Shown one piece after another: positions 1 to 52,919 of a stretch of 52,919 bases of DNA; within the stretch, counting starts at the first letter, position 1, and every line of letters starts with the position of its first letter. The stretch comes from Cryomorphaceae bacterium. Its GTDB lineage: Bacteria > Bacteroidota > Bacteroidia > Flavobacteriales > Schleiferiaceae. A program made the translations under genes and the position numbers. The stretch lies in assembly GCA_021298655.1 (NCBI GenBank), contig JAJTFK010000006.1, positions 1 through 52,919 of the forward strand, given 5' to 3'. Under the pieces are notes generated by a model, which was not told the origin of the DNA, did not search any database, and saw nothing but the letters and a program-made list of their open reading frames with translations.

Positions 1-308
1 TCGAGGAAGGAATCGATGGCATCCACCCGGCATTCGGGGTTGATATCCAAAATGCGGTCCCGAATGAGCCAGGCCTTTTTTTGGCCGTGCGTGCTGCTTA
101 GGGCCTGGAGTTGGCGGTTTCGGTTGGTTGGGTCCACGACGTCGCCGTCGACGATGGTGAGCCGACCTACGCCGGCCCGGGCCAGGAACTCGGCGGCAAA
201 GCTGCCCACGCCCCCGAGGCCCACCACCAAAACATGGGCTCCGAGTACGCGTTCCAGGGCCTCGGGCCCCACTAGGAGTTCGGTACGCTCAAGCCAGTGC
301 GGAATCAC
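1..308 (-). CDS. tcdA: ThiF/MoeB superfamily protein, probably tRNA threonylcarbamoyladenosine dehydratase (partial)
   Basis: Only the N-terminal part (about 102 codons) lies in the window; the gene runs off the left edge. The reverse-strand reading opens with an IPHWLERTELLVG-like segment, followed by the nucleotide-binding motif VLVVGLGGVGSFAAEFLARA, then a VDGDVVDPTNRNRQL segment and an INPEC segment. These are the Rossmann ATP-binding and asparagine/arginine-rich motifs of E1-like adenylating enzymes. Known family role: TcdA (CsdL) cyclises t6A to ct6A in tRNAs. The start is a GTG at 308; an in-frame TAA lies eight codons upstream and there is no ATG between. It begins 35 bp after the GAPDH gene on the same strand, so the two may be co-transcribed. 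Alternatives are MoeB or ThiF; the HWLERTELL opening and the QLQAL segment favour TcdA, but the missing C-terminus prevents a firm choice. Confidence 0.75.
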   Translation of the reverse strand, partial: MIPHWLERTELLVGPEALERVLGAHVLVVGLGGVGSFAAEFLARAGVGRLTIVDGDVVDPTNRNRQLQALSSTHGQKKAWLIRDRILDINPECRVDAIDSFL

Positions 309-343
309 GACCGCAAAACTAGTAACCAGTTACGAGCAACGGG

Positions 344-1798
344 CTAATGGTAGGCCTTGCGGCTCACTCCGGCTATATGCTGAGCCAGGCGCATCACCTG
401 GCGCGTGTAGCCGTATTCGTTGTCGTACCAGACGTACAGCACGGCATTGCGGCCGTCGGCGTGCAGCAGCGTGGCTTCGCTGTCGACGATGGAGCAGCAG
501 GAATCACCCACGATGTCGCTGGAAACCAACTCGGGACTGGTGGAATACTTAATCTGCTCCACGAGCGGACCTTGGTAGGCGGCGGCCTTGAGCGCTGCGT
601 TGAGTGCAGAACGGTCGGTTGCCTTGCTCAGGTTCAGCTTCAGGATGGCCAACGAGCCGTTGGGTACCGGAACCCGAATCGCATTGCTCGTGAACTTGGC
701 GCCCAGGCCCGGAATCGCTTTGTCGATGGCGCTTCCGGCCCCGGTCTCCGTGATGACCATGTTGACCGCGGCGGCGCGGCCACGGCGGTACTTTGGGTGC
801 ATGTTGTCGACCAGGTTTTGGTCGTTGGTGTAGGCGTGAATGGTCTCGATGTGGCCCTGTTCGATGCCGTACCGGTCCTCAATGACCTTCAGGACGGGCA
901 CGATGGCGTTGGTCGTGCAGGATGCCGCAGAAAAAATGCGTTCGGATCCCCAATCTTGGCCGTGGTTTACGCCAAAAACAACGTTGGGTATTCCCTTGCC
1001 GGGAGCGGTGAGCAGCACTTTGGTGCAGCCCTTGGACTGCTGGTGGCGCGCAAGGGCTTCGCGGTCGCGGAAGGCGCCCGTGTTGTCGATCACCAGTACG
1101 TTGCGCAAGCCGTAGCTCGTGTAGTCGATGTCTTCTGGCTTGGCGGCATTGATCAGGAGTACCGGACGGCCGTTTACGATGATGGCGTTGTTGGCGGAGT
1201 CGGCCGTTACCGTTCCGGGGAAGGGTCCGTGTATGGAGTCAACGCGGAGCAGCGAAGCACGCTTTTCCAGGTCTTCGGCGCCGCTGCCGCGCACCACGAT
1301 GGCGCGAAGGCGAAGCTGCTCGCCGCAACCTTCTTGGGCGATGAGTTCGCGAGCTACCAAGCGGCCGATGCGGCCAAAGCCATAGAGGACCACGTCTACC
1401 GGTGCCGAAGCAGGTCGCGCCGCCGTGCTGAATCCCTTGAGTTTCGCCTGCAAAAACGCCTTGCGCGTCAAGAACGACGCGGCTTCGCGGCGCCATTCCG
1501 TGCCCAATCGCCCGAGGTCTAAGGACGCATTATGGACGCCCAGTTCGTAGATGGCATGGGCCATGCCCAAGCTGTCGTCGACGCTGATGCGTTCGTCGGC
1601 CATGACCGCGGCGTGTTCGTGGGCCTGTAGCACTTCAGAAGCCCGCTGGTTGAGCAGCGCTTGCCGAAAGAGGACGACCTCGATGTTGCGGTCGTAGTAG
1701 AGGTCGTTGGTGATTTTGAGCAAGTCCGTTGCCGATTTTTCGAGGGCAATGCGTGCTTGAACGGACGTCGGATAGGCGTTCGCGGTCGGATTCATCAA
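344..1798 (-). CDS. gap: Glyceraldehyde-3-phosphate dehydrogenase, long form with N-terminal extension
   Basis: Glycolytic/gluconeogenic GAPDH, interconverting glyceraldehyde-3-phosphate and 1,3-bisphosphoglycerate with NAD(P). The protein has 484 residues against about 335 for the usual enzyme. The Rossmann motif YGFGRIGRLVARELI only begins near residue 138, so about 130 residues precede the catalytic module. The active-site SAASCTTNA, with its Cys near residue 294, is intact, as are IRVPVPNGS and the C-terminal WYDNEYGYTRQV. The extension is mostly charged and helical-looking and I see no named domain in it. A roughly 480-residue GAPDH paralogue is, as I recall, common in Flavobacteria, so this is probably a family feature. 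A good Bacteroidota promoter lies just upstream (1829-1859), and tcdA follows after 35 bp. Which cofactor it prefers, and whether it works in glycolysis or gluconeogenesis, cannot be told from the sequence. Confidence 0.93.
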   Translation of the reverse strand: MMNPTANAYPTSVQARIALEKSATDLLKITNDLYYDRNIEVVLFRQALLNQRASEVLQAHEHAAVMADERISVDDSLGMAHAIYELGVHNASLDLGRLGTEWRREAASFLTRKAFLQAKLKGFSTAARPASAPVDVVLYGFGRIGRLVARELIAQEGCGEQLRLRAIVVRGSGAEDLEKRASLLRVDSIHGPFPGTVTADSANNAIIVNGRPVLLINAAKPEDIDYTSYGLRNVLVIDNTGAFRDREALARHQQSKGCTKVLLTAPGKGIPNVVFGVNHGQDWGSERIFSAASCTTNAIVPVLKVIEDRYGIEQGHIETIHAYTNDQNLVDNMHPKYRRGRAAAVNMVITETGAGSAIDKAIPGLGAKFTSNAIRVPVPNGSLAILKLNLSKATDRSALNAALKAAAYQGPLVEQIKYSTSPELVSSDIVGDSCCSIVDSEATLLHADGRNAVLYVWYDNEYGYTRQVMRLAQHIAGVSRKAYH

Positions 1799-1828
1799 GG
1801 GTGGGGTTTACGGTTGGGGTTGTGGCGG

Positions 1829-1859
1829 CAAAGGTAGTCCGACAGCCAGGCGGGCTCAA
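1829..1859 (-). promoter_or_regulatory. Bacteroidota-type promoter of gap
   Basis: Read on the minus strand, TACCTTTG (1836-1829) matches the Bacteroidota -7 consensus TAnnTTTG exactly. A TTG (1859-1857) lies 20 bp upstream, within the TTG-N17-23 spacing described for this phylum. The box is about 30 bp from the gap ATG. It is the most complete promoter in the window. Confidence 0.65.
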
Positions 1860-1913
1860 GCCGATTTTGCGCATTTTTTCTATGCTAAAAATCCGAAATT
1901 GAGGACATTAAAA

Positions 1914-1961
1914 AAGTCGGTTTTGCGTATTTTGGACACTTAGTCCACGCAAAACCGACTT
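1914..1961 (-). terminator. Rho-independent terminator of htrA
   Basis: Perfect 14-bp inverted repeat: left arm 1914-1927 (AAGTCGGTTTTGCG) and right arm 1948-1961. The 20-nt loop can itself fold (TGGAC/GTCCA). On the minus strand the hairpin is followed by a run of T, and it starts 23 bp after the htrA stop codon. The arms are not GC-rich, but length and symmetry make it convincing. Confidence 0.8.
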
Positions 1962-1983
1962 CCGTAAGTCGGGATGCAACCGC

Positions 1984-3432
1984 TTAAAGGGCGAAGGCGA
2001 ACACCTCGGCGCGGCCGTTGGGTCGGTAACCCTGAATCAGGACCCCGTCGCCCGGTCCCAGCTCGCCAAGAATTTTGGCCACTTCGTCGGAGCTGGAGAC
2101 CAACTTGTTGTTCAATTTAACCAAAATGAACCCGGCGGGAACCCCCGCGGCTGCCAGTTTTCCGTTGCCCGGATCGATCACCTTGACGCCGGAGCGAAGT
2201 CCGAATCGCGCCTTGTCGTTGGGAGACAGCGGCTCGAAGGTTGCGCCCAATGAGGTCAACGAGGCCACGTCTTCTTTCTGGAGCACGTCGGTGTTGCCCT
2301 GGCGGTTGCGCAAGGTCACGTTGAAGGTTTTTTCCTTGCCGTCGCGCAGCACGACCACGGCCATTTTGTCGCCCGGTCGGCGGCTGCCAATGACCTCGAG
2401 AAGTTCCGACATCTTGCGGACCACCTTGCCGCCCGCCTGCACCAGGATGTCGCCCTTTTTGATGCCGGCCTCGGCCGCCGCGCCCCCTTCGGTGACGTCC
2501 GACAGGTAGACCCCTTGGGTTTCCTTGATGTTCAGTTCTTTGGCGAGCTCCGGGGTGATGTCCGCAATGTTCACGCCCAGGTAGGCGCGCTGAACCACCC
2601 CGTACTTGGTCAGGTCATCGACCACCTTGCGCACAATGTTGGCCGGTACCGCGAAGCTGTAGCCTTCGTAGCTCCCCGTGCGGGTTGAAATGGCGGTATT
2701 GATGCCAATGAGGTCGCCGCGGGTGTTGATCAGGGCTCCGCCCGAATTGCCGGGGTTTACGACCGCGTCGGTCTGAATGAAGGCCTCGATCGCGGACTGG
2801 TTGTCGATGATGTTGATGCTGCGGCCTTTGGCGCTGATGATTCCGGCCGTCACCGTGCTGTTGAGGTTGAAGGGATTGCCTACCGCGAGCACCCATTCGC
2901 CCAGGCGAACCTCGTCGCTGTTGGCAAAAGCCAGCGAGGGCAAATTCTCGGCCTCAATTTTTAGGACGGCCAGATCGGTGGTGGGGTCGACGCCCACCAC
3001 CTTGGCCACGTACTCTTTGTTGCTGTTGAGGCTGACTTTGACCTCCTTAGCCTTGTCGATGACGTGGTTGTTGGTGACGATGTAGCCGTCGGGGCTAATA
3101 ATCACCCCGGAACCGGAACCTTGAACAATGCGCGGCTGCATTTGGGGCGTTTGCCCGAATCCAAAAAAGAACTCGTTAAACGGGTTAAACGTGTAGCCCT
3201 GTTCCACGGCTGTTTTCACGTGGACTACGGCATGCACGGCCGTTTCGGCGGCGGCGCTGAAGTCGGTGGAGGTAACCAACGCCGGACGGTCGGCCACGAA
3301 GCGGCCGGTCGACTCGGACCACATCGATTGGGGTCCGGTGGGCGTGCGGAAGGCGTCGTAGAGCGCGGCACCGCCGAGTCCGGCAGCCAGTGCGACGCCA
3401 GCGAAGGCGGCAAAAACTTTGGGTTGGGTCAT
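1984..3432 (-). CDS. htrA: HtrA/DegP-family periplasmic serine protease with two PDZ domains
   Basis: Envelope quality-control protease and chaperone. The 482-residue protein begins with a hydrophobic segment (about residues 7-25), probably a signal peptide or anchor. The trypsin-like domain carries a full triad: His123 in VTNNHVID, Asp153 in DPTTDLAVLKI and Ser230 in NPGNSGGALI. Two PDZ domains follow, at about 275-365 and 385-480; the first contains GVYLSDVTEGGAAAEAGIKKGD. This is the DegP/DegQ arrangement, and the length is typical for Bacteroidota. The gene is single, ends in a strong hairpin terminator and diverges from dapF across a 72-bp gap. I find no exact -7 box for it there. The same neighbourhood (htrA divergent from dapF-GNAT-mltG) is, as I recall, usual in Flavobacteria. 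Confidence 0.95.
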   Translation of the reverse strand: MTQPKVFAAFAGVALAAGLGGAALYDAFRTPTGPQSMWSESTGRFVADRPALVTSTDFSAAAETAVHAVVHVKTAVEQGYTFNPFNEFFFGFGQTPQMQPRIVQGSGSGVIISPDGYIVTNNHVIDKAKEVKVSLNSNKEYVAKVVGVDPTTDLAVLKIEAENLPSLAFANSDEVRLGEWVLAVGNPFNLNSTVTAGIISAKGRSINIIDNQSAIEAFIQTDAVVNPGNSGGALINTRGDLIGINTAISTRTGSYEGYSFAVPANIVRKVVDDLTKYGVVQRAYLGVNIADITPELAKELNIKETQGVYLSDVTEGGAAAEAGIKKGDILVQAGGKVVRKMSELLEVIGSRRPGDKMAVVVLRDGKEKTFNVTLRNRQGNTDVLQKEDVASLTSLGATFEPLSPNDKARFGLRSGVKVIDPGNGKLAAAGVPAGFILVKLNNKLVSSSDEVAKILGELGPGDGVLIQGYRPNGRAEVFAFAL

Positions 3433-3492
3433 GACGTACTGATTTTAGCGTTAAATGACGGCAGGTGCGAATTCAAAAACTGTTCCACGGCC

Positions 3493-3500
3493 TACATTCG
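3493..3500 (+). promoter_or_regulatory. -7-like box of dapF, 4 nt before its ATG
   Basis: TACATTCG differs from TAnnTTTG at one position and is followed by CAGT and then the dapF ATG at 3505. The same TTTG-N4-ATG geometry is seen at recR, recF and the methyltransferase gene. No TTG is visible at the -33 distance, so this is suggestive only. Confidence 0.35.
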
Positions 3501-3504
3501 CAGT

Positions 3505-4278
3505 ATGTTCCGACGATTTGTCAAGTACCACGGCAGCGGCAACGACTTTGTGGTTGTTCGCGGCGCCTTGGATGCCGTTTGGCCTGCCATTTTGGTCGCG
3601 GAACTCTGCCACCGCCGATTCGGTGTGGGGGCCGACGGATTCATGGTAGTGGGGCCCGTGGACGGAGCGGATTTTCGCGTCGACTACTACAACGCCGACG
3701 GAAATTTGGGTTCGCTTTGCGGAAACGGTTCCCGATGCGCCGTAGACTTTGCCCGTACTCAGGGTCTGTTTTCGGGAAGCACGTGCACCTTCGTGGCGGC
3801 CGACGGACTGCACCGCGCTACCTGGCACGAAGGCGGTCGCGTTTCCGTGGGTTTTGCGGATGCCCCCAATCCGGTGGCGCAGCACGGCGGTTGGTTTGTG
3901 GACACCGGTTCACCGCACCACGTAATCCCCACTGCCGAACTCGATGCGGTCGATGCGGTGGAAGAGGGGCGGACCCTTCGCTACGGGGCCTACGGTGCGG
4001 CCGGAGCCAACATTAATTGGTTGAAGAAGGAGGGCGGCGAGGCCTGCGCGATGCGCACCTACGAACGGGGTGTGGAAGACGAAACCCTCAGCTGCGGCAC
4101 CGGCGCGGTGGCCGCTGCCCTGGTGGCCCACCGGCTTTGGGGCCTAAAGAGCCCCGTTCAGCTCTCGGCCCCGGGCGGCCTCCTCGAGGTGGCCTTCACC
4201 GCCCATTCCGAGGGATTCACCGACATCGTACTCACAGGGCCCGTGGCCCGCGTTTTTGACGGAGAATGGACGGCCTGA
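3505..4278 (+). CDS. dapF: Diaminopimelate epimerase
   Basis: Converts LL- to meso-diaminopimelate for lysine and peptidoglycan synthesis in the cytoplasm. The 257-residue product has both catalytic cysteines of the two-base mechanism: Cys72 in SLCGNGSRC and Cys197 in LSCGTGAVAA. The N-terminal KYHGSGNDF motif (residues 7-15) is also present. The frame is open far upstream, inside antisense htrA, but homologues start at MFRRFVKYHG, and a -7-like box sits 4 nt before this ATG, so 3505 is the start. It is slightly shorter than many DapF proteins (about 260-280) but lacks no motif. It overlaps the following acetyltransferase gene by 13 bp, and mltG follows, giving a three-gene envelope operon. 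Confidence 0.95.
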   Translation: MFRRFVKYHGSGNDFVVVRGALDAVWPAILVAELCHRRFGVGADGFMVVGPVDGADFRVDYYNADGNLGSLCGNGSRCAVDFARTQGLFSGSTCTFVAADGLHRATWHEGGRVSVGFADAPNPVAQHGGWFVDTGSPHHVIPTAELDAVDAVEEGRTLRYGAYGAAGANINWLKKEGGEACAMRTYERGVEDETLSCGTGAVAAALVAHRLWGLKSPVQLSAPGGLLEVAFTAHSEGFTDIVLTGPVARVFDGEWTA

Positions 4279-4766
4279 GCCTGCGCGCCCTGGAACCCGA
4301 AGACCTTGATTGCCTGGTTCGCTGGGAGGCCGACCACGTCGACGCGGGGCTGCGCGTGGCGCCCTACAGCCGATCGGTACTGAAGCGCTACCTCGATGAG
4401 TCGCACCGCGATTTTTGGGAAGCCGAGCAGGTGCGTTTTGTACTTACCAACGAACGGGGTTCGGCGCTCGGACTTTTTGATGTCTTCAACGCCCAGCCGG
4501 TGCACCAGCGCGCCGAAGTGGCGGTGCTGGTTGACCCGGCCCATCGAGGCTTGGGACTTGGCAGGGCAGGCCTTGATCTGGTTCGGCAGTGGGCATTTGG
4601 GCGCGCGGGCTTGCGCAGCCTGTACGCCGAGGTTTTTGCCGAAAATACCGCGGCGCTCAAGCTTTTTGCGTCAAGCGGATACCTGCCTTCGGGGCAGCTC
4701 AAAGCCTGGTACCGCGTCGGCCGCGAGTTTCGGGATGTGGAACTTCTTCAACTCCTTCGGCAATGA
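4266..4766 (+). CDS. GNAT-family N-acetyltransferase (RimJ/RimL-like)
   Basis: A 166-residue acetyl-CoA-dependent transferase. Motif A is clear: VLVDPAHRGLGLGRAGL at about residues 87-103, with the acetyl-CoA pyrophosphate-binding R-GLGLG-R. A later ENTAALKLFASSGY segment is the usual C-terminal GNAT signature. The N-terminus (LSLRALEPEDLDCLVRWEAD) resembles RimJ/RimL and SpeG enzymes. It starts 13 bp inside dapF, and its stop codon overlaps the mltG start (ATGA), so it is translationally coupled on both sides. The substrate is unknown. The conserved position between dapF and mltG hints at an envelope-related target, but that is inference only. Confidence 0.85.
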   Translation: MDGLSLRALEPEDLDCLVRWEADHVDAGLRVAPYSRSVLKRYLDESHRDFWEAEQVRFVLTNERGSALGLFDVFNAQPVHQRAEVAVLVDPAHRGLGLGRAGLDLVRQWAFGRAGLRSLYAEVFAENTAALKLFASSGYLPSGQLKAWYRVGREFRDVELLQLLRQ

Positions 4767-5757
4767 GCAAGCGTTCGCGAACGTCCCGACGCATTCGTCC
4801 TTGGTGGTTGGCCGGTGTTTTCGCCGTTGCCGCGGCCGTCGTAGGACTTTGGCCCTCCCAAGATTTTAGCTCCGACCGCGTAGTAGTGCGCGTCCCTCGA
4901 GCGAACACGCCGGTGCTCGAAGTGCTCGACAGCGTGGCCCGCGAGAATCCGAAGGCCCACCTCAACCTGCTGCGCTTTGGGGCGCGGATTCAAGGGAATT
5001 TTGCGGTTCCGCGGGGATACTACGAAATATCGCCGCGCGATCCGTGGTGGCGGAGCCTTCGGCGCTTGAAAATGGGCTATGAAACGCCGCGATTGCTGGT
5101 GGTCCGAGGCTACCAGGGGCGCGAGGCCGTGGTGGAGCGCATGGCGTCCACCTTTTATGAAGCCCCCCAGGACGTGGAGCGCGCCCTGTTCGGAGGCGAC
5201 AGCGTCGTCCCGGTTCTTCCCAACACCTATGAGGTTTATGCGTCCCTGCGGCCCCACGAAGTAGCGCAGCGTCTGGGCCGCGAATTTGATGTGTTTTGGA
5301 ATGCGTCGCGCACCGAGTCCGCCCAGGCTCTGGGACTGAGCCGCTACGAGGTGACGATCCTGGCGAGCATCGTACAGGCCGAGTCCAAGGAGCCGGAAGA
5401 GTGGAAGCGCATTGCGGGCGTGTACTTGACCCGACTCAAGCAGGGCAAACGCTTGGAAGCAGACCCAACGGTGGTGTATGCGGTACTGGATCGCAAGCTG
5501 GTCGCGGCACCCGTGCGGCGCGTAACCGGCGCCATGCTCGGAGTAGCCCATCCCTACAACACCTACCGAACGAAGGGGTTGCCCCCAGGGCCCTTGGCCA
5601 CCGTGCACCCTCCCGTGATCGACAGCGTCCTGGCGTCCAAGGCCACGGGCGAGCTCTTTTTTTGTGCCAACCCGGCGAAACCGGGTTTTCACCTCTTTTC
5701 GAGGAGCTACGCCGAGCACCTGCGCAACCGCAGCCGCTACCTCAAGTCCCTTGGGCG

Positions 5758-5761
<4 letters not shown>
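4763..5761 (+). CDS. mltG: Endolytic murein transglycosylase MltG (YceG-like)
   Basis: Membrane-anchored lytic transglycosylase that cuts nascent peptidoglycan strands and limits glycan length. The 332-residue protein has one N-terminal membrane segment (about 14-30) after an Arg/Lys-rich start. The YceG catalytic region contains TILASIVQAES (catalytic Glu about 207), RLEADPTVVY and YNTYRTKGLPPGPL, and the C-terminus has the GFHLFSRSYAEHLRN segment. The frame stays open into the preceding gene, but the ATG at 4763 overlaps the acetyltransferase stop (ATGA) and begins just before the anchor. It converges on clpB, with stop codons overlapping by 4 bp and no terminator between. Confidence 0.94.
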
Positions 5762-8325
<2,564 letters not shown>

Positions 8326-8370
8326 ACGGGGTAGTAGGGCGCAACACCCGTGCCCAAAACCCCATAAAGA

Positions 8371-8408
8371 CAAAAAGGCAGCCGTTCTCGTGAACAACTG
8401 CCTTTTTG
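8371..8408 (-). terminator. Terminator of the 1593-residue T9SS protein gene
   Basis: Inverted repeat CAAAAAGGCAG (8371-8381) / CTGCCTTTTTG (8398-8408), whose loop has a smaller GTTC/GAAC pairing. It lies 29 bp after the stop codon of the upstream minus-strand gene and is followed by a T-rich stretch on that strand. It insulates clpB, which starts 46 bp further on. Confidence 0.82.
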
Positions 8409-8436
8409 GCTTATTTTGAACAAATTGGGCTCCTGC

Positions 8437-11400
8437 CTATCGGACGAATCGGCGGGTGTAGCTCTGTCCGTTCCACTCCACGACGGCGTTGTACATGCCC
8501 GAGGGCAGTTCGGCCGTTTCCCACTCCATGCGAACGAGTCCGCCGTTGTGTTCAAAGGTTTGGCTCAGTACGGGTTGGCCAAGCATCGTGTACACGGTCA
8601 GGCGCAGTTGGCCCCCTTCGTTGGATTGGAAGTCAATGCCGGCGACCGCACCCTGGGTAGGACTCGGGCTTACTCCGCCCAAGAAGGCATCGCCAAGGCT
8701 GGCCTCAGGCAGTCCAATGTTGAGGATGTCCGCCGGCGTTCCGAGCGGTGCGCGCTGCAAGCAGAAGTTGTCTACGGCCCAACCTTCGCGGGTTAGCGTG
8801 TAGTCGGCACCGAAGCGGAAGCGGAACACCAAGGTGCCCGTGTTATCTGCCGTGAAGTTGATGCTCGAAGGCGTCCATCCGTTGGTGGCGCCCGACCATC
8901 CCGGACGGATGTTGTCAAGGCTGGTCACGTGTACGGTGTTGTACCACTTGCCCGAGGGAAGTACGTTGCCGAGGGTGTACCAATTGATGCCTCCGTTGTA
9001 GGACCAGTCCACGCTGCCGCCGTCGTGGTACTGTTCCGAGAACATGTTGTGGTCAAACTTCAGGGTGTAGACTACGTTGCTGTCCAGCACAAAGAATGGG
9101 GTGTGCAGCGAGCTGCGTCCCATCGGCGTGTAGTTTGACGTCAACTTCGTCATCCAGGCCTTGGTACCGCTGGCGGCACTGCTGATTACGGTTTGACCCG
9201 GGGTTCCGAATTCCCAGTCGTGGGCTGCCGTCTTGATGCTCGAGTGGAGCGGAAGCCAAGCCGTTTTGGCGGGATCTTCGAAGTCGTTGCAGTAACCGGT
9301 GGCGTCGATGTAGATCTTGGCCGAAACCGGGAAGTTGAGGCAAAGCTGGTCGTCGGCAACCAGGTTATCCTGCTTTCCGTTCGGTGTCGAGGTTTCTACG
9401 CAGACGTTGTAGGTGCCGGCTCCGTTGTTCAACCAGGTTTGGGTAAACTCGTGCCAGCGACGTCCTCCGCGCGGAAGGGGTGGCGAGAACGTCAGCGTAT
9501 CGTAGGCAGTCCAAGCGCCGCTGTTCACCCGGTAGCGAACCAGGATGGACGAAACCGGCTTGGCTCCCGTATTCTCGAGGTAAACCTTAACGGTTGCGGG
9601 TTGATCCGGTACAATCAAGTACTCTTTGGTGTCAATGGTGATGGGCGCCATGGAGTTTTGGGGCGGAACATAGATCTGCACGTCGTCAACGGCCCATCCG
9701 CGCGCCGAGTTGCCCGCGCCGGCCGCCATGCGCAAGCGCAGGTTAAGCGGGTTGCTGTTGAAGTTCCAAAGCGACAGGGGAATGGTTGACGTGATCCATT
9801 GTCCGCTGGTGGAACCCGTCCATCCGGGTTGGTTGCCGAGGTTAACTATGCCCGCCGATCCGTAGCTCGAACCGTACCAGTTCGTGCCAATGTTGGCCGT
9901 GGCGTTTCCAAGGGTGCGCCAGGTTCCGTTGAGCAGGTACTCTACGTTGCCGCCGTCGCCCGGCGAAAACTCGAACTGGTGCTTGAAGCGCAGTTCGGCC
10001 CCCATGATGGTGTCAAAATTGGTCAACGGCGGGAAGCGCAGGAGCTCGGTGTTGGTGCCCTTGTAGTTTTGGTTGAGGCCGGTCATCCAGGCACGGGTGC
10101 CGGAGGCAGCGCTCCAACCTTGACCTACGGTTCCCATTTCCCACATTTGAAGGGTACCGGTTCCGCCAACGCCGTAGAACGAGAACTCGTTGCCCACGCA
10201 GTTGTCAAAGGTTACGGGGCCAAACGGAATCTGGACACTGGTGTTGCCGTTGGTGACGCGCTCGGCCGTGTCGTTTCGGCTGAATCCGTCGCCGGCAAGG
10301 GTCGTCCAGGCCTTAATCAGGATGTCGCCCTCCCAGTACGTAACCGGGGTGGTAACCGTCAGGGTAGCTTCAGCGCCCACCGCAATGCTGGGCACGGTGT
10401 AGGTGTAGGTGTTGCTCGAGGCGGGCGTACACAGGTCCGAAACCACAACCGTTACCGGCACGTTGGTTTTGGCTTGTTTTCCGTAGTTGCGCACCTTGAG
10501 GATAAGGTTTTGTGGCGCAGTCAAGAACACCGTGTTTGGCGGCGAAGTAATGGCGGTAACCCCGACGTCGTTGTTGGGTCGATCGTAGATCAAGATGTCG
10601 TCAATGGCGATATCGGCCAGCGAACCAGCGGCCGTTTTACCGGCTGCAAAGCGCAGTTTAATGGTTTGGCCGGCGTAGGCAGACAGGTCGACCATTTGGT
10701 GGCGCCAGTCGTCGGTGTTCGCGGTTTGCTGCTGTCCGGTGAGTACGGATGGGGTGAGGGTCGTCCAGGCGTTGCTTCCCGAAGGAACTACCTGTACCCC
10801 AAGTGAAGCGATGTCGGCACCATACATGTGGTAGTTGAACGAGATCACGGGGGTCGTCATGCCCGATAGGTCGATGCAACCTTCCTGCTGAAACAGCGCA
10901 AAGGGGCTGTTGGCGCCAAAGTTGCCTTCGGCGTAGAGGTAGTTGCCTTTGCGCGCGGTCGACCAGCGCGGTCCGGTCTGCGACGTGGGCGTAAGGTCCT
11001 TGCCCACCATGAAGGCGTACTCGCTGCTGTTCGAGGCCGGCGACGCAAACCAACCCGACGTGGCAAAGGTTCCGGGGTTGGCGGTGGTGCCGTTGCCCGG
11101 AGTCCATCCCGGTCCGTCAAAATTCAGGTAGTAGGGGAAGCTGGTGATCGGCTGAATGTGTTCGATCGTGATGGGGCCAATGCTGTCGTTGCTGTGTTGG
11201 CCATCGTTGGCAAGCTCCGCCCAGATGTACACCTGAAAGTCGGCATAAGCACTCAAGTTGGCCTTGGGAACAAAGGTGTAGGACAGGGTATCTGCCAGAT
11301 TGAAGGTGCCGTTGATCGTGTCGCGCGAAATAACGGTTACCCCGGTGTTTAGGTTTTTCACCGAAAACGCCAGCGGAATTTTGGTCAGGGCTTGAGAGCC

Positions 11401-13218
11401 TTCGGTGCGCAGGCGGACCCGGACGTTTTCTTGGCTGGTGTAGGTGCAGAATCCGTTTCGCGGACTAAAGGACTCGAGCAGGTTGATGTCGCGCACAAAG
11501 GGCTGGAAGATCTTAATGTCGTCGATTGCCATGTCGCCGCGGTCGTTCGCCGACGTATTGGTCTTGGTGCCGACAAAGCGAAGGCGGACGTACTTGCCCT
11601 TGTAGGGATTCAGGTTCAAGAAGGCCTTCTTCCAGGGGTCTACGTTGCTCCGTTGGGTTTGACCCGTAATCATGGCCGCGCCAATGACGCCGTTTCCGGT
11701 GGTGAATCCCGTTCCGGTATCGATGTCAATGCGCAGGTTGCCCATGTGCGCACCGAACTTGTGGTAGTAGAATTCGGCCGCTACGTTGGGCAGGTTGTCG
11801 AGCTTAAAGCAGGGCGTAATGAACAGCGTGTTGTTGCCCGAGGTGCCTTGGGAAGCCTCGGTGTAGAGGTACTTTCCGTTGCCCGTCGTGTTGTCGCCCG
11901 CAGGGCCCGTTCCGAAGGTCGCGGTGGGACCGGTGCGCACGGACCAAGCAAATCCGGCAGTCAGGGGGCTAGGGCTGACCTCGTAGTTTCGACCAGCAGG
12001 CGGATTGCCGAGCGGGAATACCCCTCGGTGCGCCGTACCTGAAGCGCCGGCTCCCGTTCCGGCCATCCAGTAAAAGGCTTCAAAGTTCTCGAGGTAGGGG
12101 AATTGGGTAACCACAAACGGGAAGCTGTTGGGCAGCGACGGTCCACAAACAGCGGGGGGAGAAGGGTCGCGCCAAAACGTATTAAACGTAACAGCCGCAG
12201 CCGTAGACGGCGAGCGCACGGTGTTCTCGTCGCAGGCACAGTCGTAGGCGATCACGTACCAGTCCACGGTGTCGCCAACCACGAGGTTGGTAAAGGTGTA
12301 GGTGTATTCCGACGAGTCGGGGCAGTTCGCGGTATTGACGGCCGTCATGTTCAGCCAGTTCCATGGGCCGTTGTTCATTCGGTAGTGGAGTACCACCGAG
12401 TCCATGCCCGACTTGGGAAGGACTTTGTCGGTGGCGCGCAGCCGAATTTCTTCGGACGCTTGGTAGCGCGCGCCAATGGGCTCCTTGCGCGGGTTGAGGT
12501 TCCACTTAATGATCGGCGGGATCAGCTCGCAGGGAGCGGCTTCTACCTTGAGGTTGTCAATGAACCATCCGGCCGTTTGGGCAGTGCCGCTTGGCACGCG
12601 GTACTGCAGGGCGAAGCGAACCAAGACTTGCGAAAATCCGGTGCCGGTACCCGAAGGCCCGCTGCCCGCGATGCTCGAGATGTCAAAAACCTCGTTGGCC
12701 CACCAGCCGTTGGTTGGGGCGATGCCCTGGCCCACGGTGGTTGCGCCGCCCCAAAACGGGCTGGCTGCCGAGTTGGCGTACATGACTTCGTTGACGTATC
12801 CCAGCGTGGCAAAGCTCGTGCTCGCACCGCGGTAGTGGGTTCCCGTTAGGGTGGTCCACGACGCCCCGTTGTTGGTCGACACACTGATGTAGCCGCGCTG
12901 ACCAAAGTGGATTTTGCCGATGTGGTCGAACGAAAGGCGCACAAAGGAGTTTCCCACGGTGGAAAACGACAGCGTTTGAAAGAACACGGTGTCTTGCGGG
13001 AGCACGTTGGCGTGGTAGCTGTGGGTTCCGCTCACACTCAAGGCGCTGGTGTCGTTCCAAAACGGACTTGGTCCTGGCTGCGTGTGGAACGTGGTTACGT
13101 TGTGGGGCGGCGAATCGAAGTTTTCGGTGTAAACCGTGGTAATCTGCGCTTGAGCACTGATGATCAGGGCGGTTTGCGCAAAAAGTGCTAAACCAAGGCG
13201 GCGTAGTAGGTGCGTCAT
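8437..13218 (-). CDS. Very large T9SS-secreted multi-module surface protein (type A C-terminal domain)
   Basis: 1593 residues; no enzymatic motif recognised. A signal peptide (residues 1-24, ending ISAQA) is followed by five jelly-roll/MAM-like modules at about 28-232, 373-573, 694-879, 999-1184 and 1307-1489. Most open with a (F/Y)xxxF(D/E)-type segment and close with a conserved strand such as AIDDIKIF, AIDDILIY, WAVDDVQIY or WAVDNFCL. Between them are CARDB/Ig-like spacers of about 100 residues (e.g. NDVGVTAITSPPNTV, LILKVRNYGKQAKTNVPVTV). The last 80 residues form a T9SS type A sorting domain (SPSPTQG, YTMLGQPVLS, LPSGMYNAVVEWNGQSYTRR), so export across the outer membrane and surface attachment are expected. 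Likely an adhesin or matrix component. It is monocistronic with its own terminator and two -7 boxes upstream. Confidence 0.88.
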   Translation of the reverse strand: MTHLLRRLGLALFAQTALIISAQAQITTVYTENFDSPPHNVTTFHTQPGPSPFWNDTSALSVSGTHSYHANVLPQDTVFFQTLSFSTVGNSFVRLSFDHIGKIHFGQRGYISVSTNNGASWTTLTGTHYRGASTSFATLGYVNEVMYANSAASPFWGGATTVGQGIAPTNGWWANEVFDISSIAGSGPSGTGTGFSQVLVRFALQYRVPSGTAQTAGWFIDNLKVEAAPCELIPPIIKWNLNPRKEPIGARYQASEEIRLRATDKVLPKSGMDSVVLHYRMNNGPWNWLNMTAVNTANCPDSSEYTYTFTNLVVGDTVDWYVIAYDCACDENTVRSPSTAAAVTFNTFWRDPSPPAVCGPSLPNSFPFVVTQFPYLENFEAFYWMAGTGAGASGTAHRGVFPLGNPPAGRNYEVSPSPLTAGFAWSVRTGPTATFGTGPAGDNTTGNGKYLYTEASQGTSGNNTLFITPCFKLDNLPNVAAEFYYHKFGAHMGNLRIDIDTGTGFTTGNGVIGAAMITGQTQRSNVDPWKKAFLNLNPYKGKYVRLRFVGTKTNTSANDRGDMAIDDIKIFQPFVRDINLLESFSPRNGFCTYTSQENVRVRLRTEGSQALTKIPLAFSVKNLNTGVTVISRDTINGTFNLADTLSYTFVPKANLSAYADFQVYIWAELANDGQHSNDSIGPITIEHIQPITSFPYYLNFDGPGWTPGNGTTANPGTFATSGWFASPASNSSEYAFMVGKDLTPTSQTGPRWSTARKGNYLYAEGNFGANSPFALFQQEGCIDLSGMTTPVISFNYHMYGADIASLGVQVVPSGSNAWTTLTPSVLTGQQQTANTDDWRHQMVDLSAYAGQTIKLRFAAGKTAAGSLADIAIDDILIYDRPNNDVGVTAITSPPNTVFLTAPQNLILKVRNYGKQAKTNVPVTVVVSDLCTPASSNTYTYTVPSIAVGAEATLTVTTPVTYWEGDILIKAWTTLAGDGFSRNDTAERVTNGNTSVQIPFGPVTFDNCVGNEFSFYGVGGTGTLQMWEMGTVGQGWSAASGTRAWMTGLNQNYKGTNTELLRFPPLTNFDTIMGAELRFKHQFEFSPGDGGNVEYLLNGTWRTLGNATANIGTNWYGSSYGSAGIVNLGNQPGWTGSTSGQWITSTIPLSLWNFNSNPLNLRLRMAAGAGNSARGWAVDDVQIYVPPQNSMAPITIDTKEYLIVPDQPATVKVYLENTGAKPVSSILVRYRVNSGAWTAYDTLTFSPPLPRGGRRWHEFTQTWLNNGAGTYNVCVETSTPNGKQDNLVADDQLCLNFPVSAKIYIDATGYCNDFEDPAKTAWLPLHSSIKTAAHDWEFGTPGQTVISSAASGTKAWMTKLTSNYTPMGRSSLHTPFFVLDSNVVYTLKFDHNMFSEQYHDGGSVDWSYNGGINWYTLGNVLPSGKWYNTVHVTSLDNIRPGWSGATNGWTPSSINFTADNTGTLVFRFRFGADYTLTREGWAVDNFCLQRAPLGTPADILNIGLPEASLGDAFLGGVSPSPTQGAVAGIDFQSNEGGQLRLTVYTMLGQPVLSQTFEHNGGLVRMEWETAELPSGMYNAVVEWNGQSYTRRFVR

Positions 13219-13244
13219 AGTATGCGTTCGTTCTCGGTTGGGTA

Positions 13245-13266
13245 CAAACCTAGAACTTCAAATATA
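13245..13266 (-). promoter_or_regulatory. Two -7 boxes upstream of the 1593-residue T9SS protein
   Basis: On the minus strand TATATTTG (13266-13259) and TAGGTTTG (13252-13245) both match TAnnTTTG exactly, 40 and 26 bp before the ATG at 13218. Neither has a TTG at the usual distance. Two alternative starts, or one real box and one chance match, are possible. Confidence 0.45.
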
Positions 13267-13288
13267 CGCGAAGTAGCCGAAGCTGCGT

Positions 13289-13894
13289 CTAGCGCACGTT
13301 CAGCCGAAGCCGCGATTCACCGTTTAAAAAGCCCTCTAGGCGATCTCCGGGGGCCACGGGACCCACGCCGGCCGGCGTTCCCGTGAACAGCACGTCGCCC
13401 TTTTTTAGGGTAAAATGCTGGCTGACAAAGGCGATGAGGTTTTCGACGGAATGGAGGAAGTCCGCGGTGCTTCCCTGCTGAACGGCCACGCCATTTTTTT
13501 CGAGTCGAATGACGTGGTCCGCGGGCTCACTCGGAATGGGTACCCAGGATCCGAGCACGGCACTGCCGTCGAATCCTTTGGCTCGTTCCCAGGGTAATCC
13601 CTTGTTTTTGAGCTGTGTTTGCAGGTCGCGCGCCGTGAAATCCAGCCCGACGGTCATCGCGTCAAGGTAGCTGTAGGCGAAGCGCGGCTCGATGTACTTG
13701 CCGACTTTGGAAATGCGCACCACCCATTCGATTTCGTGGTGTACGTCGGATGTCCAAGGGGGGATTACAAATGGGTTTCGCGGCGGAAGGAGGGCCGAAT
13801 CGGGTTTGCAAAAGACCACGGGCTCTTCAGGGACGGCGTTGCCCAGTTCCTCGGCATGCGCACGGTAGTTTCGTCCGATGCAGATAATCTTCAT
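13289..13894 (-). CDS. Fumarylacetoacetate hydrolase (FAH) family protein
   Basis: A 201-residue compact FAH-fold enzyme of the FAHD1/YcgM size class, acting on small 2-oxo acids (acylpyruvate hydrolysis or oxaloacetate decarboxylation in characterised relatives). It begins IICIGRNYRAHAEELGN, as these enzymes do. The metal ligands are visible: Glu54 and Glu56 in DVHHEIEWVV and Asp85 in TVGLDFTARD. AKGFDGSAVLGSW and VLFTGTPAGVG are also present. The start overlaps the exonuclease stop (ATGA), making it the last gene of the recR-to-FAH run. The exact substrate cannot be assigned; oxaloacetate decarboxylase activity would fit the E2 gene two positions upstream, but this is speculation. Confidence 0.85.
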   Translation of the reverse strand: MKIICIGRNYRAHAEELGNAVPEEPVVFCKPDSALLPPRNPFVIPPWTSDVHHEIEWVVRISKVGKYIEPRFAYSYLDAMTVGLDFTARDLQTQLKNKGLPWERAKGFDGSAVLGSWVPIPSEPADHVIRLEKNGVAVQQGSTADFLHSVENLIAFVSQHFTLKKGDVLFTGTPAGVGPVAPGDRLEGFLNGESRLRLNVR

Positions 13895-14646
13895 GACTGC
13901 CGCAGGCGAATGGCCGTTAGGATTTTTTTGGTAAATAGCGGAAAGTCCGCATTTTGAAGCCAGGAATAGTAGCCCGGATCCTTCATCAGGACGTGGCTCA
14001 CGCGCTGGCCCTTGTACTTGCCAAAGCTGAATTGTTCGTGGCCTTGCTCGTCGTAGGTGATGAAGCCCGCAAAATCGGCCGCTTTATGCATGGTGCTGAA
14101 GTCGCTGAGGGCCGGAACCTCTTGGGGCAGTTCGGGGTAGCGTTCAAGTTGGGCACGAAGCACCTCGTAGGTTGCGCGCACGTCGGCCTCCGCGGTATGG
14201 GCGTTTTCGAGATCTGCTTGGCAGTAAAATCGGTAGGCCGCGCTCAGGGTGCGGGGCTCCTTTTTGTGAAAAATATTCTGGACGTCGACGCTGCGGCACT
14301 GGCTCAGGTCAAGGTCGCTCCCCGCGCGCAAGAGTTCCTCCGCAAGCAGGGGTATATCGAACTTGTTGCTGTTGTAGCCTGCGAGGTCGCTGCCTTGAAT
14401 GAGCGGTACCAGTTCCGAAAGAATGCCCGTGAAGGCGGGAGCGTTGGCCACGTCGGCATCGCTGATGCCGTGAATTGCCGTGGCGGCAGCCGGTATGGGG
14501 ATTCCCGGGTTGACCCGCCAGGTTTTCACGGTTTCCGTCCCGTCGGGCAGCACGCGAAGCACGCACAGTTCTACAATGCGGTCGTGCACCACATTGACCC
14601 CCGTGGACTCAATGTCAAAAACGCAGAGCGGACGGGTGAGCCGCAT
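13891..14646 (-). CDS. DEDDh 3'-5' exonuclease (DnaQ/ExoX-like)
   Basis: A 251-residue exonuclease of the DnaQ superfamily. The ExoI motif VFDIEST gives Asp11 and Glu13, ExoII YNSNKFDIPLL gives Asp97, and ExoIII NAHTAEADVRATYE gives His150 and Asp155: a complete DEDDh site. The C-terminal segment FSFGKYKGQR...DPGYYSWL resembles the extra domain of ExoX-like nucleases rather than a polymerase-binding tail, so a stand-alone repair or processing enzyme is more likely than the replicative epsilon subunit. An in-frame ATG exists 24 bp upstream inside the E2 gene, but the ATG at 14646 overlaps the E2 stop (ATGA) and fits homologue starts better. Its FAH neighbour is coupled the same way. Confidence 0.88.
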   Translation of the reverse strand: MRLTRPLCVFDIESTGVNVVHDRIVELCVLRVLPDGTETVKTWRVNPGIPIPAAATAIHGISDADVANAPAFTGILSELVPLIQGSDLAGYNSNKFDIPLLAEELLRAGSDLDLSQCRSVDVQNIFHKKEPRTLSAAYRFYCQADLENAHTAEADVRATYEVLRAQLERYPELPQEVPALSDFSTMHKAADFAGFITYDEQGHEQFSFGKYKGQRVSHVLMKDPGYYSWLQNADFPLFTKKILTAIRLRQS

Positions 14647-16016
14647 CAAATTTCGCGGTTCGGATCCCACTGCTCGAGGTAGTCGGCCACACGGCGCACA
14701 AACATTCCGCCGAGGGCTCCGTCGACCACGCGGTGGTCGTAGGAATGCGAGAGGAACATTTTGTGGCGAATGGCGATGACGTCGCCTTCGGCAGTTTCCA
14801 CCACGGCCGGCATTTTACGGATCGCACCCAACGCCAAAATGGCAACTTGGGGCTGGTTGATGATGGGCGTACCCAAAATGTTGCCGAAGCTTCCTACGTT
14901 GGTGACCGTGTAGGTTCCGCCCTGAATGTCGTCGGGCTTGAGGGCGTTGGTTCGGGCCTTGTTGGCCAACTCGTTCACTTCCTTGGTCATGCCACTCAGG
15001 CTGAGGCGGTCGGCGTTTTTGATGACCGGAACAATCAAGTTTCCGCTCGGCAGCGCCGTGGCCATTCCCAAGTTGATGGGCTTGTGGTACACCACGTTGT
15101 TGCCGTCCACGCTCACGTTGATGTTCGGGAAGTCCTTGATGGCCTTGACGACCGCCTCCATGAAGATGGGGGTGAAGGTGAGTTTTTCGCCTTCGCGCTT
15201 CTCGTAGCTGCCCTTGACTTTTTCGCGCCAGCGTACGATGGCGGTCACGTCGGCCTCCACGAACGAGGTTACGTGCGGCGCAACGTGCTTGCTCATGACC
15301 ATGTGGTCGGCAATGAGTTTGCGCATGCGGTCCATTTCGCGGATTTCATCGCCCGGAAAAACAGTCGGCGTCGGAGCCTTGAATCCGTGGCCAGTAGCTG
15401 GGGTTTCGCTGACTTTGGGGGTTGCGGGGGCGGGGACTTCGGCAACCGAGGGTGCCGTTGCGGCGGGGCGTAAAACCGCACCGCTGGCACGCTGCGCCAA
15501 GTAGGCTAGGACGTCGTGTTTGGTAACGCGGCCGTCTTGGCCCGATCCGTCAATTTGGTCGAGGTCGGCCTGCGAAAGGCCCTCTTGAGCGGCCATGCTG
15601 CGCACCAAGGGAGAGTAAAAGCGCGATCCGGACCCTTTGGCAACCGGGGCTTGGCTGCTCGCCGCGGGCTCCTGGTTGCGGGCTTCGGGTTTCGGGCTGG
15701 TGGTTTCGGGTTGCGGGTTGCTGGTTTCGGGTTGCGGGTTGCTGGTTTCGGGTTGCGGGTTGCTGGCAGCGGGTTGCGCGGTGCCGGTTTCAATGTGCGC
15801 AATAACCTGACCCACTTGAATGACGTCGTTCTCGTTGAACAGCTTTTTCATCAAAACGCCCGCTACCGGAGAAGGGATGTCGCTGTCGACTTTGTCGGTG
15901 GCAATGGTCAGAACGGATTCGTCGAGGGCAATGGCGTCGCCTTCGTTTTTAAGCCATTGCGTGATCGTGGCCTCGGCTACAGATTCGCCCATTTTGGGCA
16001 TCGTTAATTCAAACAT
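14646..16016 (-). CDS. 2-oxo acid dehydrogenase dihydrolipoyl acyltransferase (E2)
   Basis: E2 core of a 2-oxo acid dehydrogenase complex. The 456-residue protein has one lipoyl domain with the lipoylated Lys42 in IATDKVDSD. A Pro/Ala/Glu-rich linker (about 80-130) contains three exact SNPQPET repeats. A peripheral subunit-binding domain lies at about 134-172 (SPLVRSMAAQEGLSQADLDQ), and the catalytic domain carries His428 and Asp432 in SYDHRVVDG. The TDKVDSD lipoyl site is typical of branched-chain or Bacteroidota-type E2 proteins; no E1 or E3 gene is adjacent, so the complex (branched-chain, pyruvate or oxoglutarate) stays open. The frame opens 19 codons earlier, but MFELTMPKMGES is the family start. 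An exact -7 box overlaps the upstream glycosyltransferase stop, suggesting its own promoter. Confidence 0.92.
   Translation of the reverse strand: MFELTMPKMGESVAEATITQWLKNEGDAIALDESVLTIATDKVDSDIPSPVAGVLMKKLFNENDVIQVGQVIAHIETGTAQPAASNPQPETSNPQPETSNPQPETTSPKPEARNQEPAASSQAPVAKGSGSRFYSPLVRSMAAQEGLSQADLDQIDGSGQDGRVTKHDVLAYLAQRASGAVLRPAATAPSVAEVPAPATPKVSETPATGHGFKAPTPTVFPGDEIREMDRMRKLIADHMVMSKHVAPHVTSFVEADVTAIVRWREKVKGSYEKREGEKLTFTPIFMEAVVKAIKDFPNINVSVDGNNVVYHKPINLGMATALPSGNLIVPVIKNADRLSLSGMTKEVNELANKARTNALKPDDIQGGTYTVTNVGSFGNILGTPIINQPQVAILALGAIRKMPAVVETAEGDVIAIRHKMFLSHSYDHRVVDGALGGMFVRRVADYLEQWDPNREI
15702..15764. repeat. Perfect 3 x 21-bp tandem repeat inside the E2 linker
   Basis: Three identical copies of GGTTTCGGGTTGCGGGTTGCT (plus strand), each encoding SNPQPET in the lipoyl-to-binding-domain linker, with degenerate partial copies on both sides (about 15670-15701 and 15765-15778). 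The unit is a multiple of three, so copy-number change would lengthen or shorten the linker without a frameshift. Confidence 0.95.
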
Positions 16017-16036
16017 AGTCGCGTGGGGTTGTGCGG

Positions 16037-16044
16037 CAAATTTA
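16037..16044 (-). promoter_or_regulatory. -7 box of the E2 gene overlapping the glycosyltransferase stop codon
   Basis: TAAATTTG on the minus strand is an exact TAnnTTTG match. Its first three bases are the TAA stop of the upstream glycosyltransferase. The E2 ATG is 20 nt downstream. No TTG is seen at the -33 distance. Confidence 0.45.
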
Positions 16045-17880
16045 CGGCATAGGCGGCCGGCGCAGAAGGGCATAAATGTCTAAATCCACATGCCAACGGT
16101 TTGCGTAGCGGCGATCCGCGGCCCGGTCCCATTCGGGGTTGCCACTCGACGGAACGTGCGGCACCACGCCGGGCTTGATGGGACTCAGTCCGGACCCGTC
16201 GCCCGTGTAGCCGACCCAAGCCTTCGCTCCGCGCAGCACGTCGCCCAGGTTGCTCAGTAAAAATCGACCCTGGGGGAACAGAAGGGCAACCGGACTGAAC
16301 AAAACAAAAAGCGCGCACAGGGAGAGGTGGAACAGGTGGCGGCTCCGACGGACCGCGGGCTTGTCGAGCTCGGCGACACTGAGGTCGGAGGCACTCCGTC
16401 GGTCGTCGCTCCCGAGCGACCACTCGGGGTATACCATGCGGAATCGGATTCCCTGATCGCGCAGGGCAATCATGAGGTTAATGGCGTCTCGGTAGCGCAA
16501 TTCACCACCCGGATGCAGGGCAATCAGGGCGGGGCGGAAGGTTGCCAGGGCCGCAAACGTCAATTCATTCCAGGGTAAATCGTAGTCGCTGGGGTTCGCG
16601 TCGGGCCCCACGGGGTCCCCGGAACGTCCCAGGTTCGCGGTTCCGCTTCGCAGCAGGCTGCGGTTGCCCAACTGCACCGCCAGGCGGGCAGCTCGAGCCA
16701 TTAGGGACGACGCCGCAAAAAGCAGGGACGAAAGCAGCACCAAGGCGCGCGAAAAGCGCCATTCCATGGGCAAAAGGGCGTAGCCGACGAGCAAGGCGAG
16801 GGTGGCCAGGAGGCCGCTGCTTACCCAACGGCGCAGCGTTCCGCGCGCTCCGCCCGAAGCATAGTACACGGCGAACCACGTCAGGGTATAGGCCGGGAGG
16901 ACCCATTGGCGGTAGGCCACGGGGTAGGCTCCGCCTTCCACGTAGCGGTGCGAACGCTCCCAGTAATCGGTCACGGCTTCGGCCAACAGAAATCCGAATC
17001 CGAGTTCAACAAGGGCCGGCACGACCAGCACCAGCACACGTTGAATCAGGGCTGCGCTCGCTTTGGCGTAAATGCCCAAGCGAATGAGGGCGCTGAACGA
17101 AGCGGCGCGGCCGGCGAAGTGCTTGCGGGCAAAAATGGCCATGGCTTCGTGAAAACTATGAACGTACTTCCAGCTCGCGTGCTTGGTAGATTCGCCCTTG
17201 TAGTGAATGATGGGTGCCGAGGCCAGGTAGTGGTTCGCGAAACCGGCCTGCTGGATGCGGTAGCTCAGGTCGATGTCTTCGCCGTACATAAAAAACGCTT
17301 CGTCAAAAGCGCCGAGCTGATCCAAAATGGGCTTGCGGACCATCATCCACGCACCGCAGTGCACGTCGACTTCGGCGTTTTGGTCCTCGGGAAGGTGGCC
17401 GAGGTAGTAGCGGGCAAGCCGAGGACTTTTGGGCGCCAGGGCGCTCAAACCGAGCAGGCGGTACAGCGCGACGCGTGGGGTGGGGAGTCCGCGCTTGGAT
17501 TCGGGCAAGAAGGCACCGGTGCCGTCGATCATGCGGCAGCCCAGGGAGCCGACCTCGGGATGCTCGGCCAGGTAGGCGAGGGCCGTGGCGAAGTTGTCTT
17601 CGGGCACGACGGTGTCGGGGTTCAGGTAGAGCACCACGTCGCCGGTGGCCTCGCGCAGGGCGAGGTTGTTGGCCCGGCCAAAGCCCAAGTTGGTCGGGGA
17701 AGCAATCCAACGGACCTCGGGGAAGTTCGCGGTGATCCATTCGGCGCTGCCGTCGGTCGAGGCGTTGTCGACCACCAAAACTTCGACGTCGAGTCCGCGC
17801 GAAGCGCTCCGCACCGAACGCAGGCATTGGTCAAGAAAGGCCTTGACGTTGTAGTTGACAATGAGGACCGAAAGGCGCAC
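16042..17880 (-). CDS. Membrane glycosyltransferase family 2 with a sugar-transferase-like C-terminal tail
   Basis: 612 residues. The N-terminal 260 residues are a GT-A family 2 domain (RLSVLIVNYNVKAFL, LVVDNASTDGSA, DXD-equivalent LNPDT with Asp89, MYGEDIDLSYRI), of the rhamnosyl/glycosyltransferase type using nucleotide sugars. Hydrophobic segments at roughly 285-310, 325-345, 355-372 and 376-396, with another near 520-540, indicate membrane association. The last 90 residues contain KAWVGYTGDGSGLSPIKPG, resembling the C-terminal end of bacterial (undecaprenyl-phosphate) sugar transferases, without their catalytic core. A role in surface polysaccharide or glycan assembly is likely. It lies 9 bp after recR and 25 bp before the E2 gene. 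I have no basis for naming donor or acceptor. Confidence 0.85.
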   Translation of the reverse strand: MRLSVLIVNYNVKAFLDQCLRSVRSASRGLDVEVLVVDNASTDGSAEWITANFPEVRWIASPTNLGFGRANNLALREATGDVVLYLNPDTVVPEDNFATALAYLAEHPEVGSLGCRMIDGTGAFLPESKRGLPTPRVALYRLLGLSALAPKSPRLARYYLGHLPEDQNAEVDVHCGAWMMVRKPILDQLGAFDEAFFMYGEDIDLSYRIQQAGFANHYLASAPIIHYKGESTKHASWKYVHSFHEAMAIFARKHFAGRAASFSALIRLGIYAKASAALIQRVLVLVVPALVELGFGFLLAEAVTDYWERSHRYVEGGAYPVAYRQWVLPAYTLTWFAVYYASGGARGTLRRWVSSGLLATLALLVGYALLPMEWRFSRALVLLSSLLFAASSLMARAARLAVQLGNRSLLRSGTANLGRSGDPVGPDANPSDYDLPWNELTFAALATFRPALIALHPGGELRYRDAINLMIALRDQGIRFRMVYPEWSLGSDDRRSASDLSVAELDKPAVRRSRHLFHLSLCALFVLFSPVALLFPQGRFLLSNLGDVLRGAKAWVGYTGDGSGLSPIKPGVVPHVPSSGNPEWDRAADRRYANRWHVDLDIYALLRRPPMP

Positions 17881-17889
17881 CGGGTGAAG

Positions 17890-18507
17890 TTAGCCTTTAA
17901 TGGTTTGCTCGTAGGGAACGCGCTGCTCCACGGCTCGACTTAGGGTGCGTTCGTCGGCGTACTCCAGGGCGTCGCCCACGGGGAGTCCGCGCGCCATGAC
18001 CGTGAGGTTGACGCCCAGTGGCTGCAGGCGGCGGTAGAGGTAAAAGGCCGTGGTGTCGCCCTCCATGGTGGTGCTCAACGCAAAAAGGACCTCGGTGATG
18101 CCTTCTTCGGCGACCCGCGCCACGAGGTGGTCTATGCTTAGGTCCCCAGGCCCCATGCCGTCCATGGGCGAAATAAGGCCGCCCAGAACGTGGTAGCGGC
18201 CGCGAAAGGCCTGCGTGTTTTCCAAGGCAAGCACGTCGCGCACGTCCTCGACCACGCACAACGTGCGGGCGTCGCGACGCGAGTCGGCGCAGATTGCGCA
18301 CAGGGACGTGTCGCTGAGCGAGTGGCATTGGCTGCAGAGCGTGGTTTGTTCCGCCAGATTGTGAATGGCGTCGGCCAGCTGAAGCATCCGGTCGTCGCCC
18401 TGCTGAATCAGGTGCAGCGCCAAGCGCAGGGCGGAACGCCGTCCGATCCCCGGCAATCGCGCCAATTCGCTTACCGCGCGTTCCAATGCCGCCGAGGGTA
18501 GTTCCAT
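17890..18507 (-). CDS. recR: Recombination mediator RecR
   Basis: Part of RecFOR, which loads RecA on gapped DNA; recF itself is also in this window (33330). The 205-residue protein has the helix-hairpin-helix segment LARLPGIGRRSA, a four-Cys zinc finger (Cys58, Cys61, Cys70, Cys73 in CSQCHSLSDTSLCAIC) and a Toprim domain starting TLCVVEDVRD. Length matches the family. The frame stays open 10 codons further upstream, but ATG 18507 starts the conserved MELPSAALERAVSELARLPG region, and an exact -7 box lies only 4 nt before it. It is first in a five-gene minus-strand run and diverges from a symporter gene. Confidence 0.95.
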   Translation of the reverse strand: MELPSAALERAVSELARLPGIGRRSALRLALHLIQQGDDRMLQLADAIHNLAEQTTLCSQCHSLSDTSLCAICADSRRDARTLCVVEDVRDVLALENTQAFRGRYHVLGGLISPMDGMGPGDLSIDHLVARVAEEGITEVLFALSTTMEGDTTAFYLYRRLQPLGVNLTVMARGLPVGDALEYADERTLSRAVEQRVPYEQTIKG

Positions 18508-18511
18508 CGTC

Positions 18512-18519
18512 CAAAAATA
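18512..18519 (-). promoter_or_regulatory. -7 box of recR, 4 nt before its ATG
   Basis: TATTTTTG on the minus strand matches TAnnTTTG exactly; GACG separates it from the recR ATG. Transcription would begin at or within a few bases of the start codon, implying a leaderless or near-leaderless mRNA. Confidence 0.5.
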
Positions 18520-18522
18520 CGG

Positions 18523-18530
18523 CATCTTTG
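18523..18530 (+). promoter_or_regulatory. -7-like box of the symporter gene
   Basis: CATCTTTG has one mismatch to TAnnTTTG and is followed by TGGCC and the ATG at 18536. It lies only 3 bp from the recR box on the other strand, so the two promoters, if real, are back to back and physically overlapping. Confidence 0.38.
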
Positions 18531-18535
18531 TGGCC

Positions 18536-19972
18536 ATGATCCATGGACCCTACCTCGTGCTTGCCGTTTTGGCTGCCTACTTTGCGCTACTCGTGTTGGT
18601 TGCTGAATGGGCAACCCGGCGCGTCAAAACCGACAACCAGCAGTTTTTCACGGCCGGACGCCAAAGCCCCTGGTGGCTGGTTAGCTTCGGCATGATTGGC
18701 GCTTCCTTGAGCGGCGTAACCTTCGTTTCGGTGCCTGGATGGGTGGCTACCTCGTCGTTCAGCTACCTCCAGATGGTGCTGGGCTACGTGGTGGGGTATG
18801 CGGTGGTGGCCTTTGTGCTGCTTCCGCTGTACTACCGCACGGCGACCACCACGATTTACGGGTATTTGGACCAGCGCTTTGGCCTGACGGCATACCGAAC
18901 CGGAGCCTGGATCTTCGTCGTCTCACGCTGGGTGGGCTCTTCGCTCCGGCTCTTTTTGGTGGCGGCCATTCTGCATGATTTGGTTTCAAAACCCTTGGGC
19001 ATACCCTTTGGCGCCACGGTGGTGGGTGTGCTTGGTTTGATTTGGCTGTACACGCACCGGGGCGGAATTCGCGCCGTCGTTTTTACCGATACGCTTCAAA
19101 CCGCGGCCATGCTGGGTGTTTTGGTTTGGGTACTCTACGTGCTTTTGGGTGACCTTGGCGTGCGCGAACCCTGGAATTGGCTGTGGCAGCAGCCCGAGTC
19201 GCAGTGGTTTTTCCCCGACGCCACCGACGGAAGAAATTTCTGGAAGCAGTTCCTTGGCGGCATGTTCATAACGATTACCATGACGGGCTTGGATCAGGAT
19301 ATGATGCAGAAAAACCTCACCTGCCGAAGCCTCAAGGAAGCCCAGCTCAACATGGTGGTTTTCAGCATCGTCCTCGTTGCGGTCAACCTCCTTTTCCTGG
19401 CGCTTGGGGTCGTGCTGTACCGGTACGCGGCTACCGCGGGTATTGAGGTGGTGGGCGACGGACTTTTTGCCGCGGTTGCTTTGTCGCCCGAGATGCCTGC
19501 GGCCATCGGGGTACTTTTTGTGCTGGGCTTGGTCGCGGCGGCGTATTCCAGCGCGGATTCGGCATTGACCGCCCTAACTACCTCGTTTTCGGTAGACATT
19601 TTGGGCGTAGAGGGGATGCCCGAAGCCCGCGCCGAACGCCTTCGGCGCCGGGTGCATGTGGGTATGACCGTAGCCGTTGGCGTGCTGATGATCGCCGTCA
19701 AGCCCTTCGCCGACCAGAGTATTATCACCACCATTTTTACGGCGGCCGGCTACACCTACGGTCCGCTCCTCGGGCTCTTTGCCCTGGGTCAGCTGTCCAA
19801 AAGCCACCCGGTAGGCTGGTGGATTCCCTGGGCCTGCCTTTTGGGTCCGCTGGCGACCTACGCCTTAAGCTTGGGCGCCCCCGCGCTGCTGGGCTACACC
19901 TTTGGCTTTGAGCTCATCTTGGTGAACGGATTTTTGACGGCCCTGCTGCTGGCGCTGGGTCCCAAAAAATAA
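18536..19972 (+). CDS. Sodium:solute symporter (SSS family)
   Basis: Inner-membrane Na+-coupled transporter of 478 residues with about 13 hydrophobic helices. Family motifs include a QQFFTAGRQSPWW-type first-loop segment, MIGASLSGVTFVSVPG (Na+-site region), TTIYGYLDQRFG and GLVAAAYSSADSALTALTTSFSVDI near residue 350. The substrate cannot be read from sequence. A GTG two codons upstream (18530) is an alternative start; ATG 18536 is preferred because of the -7-like box at 18523. It is monocistronic, divergent from recR with only 28 bp between, and ends at a strong bidirectional terminator. It is not closely similar to the second symporter in this window (26929), whose motifs differ. Confidence 0.9.
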   Translation: MIHGPYLVLAVLAAYFALLVLVAEWATRRVKTDNQQFFTAGRQSPWWLVSFGMIGASLSGVTFVSVPGWVATSSFSYLQMVLGYVVGYAVVAFVLLPLYYRTATTTIYGYLDQRFGLTAYRTGAWIFVVSRWVGSSLRLFLVAAILHDLVSKPLGIPFGATVVGVLGLIWLYTHRGGIRAVVFTDTLQTAAMLGVLVWVLYVLLGDLGVREPWNWLWQQPESQWFFPDATDGRNFWKQFLGGMFITITMTGLDQDMMQKNLTCRSLKEAQLNMVVFSIVLVAVNLLFLALGVVLYRYAATAGIEVVGDGLFAAVALSPEMPAAIGVLFVLGLVAAAYSSADSALTALTTSFSVDILGVEGMPEARAERLRRRVHVGMTVAVGVLMIAVKPFADQSIITTIFTAAGYTYGPLLGLFALGQLSKSHPVGWWIPWACLLGPLATYALSLGAPALLGYTFGFELILVNGFLTALLLALGPKK

Positions 19973-20006
19973 GGTCGGACCCCTCGGGGAGATCCGACCT
20001 CGTTTT
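19972..20006. terminator. Bidirectional terminator between symporter and subtilase genes
   Basis: Arms AGGTCGGA (19972-19979) and TCCGACCT (19993-20000), extended by GACCCC/GGGG-type pairing in the loop. It is followed by CGTTTT on the plus strand and, on the minus strand, by TATTTTTTGGG, so it can end both convergent transcripts; the first arm overlaps the symporter stop codon. Confidence 0.82.
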
Positions 20007-20022
20007 CGGCTCGGGCCGACCG

Positions 20023-23000
20023 TTAGTGCTTGATCAGGTAGGTCCGCTGAAGAATTTGGCCTCGCTGCAGTTCCAGTACGTAGCTGCCGGAGGCGAGTTC
20101 CGTCAAGTCCAGCTGTCCTTGGTCGTTCGCGCGCCCCACAAGAACGGTGCGCCCCGCTAAGTCGATTACGCGCACGCCGTCGGGAAGGTCCGCGCCGCCA
20201 ATGCGCACCATACCCGAAGTGGGATTCGGCGCCACGTTCCAGGTGTGCTCCGGTTCGTCAAGGCCAATGGAACTAATGCTGGCGCTGGTTTGAAAGACAA
20301 TGTCGTTGCAGGGGCCGTCGACCGTGAGCTGCACGGGGTAGGTTCCGGCTGCAGCATAAACGTGGCGAACCGCCGCCGTCGTTGCCGTGGATCCGTCGCC
20401 AAAGTCCCAGAGGTAGTTAAGGGCCGTTCCTTGGCTGACGCTGGCCTGCCCGCGGAATACGAAGGCGCTGTCGGTTTGGAAGCTCCAGGCGCCCACCAGG
20501 TTGGGCTCCGCGTTCAGGCTAATGGTGTCGCGGTCGGTTCCGCCCGAACCGTTGAGCTGCAGCGTGACGGTTTTGGTTCCAGGTGAGAAGAAGTAGACTG
20601 CGTGGTTGCCCGGTCCCGTGGCTACGCTCGGTACCGCACCCGGCCCGAAGGTCCACTGTGCGAGCGCATTTCCGGGGTTGACCGCACTGAAGTACACGGT
20701 GTCCAGCACGCACACGTCGCTCGTTGCGCTGGCCGAAATGCTCGCCACGGGCGCCGATGCACCCAGATCGTACACCTGAATGTTGTCCACGAACAGGTTG
20801 TTCCCGTAGCCATTCATGCCGACGAAGCGGAACTTCACGCTGGGTCCCGAAATGCTCGAGGGGAGTGCGATGCTGTCGCGACGCCAGTGGCTCGCGAGCG
20901 ACGGCGTAAAGGTGGTCGTTTGCGCGGCCTTGGTCGCCAAAGCGGAACCGGATTTGGCGTAGCCCGTGGGCTGCCAGGACGTGCCGCAGTTGGTGCTGTA
21001 TTCGACGCGAAGTCCGTCGATGTAGCTCGCGTCGTAGGGCGCATAGGCCACATCAAACACCAGGTAGGGCAGGGTCGTTCCGCTCAGGTCAATACCCGGC
21101 GTAATCAGTCCGTCTTCTTGAAGGGTCGAGCTGTAGTTAAAAAAGTTCACGGTCATCGCGTTGGTGGAAACGCCGCTGCTGCCAATGCTGTTGGCAACGG
21201 CCCAGGTAATGCCGCCGTCGGGGTTGTCCACCGTCCAGCCGAGCGGCAGCGAGGGCCCAAAGGCTTCAGCAAACGGCAGCGGGGCGCCGGCCGTTAAGGC
21301 AATGCTCGAGGCGCTCACCGCCGTGTCGGAACCAAAGCTGTTGGTCGCAATCAGCTGTACGTTGTACGAACCCAGTGCGCCAAACGAAACCCAGGGATTT
21401 TTGCTCGTCGAGTCCGTTCCGTTCGCGAAGCTCACCCCGCTCCGTGGCGTAATGATCCAGCGCCAGGATGACGGGCTGTTGGTCGACACGTCAACCAGCT
21501 GCACAACCTGGTTTAGGCACGGGGCTGCGGACGGCAGCTGCATGGCCGCCTGGGGTGCCGAAGTGACCTCACTGACCGTGATGGCGTCCAGGGCGATGTC
21601 GCTTAGGCCGCCGTTGCCCGTGATGCCGCGAAAACGTACTACGATAACCTGCCCCGAAAAGGCCATAAGCGAGGCCGTCGCGTTGACCCAGGCGCTTCCC
21701 TTGTTGCCGATTAACGGGGCGCATACGTCGAGGTGCCAGCGGCCGCCAGATAGCACGTCCACGTGCAGTTCGCCTTGGTTGCTTCCAAGCATGTTGGCCG
21801 AAAAACTCAGCTGCGGCAAGCTCGTGTTCGCCAAATTGATGCAGGGCGTGAACACCAGTCCGGTTGAGTTGAGGCAGTTGGTGGCCTCGAGGTACAGGTA
21901 GTTGTCGGTTGGTCCGCCGCCGTTGGCGCCGCCGGTGGGGCCGGTGCCGGTGGTTGGCGTTCCGCCGGCGTCGGTGCGCCAGTCGTGCTGGTCTTCGCTG
22001 CCGTTGGTTGCATTAACCCATCCTCCGGTCAGGGTGCACGTGGTCACCCCGCAGTTTGACGTCGTCGGGCAACTTACAAAGCTCCCAAAGTTCTCGGAAT
22101 ACGGAAGCACTACGGGCGTACCCGAGGCGGTCACGAACACGCTCGTAGTCAGGGTGTCGTTGTACGGATTTTGGTCCCCGGCGAGCTCGGTCCAAACCCG
22201 AAGGCTGTAGGTTCCGATACCCGGCAAGCTCAAGGTGGGTGTGAGCTGGACGACGCTGGATTGCGTCGAAGTCAGCTGAACGGACACGGTATCGCGCAGC
22301 ACCGGTCCGGAGCCCACGCGGACCGCTACCGGCACCGAGGTCAGGGATTGGATTGCGGGGTTAAGCAGGCGCACTTCGACGGGAATGCTGCCAAGTGCTT
22401 GGCAGTCGGGCATGCGTCCCTGGGGATTAATAATGGCGGATAAGGCGGCGTCGGTGGTTACGATGCAGCCTTGAATTCCGGCCGGTTTTTCCACGGCAAC
22501 GGCGCGTTTGCCCGCGCGGCCGGCGGGCGTTAGGGCCGCCACGCTAAACCACTCGGCCACGTTGGGGTTGCTTCCCGTAAAGACGTAGCTCGTCGCGGTT
22601 ACGGTGTCGACCGGATCCATGTACGCGGCTCCGAGGCGGTACACAACGTAGCCCGCGGCCCCCACGACGGGGTTCCACGATACCTTGAACGAGTCGGGGC
22701 AGGTCCACTGGTGGTTCAGGTTGGTGGGCACTCCGATCCGGCTAAGGACCACGTCGGTGGTGTCGCCTTGGGTTCCGCGCACGATGCGCAGCCACATTTG
22801 GTCGTTCACGCCGGCGGGGACGGCCCAGTTGGCCTGGTCGGCATTGGCTCCAGGGCTGGCAACCACCGTCCACGTAGCCCCGTTGTCGTAGGAAGCACTC
22901 AGCTGGTAGGTAGATCCGTTGGGCTCTGAATCCCAGCGGACGGGCGTGGTTTGGCCTGCGACCAGAACTTCTCCGCCCACGGGGTAGGTGAGTTCCACGT

Positions 23001-24870
23001 CGGCGGCCACAAAGGACCAGGTCACAAAATACTCTTGGCTGCTGCCTACGGCGATGCTGCCGTTGAGTACCAGGTCAAAATCTCCGGGGGTCGGGTTGAG
23101 TACCTCAAACTGCTCTGCGGTATTGAGGCTGTCCACGGCGCGTACGGCCGGGCTGTTCAACGACGTCGCGTTCGGCGTTGGGTTGAGTACCCAGGGAAGC
23201 CAGGTCGAGGAACCTTGCTTTAGCACGCCGTTGAGGTTGTTTACCAGCGCTCGCCCGGCATTGACCGTAGCTGCGGGGTCGGTCCAGTGCAGCATTACAC
23301 GAACCGCCTGGGTCCCGGCCGGCACGGTAACGCGTACCGTGTCCGTCTCGTTGGGCGAAAGGCTGTCCTTCATGAACTGATTTTGTTCGATGGACTTCGC
23401 CGCGCGCAGGGCGTTCATGCGGCCGTAGCCGTGAATAAAGTCGGGTCCCGGTTGGCCGAGGTCGTCGGACGTATTCATCAAAATGGCCTTCATGAGGCCC
23501 CCGTGGGGATCCTGGCCCGAATGGGTTTGCCGGTAGGCGTCGTAGAGTTGAGCCAGAACGCCTGCGGTGCCGGGGCAGGCCATGGACGTTCCCGTCAAGG
23601 TGGCGTAGCCGTTGGGCGAGGAGCAGGAGAACACGTTGGTACCGAGCGCCGAAACGTCTGGCTTGATTCGGCCGTCGTGCGCGGGCCCCCGGCTGCTGGA
23701 CCCCGCAATGGCATCGTTTGCCTGAAGGTTGGCCACGGCGATGACGTTTTTGCCCTGCTTTTGACCCCCGGTAATGTTGCCCCAGCCGGCGCCCGCGCCG
23801 TAGTTGCAGTTCGAGGTTCCGCTGTTGCCCGCCGAAAAAACGTGCATCAAATGGTAGTTCTGAATAATGTCCTGATCCATTTGCTGCGTGAAGGCCGTGT
23901 ATCCGGCGTTGCAGCCGTTGGAGTAGCTGCTGGCGGTGACACGGACCCCATACTGCGCGTAGTGGTTGTCGACGCTGTTTAGGTTAGCCGGATAGTCGTA
24001 GTAAACGAGCGATGCCCCGGGCGCTTGGCCTTCGCCGTCGGGGTTCACGTTGCCGGCGCCAAAAATGGTTCCGGCTACGTGGTCGCCGTGGTTTCCTTGG
24101 CTCGGCCCGCTGAAATTGGCCAGCACCCGACCCTTGAAGTCAATGTGGGGTTGAATGTCGCCGTCGTCGCCGTGACCCACAACGACTCCGGTTCCGCGGT
24201 AGTTGCGGCCTCCGAGGTAGGGCACGCGGACCGCATTGGAACGGTGGTTTTTGGTGCCGACCACGTTTTCCGGCTCGGCGGGAGCCTCCTTGGGCTGCAC
24301 AAACTGCACGTCGGTCAGCGCGGTAACGCGACCCAGGTTGCCGGGCTTCACAACCACCTGAATGCCAAGTGGGGAAGTGCCCACCACGCGACCGATGCGG
24401 TTCAAGTCGCGTACCACCGTTTCGCGCGAAGCGGTAGCCAAGGGTACGACGAGCAGTTCCACGTCCGCACCAACCCACGCATAGTCGGGAAACACCCCGC
24501 CGGCGAGTTGGCTACTCAGCTTCATTTCGGGCAGAAACGGACTTCCGGCAGCGAAGGGCAGCGTGCCCAAGTGGTCCCAGGCGGCGGGAGCCAAAAACTC
24601 CACGAGGTAGGCGTTAAGCGGCAGGTAGCCGTGGTTTACGGCGCCGAGCGTGCTCCACGTGGCCCATTCGAGGTCGGTAAGCGGGCGCGAAAACGCCATC
24701 ACACCCAGTTGCCGGCCTTTGGCAGTTTGGGCGCGTACTTGAGTTGGATCCGCCTGCGAAAGGGCGTAGGTACCGGACTGGAGCAGCACACGCGCGGACC
24801 TTGTGTCGTTATTTTGGGCGAAGAGCTGGCCCGCCACGAGGGCGACCACGGCAAGTAGGCGTACTTTCAT
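20023..24870 (-). CDS. Secreted subtilisin-like (S8) protease with PKD and jelly-roll modules and a T9SS C-terminal domain
   Basis: 1615 residues. The signal peptide (1-18, ending GQLFA) is followed by a probable pro-region (about 19-200). The S8 domain (about 205-510) has a complete triad: Asp in VVVGHGDDGDIQ (first Asp of DDG, near 233), His in NHGDHVAGTIFG and Ser in LTGTSMACPGTAG, plus the oxyanion Asn region FSAGNSGTSNC. Downstream are a beta domain, an FN3-like segment (SFKVSWNPVVGAAGYVVYRL), a first MAM-like jelly-roll, a PKD-like domain, a second jelly-roll (LPFAEAFGPSLPLGWTV...LFVDNIQVYD), two more PKD domains (NYLWDFGDGST) and an 80-residue type A sorting domain (NVAPNPTSGMVRIGG...LASGSYVLEL). 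It is a cell-surface or released protease; whether it matures other T9SS proteins is inference. Confidence 0.93.
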   Translation of the reverse strand: MKVRLLAVVALVAGQLFAQNNDTRSARVLLQSGTYALSQADPTQVRAQTAKGRQLGVMAFSRPLTDLEWATWSTLGAVNHGYLPLNAYLVEFLAPAAWDHLGTLPFAAGSPFLPEMKLSSQLAGGVFPDYAWVGADVELLVVPLATASRETVVRDLNRIGRVVGTSPLGIQVVVKPGNLGRVTALTDVQFVQPKEAPAEPENVVGTKNHRSNAVRVPYLGGRNYRGTGVVVGHGDDGDIQPHIDFKGRVLANFSGPSQGNHGDHVAGTIFGAGNVNPDGEGQAPGASLVYYDYPANLNSVDNHYAQYGVRVTASSYSNGCNAGYTAFTQQMDQDIIQNYHLMHVFSAGNSGTSNCNYGAGAGWGNITGGQKQGKNVIAVANLQANDAIAGSSSRGPAHDGRIKPDVSALGTNVFSCSSPNGYATLTGTSMACPGTAGVLAQLYDAYRQTHSGQDPHGGLMKAILMNTSDDLGQPGPDFIHGYGRMNALRAAKSIEQNQFMKDSLSPNETDTVRVTVPAGTQAVRVMLHWTDPAATVNAGRALVNNLNGVLKQGSSTWLPWVLNPTPNATSLNSPAVRAVDSLNTAEQFEVLNPTPGDFDLVLNGSIAVGSSQEYFVTWSFVAADVELTYPVGGEVLVAGQTTPVRWDSEPNGSTYQLSASYDNGATWTVVASPGANADQANWAVPAGVNDQMWLRIVRGTQGDTTDVVLSRIGVPTNLNHQWTCPDSFKVSWNPVVGAAGYVVYRLGAAYMDPVDTVTATSYVFTGSNPNVAEWFSVAALTPAGRAGKRAVAVEKPAGIQGCIVTTDAALSAIINPQGRMPDCQALGSIPVEVRLLNPAIQSLTSVPVAVRVGSGPVLRDTVSVQLTSTQSSVVQLTPTLSLPGIGTYSLRVWTELAGDQNPYNDTLTTSVFVTASGTPVVLPYSENFGSFVSCPTTSNCGVTTCTLTGGWVNATNGSEDQHDWRTDAGGTPTTGTGPTGGANGGGPTDNYLYLEATNCLNSTGLVFTPCINLANTSLPQLSFSANMLGSNQGELHVDVLSGGRWHLDVCAPLIGNKGSAWVNATASLMAFSGQVIVVRFRGITGNGGLSDIALDAITVSEVTSAPQAAMQLPSAAPCLNQVVQLVDVSTNSPSSWRWIITPRSGVSFANGTDSTSKNPWVSFGALGSYNVQLIATNSFGSDTAVSASSIALTAGAPLPFAEAFGPSLPLGWTVDNPDGGITWAVANSIGSSGVSTNAMTVNFFNYSSTLQEDGLITPGIDLSGTTLPYLVFDVAYAPYDASYIDGLRVEYSTNCGTSWQPTGYAKSGSALATKAAQTTTFTPSLASHWRRDSIALPSSISGPSVKFRFVGMNGYGNNLFVDNIQVYDLGASAPVASISASATSDVCVLDTVYFSAVNPGNALAQWTFGPGAVPSVATGPGNHAVYFFSPGTKTVTLQLNGSGGTDRDTISLNAEPNLVGAWSFQTDSAFVFRGQASVSQGTALNYLWDFGDGSTATTAAVRHVYAAAGTYPVQLTVDGPCNDIVFQTSASISSIGLDEPEHTWNVAPNPTSGMVRIGGADLPDGVRVIDLAGRTVLVGRANDQGQLDLTELASGSYVLELQRGQILQRTYLIKH

Positions 24871-24908
24871 CGACGTGAATGGAATTAGAGGTCCAATTTA
24901 GAACCGGA

Positions 24909-26939
24909 ATGAAGAAGTTATGTTTAATTGTGCTGCTGGCTTGGGTGGCATGTTCACTCGCCGCGCAGCCGGTGCAGCGAATCCTTTACGTGGCGGCCCA
25001 CCCCGACGACGAGAACACGCGCCTGATTGCGCATTGGTCGCGCGCGGAGGGCCGCGAAGTCGCCTACGTCAGCCTTACCCGGGGCGAGGGCGGACAAAAC
25101 CTGATCGGTCCCGAGTTGGGCCCCGCCTTGGGCGCAATCCGCGAAGCGGAGCTGCGCGAAGCCCGAAAAATCGACGGCGCCCAGCAGTTTTTTACTTCGG
25201 CGCCGGACTTTGGATTCAGTAAAAATCCAGAAGAAACGTTTCAGATTTGGAATCGCGAACAGCTCTTGGGTGAACTCATTGCCTTGGCTGCGGAATTCCG
25301 CCCGGACGTCATTGTAACACGGTTTCCGCCGGATTCGCGTGCGGGCCATGGGCACCACACGGCTTCGGCCATGCTCGCCCTTGATTTGTTTGCCCGTCTG
25401 CAGCGCGACCGTCCGAGCCACGGCGACTGGGCACCCAAGGCCGTGTACTGGAACACGTCTTCGTGGTGGGCTAAAGACCTGGATTCCGCCGCGGCGAGCG
25501 ACAGTTTGGTGAAGCTCCGCATCGGGGGCTACCACAAAGCCCTTGAAAAATCGGTACTTCAGATCGGAACCGAAGCCCGCAGCATGCACAAGTCCCAGGG
25601 GTTTGGGGCGGTCAACGACCACGGATTCCGGAACGAATTTTTGCAGCTCCTCGCCGGACAGCCCTGCGCTTGGGAGGCGCCCCTTGCGCCCCTCAACCAA
25701 GAACACGCAGCATTGCACCTCTGGCGTGACGTGCTCGCCGACCGGCCTTGGTTTACGGACCGCGACAGCCTGCCCCTTCGCCGTGTGGAACGGGCGGTCA
25801 ACGAATCCCTCGAGCCCATACGAGTCAACGGCCGACTTCTTCAGCCCGGCGAGCGCGCGGAATTTGACGCGAATCCGCTCGAGGCCGCCTACTACACCGT
25901 CGGAGACCGCGTAAAGGGGGAGCTTCGCCGCCCCGTGGTCCACGCCGACCCGCTGAGCGTGCGCGTCGAACAGCCGGCGCTGGTGGCCACCCAAATCAAG
26001 GAATACCGCGTGGACGTGACCTTCACCCGCTGGGCTCTGGCTAAGGAATTTGCGGTCGAGGTCCGCGTGCCCAAAGGATGGAAGCTTCGTTCACCCAAGG
26101 TGCTCCAATGGACGGCCGACCCCCACAGCGACCGCGATCGGCACTACGTGGTGGTCCTCGAGCCCGAGGCCAACCCGGAGCCGGGTCTGCTCGAGTTTTG
26201 GTCCCAAGGTCGGGCCCTGCGCCAGGTGGTTGAGCTCCGCTACGACCACATTCCGCACACGGAGGTGTGGATGGACGGCGGAATTCCGATGCGCTACCTG
26301 CCGATGAGCCTCCCCAAGGCCGCGGTGGGCGTGATCGAGGGTGCGGGCGACGACGCGGCCGAGGCATTAAAGCAACTCGGCTTTGCGGTGTGCCGGCTGG
26401 ACCCGCGGACGATGACCGCCCAGGACCTGAAGGGCCTCTCGGCCGTGGTAACCGGGATCCGCGCCTACAACGCCACGCCGGGAATGGACCGGGCCAACGC
26501 GCTGCTCGAGCCCTGGATCAAGGCCGGAGGTCGCCTCGTGATGCAGTACGCTACGGCCAGCACCGACCGCACGGCCGACCAAATGGGCCCCATTCCCTTT
26601 GAACTCGGGCGTAAACGGGTAACCGTGGAAACCGTGGCGCCCACCGTGCTGCAGCCGCAGCACCCCATTTGGACTTCGCCCAACGCGCTGACCGCCGCCG
26701 ACTTTGAGGGCTGGGTCCAGGAGCGCGGACTCTACTTTGCCGAACAGTGGCCGGCGCAATTCACGCCGCTGCTCGAATGGTCCGACCCGGGCGAACCCCC
26801 GACCCAAGGGGCACTGATTACGGCACGCTACGGGCAAGGTAGCGTAACCTACTGCGCACTATCGCTGTTCCGCCAGTGGCGCGAAGGCGTGCCGGGCGCC
26901 TACCGAATCCTCGCAAACCTGATTGCCCATGAACGCTAG
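24909..26939 (+). CDS. Secreted PIG-L/LmbE-family deacetylase with a C-terminal GATase-like domain
   Basis: 676 residues. The signal peptide (1-19, ending CSLAA) precedes a PIG-L domain with the zinc motif AHPDDE (residues 30-35) and the distal GHGHHTASA near 146; known members remove N-acetyl groups from amino sugars or glycolipids. The middle (about 340-460) looks like a NEW3-type beta domain. The C-terminus (about 480-676) resembles a ThuA/class I amidotransferase-like fold (VTGIRAYNATPGMD, GGRLVMQYATAS, ALITARYGQGSVTY). The frame has an ATG 30 bp upstream, but MKKLCLIVLL starts the signal peptide. Related Bacteroidota proteins are often longer (about 800 residues, from memory). It overlaps the following symporter gene by 11 bp, implying a catabolic pair: deacetylation outside, uptake of the product. 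Confidence 0.85.
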   Translation: MKKLCLIVLLAWVACSLAAQPVQRILYVAAHPDDENTRLIAHWSRAEGREVAYVSLTRGEGGQNLIGPELGPALGAIREAELREARKIDGAQQFFTSAPDFGFSKNPEETFQIWNREQLLGELIALAAEFRPDVIVTRFPPDSRAGHGHHTASAMLALDLFARLQRDRPSHGDWAPKAVYWNTSSWWAKDLDSAAASDSLVKLRIGGYHKALEKSVLQIGTEARSMHKSQGFGAVNDHGFRNEFLQLLAGQPCAWEAPLAPLNQEHAALHLWRDVLADRPWFTDRDSLPLRRVERAVNESLEPIRVNGRLLQPGERAEFDANPLEAAYYTVGDRVKGELRRPVVHADPLSVRVEQPALVATQIKEYRVDVTFTRWALAKEFAVEVRVPKGWKLRSPKVLQWTADPHSDRDRHYVVVLEPEANPEPGLLEFWSQGRALRQVVELRYDHIPHTEVWMDGGIPMRYLPMSLPKAAVGVIEGAGDDAAEALKQLGFAVCRLDPRTMTAQDLKGLSAVVTGIRAYNATPGMDRANALLEPWIKAGGRLVMQYATASTDRTADQMGPIPFELGRKRVTVETVAPTVLQPQHPIWTSPNALTAADFEGWVQERGLYFAEQWPAQFTPLLEWSDPGEPPTQGALITARYGQGSVTYCALSLFRQWREGVPGAYRILANLIAHER

Positions 26940-28587
26940 CCTGAATCCCTGGGATTTGGCCGCCCTCGTCGTCAGTACGGGCGGAATCGCCGCCTACGGC
27001 ATGTGGGTCTCCCGGCGCAGGGAGTCGGCCACGGAATTCCTCAGTGGCGCCAACCAATCGAGCTGGTGGGCCATGGCCATGGGCATCATCGCCACCCAGG
27101 CTTCGGCCATCACCTTCATCAGCACGCCGGGCCAAGGCTTTGCGGACGGTCTGCGCTTTGCCCAATTCTACCTCGGAATGCCGGTGGCCCTCTTCGTGCT
27201 CGGCGCATGGGTGGTTCCGCGCTACATGCGCAGCGGCGCCCGAACGGCCTACGAGTACCTCGAGTCCATTTTTGGACCCCGCGTTCGCGGACTGGCCGCA
27301 CTTCTTTTTCTGGTGTCTCGGAGCCTCGCGGCGGGGATTACCCTGTACGCACCGGCCATCGTCCTTTCGGCGGTATTTCACTGGGACCTTCGGTCGACGG
27401 TGGTGGCCATTGGACTGGTTGTCGTGGCCTACACCGCATTTGGCGGCTACAAGGCGGTGGAGGTGACCCAAACGGCCCAAATGGCAGTTATTCTCGTGGG
27501 CCTCGTGGCCGCGTGGTGGGTGCTCTACCGCGGCATACCGTCCGAAATGGGGCTGCGCGGCGCCTGGTCCGTCGCCGCGACCTACGGCCACGATCAGGTA
27601 TTGGATTGGTCTTGGAATCCCGCCAGCCGGTACACGGTGTGGTCGGGGCTTGCGGGCGGGTTCTTCTTGGCCATGGCCTACTTTGGAACCGACCAAAGCC
27701 AAGTGGGCCGCTACCTGTCGGGCAAAAGCCTCGCCGAAATCCGGCGCGGATTCCTGGTGACGGGCCTGATCAAAGTGCCCATGCAGCTGTTCATTTTGAG
27801 CTTAGGCCTGCTGCTCCTGGTTCGCATGCACCTCTCGACGGAACCGCTTTGGCACAATCCGGCGGTGGCCTCGGCGTGGAGCCAGATGCCCGAATCCGAG
27901 CAGCTGAATGCGAAATGGGCTGCGGTCCAACATTCCCGGGCCCAGGCCACGACGGCCCCCGAATCACCCGAGCGCAGGGCGGAACTTGTCGCCCTTCGCG
28001 CGGAACAGCAAAAGCTCAAGAGCGAAGCGGCCGAAGTCGTCGCGCGCCGCGCGCCCGATCTGGAAACCAAGGACGTGGACTATGTCTTTCTGGGTTGGGC
28101 CCTGAACAACATGCCGGTTGGCCTGCTCGGCCTGCTGTTGGCCGTGATTATGGCGGGTGCCATGTCCAGCTCTAGTGCTGAGATAAATGCCCTTGCGGCC
28201 ACCTCCCTCATTGATTTTGGCCGGGCGGCGGGACTGCGCGAATCCCTGTCCACCTCGCGCTGGGTCACACTGCTATGGGGCCTGATTGCCATGGGAATCG
28301 CCCTGCTGGCCAGCCTGTACGAAAACCTGATTCAGCTCGTAAACCTCGTTGGTTCCCTATTCTATGGGCCGATGCTCGGCATTTTTCTGTGTGCCTGGCT
28401 CTTTCCAAGACGTCCATCGTGGGCGGTTTTTGCCGCGGGCGTCGCCGCCGAACTTTCGATTCTTGGCCTTCACGCGGCTACGGTAGTGGGGCACGTCGAA
28501 CTCGGATTCTTGTGGTACAACCTCATCGGCGCCCTGTTGGTCGTGGCTTTGGCGTTTTTGCTGCCCCTGATTTTTCGGCGTACCTAG
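26929..28587 (+). CDS. Sodium:solute symporter (SSS family) with a large charged loop
   Basis: 552-residue SSS transporter. Motifs include SGANQSSWWAMAMGIIATQ, ASAITFISTPGQGF, ARTAYEYLESIFGP and, near the end, AGAMSSSSAEINALAATSLID. A loop of about 80 residues (about 301-383) between hydrophobic helices is highly charged and helical (ELVALRAEQQKLKSEAAEV), not needed for the core SSS fold. The start overlaps the end of the PIG-L gene by 11 bp; a TTG 6 bp earlier is the only competitor. Coupling to a secreted deacetylase suggests uptake of a sugar or amino-sugar product. Its 3' end overlaps the convergent YkgJ-family gene by 65 bp. Confidence 0.9.
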   Translation: MNASLNPWDLAALVVSTGGIAAYGMWVSRRRESATEFLSGANQSSWWAMAMGIIATQASAITFISTPGQGFADGLRFAQFYLGMPVALFVLGAWVVPRYMRSGARTAYEYLESIFGPRVRGLAALLFLVSRSLAAGITLYAPAIVLSAVFHWDLRSTVVAIGLVVVAYTAFGGYKAVEVTQTAQMAVILVGLVAAWWVLYRGIPSEMGLRGAWSVAATYGHDQVLDWSWNPASRYTVWSGLAGGFFLAMAYFGTDQSQVGRYLSGKSLAEIRRGFLVTGLIKVPMQLFILSLGLLLLVRMHLSTEPLWHNPAVASAWSQMPESEQLNAKWAAVQHSRAQATTAPESPERRAELVALRAEQQKLKSEAAEVVARRAPDLETKDVDYVFLGWALNNMPVGLLGLLLAVIMAGAMSSSSAEINALAATSLIDFGRAAGLRESLSTSRWVTLLWGLIAMGIALLASLYENLIQLVNLVGSLFYGPMLGIFLCAWLFPRRPSWAVFAAGVAAELSILGLHAATVVGHVELGFLWYNLIGALLVVALAFLLPLIFRRT

Positions 28588-29026
28588 CTTCCATTCGGGC
28601 CACGATTTCGCCCACCGCAGGACAAATCAATGCGTTTTTGGCGGTTAACTCCAGGATCTGTGCTTGCTTGACCCGGTCGGTGTGGGGGTATTCGCGGCAG
28701 GCCTTGGGCCGGTCTTCGTAGATGCTGCAGGCGTTGTCCGCCTCCAAAAACGGACAGGGAAGCTGCCGAAGCACCCAGTCGCCGTCTTCGTCGAGGCGCA
28801 GGTAGCGCGCCTCCAATTCGGCCGACTTCATGCGGAGCCGCTTGGCCACACGTTCCTTGTCGCGCTCGGTCCAAAGCGGGCCGGTGGTCTTGCAGCAGTT
28901 CGCGCAGTCCAGGCAGTTGGTGCGCGCAAAAACTCGGTTGTGCAGCTCGTGGACTACCTCGTCGAGGTCCCGGGGCGGTTGCCGCTTGAGCCGCTTGAGA
29001 AACTCGGCGGGTCCTGAGGATTTCAC
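28523..29026 (-). CDS. YkgJ-family cysteine cluster protein
   Basis: 167 residues. The CxxCxxCC motif CLDCANCC and the later CPFLEADNACSIYEDRPKAC segment define the YkgJ/Fli-B-type zinc- or iron-binding cluster; the family's function is unknown. The start is taken as the GTG at 29026, whose GTGA overlaps the stop codon of the preceding TlpA-like gene; an ATG at 29071 would lie inside that gene and adds residues not expected in the family. The last roughly 20 residues (Lys/Pro/Arg-rich) are encoded opposite the end of the symporter gene, and family members usually end soon after the CPAVGEIV segment, so this tail may be a recent extension. Confidence 0.82.
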   Translation of the reverse strand: MKSSGPAEFLKRLKRQPPRDLDEVVHELHNRVFARTNCLDCANCCKTTGPLWTERDKERVAKRLRMKSAELEARYLRLDEDGDWVLRQLPCPFLEADNACSIYEDRPKACREYPHTDRVKQAQILELTAKNALICPAVGEIVARMEARYAEKSGAAKTPKPRPTGRR

Positions 29027-30279
29027 TCGGCTCGGAGCTTGTCGATAAATGCACGGGTCTCCTGAAGCCACTGGCCGTATTCCGGCGTTCCGGGCCCATA
29101 AAAACCGCTGTAAATTTTGCGCACCCGCCCCTGCTTGTCCAAATAAATCGTGGTCGGGTAGGAGTGGAAGTTGCCCAGTCCGTCCAGTGCGCGCTCGACG
29201 GCGCCTCGTTCTGCGCGGCCCGCAAAAAGCACGGGGTAGCGGAGGTCCAGTCCGCGAACAAACTTGTCTACTGCCGGAAAAGCCGCTTCGCGATCGGCGC
29301 TGCGTTCAAACGTCACCCCAAAAAACTGCACGTCGGGGTAGGCCGCGTGAAATTGCTTGAATGCGTTGCTTTCGTCGACGCAGTTGGGGCACCACGAACC
29401 CATGATTTGAATCACGGCCGGCTTGCCCAGCTCCGGGCTAAAAAGCGCCCCGGTTTGGTAGTGCGGCAGCGCAAAGGTCAAGCGTTCCACGCCCGGTTTC
29501 ATGGCGGCCAGGGAAGTGGGGTCGGCCAATTGGGCCTTGGCGTCGGCCTTGCCGGTGAGGCGCTGTGACCGAGTAGCGCTTGTGATTTGGCGGCCGGTAA
29601 TGCCGCCGTCGACCTGGAGTTCGAGTTCAAAAACGTAGGCGAACACTCCGTTGAACGTGCTGAGGTGTACCCGGTTGCCGCGGCGATTGCCCGCGAGGTA
29701 GCGGTAGTCGCCCGACTCCGTCATGATCGTTCCGGTCACCCGACCGTCGGCCTGCTCCTCGAGTACGGCAATCGCATTGCTTCCCTGGTCGGCAGGCTGC
29801 TCGGGTTGGTGCATTTTCAGGGCGTAGCGCGGCGCCAATTCCGCTCGCGGGCGGTCATCTTCGGGGAGGTTAAACCTCGGTAGTTGACCGCGCTGCATTA
29901 CTAGGGGGTACTGTTCGCCGCGGTCGGGGCGCACCCAGAACCCGTTCCAGGTCGATCCTTCCCGGCGCCACCAAAGCTCGCCGGGAAAATACGGAAGTTC
30001 GAACCGCTCGTAGCCTTCGGCGTTCGCCCCCGCGTACGCCAGCGGCAGGCGTTCTGCGCCGTTCACAACCAAGAATGCGGGCTTGCTCTTGGCGCCTTGG
30101 TCGACGGCAACGACCTCAAAAGGCAGAATCCAGGCGGCTTCGCTGCCTTGGGCTGCGCGCAAGGTGATGGCGGCGCGGTACCATTGCTCGCGCCCCGAGG
30201 GACTCGATTGGGCCGAACTCGGTTGAACCACCACAATCCAAACGGCCAAGCCGAGGAGCAGTACAAAAAGGACTTTCAT
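29023..30279 (-). CDS. TlpA-like periplasmic thioredoxin-fold protein with a large N-terminal domain
   Basis: 418 residues. A signal peptide (1-23, ending PSSAQ) is followed by about 240 residues of beta-rich sequence without a recognised domain name (resembling the DUF4369-like front part seen in many Bacteroidota TlpA proteins), then a thioredoxin domain from about 270. The redox site is CPNC (residues 297-300) in MGSWCPNCVDESNAF, and the cis-Pro region SYPTTIYLDKQGR is present. The expected role is reduction of disulfides or thiol exchange in the periplasm, for example in cytochrome c or envelope protein maturation. It follows the phosphosugar mutase gene by 9 bp and overlaps the YkgJ gene by 4 bp, so all three share a transcript. 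Confidence 0.85.
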   Translation of the reverse strand: MKVLFVLLLGLAVWIVVVQPSSAQSSPSGREQWYRAAITLRAAQGSEAAWILPFEVVAVDQGAKSKPAFLVVNGAERLPLAYAGANAEGYERFELPYFPGELWWRREGSTWNGFWVRPDRGEQYPLVMQRGQLPRFNLPEDDRPRAELAPRYALKMHQPEQPADQGSNAIAVLEEQADGRVTGTIMTESGDYRYLAGNRRGNRVHLSTFNGVFAYVFELELQVDGGITGRQITSATRSQRLTGKADAKAQLADPTSLAAMKPGVERLTFALPHYQTGALFSPELGKPAVIQIMGSWCPNCVDESNAFKQFHAAYPDVQFFGVTFERSADREAAFPAVDKFVRGLDLRYPVLFAGRAERGAVERALDGLGNFHSYPTTIYLDKQGRVRKIYSGFYGPGTPEYGQWLQETRAFIDKLRAE

Positions 30280-30288
30280 GTGCCCAAG

Positions 30289-32022
30289 TTAGTACTTCTT
30301 CAACTCCTCACGGTAGGCCTCGACCCGCGCCGCAAGCTCGGCGCCCACCCGTCGGTACTGCCCGGCGAGGTCGGCCTCGTCAAGGTGCGAACCCACTACG
30401 TTGAAGTAGTACTTAATCTTGGGCTCGGTGCCGCTGGGGCGCGCGGTGATGCGGTCGCCGTTCGCGAGCAGCAGCTGAATCACGTTGGACTTGGGCAGTG
30501 CCACCGGCTTAACGGCACCCGACATCAGGTTGGTTCGGGTTTGCTCTTGGTAGTCCACGATTTCTGCCACGTCCAGTCCGGCAACCTCACGCGGTGGATT
30601 GGCTCGGAGGCGGGTCATAATTGCCTGTATTTCTTCCAGTCCGCTGCGGCCGGGCTTCGTGACGCTGAGCAGCTCGTCCTGATGTACCCCGTGGCGGGCG
30701 TACAGCCCGAGCAGTGCGCGGTAAAAACTCGAACCTTGGGACGCGTGGTAGGCTGCGGCCTCGGCCAACAAGCAGGCCGAACCGATGGCGTCCTTGTCGC
30801 GCACAAAATCGCCGGCCAGGTAGCCGTAGCTTTCCTCTCCGCCCACCACAAAGGTTTGCTTGCCCTCGCGAAGGCGAATTTGCTCCGCGATCCATTTGAA
30901 CCCGGTAAGGGTTTCGGCTGCTTCAATCCGGTAGTGTTCGGCAATGCGCAGCAGGAGCGGCGAGGTCACCACGGTCGTTGCCACAAAAGGCTTATCGGGC
31001 ATGCTCCCCTGGGCGGTGCGCTGCGCGAGCACGTAGTCCATCAACACGGCCGCTGCCTGGTTGCCGTTGAGCAGTACGTGGTCGCCTTCGTCATCGCGCA
31101 CGGCAATCCCCACGCGGTCGCTGTCGGGGTCGCAGCCCACGACGAAGTCGTAATCCAATTCTTCGGCGCGCGCTACGGCGAGGGCCAGGGCCGCCGATTC
31201 TTCGGGGTTGGGCGAGTGGACGGTCGGAAAATTGCCGTCGGGTTTGGCCTGCGCCTCGAGCACGTCGACGTGGCTAAAGCCCCATCGCCGAAGCGACTCC
31301 GGGAGCAGGGTTACCGACGTACCGTGAAGCGCCGTAAACACAATGCCCAAGCGGTTGTTTCCTTGGCGGTTCAGCGACAGCGATTCCAGTGCGCCCAAAT
31401 AGGCCTCGTCGGTTTCGCGGCCGAGCGGTCGAATGACGCCGGAGCCGCCGCTCCGCTTGACGTCGGCCAAGGTTACCGAGCGTACCATGGCCAGCAACGC
31501 GCGGTCGTTGGGCGGAACGATTTGTCCGCCGTCGCTCCAATAGACCTTGTAGCCGTTGTACTCTTTGGGATTGTGCGATGCGGTAATCACAATACCCGCC
31601 GTGCATCCGTGAAGGCGTACCGCAAAACTCAATTCGGGCGTAGGGCGGAGTTCGTCAAAGAGCCACACGTTGACGCCATTCGCCGCGAGGACTTCGGCTG
31701 CTTCGCGCGCAAACTCGGGAGATTGGTTGCGCGAATCAAAGGCGATGGCTACCGAAGGCGTCGCGCTGGCCTCGAGCACGTAGTTGGCGAGACCTTGGGT
31801 GGCCAATCCGACCGTGTAGCGGTTCATCCCGTTGCTGCCCAGGCGCATCAATCCGCGCAACCCGCCGGTGCCAAATTCGAGTTCCGTGTAAAACGCTTCG
31901 CTGAAGGCTGCGGGGTCCCTATCTCGAAGCCTGCGAATGGCTTCTTTGTCGGCCTCCTCAATGGGGCTGTTCAGCCAGTATTCGGCACGCGCTGCAGCGG
32001 CCGGGTCAATCACCGTATTCAT
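30289..32022 (-). CDS. Phosphoglucomutase/phosphomannomutase family enzyme
   Basis: 577-residue alpha-D-phosphohexomutase of the PgcA/PGM2-like length class, interconverting hexose 1- and 6-phosphates. All four domains show their motifs: the phosphoserine loop TASHNPKEYNGYK (Ser near 148), the metal loop GCDPDSDRVGIAV, the sugar loop GGEESYGYL and the phosphate-binding RPSGTEPKIKYYF. It is distinct from the shorter GlmM-type mutase at 45153. A TTTG box with one mismatch sits 7 nt before the start. It is probably first of a three-gene transcript with the TlpA-like and YkgJ genes. Whether glucose or mannose phosphates are preferred cannot be told; Bacteroidota PgcA-like enzymes are usually phosphoglucomutases. 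Confidence 0.92.
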   Translation of the reverse strand: MNTVIDPAAAARAEYWLNSPIEEADKEAIRRLRDRDPAAFSEAFYTELEFGTGGLRGLMRLGSNGMNRYTVGLATQGLANYVLEASATPSVAIAFDSRNQSPEFAREAAEVLAANGVNVWLFDELRPTPELSFAVRLHGCTAGIVITASHNPKEYNGYKVYWSDGGQIVPPNDRALLAMVRSVTLADVKRSGGSGVIRPLGRETDEAYLGALESLSLNRQGNNRLGIVFTALHGTSVTLLPESLRRWGFSHVDVLEAQAKPDGNFPTVHSPNPEESAALALAVARAEELDYDFVVGCDPDSDRVGIAVRDDEGDHVLLNGNQAAAVLMDYVLAQRTAQGSMPDKPFVATTVVTSPLLLRIAEHYRIEAAETLTGFKWIAEQIRLREGKQTFVVGGEESYGYLAGDFVRDKDAIGSACLLAEAAAYHASQGSSFYRALLGLYARHGVHQDELLSVTKPGRSGLEEIQAIMTRLRANPPREVAGLDVAEIVDYQEQTRTNLMSGAVKPVALPKSNVIQLLLANGDRITARPSGTEPKIKYYFNVVGSHLDEADLAGQYRRVGAELAARVEAYREELKKY

Positions 32023-32029
32023 AACACCA

Positions 32030-32037
32030 CAAAGTTC
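32030..32037 (-). promoter_or_regulatory. -7-like box of the phosphosugar mutase gene
   Basis: GAACTTTG on the minus strand, one mismatch from TAnnTTTG, with 7 nt to the ATG at 32022. Same short spacing as at the TPR gene (33289). Weak by itself. Confidence 0.3.
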
Positions 32038-32115
32038 GGAACATCTTGCCGCCCGGTAAGCCCTTCGCGCAGGATCATTGAAAAAAGGAACCAGTATCGC
32101 GTGGCTCGCTGCGCA

Positions 32116-32580
32116 TTAGAACGCCGCCATCTGCACCGCAGCGACGGCAGCCTCTTCGCCCTTGTTGCCCAAGCGACCCCCGCAGCGGTCCAGCGATTGC
32201 TGGTAGGTGTCGTCGGTCAGCACACAAAAAATCACGGGCGTCTTGCCGGTGGCGTTGAGGCGCGCAATTCCGTAGGTAACCCCCTGGCACACAAAATCGA
32301 AGTGCGGCGTTTCGCCGCGGACCACGGATCCAACGGCGATCACGGCGTCGTACTCCAGGGACTCCGCGTGCACTTTGCAGCCGTGGATCAGTTCAAAACT
32401 CCCAGGGACGTCGAAGCGATCCACGCGCTCGGCTTTGAGCTGTTCCAGCACCCGCGCCGCCCCGTCGGCCAGCGCATGGGTGATTTCGGGATTCCACGAA
32501 CTGACCACCAACGCAAAGCGCCGCCCTTTTGCGGTGGGAGCGGCGCTGAGGTCCAGAGGTCCGCGCTCGGCGGTAGCCAT
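32116..32580 (-). CDS. ribH: 6,7-dimethyl-8-ribityllumazine synthase
   Basis: Penultimate enzyme of riboflavin synthesis, condensing the pyrimidine intermediate with 3,4-dihydroxybutanone phosphate; forms icosahedral or pentameric assemblies in relatives. The 154-residue protein has VVSSWNPEIT (substrate pyrimidine site), VPGSFELI and the signature VGSVVRGETPHFDFVC with the conserved His93. Its ATG shares a base with the TAA stop of the upstream TPR gene (TAATG), so translation is coupled. No other rib gene is in the window. The 93 bp between its stop and the mutase gene hold the mutase -7-like box and a T-rich run (about 32081-32086), but no clear hairpin. Confidence 0.95.
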   Translation of the reverse strand: MATAERGPLDLSAAPTAKGRRFALVVSSWNPEITHALADGAARVLEQLKAERVDRFDVPGSFELIHGCKVHAESLEYDAVIAVGSVVRGETPHFDFVCQGVTYGIARLNATGKTPVIFCVLTDDTYQQSLDRCGGRLGNKGEEAAVAAVQMAAF

Positions 32581-33281
32581 TAGTTTGCTTCGAGCTTAGC
32601 TTCGTAGTAGGCGATCAGCGCATCGGCATTCGCGCCTTGTGCCGACGTAGGAAAGTCGGCCTTGATTCGCTTGGTGTAGGCCAGGGCCGCGTCCAAATCG
32701 CTGTTGAGCTCGGCGGCCAAAGCGGCCTTCGAAAGAAAGAAGGGCGTCAAAAACTCATTGGCTTCCAGCGACGCCGCCTTCGCGTAGTATTCTTCGGCCT
32801 CTTTGGGCTGCTTAAGGTCCGCAAAAGCGTCTCCAATGGCACCGGTAGCCACGATGTCCAAATACGTTCCGTCGCCGTCAAACTCCTCCAGGTAGTCAAT
32901 GGCCTCTTCGGCTTGACCCAATCCGAGGTGGCAAAGACCCGCATAGTAGTTCGCCAGATTTCCGGCATTTGTGCTGCCGTATTCGTCGGCAATCTCGGCA
33001 AAACCCATAAACTCAGCGTTGCCGTTCAGGGCAAGGTTCAGCGAATCCTGGGCAAAAACATCTTGGGCCGGGTACAGGGCAAGCTGCGCCTCTTCTTCGG
33101 CAGGCTTAACAATGAACTCCTGGTAGCCCCACGCCAAGGCAACCACCGCAATCATGCCGCCAACGGCGTAGGTGATTTGCTTTTGGTAGGTTTGAAAGAG
33201 GCTTTCGGCCTTGGAAAGCGTATTCTCAACCGCATCCATGGGGCGCTCAACCAAATCGATTTCTTTTTTCTCTTTTGCCAT
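32580..33281 (-). CDS. Single-pass membrane TPR protein (YfgM-like)
   Basis: 233 residues: a basic and acidic N-terminus, one membrane helix at about 38-58 (ITYAVGGMIAVVALAWGYQEF), then TPR-like helical repeats (YYAGLCHLGLGQAEEAIDYL, IGDAFADLKQPKEAEEYYAKA, LSKAALAAELNSDLDAALAY) to the C-terminus. This N-in topology with periplasmic TPRs is that of YfgM, an ancillary subunit of the Sec translocon/periplasmic chaperone network in E. coli; the functional transfer is inference. As I recall, the order TPR-ribH divergent from recF recurs across Flavobacteria. An exact -7 box ends 7 nt before the ATG. Confidence 0.85.
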   Translation of the reverse strand: MAKEKKEIDLVERPMDAVENTLSKAESLFQTYQKQITYAVGGMIAVVALAWGYQEFIVKPAEEEAQLALYPAQDVFAQDSLNLALNGNAEFMGFAEIADEYGSTNAGNLANYYAGLCHLGLGQAEEAIDYLEEFDGDGTYLDIVATGAIGDAFADLKQPKEAEEYYAKAASLEANEFLTPFFLSKAALAAELNSDLDAALAYTKRIKADFPTSAQGANADALIAYYEAKLEAN

Positions 33282-33288
33282 AGGGCGG

Positions 33289-33296
33289 CAAAGATA
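33289..33296 (-). promoter_or_regulatory. -7 box of the TPR-ribH transcript
   Basis: TATCTTTG on the minus strand, exact TAnnTTTG match, 7 nt before the ATG. A TTG (33315-33313) lies 16 bp upstream, one short of the usual range. It is 21 bp from the recF box on the opposite strand. Confidence 0.55.
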
Positions 33297-33317
33297 GCCA
33301 AAGCGCGCATATCAAGG

Positions 33318-33325
33318 TACTTTTG
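33318..33325 (+). promoter_or_regulatory. -7 box of recF, 4 nt before its ATG
   Basis: TACTTTTG matches TAnnTTTG exactly and is followed by CCGT and ATG (33330). No TTG is found at the -33 distance. The mRNA should be leaderless or nearly so. Confidence 0.5.
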
Positions 33326-33329
33326 CCGT

Positions 33330-34430
33330 ATGCAAGATGTCGTGCTCGATCGATTAAGCCTGGTTCACTTTAAAAACCACGCCCAGGGCGAATTCACCTT
33401 TAGTCCCAAGCTCAATGCGCTGGTGGGGGCCAATGGGTCCGGCAAAACTTCGGTTTTGGACGCCGTTCACCTGCTGTGCATGACGCGCAGCTTTTTTCAT
33501 GCGAGCGACGCCCACTGCATCCAATTTGAGGCCCCCTTCTTCGTCGTGCAGGGCGAATTTCGGGCGGAATCGGGCAACACCCCGGTGTACTGCGGGCTCC
33601 AGCGCGGCGAAAAAAAGGTCTTTAAGGCCGACGACGCCGAATACCCCCGTATTTCGGACCACTTGGGCCGCTTCCCGGTGGTCATGATCAGCCCCGGAGA
33701 TCACGACCTGCTTCACGGCGGATCCGAGGCCCGACGCGCCTTTATGGACTCGGTCATTGCCCAATCCGACCGGGCCTACCTCGAGACGCTGAAGGCCTAC
33801 CAACGGGCCCTGAAGCAGCGCAACGCACTGCTCAAGTACTTTGCCGCCAACCGAACGTTTCAGGCCGATACGCTGGAGATCTATGATGCGCAGCTCAGCG
33901 ACTTGGCGCCGCAGCTTTTTGCGGCGCGCACCCGGTTCGCCGATCGATTTGCGCCCATGCTTCAAGACGCCTACGAGCGGATTTCGGGCGGGCGCGAACA
34001 GGTTGGCTTGCACTATGCCAGTGCCTTGACGGAGCAACCCATGGCGGTGCTGTTGGCCAACCGCTTGGCCAAGGACCGCGTGCTCCAGTACACCTCGGCG
34101 GGTCCGCACCGAGAGGACCTGGAATTCAGCATCCACGGACATCCGCTGCAGCGGGTCGGTTCGCAGGGGCAGCAAAAGAGCTTTTTGATTGCGCTGAAGT
34201 TGGCCGCCTTTGAGGTGCTGCACCAGACCCTGGGACGCAAGCCCATATTGCTCCTCGACGACGTTTTTGACAAGCTCGATGCCGCGCGGGTAGAGGGCCT
34301 GATTCGCATGGTTAACGACCAGCGGTTTGGGCAAATTTTTGTCAGCGATACGCATCCGGAACGCACGGCTTCCTTGCTCAAAGCCCTGGACCAGGAGTCC
34401 ATGGTTCACGACCTAACGCCCAATAGCTAG
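33330..34430 (+). CDS. recF: DNA replication/repair protein RecF
   Basis: SMC-like ATPase that directs RecOR to single-strand gaps. The 366-residue protein has Walker A GANGSGKT (33-40), the ABC signature region YTSAGPHREDLEF and Walker B ILLLDDVFDKLD, followed by FVSDTHPERT. The frame is open for 230 codons further upstream, antisense to the TPR gene, but the family start is MQDVVLDRLSLVHFKNH, and a -7 box lies 4 nt before this ATG. Its TAG stop shares the G with the GTG start of the DUF721 gene. recR lies in the same window (17890), recO does not. Confidence 0.95.
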   Translation: MQDVVLDRLSLVHFKNHAQGEFTFSPKLNALVGANGSGKTSVLDAVHLLCMTRSFFHASDAHCIQFEAPFFVVQGEFRAESGNTPVYCGLQRGEKKVFKADDAEYPRISDHLGRFPVVMISPGDHDLLHGGSEARRAFMDSVIAQSDRAYLETLKAYQRALKQRNALLKYFAANRTFQADTLEIYDAQLSDLAPQLFAARTRFADRFAPMLQDAYERISGGREQVGLHYASALTEQPMAVLLANRLAKDRVLQYTSAGPHREDLEFSIHGHPLQRVGSQGQQKSFLIALKLAAFEVLHQTLGRKPILLLDDVFDKLDAARVEGLIRMVNDQRFGQIFVSDTHPERTASLLKALDQESMVHDLTPNS

Positions 34431-34723
34431 TGCCTCGGCCCAACCTGGAAGGAATTGACGGCATCCTGAGCCGAATGCTTGCGGCCCACCGCCACAAGCC
34501 GGCCTTTCAGTTGGCGCTCTGTGCCAACGCTTGGCGGGCCCTCTTGGGTGAATCGGCGGTTCAAAAAACCCGAAAGTTGGCATTTTCGGACGGGAGGCTG
34601 ACGGCCTATTTGGTGTCGGACTCCCTGCGCCACGAGCTGCGCGCCCAGCAAGCGCGACTGCTGCAAGGGCTTCAAGAAGAGCTAAGCGATCAACTGGAAA
34701 TCAAGGAATTAATCCTGAAGTAG
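34430..34723 (+). CDS. DUF721 (DciA-like) protein
   Basis: 97 residues, GTG start sharing its G with the recF stop. The pattern (ILSRMLAAH, WRALLGESAVQKTRKLAFSDGRLTAYLVSDSLRHEL, and a C-terminal LIL) matches DUF721: a small alpha-beta domain related to the N-terminal part of DciA, the DnaB helicase loader of many bacteria. Position directly after recF is common in Bacteroidota. It lacks the longer C-terminal helix region of proteobacterial DciA, so whether it loads the replicative helicase is uncertain; the recF linkage supports a replication role. Confidence 0.85.
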   Translation: MPRPNLEGIDGILSRMLAAHRHKPAFQLALCANAWRALLGESAVQKTRKLAFSDGRLTAYLVSDSLRHELRAQQARLLQGLQEELSDQLEIKELILK

Positions 34724-34733
34724 CGCAAATAAA

Positions 34734-34756
34734 AAATCCCGCTCGTGGCGGGATTT
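34734..34756. terminator. Terminator between the DUF721 gene and ndk
   Basis: Perfect 9-bp stem AAATCCCGC (34734-34742) / GCGGGATTT (34748-34756) with a 5-nt loop. On the minus strand it runs into a stretch of six or more T, so it is a strong terminator for ndk; on the plus strand it can also end the recF transcript, though with a shorter T tract. Confidence 0.85.
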
Positions 34757-34791
34757 GGGTAGAATACGGACGAAGGTCCAGATTCCAAAAA

Positions 34792-35214
34792 CTAGAATTG
34801 CTCGCGGCCGCCGAAGAAGAAGGCGCCCTCGATGGCGGCGTTCTCGTCGCTGTCGCTGCCGTGCACGGCATTGGCGGCAATGGACTGGGCGTAGAGGCGG
34901 CGAATGGTGCCCTCTTCGGCTTTGGCCGGGTCGGTTGCGCCAATCACGGTGCGGAAGTCCGCCACGGCGTGGTCTTTTTCCAGAATTGCTGCCACAATGG
35001 GGCCGCTGGTCATGTACTCAACGAGTTCGCCAAAAAACGAACGCTCCCGGTGGATGCCGTAGAATTCCGACGCCTCGGCCAGGCTCAAGCGGGTCAGTTT
35101 CAGGGCCACGATGCGGAATCCGGCCTGGTTAATGTGGTTGAGAATGGCACCGATGTGGCCGTTGGCCACCGCGTCGGGCTTGATCATCGTAAACGTGCGG
35201 TTCGTAGCGCTCAT
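34792..35214 (-). CDS. ndk: Nucleoside diphosphate kinase
   Basis: Balances NTP and dNTP pools by phosphate transfer through a phospho-histidine. The 140-residue length is normal. [10 protein letters not shown] (Lys12), the GFRIVALK segment and the catalytic His118 in NAVHGSDS are all present. The frame extends well upstream through the divergent DHH gene, but [14 protein letters not shown] is the family start, and a -7 box 33 nt upstream agrees. It is monocistronic, between a terminator and its own promoter. The ndk-DHH-gldI neighbourhood is, from memory, conserved in Flavobacteria. Confidence 0.96.
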
Positions 35215-35247
35215 GATAAGTTGGTATTGAGGTCGTAAAATCGGCCG

Positions 35248-35255
35248 CAAAAGTA
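35248..35255 (-). promoter_or_regulatory. -7 box of ndk
   Basis: TACTTTTG on the minus strand, exact TAnnTTTG match, 33 nt before the ndk ATG. No TTG at the -33 distance. It lies 13 bp from the start of the divergent DHH gene. Confidence 0.5.
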
Positions 35256-35268
35256 CGAAATTTACCGC

Positions 35269-36270
35269 ATGATCCATGACGTACTGCGGACGCTCCGGCA
35301 GCGAGCCCACCAAATCCTCATCACCACGCACTGGAATCCCGACGGCGACGCCGTGGGTTCGGCGCTGGGTTGGGCCCACTACCTCCGGGCCTCGGGCCAT
35401 CAGGTTCGCGTCCTGTTTCCCAACGCGCCGTCCATGCCGCTGCAGGCGAGTCCCGGTTTCCGCTCCGCCTTTGTCGCAGTGGCCGAGCACGAGCCCAACG
35501 GCGTCTCGGAGCTTTTCGAGCGCGCCGAAGTGCATTTTGCCTTGGACTACAATACTCCGTCCCGAGTTGGTGCGCTGTTGGAGCCCTTGGTTGCTGGTTT
35601 TCCGGGCCGCAACGTCTTGATTGATCACCACCAGCAGCCCGACGGGCTGTTTGCCGATCAGTACAGCAGCACCGCAAAAGGGTCGACCTCCGAAATGATC
35701 GCCGACCTGATTACCGCCGACGAGGGCTGGGGTTCCGTCGATCCGGCCTGTGCCGAAAACCTGCTCATGGGCCTAATCACCGATTCGGGTTCGTTTCGCT
35801 ACCCGTCCACCACGGCCCAAACGTTCAGCACGGCGGCGCGTTTGGTGGAGGCCGGCGCGCAGCCCAACGCCATTCATGCCCGACTCTTTGATGCCAATCC
35901 GCTTAGCCGTCTTAAAACCTTTGGTTACGGCCTTTCCAGTGCGCACCTCGTTGCCGGCAACCGTGCGGCCGTCCTAAGCCTCTCGGCCAGCGATCTCGAA
36001 CGCGCGGGCTATGTGGCTGGCGACAGCGAAGGCCTGGTCAATTGGGGGCTTTCGGTTGCGGGCGTGGAGGTGAGTGTGCTGCTCCGAGAAGATGCTGCGG
36101 GACTGATTAAAATGTCGTTTCGAAGCACGGGCGACCGCGACGTCAACGAATTCGCCCGCGCCCATTTTGCGGGGGGCGGACACCGCAACGCCGCGGGAGG
36201 CGCTTCGACGGCCGGGCTCTCCGAAACCGAGGACGTACTCATTCAAAAACTCACCCAGTGGCTCGCTTAG
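35269..36270 (+). CDS. DHH/DHHA1-family phosphoesterase (NrnA-like)
   Basis: 333 residues. The DHH domain shows [14 protein letters not shown] (about 21-34) and [10 protein letters not shown] near 117 (the DHH metal motif), plus [11 protein letters not shown]. The DHHA1 domain ends in [11 protein letters not shown] near 301. This is the NrnA type, which in other bacteria degrades short oligonucleotides, pAp or cyclic-di-AMP breakdown products; which substrate is used here is not decidable from sequence. The next gene (GldI-like lipoprotein) overlaps it by 13 bp, an arrangement seen in gliding Flavobacteria as I recall. I did not find an exact -7 box upstream. Confidence 0.92.
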
Positions 36271-36776
36271 GCCCGCGCTCGGCTTGGGGGCTCACCGTGG
36301 CGCTGGTCTGGGTATTTGGTTGCCAACGGCCCGGTGGCGAGCCCGACGCACCCCAACTTTCCGAAGCCGAGGTTCAGGAACGACTCATACAGCAGAACCG
36401 GGCGGCCCTCGAACAGGAGCGCACCTACCTGAAGGCCTTTATGGATTCGACCCAGTGGGCCTTCGCACCCGCCGGTTCGGGTGCCTACGAGTGGCGGGTG
36501 GAGCAGGGCAGCGGCAGCCCCGTTGCCGAGAAGGAACTGGTGAATATTGCCTACCGACTGACCGGCGTTCACGGAGAAGCCTACGAAGCGGGAACGCGCG
36601 AAGTCCGCGTTTTGCGCGATCCCAATGCGGTTTGGGGCCTTCAGTACGCCCTGCTGCGCGCGCGGCACGGCGACAGCATCGTGCTCTTGCTCCCGGCCCA
36701 CCTCGGACACGGACTCGCCGGCGAGGGCTCGGTACCACCAATGAGTCCGCTTGTGTACTACCTTCGCGTACTATGA
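36258..36776 (+). CDS. GldI-like FKBP-fold lipoprotein
   Basis: 172 residues. A hydrophobic segment ends in the lipobox VFGC (Cys22), so the mature protein should be lipid-anchored. The rest (about 85-172) is an FKBP-like domain (ELVNIAYRLTGVHGEAYEA, VWGLQYALLRARHGDSIVLLLPAHLGHG, VPPMSPLVYYL). GldI of Flavobacterium is such a lipoprotein, needed for gliding/T9SS. Position between the DHH gene and a second peptidyl-prolyl isomerase supports this. The usual FKBP tyrosine in the AxxYG segment is replaced (HLGHG, His151), so catalysis may be weak or absent; a chaperone role is possible. Coupled by a 13-bp overlap upstream and ATGA downstream. Confidence 0.75.
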   Translation: MARLGPRSAWGLTVALVWVFGCQRPGGEPDAPQLSEAEVQERLIQQNRAALEQERTYLKAFMDSTQWAFAPAGSGAYEWRVEQGSGSPVAEKELVNIAYRLTGVHGEAYEAGTREVRVLRDPNAVWGLQYALLRARHGDSIVLLLPAHLGHGLAGEGSVPPMSPLVYYLRVL

Positions 36777-37951
36777 TTAAACCATCGCTTCTTGCCGCTT
36801 CGGCGCTGCTTGCAGTGGCCTGCGGCGCAACACCTGAAATTCGCGTGAATAACCAAGACATCAAGGTCGGCGACGGCCTGTACGCCCTGTTCGAAACGAG
36901 CAAAGGCGACATCCTCATCCAACTCGAAATGGAGAAGGCACCCATTACGGTCGCCAATTTCGTAGCCCTGGCTGAGGGTACCCACCCCCAAGCGGTTGCC
37001 AAAAAAGGCGAAGCGTTTTTTGACGGACTCATCTTTCACCGCGTCATTCCGCAATTCATGATTCAGGGCGGAGACCCCGACGGCCGAGGCACCGGCGGTC
37101 CGGGCTACCAGTTCCCCGACGAATTCCACCCCACGCTTCGCCACAGCGGACCCGGCATTTTGTCGATGGCCAACAGCGGACCGGGGACCAACGGATCCCA
37201 GTTCTTCATCACCGAAATTGCTACGCCCTGGTTGGACGACCGCCACAGCGTATTTGGCAAGGTGATTTCGGGAATTGAGAAGGTGACGGAAATCGCCAAC
37301 GTGGAACGCGACCCCCGCGACATGCCCAAGACGCCCATCACCATGAAGGTGAAAATTATTCGTCAAGGAAAGGCCGCTAAGGAGTTTGATGCGCCCAAAG
37401 TCTTTACAGAAGGCGTTGCGGGAGCCCAAGCCAAAGCCGCTAAGGCCGCCGAAGAAGCAGCTGCCAAGGGCGCTGCGCGCGCAGCTGAATTTACCTGGTA
37501 CACCAACGAGACCGTAAATTCGGCCGAGTTCGAGAAAAAGTACGCCGAGTGGGTAGCCAAGGCCGAATCGCGTGCAGATGGCCTCAAGGTTCTGGTCGTC
37601 ACCGAAGGCGAAGGCGAGCCCATGGTTTCAGGCGATGAAGCCCTGGTGCACTACGCAGGATACCTGAATAACGGCAAGCCCTTCGACAGCAGCGTGAAAG
37701 AGATTGCCAAGGCTTGGGGACAGTACAATCCCCAGCGCGAACCCTACGAAGGATTTCCGGTACAGTGCGGAAACCAAGGTCGCGTGATCAAAGGTTGGCA
37801 AGAGGGCCTAATTGGTCTAAAAAAGGGCAGCCACGCTAAGCTCATCATCCCTCCGGCGCTCGGCTACGGGGAGGCTGGAGCGGGTGGCGTTATTCCGCCC
37901 AATGCCACGCTGGTCTTCGACGTGTGGATTGAAAACATCGTGAAGCACTAA
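36773..37951 (+). CDS. Cyclophilin-FKBP fusion peptidyl-prolyl isomerase lipoprotein
   Basis: 392 residues. The N-terminus ends in lipobox AVAC (Cys17). A cyclophilin domain (about 35-200) retains FHRVIPQFMIQGGDP, NGSQFFIT and PWLDDRHSVFG. An Ala/Lys-rich helical linker (about 205-260) leads to an FKBP domain (about 275-392) with VHYAGYLNNGKPFDSS, RVIKGWQEGLIGL, PPALGYGE and VIPPNATLVFDV. All usual catalytic and ligand-binding positions I can check are present in both. Dual immunophilins of this order have been described from Flavobacterium. Predicted role: proline isomerisation and folding of exported proteins on the periplasmic side of a membrane. It starts with ATGA overlap after the GldI-like gene and ends at a terminator. 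Confidence 0.92.
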   Translation: MIKPSLLAASALLAVACGATPEIRVNNQDIKVGDGLYALFETSKGDILIQLEMEKAPITVANFVALAEGTHPQAVAKKGEAFFDGLIFHRVIPQFMIQGGDPDGRGTGGPGYQFPDEFHPTLRHSGPGILSMANSGPGTNGSQFFITEIATPWLDDRHSVFGKVISGIEKVTEIANVERDPRDMPKTPITMKVKIIRQGKAAKEFDAPKVFTEGVAGAQAKAAKAAEEAAAKGAARAAEFTWYTNETVNSAEFEKKYAEWVAKAESRADGLKVLVVTEGEGEPMVSGDEALVHYAGYLNNGKPFDSSVKEIAKAWGQYNPQREPYEGFPVQCGNQGRVIKGWQEGLIGLKKGSHAKLIIPPALGYGEAGAGGVIPPNATLVFDVWIENIVKH

Positions 37952-37990
37952 GCGTCGGGCGAAAGCCTGAGCTACAGACTTCGGTTCGTT

Positions 37991-38015
37991 GGTTTCTGGC
38001 TTCTGGTTTCTGGCC
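37991..38015. repeat. Short imperfect TTCTGG-type direct repeat
   Basis: GGTTTCTGG occurs at 37991-37999 and 38005-38013, with another TTCTGG between, in the 103-bp gap between the PPIase and uvrB genes. The pattern resembles the 21-bp repeat at 15702. Too short to call a mobile element. Confidence 0.5.
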
Positions 38016-38025
38016 TAAGGGCACA

Positions 38026-38051
38026 AGAAACTAGAGGCCAGTTTCTTTTTT
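38026..38051 (+). terminator. Terminator of the DHH-GldI-PPIase transcript
   Basis: Stem AGAAACT (38026-38032) / AGTTTCT (38040-38046) followed directly by a T run (38046-38051), 74 bp after the PPIase stop codon and just before the end of convergent uvrB. The stem is AT-rich, but the T tract is good. Confidence 0.7.
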
Positions 38052-38054
38052 ACC

Positions 38055-40112
38055 CTATTTGCTCAGTGAGGCGATGGCGTCGCGCAGCTCGGCGGCCCTC
38101 AAGAAGTCCAGGTTTTTCGCTGCCTGTTCCATTTCGCGTCGCAGCTCGGCGGCCTTGGTTTTGCGCTGCTCCTCGGTGGCGTACTTCGGAAGCGCTTCGG
38201 CCAGCGTCGCGCGCCGTACTTCGGCCGCAGCGGATCCCGCGGCTTTCTGGGTGAAGACGCTGGAACGGTCCTTTTTCACGAGCGCCGTGGGCGTAATGCC
38301 GTTGGCTTCGTTGTAGGCCTGCTGCTTCGCGCGCCGCCGTTCCGTTTCGCGCATGGTTCGCGCCATCGAATCGGTGATTTTGTCTGCGTAAAAAATGGCC
38401 ATGCCGTTCACGTTTCGCGCGGCCCGACCAATGGTTTGCACCAGCGAACGCTCGCTGCGCAAAAAGCCTTCCTTATCGGCGTCCATAATGGCGACCAGCG
38501 ACACCTCCGGAAAGTCCAGTCCTTCGCGCAGCAGGTTTACGCCAATGAGCACGTCAAAGAGTCCGGCCCGCAGTGCGTCCATGATTTCGATGCGCTCCAT
38601 GGTTTCCACGTCGCTGTGAATGTAGCGGCAGCGAACCCCGTAGCGCGTGAAGTACTTGGTGAGCTCCTCGGCCATGCGCTTGGTCAGGGTCGTGACCAGC
38701 ACCCGTTCGTCGCGCTCGCTCCGCAGGCGGACCTCTTCCATGAGGTCGTCTACCTGGTTTTCAATGGGGCGTACCTCGATAACCGGATCGAGCAGGCCGG
38801 TGGGGCGAATCAGCTGTTCCACGACCACGCCCTCGGACTTTTCCAGCTCGTAGTCGGCCGGAGTGGCCGAAACGTAAATCGTTTGGTTGATCAGTTGTTC
38901 GAATTCGCCGAACATCAGCGGACGGTTGTCCATGGCGGCCGGCAACCGGAATCCATACTCCACCAAATTCTCCTTGCGGCTGCGGTCGCCGCCGTACATG
39001 GCGCGCACCTGGGGCAGCGTCACGTGGCTCTCGTCGACCACCATCAAAAAGTCGTCGGGGAAGTAGTCCAGCAGGCAGAAGGGGCGGGTCCCGGGCTGGC
39101 GTCCGTCGAGGTAGCGCGAGTAGTTTTCGATGCCGGAACAGTAGCCCAGTTCCCGGATCATTTCGAGGTCAAACACCGTGCGCTCTTCGAGGCGCTTGGC
39201 TTCGAGCGGACGGCCCATTTTCGTGAAGTGGTCGACCTGTGCGCCCAGGTCCAGCTCGATTTGCTTGATGGCGTTGTGGAGCATGTCGGGCGTCGTCACA
39301 AACAGGTTAGCTGGGAAGATGCGCAGCTGTTCCAAGGCACCCTGGCGTTCGTTGGCGACTGGATCCCACTGCTCGATGCGCTCGACTTCGTCGCCCCAAA
39401 AAAGCACGCGGTAAAAAATGTCTCCGTAGGCCGGGAATACGTCAACCGTGTCGCCCTTCACCCGAAAGTTGCCGCGCTTGAATTCGCCCTCGGTACGGCT
39501 GTATAGGCCCTGAACCAGGGCGTGCAGGAACTTTTGACGGCTGATCTTTTGGCCCGAAGCCAGCTGTACCTGCTGGCTTTTGAACGCTTCGGGGTTGCCC
39601 ATGCCGTACAGGCAGCTCACCGAGGCCACCACGAGCACGTCCCGCCGGCCACTCAGCAGCGAGGACGTGGTAGAGAGCCGCAGCTTTTCAATCTCGTCGT
39701 TGATGCTGAGGTCCTTCTCGATGTAGGTTCCGCTTGCGGGTATGTAGGCCTCGGGTTGGTAGTAATCGTAGTAGCTGACGAAGTACTCGACCGCGTTGTT
39801 CGGGAAAAAGGACTTAAACTCTTGGTAGAGCTGGGCCGCCAAGGTTTTGTTGTGCGAAAGCACGAGGGTAGGGCGCTGGACGCGCTCAATCACGTTGGCC
39901 ACGCTGAAGGTCTTGCCGGACCCGGTGACTCCAAGCAGGGTTTGAGCACGTTCGCCGTGGAGCACCCCGCGCGCCAAAGCCTCAATCGCCGAAGGCTGGT
40001 CGCCCGTCGGCTTGAATTCACTGGCCAGCTGAAAGCCGACCGTCGATCCTGCCGAAGCCAAACCCAGCTCGTTCAGGATCTTGCCGCCGTGGTTGTGCGG
40101 ACGGCCTTCCAT
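38055..40112 (-). CDS. uvrB: Excinuclease ABC subunit B
   Basis: Damage-verification helicase of nucleotide excision repair. The 685-residue protein has Walker A GVTGSGKT (61-68), the beta-hairpin region [12 protein letters not shown] that grips damaged DNA, helicase motifs ([33 protein letters not shown]) and a C-terminal UVR domain ([20 protein letters not shown]) that contacts UvrC. It begins about 30 residues ahead of the usual [12 protein letters not shown] start region, and no other Met lies between, so the start at 40112 is taken, with a small doubt about the extension. It follows the DUF349 gene by 3 bp as the last gene of a five-gene run. Confidence 0.96.
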
Positions 40113-40115
40113 GAA

Positions 40116-41939
40116 TTAGGCGTTTTCGCTTCCGCCTTCAGAAGCCACCGCATCGGCCGACGGGGCCAAACTGTCGGCGGTTTTTGCGCGCTCCGCCTGC
40201 TGGTAGGCGCGGAATGCCTTTTCGGCAGCTTCCAGCTCCCGGCGGGCTTGATCCACTTTGTTCAAGGCATCCTGAACAATGGGGCTGTCGGGCTTAGCAA
40301 ACTGAAAGAAGCCCATGTTGTTTTCCATCTGCGCCAGCTTGCGGCGAGCGAGCTCCACCGTTTGGCGAGCGGACTGCATGCCTTGAGCCTTTTTGAAGGC
40401 AACCTGCCGCACGGCGCGCTCTTCGCCTTGGGCACCGCGCATGCCGTCAAAAAACGAATTGCCTGCGGCACGGAAGCGCGCCCACAGCTCGTCGGTCTGC
40501 TTCTTCGGGGCAAAGCCCGAGTCCTTCCATTCCTGCTGCAGCTGCTTCATCTCTTTGGCTGCCGCGCCAAAGTCGGTGCGCTGCGCCAGGGCTTCTGCCT
40601 TCTCCACGATGGCGAGCTTCACGTCGAGTGCGGACTTCAAGTTCTTTTTGCGCTCGCGGTAGAACACGTTGCGCTCCTTGTAGGCCCAGCGCTCGACCGC
40701 CTTAAATCGGCTCCACAGCTCGTCGCTAGGACCGCCAAAGGTTCGGCCAATCTTGCTTAACTCACCGCGCAGCTCGTTGAGCTTTTCGGTCACGTTTTGC
40801 CAGGCTTGGTGGCTTTTGGGCGCGCGTTCACGCAGGGCTTCTGCCTCGGCCACCTTGAGGGTTTTGGCCTCCAAGCGAACCGAGTTTTGCGCTTTTTGCT
40901 CGTCGAACTTCGCCCGGCGCTTCTCGTGCAAAATCGACGAGGCCGCCTTGAACTGCTCCCAAAGGGGCTCTTTGTCTTCGAGCGAAACGGGGCCAATCTC
41001 CTTCCAGGCCGTGTGAATGCGCTGCAGCTCGCCGCCAACGCTCGCGGACCAATTCTTGCTCGACAACTCGGTCACGGCGCGAATCAAGAGCTCCTTAGCT
41101 TCTTTATTGACTTTGTAATCCAGCTCGCGAAGCTCCTGGCTCAAGCGCAAGTTGTCGTAGAAGCGGTCAACCAAAAAGCGGAAGGTGGCATTGAGGTCGC
41201 GGGCGTCTTCGGCCGGTACCGGACCCACTTCCTTCCAGCGGTCAAAAATCTTTTTGAACTGGTTGTAGGTAGCGCGGGTCGGCAGCTCCTCGCTCTCCGC
41301 GAGCTTCTTGAGTTCGTCGACAATGGCCTTCTTTACGTCCAGGTTTACGGCCAAAGCGCGCTCCTGCTCGGCCTTCCAGGCACCGCGGCGCTTTTTGAAC
41401 TCTTGGTAGGTCTGGTAGAAGGCATCGCGGGTTTTCTGCTCGAAGTGAAAGTCGATGGCATTTCCGCCCTCGGCCACAAAGGCATCAAGCGCAGCCTGGC
41501 GTTCTTCGTCCAGTCGGGGGAGCAACGTGTTGCGCAGCGCCAGCATCGGAACCCGCGCATCGGCAATGGGAACTTCGCGGAGCACGCGCGCAGCTTCAGC
41601 AAGGAGTTCTGCGTCGCTCAGCTCGCTGTAGTCGGCCTGGTGGTCCTCGTGCGATTCGCGCTCTTCGTCGGTGTGCTCGTCGGATTCGTCAGCGGCCGCG
41701 GCGGGCACCGAGGGGGATTCCGCCTCGGCTAGGATTTCAACCTGGGGCTGGGCTTCCGGTGCTTCGGCGTCGGCAGGCGCGGCATCAATTACTGCTTCGC
41801 TGGTCTCGGTTTCAAGGACAATAAGCTCATCCTGAATGGGTTCGATCTCAGGAGTCGCGTTCTCGAGATCCGGGTTGGGTACTTCGTTCGCACTCCCTTC
41901 GTGGGGATTTTGGTCGTGTTCCATCATAGCGGATGGCAT
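40116..41939 (-). CDS. DUF349 repeat protein
   Basis: 607 residues. The first 110 are strongly acidic and low-complexity. The remainder is almost all helical and contains repeated DUF349 units with WKEVGPVP, WKEIGPVS, GRTFGGPSDELW and WKDSGFAP cores spaced 70-80 residues apart. The family is widespread in Bacteroidota but uncharacterised. Three in-frame ATGs lie close together (41939, 41927, 41924); the first is listed. GACTTTTG, one mismatch from a -7 box, overlaps the upstream aroE stop region (41958-41965). It is translated just before uvrB (3 bp). No catalytic motif is visible; a coiled, elongated protein with a scaffold or RNA/DNA-associated role is possible but unsupported. Confidence 0.85.
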   Translation of the reverse strand: MPSAMMEHDQNPHEGSANEVPNPDLENATPEIEPIQDELIVLETETSEAVIDAAPADAEAPEAQPQVEILAEAESPSVPAAAADESDEHTDEERESHEDHQADYSELSDAELLAEAARVLREVPIADARVPMLALRNTLLPRLDEERQAALDAFVAEGGNAIDFHFEQKTRDAFYQTYQEFKKRRGAWKAEQERALAVNLDVKKAIVDELKKLAESEELPTRATYNQFKKIFDRWKEVGPVPAEDARDLNATFRFLVDRFYDNLRLSQELRELDYKVNKEAKELLIRAVTELSSKNWSASVGGELQRIHTAWKEIGPVSLEDKEPLWEQFKAASSILHEKRRAKFDEQKAQNSVRLEAKTLKVAEAEALRERAPKSHQAWQNVTEKLNELRGELSKIGRTFGGPSDELWSRFKAVERWAYKERNVFYRERKKNLKSALDVKLAIVEKAEALAQRTDFGAAAKEMKQLQQEWKDSGFAPKKQTDELWARFRAAGNSFFDGMRGAQGEERAVRQVAFKKAQGMQSARQTVELARRKLAQMENNMGFFQFAKPDSPIVQDALNKVDQARRELEAAEKAFRAYQQAERAKTADSLAPSADAVASEGGSENA

Positions 41940-41957
41940 AAAGAGTTGAATTGGGCC

Positions 41958-42734
41958 TCAAAAGTCGGTTATTCCGAGCATTCTAGCCCAATACTCCCAT
42001 GCTTTTTTTGCCTGCATGCGCAACATGGGCATTCCGTCCAGCACGGCGGCGCCCGCTTGGGCGGCCTGAATTTGGAAGGGAGTCGGGTCGGGACCGTACA
42101 CGGCATCGATGGCCCAGGCGCCCTGCATCGCGGGCCAGACAATGGGAGGCGCCAGCGCGACCTGGCTTCCGTGGCCCATGGACGTAGCGTTTACTACGAC
42201 GTCGGGCTTCGGCGCTCGGGCGCTGGCTTCAAACGCATGCTGTTCCAGTCCCAAAAAGTCGGTCCGGGGCGTCCGCGCAAAAACAACCACCTCGAATCCC
42301 CGCGAACGCAGGGCGTGGGCAATGGCCCGAGCCGCGCCCCCGTTGCCAAGCAGCCAGGCGCAGTTGTTTTTTGGTCGGTAACCTCGCCATTCCGCTTCCC
42401 AACTCAGCCAAAACCCGTCGGAATCGGTGTTGTGGCATGCCCATCCCTGGCTGGTTCGCACAATGCAGTTGGTCGCGCCGATGGCTTCGGCCTCGGGACT
42501 CCGATCGGGTATGCACCGCCATAGGTCTATTTTGTGCGGAATGGTGGCGTTGAAACCGCTCCAGCCTCCGCCGTGAGCTTGTTCCAGCCAAGGGCCCCAA
42601 TCCGAGCGGGGCGCGACCTCGAGCACTTCGTAGGTCAGCTCCTGCTCCAGGGAATGCCCGCGCCAGAGTGCGCGATACAGTTCCGGTGACCGCGAAGGCG
42701 GCCCTTCAACGCGCAGCAAACCAAAGCGCGGCAT
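41958..42734 (-). CDS. aroE: Shikimate dehydrogenase
   Basis: Reduces 3-dehydroshikimate with NADPH in the shikimate pathway. The 258-residue protein shows SRSPELYRALW (substrate serines), GFNATIPHK with catalytic Lys68, HNTDSDGF with catalytic Asp104, and the NADPH loop LLGNGGAARAI. The C-terminal GMPMLRMQAKKAWEYW is the usual end segment. It is slightly short for AroE (about 270), with a compact N-terminus that lacks the GxPIxHS spacing but keeps the SxS pair. It sits between the DUF368 gene (3 bp upstream) and the DUF349 gene (18 bp downstream). Confidence 0.93.
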   Translation of the reverse strand: MPRFGLLRVEGPPSRSPELYRALWRGHSLEQELTYEVLEVAPRSDWGPWLEQAHGGGWSGFNATIPHKIDLWRCIPDRSPEAEAIGATNCIVRTSQGWACHNTDSDGFWLSWEAEWRGYRPKNNCAWLLGNGGAARAIAHALRSRGFEVVVFARTPRTDFLGLEQHAFEASARAPKPDVVVNATSMGHGSQVALAPPIVWPAMQGAWAIDAVYGPDPTPFQIQAAQAGAAVLDGMPMLRMQAKKAWEYWARMLGITDF

Positions 42735-42737
42735 GGA

Positions 42738-43619
42738 TTAGTTCGCGGATTGGCGCGATTGGGCCCAGCGATCGAGTCCGAGTACCAGGACGGCGCCCGC
42801 AAGGGCCGCGATCGCAATGGCACCCCACGCAATGCTCAGCCCCGTCTCAGCCTGCCAAGCGGATGGCGAAACGGGGATCTCCCAGCCCTTCCACATGCTG
42901 CGAAACGGCCAAACCTTGACCAGAGAGCCCACAATGAACCCGGTCATCAGCGACACGGTGGCCTGCTCAAAGCGCAAAAACAGCCAGCGAAGAAGGCGTC
43001 CAAAGGTCAGCAAGCCGAGCACACAACCCGTAGCAAAAATGGCAACGGTTGCGAGTTCGCGCTCGTGAAGCGCATGAAGAATGGGCTCGTAGGCACCGAG
43101 CAGCACCAAAATAAACGAGCCCGAAATTCCGGGTAAAATCATGGCGCAGATCGCCAAGAATCCGGCGACAAACGTGAAGGCGGGCGTGAGTTCCACGTAG
43201 CCCGCGGGCATCGAAGACAGCACAAATCCGAAAACAATTCCAACGGCAAACATGAGCCAGGCTCCGCGCACGTCGCGAAAGAGCATTTTTAGGCTCGCCA
43301 CAATCAGCCCAAAGAAGAAGCTCCATACTACCGTCGGGTGCTGATCCAATCCCCAGAGAACTACCTTGGAAAGGCTCAAAATAGAAATGCCAATTCCGCT
43401 CAAAAGGGCCACCAGAAACCAGCCGTCGACCGCCTTCCATGCGGCGGCAATGCCCTCTCGGCGCAGCGCAACCCACATGGATCCGCCCGCGGCGTGAATG
43501 GCGTCGAGCAGGCGCTGGTAAATTCCCGTCAGGTAGGCAATGGTTCCGCCCGAAACTCCGGGAACCACATCGGCAGCGCCCATGGCAATGCCCTTGAGAA
43601 ACGTCAACACTGGATTCAT
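42738..43619 (-). CDS. DUF368 family membrane protein, probable polyprenyl-phosphate translocase
   Basis: 293 residues with about eight hydrophobic segments. The two internally related DUF368 signatures are clear: AMGAADVVPGVSGGTIAYL near residue 12 and MILPGISGSFILVLLGAYE near 160. DUF368 proteins (PopT) have been shown to return undecaprenyl phosphate across the cytoplasmic membrane for reuse in peptidoglycan and surface polysaccharide synthesis. Other envelope genes in this window (glmM, mltG, dapF) need that carrier, but they are not linked directly. It is the second gene of the TPR-DUF368-aroE-DUF349-uvrB run, 9 bp after the TPR gene. Confidence 0.87.
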   Translation of the reverse strand: MNPVLTFLKGIAMGAADVVPGVSGGTIAYLTGIYQRLLDAIHAAGGSMWVALRREGIAAAWKAVDGWFLVALLSGIGISILSLSKVVLWGLDQHPTVVWSFFFGLIVASLKMLFRDVRGAWLMFAVGIVFGFVLSSMPAGYVELTPAFTFVAGFLAICAMILPGISGSFILVLLGAYEPILHALHERELATVAIFATGCVLGLLTFGRLLRWLFLRFEQATVSLMTGFIVGSLVKVWPFRSMWKGWEIPVSPSAWQAETGLSIAWGAIAIAALAGAVLVLGLDRWAQSRQSAN

Positions 43620-43628
43620 GCGGCGAAG

Positions 43629-45020
43629 TTAGGCTCTGGGTTGGCTCCAAATAAGCGCAACCACGGGGTCGGCATTGGCCAGGGGGTAAAACGCGGCCAA
43701 AGCCTCTTGGAACGGAGTCCCAAAGCGCAGCCAGGATTGCTGAATGCCCGCGTGGGCAGCCGGCAAGTCGGTTGCCAAATTCCACAAAAAACCGAAGTAC
43801 GCGGCCCACATTTCGGGGTCCTCGGCGTGGCGCTGCACCCCGGCTTCAAGCACCGTTACGGCCGAATCGGCGTGGTTCATTTCGGCGAGGATTCCGGCGT
43901 ACTCGAGCAAGCCGCGCGGATTTTCCACACGCAGGGTGTGAAGGATCAGCTGGAGGCTTTTTGCGGCTTCGCGCTGCAGGCCGAGTTGACGAAAAAGATC
44001 GTGGGCAACCATATGGTAGTCCGGGTTGTCGGGGTCGAGCGCAATGGCTTTTTGGGCGTGCTGTGCACCCTTGAGCGCATTGCCGGACTCGCCGTGCAGC
44101 ACGGCCAATTCAATCCAGGCCTCGTCCAATTCATCGTCCAACTCAACGGCTTCCTGGAATGATCGAAGGGCTTCGGCATTCCGCTCCAGTGATTGAAGGC
44201 AAACGCCCATGCGGTACAGGGTGTAGCCGTTGCGCTCACTCGATGCCATCGATGCCCCGTAGTTGGCCAAGGCCGCATCAAACTCTTCGAGGTCTTCGTG
44301 CAGGCGTCCCAGGTCGAAGAGGGCTGCACTAAACCCCTCGTCAATCGCCACGGCAAAACCTAGGCTGCGCTTGGCGGCTTCGTGCTGGCCTTGGCGGAAC
44401 TGCGCCACCCCGAGGTGGTACCAGGCCGTTTCGGAGTAGGGGTAGTCGTTGAGGTAGGTTTCAAAGAAGGAAGCGGCCTTGTCGTCGCGGTTCGCCATGT
44501 CGAAGTTGATGGCGAGCAGGTAGAGCAGGTGGGCATCCTCGGGCTCCTCTTGAAGCATGGCCTTTAGCGTGCGGATGGCGTGGGTGAACATGCCCGCGCC
44601 CGAGTAAATCGACGCCAGGGTGCCCTGAATGGGAAAGGGGTCGTCGGAATTTTGAATCGCTTTTCGCAGCGACTGTATGGCATCCTGGGTGCGGCCTTGT
44701 CGGATCAAAAGCATACCTCGGGCCCATTCAATGTCGGGGTGATTTGGACTCAAGCCCTCGGCGCGCTGAATCGCCTCTTCGGCCTCGTCGAGTTGGGATG
44801 CTTGAACCAGGTAGCGCGCCATTTTGGCGGCAAAAACGGTGGCGTAGGGGTGCTGGGCTCCGCCCATGTCGATGGCCTTACGCGCCCGCTGAAGTTGGCC
44901 GGTCTCGAGGTAGTAGTCTGCAATTTCTTCAAACTCTTCGACGTCAAAAAACAGCGGGGCGTCTTCGCGCAGCGCCTGCTCAAAACGTTCAATAAGGGGA
45001 TCGGAATCGGACTCGTACAT
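43629..45020 (-). CDS. Cytoplasmic tetratricopeptide-repeat protein
   Basis: 463 residues with at least nine TPR-like units through most of the length, e.g. AWYHLGVAQFRQGQHEAAKR, LYRMGVCLQSLERNAEALRS, AWIELAVLHGESGNALKGAQ. No signal peptide or membrane segment is visible; the N-terminus is acidic (YESDSDPLIERFEQAL). Likely a protein-interaction scaffold. It heads the five-gene run towards uvrB and diverges from glmM across 132 bp. Two single-mismatch -7 boxes lie within 40 bp upstream, so promoter placement is uncertain. Function unknown, though a TPR gene next to DUF368 and aroE is, I believe, common in Flavobacteria. Confidence 0.85.
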   Translation of the reverse strand: MYESDSDPLIERFEQALREDAPLFFDVEEFEEIADYYLETGQLQRARKAIDMGGAQHPYATVFAAKMARYLVQASQLDEAEEAIQRAEGLSPNHPDIEWARGMLLIRQGRTQDAIQSLRKAIQNSDDPFPIQGTLASIYSGAGMFTHAIRTLKAMLQEEPEDAHLLYLLAINFDMANRDDKAASFFETYLNDYPYSETAWYHLGVAQFRQGQHEAAKRSLGFAVAIDEGFSAALFDLGRLHEDLEEFDAALANYGASMASSERNGYTLYRMGVCLQSLERNAEALRSFQEAVELDDELDEAWIELAVLHGESGNALKGAQHAQKAIALDPDNPDYHMVAHDLFRQLGLQREAAKSLQLILHTLRVENPRGLLEYAGILAEMNHADSAVTVLEAGVQRHAEDPEMWAAYFGFLWNLATDLPAAHAGIQQSWLRFGTPFQEALAAFYPLANADPVVALIWSQPRA

Positions 45021-45123
45021 CAGGCTTAGTAAACCTAGGCAAATTTCCCTCGGAATTCCGCGCCAAAATCACGTGTTATTCACCGCGTTATTCACCGACT
45101 CGGATTCCGGCCCGTGCCGGTTC

Positions 45124-45131
45124 TACCTTTG
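45124..45131 (+). promoter_or_regulatory. -7 box of glmM
   Basis: TACCTTTG, exact TAnnTTTG match, followed by CAG, 21 nt before the ATG. No TTG at the usual -33 distance. It lies in the 132-bp gap shared with the divergent TPR gene. Confidence 0.55.
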
Positions 45132-45152
45132 CAGTACACCAAAAACCTCGCC

Positions 45153-46538
45153 ATGGCACTAATCGCATCGGTATCAGGAATTCGCGGAACCATAGGTGGT
45201 TCTGTGGGCAGCAACCTTACGCCCGTGGACGCGGTGGCCTTCGCCAGCGCCTACGGTCAGTGGCTGCGGGCGCAATCCGCCAGCGATCGCCGACTGCGCG
45301 TGGCCCTTGGTCGCGACGCCCGCGTGTCGGGCGAAGCCTTGAGCGACCTCGTCGTTTCCACGCTCCGATTTCAGGGCATCGACGTGCTCGATCTCGGACT
45401 TTCTACGACCCCCACGGTCGAAATGATGGTGCCCTGGGAGGGCTGCGACGGCGGAATCATCCTAACCGCTTCGCACAATCCGGGGGAGTGGAACGCGCTG
45501 AAGCTGCTCAACGCCCGCGGAGAATTCCTCAGCGCCGAGGACGGGGCCAAAATCCTCGCCGCCCGTGAGGCCGGTCATTTTGAATTCGCAGCCGTTGGCG
45601 CATTGGGCCGCCGAATCGCCGTTACGGACGGCATCGAGCGCCATATTCAGGCCATCCTCAACCTTGATTTGGTCGATGTGGAGGCCATTCGGGCCCGCGG
45701 CTTTGCGGTGGCCCTCGACGCGGTGGCCTCGACCGGCGGCATCGCCATACCCATGCTGCTTGAAGCGCTTGGGGTTCAGCGCATCGAAGGACTGTATTGT
45801 GATCCTACCGGACTTTTTCCACACAACCCCGAACCCCTGCGCAAGCACCTCGACGCAATCTGCGCCCTGGTGCCCGAAACCCGCTGCGACCTGGGTATTG
45901 TAGTGGATCCCGACGTGGATCGCCTGGTCTTTGTTAGCGAAGACGGCGAGCTGTTTGGCGAAGAATACACGCTGGTGGCGGTGGCCGACTACCTGCTCCA
46001 GCACCGCCCGGGTCACGTCGTGAGCAACTTGAGTTCGAGTCGGGCCCTGCGCGACGTCGCCGCGCGCCACGGGTCAACGTATTCGGCGTCCGCGGTGGGC
46101 GAGGTCCACGTGGTCACCGAAATGAAGGCTCGCCAGGCGGTGCTTGGCGGCGAAGGCAACGGCGGAATCATCCTGCCCGAGCTGCACTACGGCCGCGATG
46201 CCTTGGTTGGGGTTGCCCTTTTTCTAACCTATTTGGCCAAAAAGGGCGGAACCTGTTCCGAACTCCGCGCAACGTATCCAAACTACGCCATGGCCAAAGA
46301 AAAAATCGACCTCGAGCCGGACGTGGATACCGATGCCCTTCTGGCTCGCGTGGCCGCCGACCACGCCCACCTCGCTCCGTCGACGATTGACGGCGTGAAG
46401 ATTGATTTTGAAGACCGATGGGTCCACCTGCGCAAGAGCAATACCGAGCCCATTGTGCGTATTTATACCGAGGCCCCGACGCAGGCCGAGGCCGAGACGC
46501 TTGCCGCTGAATTCGTGACTAAATTGGCAGAATCATGA
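45153..46538 (+). CDS. glmM: Phosphoglucosamine mutase (GlmM-type phosphohexomutase)
   Basis: Converts glucosamine-6-phosphate to glucosamine-1-phosphate on the way to UDP-GlcNAc. The 461-residue protein has the phosphoserine loop ILTASHNPGEWNALK (Ser107), the metal loop VVDPDVDRLVFV, the sugar loop GGEGNGGIILPELHYGRDA and the phosphate loop RKSNTEPIVRIY. The EGNGG sugar loop and the length fit the Bacteroidota GlmM/ManB-type group better than the PGM2-like enzyme at 30289; phosphomannomutase activity cannot be excluded. ATG 45153 is the family start (MALIASVSGIRGTIGG), 21 nt after a -7 box; the frame extends 13 codons further up. The stop overlaps the next gene (ATGA). Confidence 0.9.
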   Translation: MALIASVSGIRGTIGGSVGSNLTPVDAVAFASAYGQWLRAQSASDRRLRVALGRDARVSGEALSDLVVSTLRFQGIDVLDLGLSTTPTVEMMVPWEGCDGGIILTASHNPGEWNALKLLNARGEFLSAEDGAKILAAREAGHFEFAAVGALGRRIAVTDGIERHIQAILNLDLVDVEAIRARGFAVALDAVASTGGIAIPMLLEALGVQRIEGLYCDPTGLFPHNPEPLRKHLDAICALVPETRCDLGIVVDPDVDRLVFVSEDGELFGEEYTLVAVADYLLQHRPGHVVSNLSSSRALRDVAARHGSTYSASAVGEVHVVTEMKARQAVLGGEGNGGIILPELHYGRDALVGVALFLTYLAKKGGTCSELRATYPNYAMAKEKIDLEPDVDTDALLARVAADHAHLAPSTIDGVKIDFEDRWVHLRKSNTEPIVRIYTEAPTQAEAETLAAEFVTKLAES

Positions 46539-47377
46539 ACATCCGCCCCGGACTTATTCAAGGATTGGACCAGCTAGCGTCCAGTGCACAGGCGACCTAC
46601 CTTGGGGCAGATCCCTTTCCGCATATTGTGTGGGATAACTTTTTTGACGCGGACTACCTCAATGGCTTGGCAGAGTCTTTTCCAAACCTCTTTGAGCATC
46701 CTGAGTTGGAGCATTTTAGTAACGCCAAAGAAATCAAGTCGGCGAGCCAGCTAGAGCGCGGCATTCCGCCCCAGCACCTCGAGTTTATTCACTTTCTGAA
46801 CTCAGAGCCATTTATTCGGTTTATTCAAATTTTGACCGGAATTCGAGAGCCCTTAATCGGGGATCCATACCTGCTTGGAGGGGGGCTGCATCAAATAAAA
46901 AAGGGTGGGCTGCTTAAGGTCCACGCGGACTTCAACAAACACCGTATTTTGGATTTGGATCGCCGCATCAATGTCCTGGTTTACCTCAATAAGGACTGGG
47001 GTTCCGACTACGGTGGCCATTTAGAGCTATGGGACTCCAAAATGACACGCTGCGTCGAGAAGGTACTGCCGGTGTTTAACAGAATGGTAGTGTTTTCAAC
47101 TACGGACTTCAGCTACCACGGACATCCTGAGCCCTTGGCCTGTCCCGAGGGCCGTACCCGCAACTCCATTGCGATGTACTACTACAGTAACGGCCGCCCC
47201 AAGAGTGAGGTGGATGTGCAAAACGTAAGTGCCACTACTAAGTTTGTTTCGCGCCCGGATTCCGAGCACGATCGCAAGGCCATGCGCGGTTTTTCTAAGT
47301 CAAACCTTATCGAATGGGCCAAAATGTGCACGCCGCCCATAGTATGGAAGGCCCTGCGGTCTATTAATTCCAAGTAA
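46535..47377 (+). CDS. 2-oxoglutarate/Fe(II)-dependent oxygenase-like protein, compositionally atypical
   Basis: 280 residues. Double-stranded beta-helix ligands are visible: His130 and Asp132 in LKVHADFNKH, a distal His (195 or 197) in DFSYHGHPEP, and an arginine in GRTRNSIAMYYY that would bind 2-oxoglutarate. RINVLVYLNKDWGSDYGGHL is the typical core strand region of 2OG-FeII oxygenases found in surface-polysaccharide and phage gene sets. Substrate unknown. It differs strongly from its neighbours: five 60-base lines I counted gave 60, 45, 42, 42 and 47% GC, against 68% (glmM) and 63% (desulfurase). It overlaps glmM by 4 bp (ATGA) and ends 4 bp before the desulfurase, so it lies cleanly inside the operon. 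Acquisition by transfer is likely. Confidence 0.85.
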   Translation: MNIRPGLIQGLDQLASSAQATYLGADPFPHIVWDNFFDADYLNGLAESFPNLFEHPELEHFSNAKEIKSASQLERGIPPQHLEFIHFLNSEPFIRFIQILTGIREPLIGDPYLLGGGLHQIKKGGLLKVHADFNKHRILDLDRRINVLVYLNKDWGSDYGGHLELWDSKMTRCVEKVLPVFNRMVVFSTTDFSYHGHPEPLACPEGRTRNSIAMYYYSNGRPKSEVDVQNVSATTKFVSRPDSEHDRKAMRGFSKSNLIEWAKMCTPPIVWKALRSINSK

Positions 47378-47381
47378 CGCA

Positions 47382-48512
47382 ATGAGTATTTACCTAGATA
47401 ACGCTGCGACTACGCCGCTTTGCCCCGAGGCCAAAGAGGCCATGGTTGCCGCTCTGGAACTTTTCGGCAATCCCAGCTCGACCCACGCCGAAGGCCGCAA
47501 GGCCAAGGCCCTCGTGGAGCGGGTTCGCAAGGAGCTGGCTGCCTACCTGAACTGCCTTCCGGCCGAGATTATTTTCACGTCTGGGGGGACCGAGGCCGAC
47601 AACTGGGCGCTTCAAGCGAGTGTTGATGTTTTAGGTGTTACAAAATTGTATCACAGTGAGTTGGAACACCATGCGGTTACCCATATGGTCGAAGCGCTTG
47701 CGCCCAAAATTGCCTGCGAACCCATTCCGTTCAACGAGCACGGAGACCACGACCTCGATTGGTTGGAGTCTGCCTTGGCGGCCGACGCCGCTTCGGGACG
47801 CAAGGCTCTGGTAAGCTTGATGCACGCCAACAACGAAATCGGAAACCTGGTCGATTTAGCCCGCCTGTCGGCCATGACGCGCGCCCATGGGGCGATGCTT
47901 CACAGCGATACGGTGCAAACCATGGCGCACCTCAAGCTGGATTTCGCGGCGACGCCCCTGGAGTTTGCGGCCTGCAGCGCCCATAAGTTTCACGGTCCGA
48001 AGGGCGTTGGCTTTGCCTACGTCAAGCAGGGCACCGGAATTCAGCCCTTTATTCGCGGCGGAGCCCAAGAGCGCGGCCACCGCGCGGGTACCGAAAACGT
48101 TGTGGGGATTGCGGGCCTTGGAGCGGCCTTTGCGGCGGCCATGACCAACCTGGAGGCCGATGCCGACCACATGCAACGCGTCAAGTCCCACGCCATCGAA
48201 AAGCTGCGCTCCGCGTTTCCCACGGTTCGCTTCAACGGTCGTTCGGGAGACGTGGACCGCAGCCTTTTTACGGTCCTAAATTTTTACGTGCCCGAACTCC
48301 ACGAGGGAGGCATGCTCAATTTTCAGCTGGACCTCCAAGGCTTTTGCGTTTCGGGCGGAAGCGCCTGCAGCAGCGGGGCCGTAGGGGGCTCGCACGTACT
48401 GGGCGGCCTTAAGTCGCCGGGCGGAACGCGCATCAGCTTTTCGCGCATGACCACGAAGGCCGACATCGACGCCTTCGTTCACGCCCTCCAGAACCTGCCC
48501 AAACTCGACTAG
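47382..48512 (+). CDS. Cysteine desulfurase (NifS/IscS family)
   Basis: PLP enzyme that takes sulfur from cysteine for Fe-S clusters and thio-modifications. 376 residues, with the family opening IYLDNAATTPL, the PLP-binding Lys in SAHKFHGPKG (about residue 202) and the persulfide Cys in SGGSACSSGA (about 329). ELEHHAVTH and MHANNEIGN are also present. The CSSG active-site loop without a long insertion suits a group I or NifS-like enzyme; the exact subgroup is not resolved, so no symbol is given. It follows the oxygenase gene by 4 bp. The final CTAG is shared with the convergent T9SS type B gene. Confidence 0.93.
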   Translation: MSIYLDNAATTPLCPEAKEAMVAALELFGNPSSTHAEGRKAKALVERVRKELAAYLNCLPAEIIFTSGGTEADNWALQASVDVLGVTKLYHSELEHHAVTHMVEALAPKIACEPIPFNEHGDHDLDWLESALAADAASGRKALVSLMHANNEIGNLVDLARLSAMTRAHGAMLHSDTVQTMAHLKLDFAATPLEFAACSAHKFHGPKGVGFAYVKQGTGIQPFIRGGAQERGHRAGTENVVGIAGLGAAFAAAMTNLEADADHMQRVKSHAIEKLRSAFPTVRFNGRSGDVDRSLFTVLNFYVPELHEGGMLNFQLDLQGFCVSGGSACSSGAVGGSHVLGGLKSPGGTRISFSRMTTKADIDAFVHALQNLPKLD

Positions 48513-51500
48513 CGGACCAGGTTCACGGTCCCGAAGAGCGCGCCGTCCTCGGTTTCAAACCGGTAGACATAGGTGTCCTGCTGGGCCGGTTTGCCGTTAA
48601 GGGTTCCGTCCCAAAAGACTTCAAAGGGTCGGTCCGTTTCAAAAACGACGTTGCCAAAGCTGTTGAGTACGGTGAAGTAGTCGTTTTCGAAGCAGTCGTT
48701 CCCCCCGATGATGAGCTCCTCGTTTCGGCCGTCGCCGTTGGGCGTGAAGGTGTTGGGAATCCAAACCCGCTGGTCGTAGCGCAGTATGGCCGACGTGAAT
48801 TCGTAGGGGTAAACGGCGTTGCAGACCGTGTCAATCAGTTCAAGCTTAACCGTGTAGGTGCCCGAAGTCGGAACCCGGTACGTCGTTACGCGGCCGGTGT
48901 CCACCACGCCATTCGGGAAGGTCCACCGAAACCGGTAGTCAATGCTGTCGAGGGTGTAGGTCACGTTTACGCGGATTCGCCCGTCCTTGCAGCTGTCGGG
49001 TGCCACCTTCACGTCGGGGGCGGGCAGGTCCGGGTCGAAAAACACCGACGCGAAGGCCGTATCGGTGGTTCCGCATACCGTATCGCGGACCACCAACCGA
49101 ATCACGTGGGTACCGGGCGCATTAAATCGGTGCACCACGGTGTCTCCGGACTTGGCGGATCCGCCGTCGAAGGTCCATGTCGACTGCTGCGCATCGATGC
49201 TCGTGCTCCAGGCGACAACCTCAAACGTTCGGTCGCAGGCTTTAAATCGATGTTCAAAGCTCGCTTCCGGGAAAATGCCCTGGTCGTGGGTGATGACCAG
49301 CGACGTGGTGTCTTCGATGTCGCAAATCGTGTCAATCGCAGTCAGGCGGATTCGGTAGGTGCCTTTGGTGAAGCGCACCGTGGGTTCAAAAGCCGACGAG
49401 GTTTGTCCGTTGCCGAAGTCCCAAATGAACTTGTTGGCGTTGGCGGAGCCGTTGGTGAACTTAACGATAAGGTCTTCGCAGAGCGTGTCGACGTCGGCGT
49501 CGAAGTTGATGCTGGCGTCGGCGGTCACACTCGTCTCGAAATCGATTTTTATCACCCCGAGGTTGCAGTTGCTCGAATTCCGCGAAGGACCCGCTACGCC
49601 CGGTGTAGTCGGAAAGCTCTGTCCGCCGCAGGCCGCACAAACCGCCTGAAAAATGTTGCCTCGGGGCGAGAAGCGCGAGGTTCCGCCGTCGACGTGCTCG
49701 CTGGACGTGCCCCCAAAGAAGGTGGCGTAGCCGAGGCTTTGGGCGTTTCGGGTGAGCACCATGAAGTAGAAGTCGCTGCCGTCCGTCGTGGGGCGAATCG
49801 CGTTGCTGGAAACGGGCAGGCCGGCCGTAGTTCCGCCGAGCCCGCCGCCGTTTACGCCGCCTCCCCAGCCCGATAGCAGGATGTTGAGGCAATCGTCCAC
49901 ATTAAACGCACTGGGAACCAGGTTGACGATGCTGTTGGACGTTCCGAATCGCGACGAAAAAAGCGTTTGATCCAGGTCGGCATTGAGCTTGTGAATAAAT
50001 TGGCCGCCGCTTGGCGTGCCCCAGGCCCCCGCCGTTTGCGGATAAATTCCCAAACTTTGGCCAAAAACATACACTGCTCCGTACTTATCGAGGTCGATTA
50101 AAAAGGACTGGTCGTTTCCTGAGGTGCCGAGGTAGGTGGCTTTTTCGAGCGTACCCGTACTGCTGAGTCGCGCAATCCATCCGTCCACGCCACCTCGGGC
50201 CGTCGCATGCAGTCCGCCCGTTGTGCTCGGGAAGTTGACGGATCGGGTTCCGCCCGTAACGAAGACTTTGCCGTTTTGGTCTGTTTTGATTCCGTATCCG
50301 GACTCGTGGTTGCTGCCGCCAAGAAGCGTTGCCCACCTCAAGCTGGACAGCGACGGATTCAGCGAAAAGGCGACCGCATCGGTCGAAAGGTTGTTGCCGG
50401 TAGCTCCCGGGAACGACGAGCTCTGGGTCGAAGTGACGACGAATACTTGATCCGTGTTGTCCACAACCACTTCGCCGCGCATCGCTCCCACAAAAGTGGA
50501 TGCGCTCAAGGCACTTCCGCTCGCATTCATTTTGAGGACGAAAAGATCTACGCCGTCCTTGAAGTCAAAGGCAAGGGGCGAACCCGTGGTCCCGTTGACG
50601 GGCGGCCCTCCGTTAAAAGTCACGTCGTAGGCCCCGGCGGTAACCGGGAAATTGCTGGATCCGGTCGTGCCCATAACCACCAATTCGCCCAGGGAGGTTA
50701 CCATCATGGAATGCGGTTGGTCCGGCCCGTTGCCGCCGACGTAGGTTGAATAGAGGCGTTGCGAACCGTTGGCGCTGAACTTGGTCAGGCCGATGTCCAT
50801 GGTCGAAAAGTTGGACGTTGCGTCGTTGTAGCTGGCGTCAAAGGCGCCCGGCGTGGTTGGGTAGCCCACATCAAACACAATTCCCCCGCCGTACAGGTTT
50901 TCTTGGTTGTCGTAGGTCGCCGTGTAGCCCCAGTTGTCGGCTGTTGAGCCCGAAAAACTCGAAAAAACCAAGTTGGGGTCGATGACCAGCGTGTCGCTAC
51001 GGCGGTACGGGCCGAGTTCGAAGGAAACCGTGCTGTCGCTTAGAATGCGGTAGGCGGCCGCAACCGGTGTTTTGCCCGATTTTCCCAGGGTGTAGGCCAC
51101 CGGGCGGTCTTCGATCCACGTGCCCATTGGCGTAGCGAGGCGCAGCGCACCTTCGGCGTCGATTTCGGGTTTTGCGCCGCGAATCCGCAATTGGATTAGC
51201 GACGGGTCGGCCTTGGGTGCTACGCGCCATTCGGACTTCAACCCGGCGTGGGCATGGACGACAAAATCAATGCCGGGGTAGGCGTTTGAAGTGCGCCAGT
51301 CCTCGTATTCCGGAACGTTGGTTGTCCAGTGCGAGGGATCGCTTCCCAAGAGGTAGTGGCGTGGGCTGGGCGTTGCAGCCGACCCCGACGAGGAGGCCTG
51401 CGGGTTGGCGCCCACAAACTCCACAAAAAGAGCGTGGGCGTCGGGCCAGTGCTCGGGCCATTGGGTCGTGGGGTAGTGCGGGTTGGCCACGGCACCTCCG

Positions 51501-51682
51501 CGGTGCTTGGGGTGCACGACCCGAATTCGGTAGCCGTGATCCGTCCAGAAGATGGCGCCGTCCGCGAGCGCAGTTTTGGCGCGGAATCCGCCCGTCCACT
51601 GACCTAAATTGGGCACAATGACCGGCTGGGCGCGGGTCGCCGCGGCGATGGCAAGTAGGGCAAAGAGGTAGTACGGTCGCAC
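48509..51682 (-). CDS. T9SS type B surface protein with SBBP beta-propeller and PKD domains
   Basis: 1057 residues, GTG start. The signal peptide (1-18, ending ATRAQ) is followed by a conserved N-terminal beta domain (PNLGQWTGGFRAKTALADG, LLGSDPSHWTTNVPEYEDW) typical of DUF7948/SBBP-type proteins. SBBP-like repeats (about 240-620) include DNQENLYGGGIVFDVGYPTT and DQNGKVFVTGGTRSVNFPST. PKD-like domains (about 720-980; KFIWDFGNGQTSS, STWTFDGGSAKSG, YRFRWTFPNG) follow. The last 85 residues are the gliding-motility-associated type B C-terminal domain (WIPNTFTPNGDGRNEEL, DTYVYRFETEDG), so secretion by T9SS through the SprF/PorP-type route is expected. A CAACGG segment near residue 680 adds a possible disulfide. 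It follows the methyltransferase gene by 22 bp. Confidence 0.87.
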   Translation of the reverse strand: MRPYYLFALLAIAAATRAQPVIVPNLGQWTGGFRAKTALADGAIFWTDHGYRIRVVHPKHRGGAVANPHYPTTQWPEHWPDAHALFVEFVGANPQASSSGSAATPSPRHYLLGSDPSHWTTNVPEYEDWRTSNAYPGIDFVVHAHAGLKSEWRVAPKADPSLIQLRIRGAKPEIDAEGALRLATPMGTWIEDRPVAYTLGKSGKTPVAAAYRILSDSTVSFELGPYRRSDTLVIDPNLVFSSFSGSTADNWGYTATYDNQENLYGGGIVFDVGYPTTPGAFDASYNDATSNFSTMDIGLTKFSANGSQRLYSTYVGGNGPDQPHSMMVTSLGELVVMGTTGSSNFPVTAGAYDVTFNGGPPVNGTTGSPLAFDFKDGVDLFVLKMNASGSALSASTFVGAMRGEVVVDNTDQVFVVTSTQSSSFPGATGNNLSTDAVAFSLNPSLSSLRWATLLGGSNHESGYGIKTDQNGKVFVTGGTRSVNFPSTTGGLHATARGGVDGWIARLSSTGTLEKATYLGTSGNDQSFLIDLDKYGAVYVFGQSLGIYPQTAGAWGTPSGGQFIHKLNADLDQTLFSSRFGTSNSIVNLVPSAFNVDDCLNILLSGWGGGVNGGGLGGTTAGLPVSSNAIRPTTDGSDFYFMVLTRNAQSLGYATFFGGTSSEHVDGGTSRFSPRGNIFQAVCAACGGQSFPTTPGVAGPSRNSSNCNLGVIKIDFETSVTADASINFDADVDTLCEDLIVKFTNGSANANKFIWDFGNGQTSSAFEPTVRFTKGTYRIRLTAIDTICDIEDTTSLVITHDQGIFPEASFEHRFKACDRTFEVVAWSTSIDAQQSTWTFDGGSAKSGDTVVHRFNAPGTHVIRLVVRDTVCGTTDTAFASVFFDPDLPAPDVKVAPDSCKDGRIRVNVTYTLDSIDYRFRWTFPNGVVDTGRVTTYRVPTSGTYTVKLELIDTVCNAVYPYEFTSAILRYDQRVWIPNTFTPNGDGRNEELIIGGNDCFENDYFTVLNSFGNVVFETDRPFEVFWDGTLNGKPAQQDTYVYRFETEDGALFGTVNLVR

Positions 51683-51704
51683 CGTGGCAAGTTAGGTTAT
51701 ATGC

Positions 51705-52865
51705 TCAGGCCAAGCGTTTGGCCACGATAAATACGTGGTTGGTGCTCCCGGCCAAGCGAGTGGCGAACAAAAAGCGTTCCGAATCTTCGCCGATGCGGTG
51801 CCGGGCGCGGAGGCTGTCTGCGCGTTCGGGAAAAGCCCGGCAAACGACGCTGGCCTTCGCGACGTCGGTCGGCATCCGGCTGTGGGTCGACTCAACGGCA
51901 AAAATCCGGCAACCGGGTATGCTGCGGTATTCGTTGGACGTAAACAGGCGGCTATCGGGGTGGAGCCCCAACAGCTGGTGGGCCTGGGCCCAAGACGGAG
52001 CGCCGCCCGACGCAACGAGCACCGAATCGGGGTCGTACAGGAAGGCATCCACCGACCTTGCCGTTTCGGGATGGACTGCGGGCCGTGTTGGCCACCGGAG
52101 GATTTCCTGTCCCATCTCGTCGACCGCTACCGCGAAGATGCTGGGGTTGGCCGATTTCGAATCGGGGATCCGAACAACCAGTTCCTTGACTTCGCGGCGG
52201 TAGCTCACGTACGCGAGTTCGGCGGCATCGGGGAACCACTGGGCAACCTGCGCTGCATCGAGCATTGGGGACAGCTTGAGGACAACTTCGCGGCCCCAGC
52301 TGCGCCAGGTGGCTAGGTGTTTTTGGGGATTTGGCGCGCCCAAATCCGCCAGCGGAAGCCGTCCCGTAGTGCTTCTTCGCGACGGATCCACGTACACCCA
52401 ATCAAAGGTATTGGGCGCAAAGTGCTGGTTTTCGGCGGAGTCCGCTATCACGCGTCGGCCGCGTCCCCGGCCGTTCCATTCCAGAAGGTGCGCCAAGTGG
52501 GGGTCGGGCTCGACCGCGGTAACCCGGGCGCCTGCCTGTTCCAGTCCCCAGGAGTCGATGCCGCTCCCGCCGGTCGCGTCCAGCGCATGGGGTTCGACGA
52601 TCGGGATCAGGGATTTAAGCCATAATCCGCGCCAAAGTGCGGTAGCCTGCGAGCTTGCTTGTTCGGCATTGACTGCGGGCGGCGGCGCGAATTCAGGATC
52701 GGCCATCAGCAAGGGCCACTTTGCGGTATAGGCCTCGTGGTGCATGAGCCAATCCTTCTCGGCCGTTTGTAGATTCAGTGCGCCCCAGTGGAGCGGCCAG
52801 GTCGAGCGCGGACCTTTGCGCGCCAGATGCGCGGCGGCTTCGCGAAGTATTTCGGGCCGAATCAT
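51705..52865 (-). CDS. Class I SAM-dependent methyltransferase with THUMP-like domain
   Basis: 386 residues. The N-terminal helical region (RPEILREAAAHLARKGP) precedes a Rossmann methyltransferase with ALDATGGSGIDSWGLEQ (SAM loop, about 98-114), VTAVEPDPHLAHLLEWN and DWVYVDPSRR (catalytic DPSRR motif). A C-terminal ferredoxin/THUMP-like part contains FTSNEYRSIPGCRIF. This is the PG_1098-type Bacteroidota family, presumed to modify RNA; the target is unknown. ATG 52865 is preferred over one six codons upstream because a TTTG box lies 4 nt before it, as at recR and recF. The remaining 54 bp to the window edge hold no further gene. Confidence 0.85.
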   Translation of the reverse strand: MIRPEILREAAAHLARKGPRSTWPLHWGALNLQTAEKDWLMHHEAYTAKWPLLMADPEFAPPPAVNAEQASSQATALWRGLWLKSLIPIVEPHALDATGGSGIDSWGLEQAGARVTAVEPDPHLAHLLEWNGRGRGRRVIADSAENQHFAPNTFDWVYVDPSRRSTTGRLPLADLGAPNPQKHLATWRSWGREVVLKLSPMLDAAQVAQWFPDAAELAYVSYRREVKELVVRIPDSKSANPSIFAVAVDEMGQEILRWPTRPAVHPETARSVDAFLYDPDSVLVASGGAPSWAQAHQLLGLHPDSRLFTSNEYRSIPGCRIFAVESTHSRMPTDVAKASVVCRAFPERADSLRARHRIGEDSERFLFATRLAGSTNHVFIVAKRLA

Positions 52866-52869
52866 GCGG

Positions 52870-52877
52870 CAAAAATC
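52870..52877 (-). promoter_or_regulatory. -7-like box of the methyltransferase gene
   Basis: GATTTTTG on the minus strand, one mismatch from TAnnTTTG, then CCGC and ATG. Same TTTG-N4-ATG geometry as recR, recF and dapF. It supports the start at 52865 but is weak alone. Confidence 0.35.
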
Positions 52878-52919
52878 GTACATAAAGCGCAGGGATTCCG
52901 TGGTTTTACGGTAAATTCG

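Follow-up and report, generated by a model that had tools for sequence, protein, structure and literature searches.

It seems that the gene lying between glmM and a cysteine desulfurase in the genome of a Cryomorphaceae bacterium reached its place by transfer, the data supporting that this slot was probably filled either twice, or once followed by an exchange of alleles through the flanking genes. The product is a predicted Fe(II)/2-oxoglutarate-dependent oxygenase (PF13640), most likely a hydroxylase of one domain from a family that is widespread, chiefly among Bacteroidota, and takes part in glycan assembly, and on family evidence the best reading of its function is that of a glycan-pathway hydroxylase, which we hold with modest confidence. 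Transfer is supported by a scattered distribution of the gene, close relatives in which its site is empty, carriers that are not sisters, a conflict between trees and silent sites at chance level; the support comes from distribution more than from composition. The glycan role is suggested by the neighbourhoods of relatives and by two ORFs in which such an oxygenase is joined to a GT2 domain, rather than by a link with glmM.

In the stretch of DNA that was analysed (52,919 nt, hereafter the window), the oxygenase gene occupies positions 46535-47377 of the forward strand, on which all features described here lie, and forms an open reading frame of 280 codons (280 aa) free of internal stops. Upstream is glmM (phosphoglucosamine mutase, TIGR03990; 45153-46538; 499.6 bits versus a cut-off of 439), the stop codon of which overlaps the oxygenase start in the tetranucleotide ATGA (46535-46538), while a gap of only 4 bp (47378-47381) precedes the ATG (47382) of a NifS/IscS-like cysteine desulfurase (47382-48512). 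The latter belongs to PF00266 by profile match; among NCBIfam models NifS fits it best, with a score under the cut-off of that model. The overlap and the short gap given in the original prediction are thereby borne out, and the identities it assigned to the flanking genes hold by profile matches. The only other genome of the genus that carries the oxygenase (G010) has the same glmM-oxygenase-desulfurase arrangement and the same ATGA overlap on the left, whereas the right junctions differ, since the host (G000) lacks the CCCTTG leader before the desulfurase; this leader (CCCTTGATGAG) is kept in G010 as well as in G001, G017 and G020. No direct or inverted repeats were found across the oxygenase junctions in the window, where no mobile element was seen either, and at the G010 junctions the only repeats are weak, an inverted pair of 20 nt (75%) and a direct pair of 24 nt (71%).

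The distribution of the gene is patchy. Counting the host (1.6 Mb in 45 contigs), 2 of the 22 genus genomes carry the oxygenase (E up to 1e-45), and among the other 21 the glmM-desulfurase junction is empty in 15, holds the oxygenase in one (G010) and is not scorable in five. Across 60 genomes, with gaps measured between match ends, at most 143 bp separate glmM from the desulfurase in 29, which leaves no room for the oxygenase, and in 2 the oxygenase lies between them; in the remainder the two flanking genes are separated by a gap of ~1.5 kb (9 genomes), lie apart, a class that takes in pairs on different contigs (12), or could not be scored (8). In the two ~1.5-kb gaps that were opened out of the nine (G029 and G027) the filler is another class-V aminotransferase. 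Relatives with the two flanking genes side by side and no oxygenase, for which the original prediction of a transferred gene had proposed to check, are thus readily found (15 in the genus, 29 of 60 overall). The opposite pattern that it had named, a gene at the same site across the order with a congruent tree, was tested and fails, there being two carriers among 22 genomes and trees that disagree.

That disagreement is visible when the flanks and the oxygenase are compared. In the tree of glmM plus desulfurase, G010 groups with G001 and G019 (99/99) and the host falls outside; in G001 (97% identity to G010) the junction is empty, the match ends of the two genes lying 20 bp apart. In the oxygenase tree, by contrast, the host and G010 copies are each other's nearest kin (100/100) and are set off from the resident paralogues, members of the same superfamily, by a branch of 3.34 changes per site. 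Approximately unbiased (AU) tests disfavour grouping both copies with the copy of G025, from another genus of the same family (p-AU 0.0083), as well as grouping them with the resident paralogues (p-AU 0.0275), although these groups were named after the tree had been seen, which makes the p-values somewhat generous, and long branches are present, so that this evidence is moderate. The protein phylogeny thus places the two copies apart from both the paralogues and the G025 copy and, together with the 2 of 22 presence and the 15 empty junctions, supports the proposal of a transferred gene. Searches of phage and plasmid collections for a donor gave none that is close, the best identities being 36.7% and 48.5%, respectively.

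The paralogues raise the question of a local origin. The host genome carries, at another place, a paralogue that is 35% identical to the oxygenase, and a weaker match of this type (34-44% identity) occurs in 17 of the other 21 genomes of the genus, so that the gene in the slot could in principle be a duplicate of a resident one; this was rejected on the tree and the AU test cited above, which disfavour it. An artefact of assembly was rejected as well, the arrangement being found again in a second genome, that of G010, and taken together these two explanations are extremely improbable.

A more serious alternative to transfer is that the ancestor of the nine-species clade already had the gene in the slot and that most species lost it cleanly. 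The close kinship of the two copies and their shared left junction would fit such a history, which however needs several scarless losses and is difficult to reconcile with the silent sites. Between the host and G010, the oxygenases are 68.6% identical and match at 67 of 184 silent codons, where 69.2 are expected by chance, whereas three other genes lie above chance, namely glmM (92.4% identity; 215 of 416 against 172.1 expected), the desulfurase (85.6%; 149 of 311 against 130.2) and the resident paralogue (91.0%; 145 of 234 against 117.8). The oxygenase has the second lowest silent similarity among 53 gene pairs, in a ranking from which nothing was dropped and in which 6 of the 15 lowest pairs look like wrong-frame ORFs (<70% protein identity with a silent excess >0.7); the one pair that ranks lower matches at 30% and is probably a paralogue. 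Vertical descent with losses was therefore set aside on the silent-site data, though the flanks are near saturation too, the desulfurase in particular exceeding chance by little, and we regard it as quite unlikely. The silent sites bear on the protein as well: because they are saturated while the two oxygenases retain 69% protein identity, and the catalytic residues are invariant, the comparison suggests that the protein has been kept by purifying selection.

Composition adds a weaker signal. The oxygenase gene has a GC content of 50.9% and a GC3 of 60.9%, compared to 62.2% and 71.2% for glmM and 60.5% and 71.9% for the desulfurase, and it coincides with the lowest-GC stretch of its length (843 bp, sampled every 10 bp) in the window; the dip is more than chance. 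The fall in GC that first drew attention to the gene is therefore real, but its description as mostly 42-47% was overstated, as the 100-bp windows inside the gene range from 45 to 55%, with one at 61%. Among 509 called host genes (705 kb of the host genome) the oxygenase ranks eighth lowest in GC (z -2.57), 30th in GC3 and 41st in codon-usage fit, while an earlier and smaller set of 205 host genes had given ranks of 2, 12 and 17, respectively. With that rank of 41 of 509, codon usage, the comparison of which had been proposed as a check, was dropped as strong proof of transfer.

As to the protein itself, membership of PF13640 is indicated by a score well over the curated cut-off (67.6 versus 27 bits), intact ligand residues and a consistent fold. 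The metal-ligand motif HxD is formed by His130-Ala-Asp132 (codons at 46922-46930), the distal histidine is His195 (47117-47119), and the RxS motif for the 2-oxoglutarate carboxylate consists of Arg209 and Ser211 (47159-47167). His130, Asp132, His195 and Arg209 are each invariant in 90 of 90 aligned sequences and Ser211 is present in 89, so that the ligand set, which had been listed as His130, Asp132, a distal histidine and an arginine, is intact and now fully located. In OGFOD1 the equivalent alignment positions are taken by its HxD...H triad and RxS motif, the roles of which, including that of RxS in holding the 2-oxoglutarate carboxylate, have been described (PMC4396695). A structure model built from the 90-sequence alignment, the prediction originally suggested as a check, is confident (mean pLDDT 93.7) and, together with its matches to solved oxygenases, indicates a double-stranded beta-helix fold. 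With this model as query, OGFOD1 and Tpa1p come out as the closest solved folds (Foldseek E 1.3e-12), OGFOD1 matching with a Z of 21.3 and an rmsd of 2.6 Å over 211 residues, followed by PHD2 (Z 19.3), PolD (Z 18.7) and PasI (Z 18.3). Two more specific NCBIfam models score far under their cut-offs, namely that of the YhhC cyclophane-peptide oxygenase (NF041706; 30 bits versus 150) and that of the FlmC family oxygenase (NF052475; 20.9 bits versus 240).

The Fe(II)/2-oxoglutarate superfamily is chemically broad. In general GlmM serves the supply of UDP-GlcNAc, and the position of the gene beside UDP-GlcNAc synthesis had been taken as a hint towards a surface glycan or lipid, among other substrates. 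Among the best 80 relatives, however, only L092, from the same genus, has glmM or the desulfurase nearby, and no glycan-polymer gene adjoins the oxygenase in the window, its flanks being glmM and the desulfurase. Adjacency to glmM is thus unsupported as a functional clue, and it is more plausible that the gene was inserted where this was convenient and where transcription was at hand. A glycan-related hydroxylase, as originally suggested, nevertheless gains support from elsewhere, that is, from the settings of relatives and from the joined ORFs; for a sulfur or an amino-sugar intermediate, which had also been named, nothing was found.

A scan of the genome collection returned 499 relatives; the neighbourhoods described here are those of the best 80, and 75 of these belong to the Bacteroidota according to their record titles. 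In 22 of these 80 loci, many of which are related to each other, a homologue of the TMEM260-type protein O-mannosyltransferase lies within 7 kb. Fifteen other loci contain a Wzy homologue (accompanied by the flippase of locus L168 in 12 and by its glycosyltransferase in 14), and 8 further loci combine a flippase with RmlD, which brings the Wzy- or flippase-type settings to 23 and all three glycan settings to 45 of the 80, the remaining 35 showing none of the three that were searched. TMEM260 is present at about one gene per genome (in 34 of 37 genomes searched; it was not found in the host genome), and because of this its nearness to so many oxygenase relatives is unlikely to be chance. A domain tally points in the same direction: 140 of 143 bacterial neighbours (3 dropped for size), taken from 37 of the 80 loci picked by eye to thin out near-copies, gave 7 matches to TMEM260, 7 to GT1 (PF13692) and 4 to GT2, where a single protein may be counted under more than one family. 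In 140 control ORFs, from 20 stretches at round positions in genomes of the family and order, GT2 was matched twice and TMEM260 and PF13692 were not among the 25 families listed, where a family absent from the VIA-align listing could still be present.

Viral relatives were tallied as well. Their 126 neighbours (ORFs shorter than 1200 aa from 35 of 60 viral loci, with near-copies and weak matches left out) included 9 matches to GT2, 7 to Epimerase, 6 to GDP_Man_Dehyd and 3 to DegT, the Epimerase and GDP_Man_Dehyd matches probably being largely the same proteins. In two viral ORFs (L183 and L186; 620 and 617 aa) the oxygenase and a GT2 domain are found in one chain, and among predicted viral structures the nearest belongs to a 616-aa protein that is, by name alone, a GDP-mannose 4,6 dehydratase. 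A relative in a Streptomyces phage stands beside a glycosyltransferase-methyltransferase-glycosyltransferase run.

Among individual bacterial relatives, those of Allocoleopsis (WP_015211535.1) and Sinorhizobium (QND35924.1), both annotated as '2OG-Fe(II) oxygenase' and 48.5% and 41.6% identical to the host protein over 93% and 99%, respectively, lie among glycosyltransferase and polysaccharide genes, amid glycosyltransferase, flippase or exosortase-associated genes, unlike the host gene with its glmM and desulfurase flanks. Glycosyltransferases are also found near the Ruegeria relative and among the neighbours of L094, L100 and L117. Other neighbours that were opened are a peptidase and a DUF3667 protein at L099 (the relative outside the genus with the shortest tree path), a transporter at L093 and a PorP protein at L105, and no annotated glycan gene stands beside the Sphingomonas and Variovorax relatives.

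The Variovorax gene precedes a polyketide synthase, which, along with the weak match to the peptide-maturation enzyme YhhC, would fit an oxygenase acting on a lipid, an antibiotic or another small metabolite, the operon position being uninformative on the pathway. Given the repeated glycan settings and the two joined ORFs, such a role is improbable.

The main rival is a protein hydroxylase, acting on proline, lysine or a similar residue and perhaps making or tuning an attachment site for a glycan. The best solved matches, by sequence as well as by fold, are indeed enzymes of this kind (OGFOD1/Tpa1, PHD2 and a P. putida enzyme solved with EF-Tu), and the protein O-mannosyltransferase homologue near 22 of the best 80 relatives would suit a protein substrate. 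OGFOD1 and Tpa1p, ribosomal prolyl hydroxylases, share the catalytic domain fold and the HxD...H and RxS residues, but they are only ~20% identical to the oxygenase, act on a ribosomal protein, at a proline of uS12, and have solved chains of 457-563 residues. Chains of OGFOD1/Tpa1 type comprise two oxygenase-type domains, whereas the 280-aa host protein is one PF13640 domain and lacks the second. A precedent for the coupling of the two chemistries exists in mimivirus L230, in which a 2-oxoglutarate hydroxylase and a glycosyltransferase act in one chain on a collagen-like protein (PMC9614988); it resembles the viral ORFs L183 and L186 in joining the two, but differs in being PLOD-like, its hydroxylase part being C-terminal, and in its collagen-like substrate. 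The Wzy/flippase and nucleotide-sugar settings, on the other hand, suit a sugar substrate better, and PolD and PasI, Fe/2-oxoglutarate enzymes of nucleoside-type natural products (18-20% identity), are nearly as good fold matches. PolD has been proposed to act on octosyl acid (PMC5365060); the title of the PasI PDB entry names an octosyl-acid-type sugar phosphate. Because the Z values of OGFOD1, PHD2, PolD and PasI are close, the matches of the predicted fold are too close to tell a protein from a sugar substrate, and in view of the evidence on both sides we consider a protein hydroxylase rather unlikely.

Under the favoured glycan-pathway hydroxylase, the gene would have been gained horizontally into the glmM/desulfurase junction and would borrow its transcription from the host operon, with which it is presumably co-transcribed. 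The enzyme most likely binds Fe(II) via His130, Asp132 and His195 and most likely holds 2-oxoglutarate by Arg209 and Ser211; it would then consume O2 and 2-oxoglutarate, releasing succinate and CO2, and hydroxylate a sugar (as a nucleotide sugar, a lipid-linked or a finished glycan) that may decorate the cell surface.

Taken alone, the gene is ordinary, a transferred accessory oxygenase and a member of PF13640. The presence of diverged alleles in one and the same slot does illustrate, on a small scale, how housekeeping flanks may serve for the exchange of an accessory gene. More tentatively, and in its full form unlikely, the glmM/desulfurase junction could be a cassette slot of this genus, where recombination in the flanking housekeeping genes would let diverged versions of a surface-glycan hydroxylase come and go without a scar, and the family could constitute a class of glycan hydroxylases, not yet described, that is linked across the Bacteroidota to O-mannosylation of the TMEM260 type and to Wzx/Wzy assembly. 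In the portion of the literature that our search covered, no account surfaced that describes this family as glycan hydroxylases, although this does not prove that none exists. If real, the cassette slot would let an operon that does not itself vary produce variation at the surface. The recurrence of a large Fe/2-oxoglutarate family near O-mannosyltransferase and polysaccharide-assembly genes, and its fusion to a glycosyltransferase in viral ORFs, makes the hydroxylation of sugars (or glycoproteins) in Bacteroidota directly testable.

In five loci around oxygenase relatives (L106, L119, L132, L139 and L143), the oxygenase ORF is paired with a divergent ORF that matches a TMEM260-type O-mannosyltransferase, at a spacing of 37-38 bp as measured from the longest start of the oxygenase ORF, and a SpoU methylase homologue lies near the divergent pair. 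A TMEM260-like gene is present in 20 of the 21 other genomes of the genus and was not found in the host genome (G000), where its absence may reflect either an assembly gap or loss of the gene.

Among the viral contigs, an oxygenase domain is also found joined to other domains within a single ORF. In L183 (4962-6824) and L186 (1560-3413) the oxygenase domain of this family is combined with a family 2 glycosyltransferase domain, with another GT2 gene adjoining the ORF in both contigs. A single ORF of L226 (4139-5125) carries DUF6817 and a 2OG oxygenase domain. A further relative (55% identical) occurs in Pelagibacteraceae bacterium AG-410-N23 (L117), where the genes before it are LepA and a match to glycosyltransferase family 17; in the tree it sits on a long branch and its placement is unsure.

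Elsewhere in the host genome, a Fic/SoFic-like adenylyltransferase gene (contig G000:C3, L256:14790-15854) has a GC content of 42.5%, the lowest among the 205 host genes of the first-pass ranking, and is a candidate for a further transfer. Within the window, the cysteine desulfurase is followed on the opposite strand by a 1057-aa ORF (48509-51682, minus strand) that carries DUF7948, PKD domains and the type IX secretion signal domain CHU_C.

In nine genomes (G023, G024, G027, G029, G030, G031, G033, G035 and G040), glmM and the cysteine desulfurase gene lie ~1.5 kb apart. The content of this gap was read in two of the nine (G029, locus L052; G027, locus L057), and in both it is filled by a second class-V aminotransferase gene (~490 aa). 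Therefore, the gene that occupies the glmM/desulfurase junction differs from one lineage to another.
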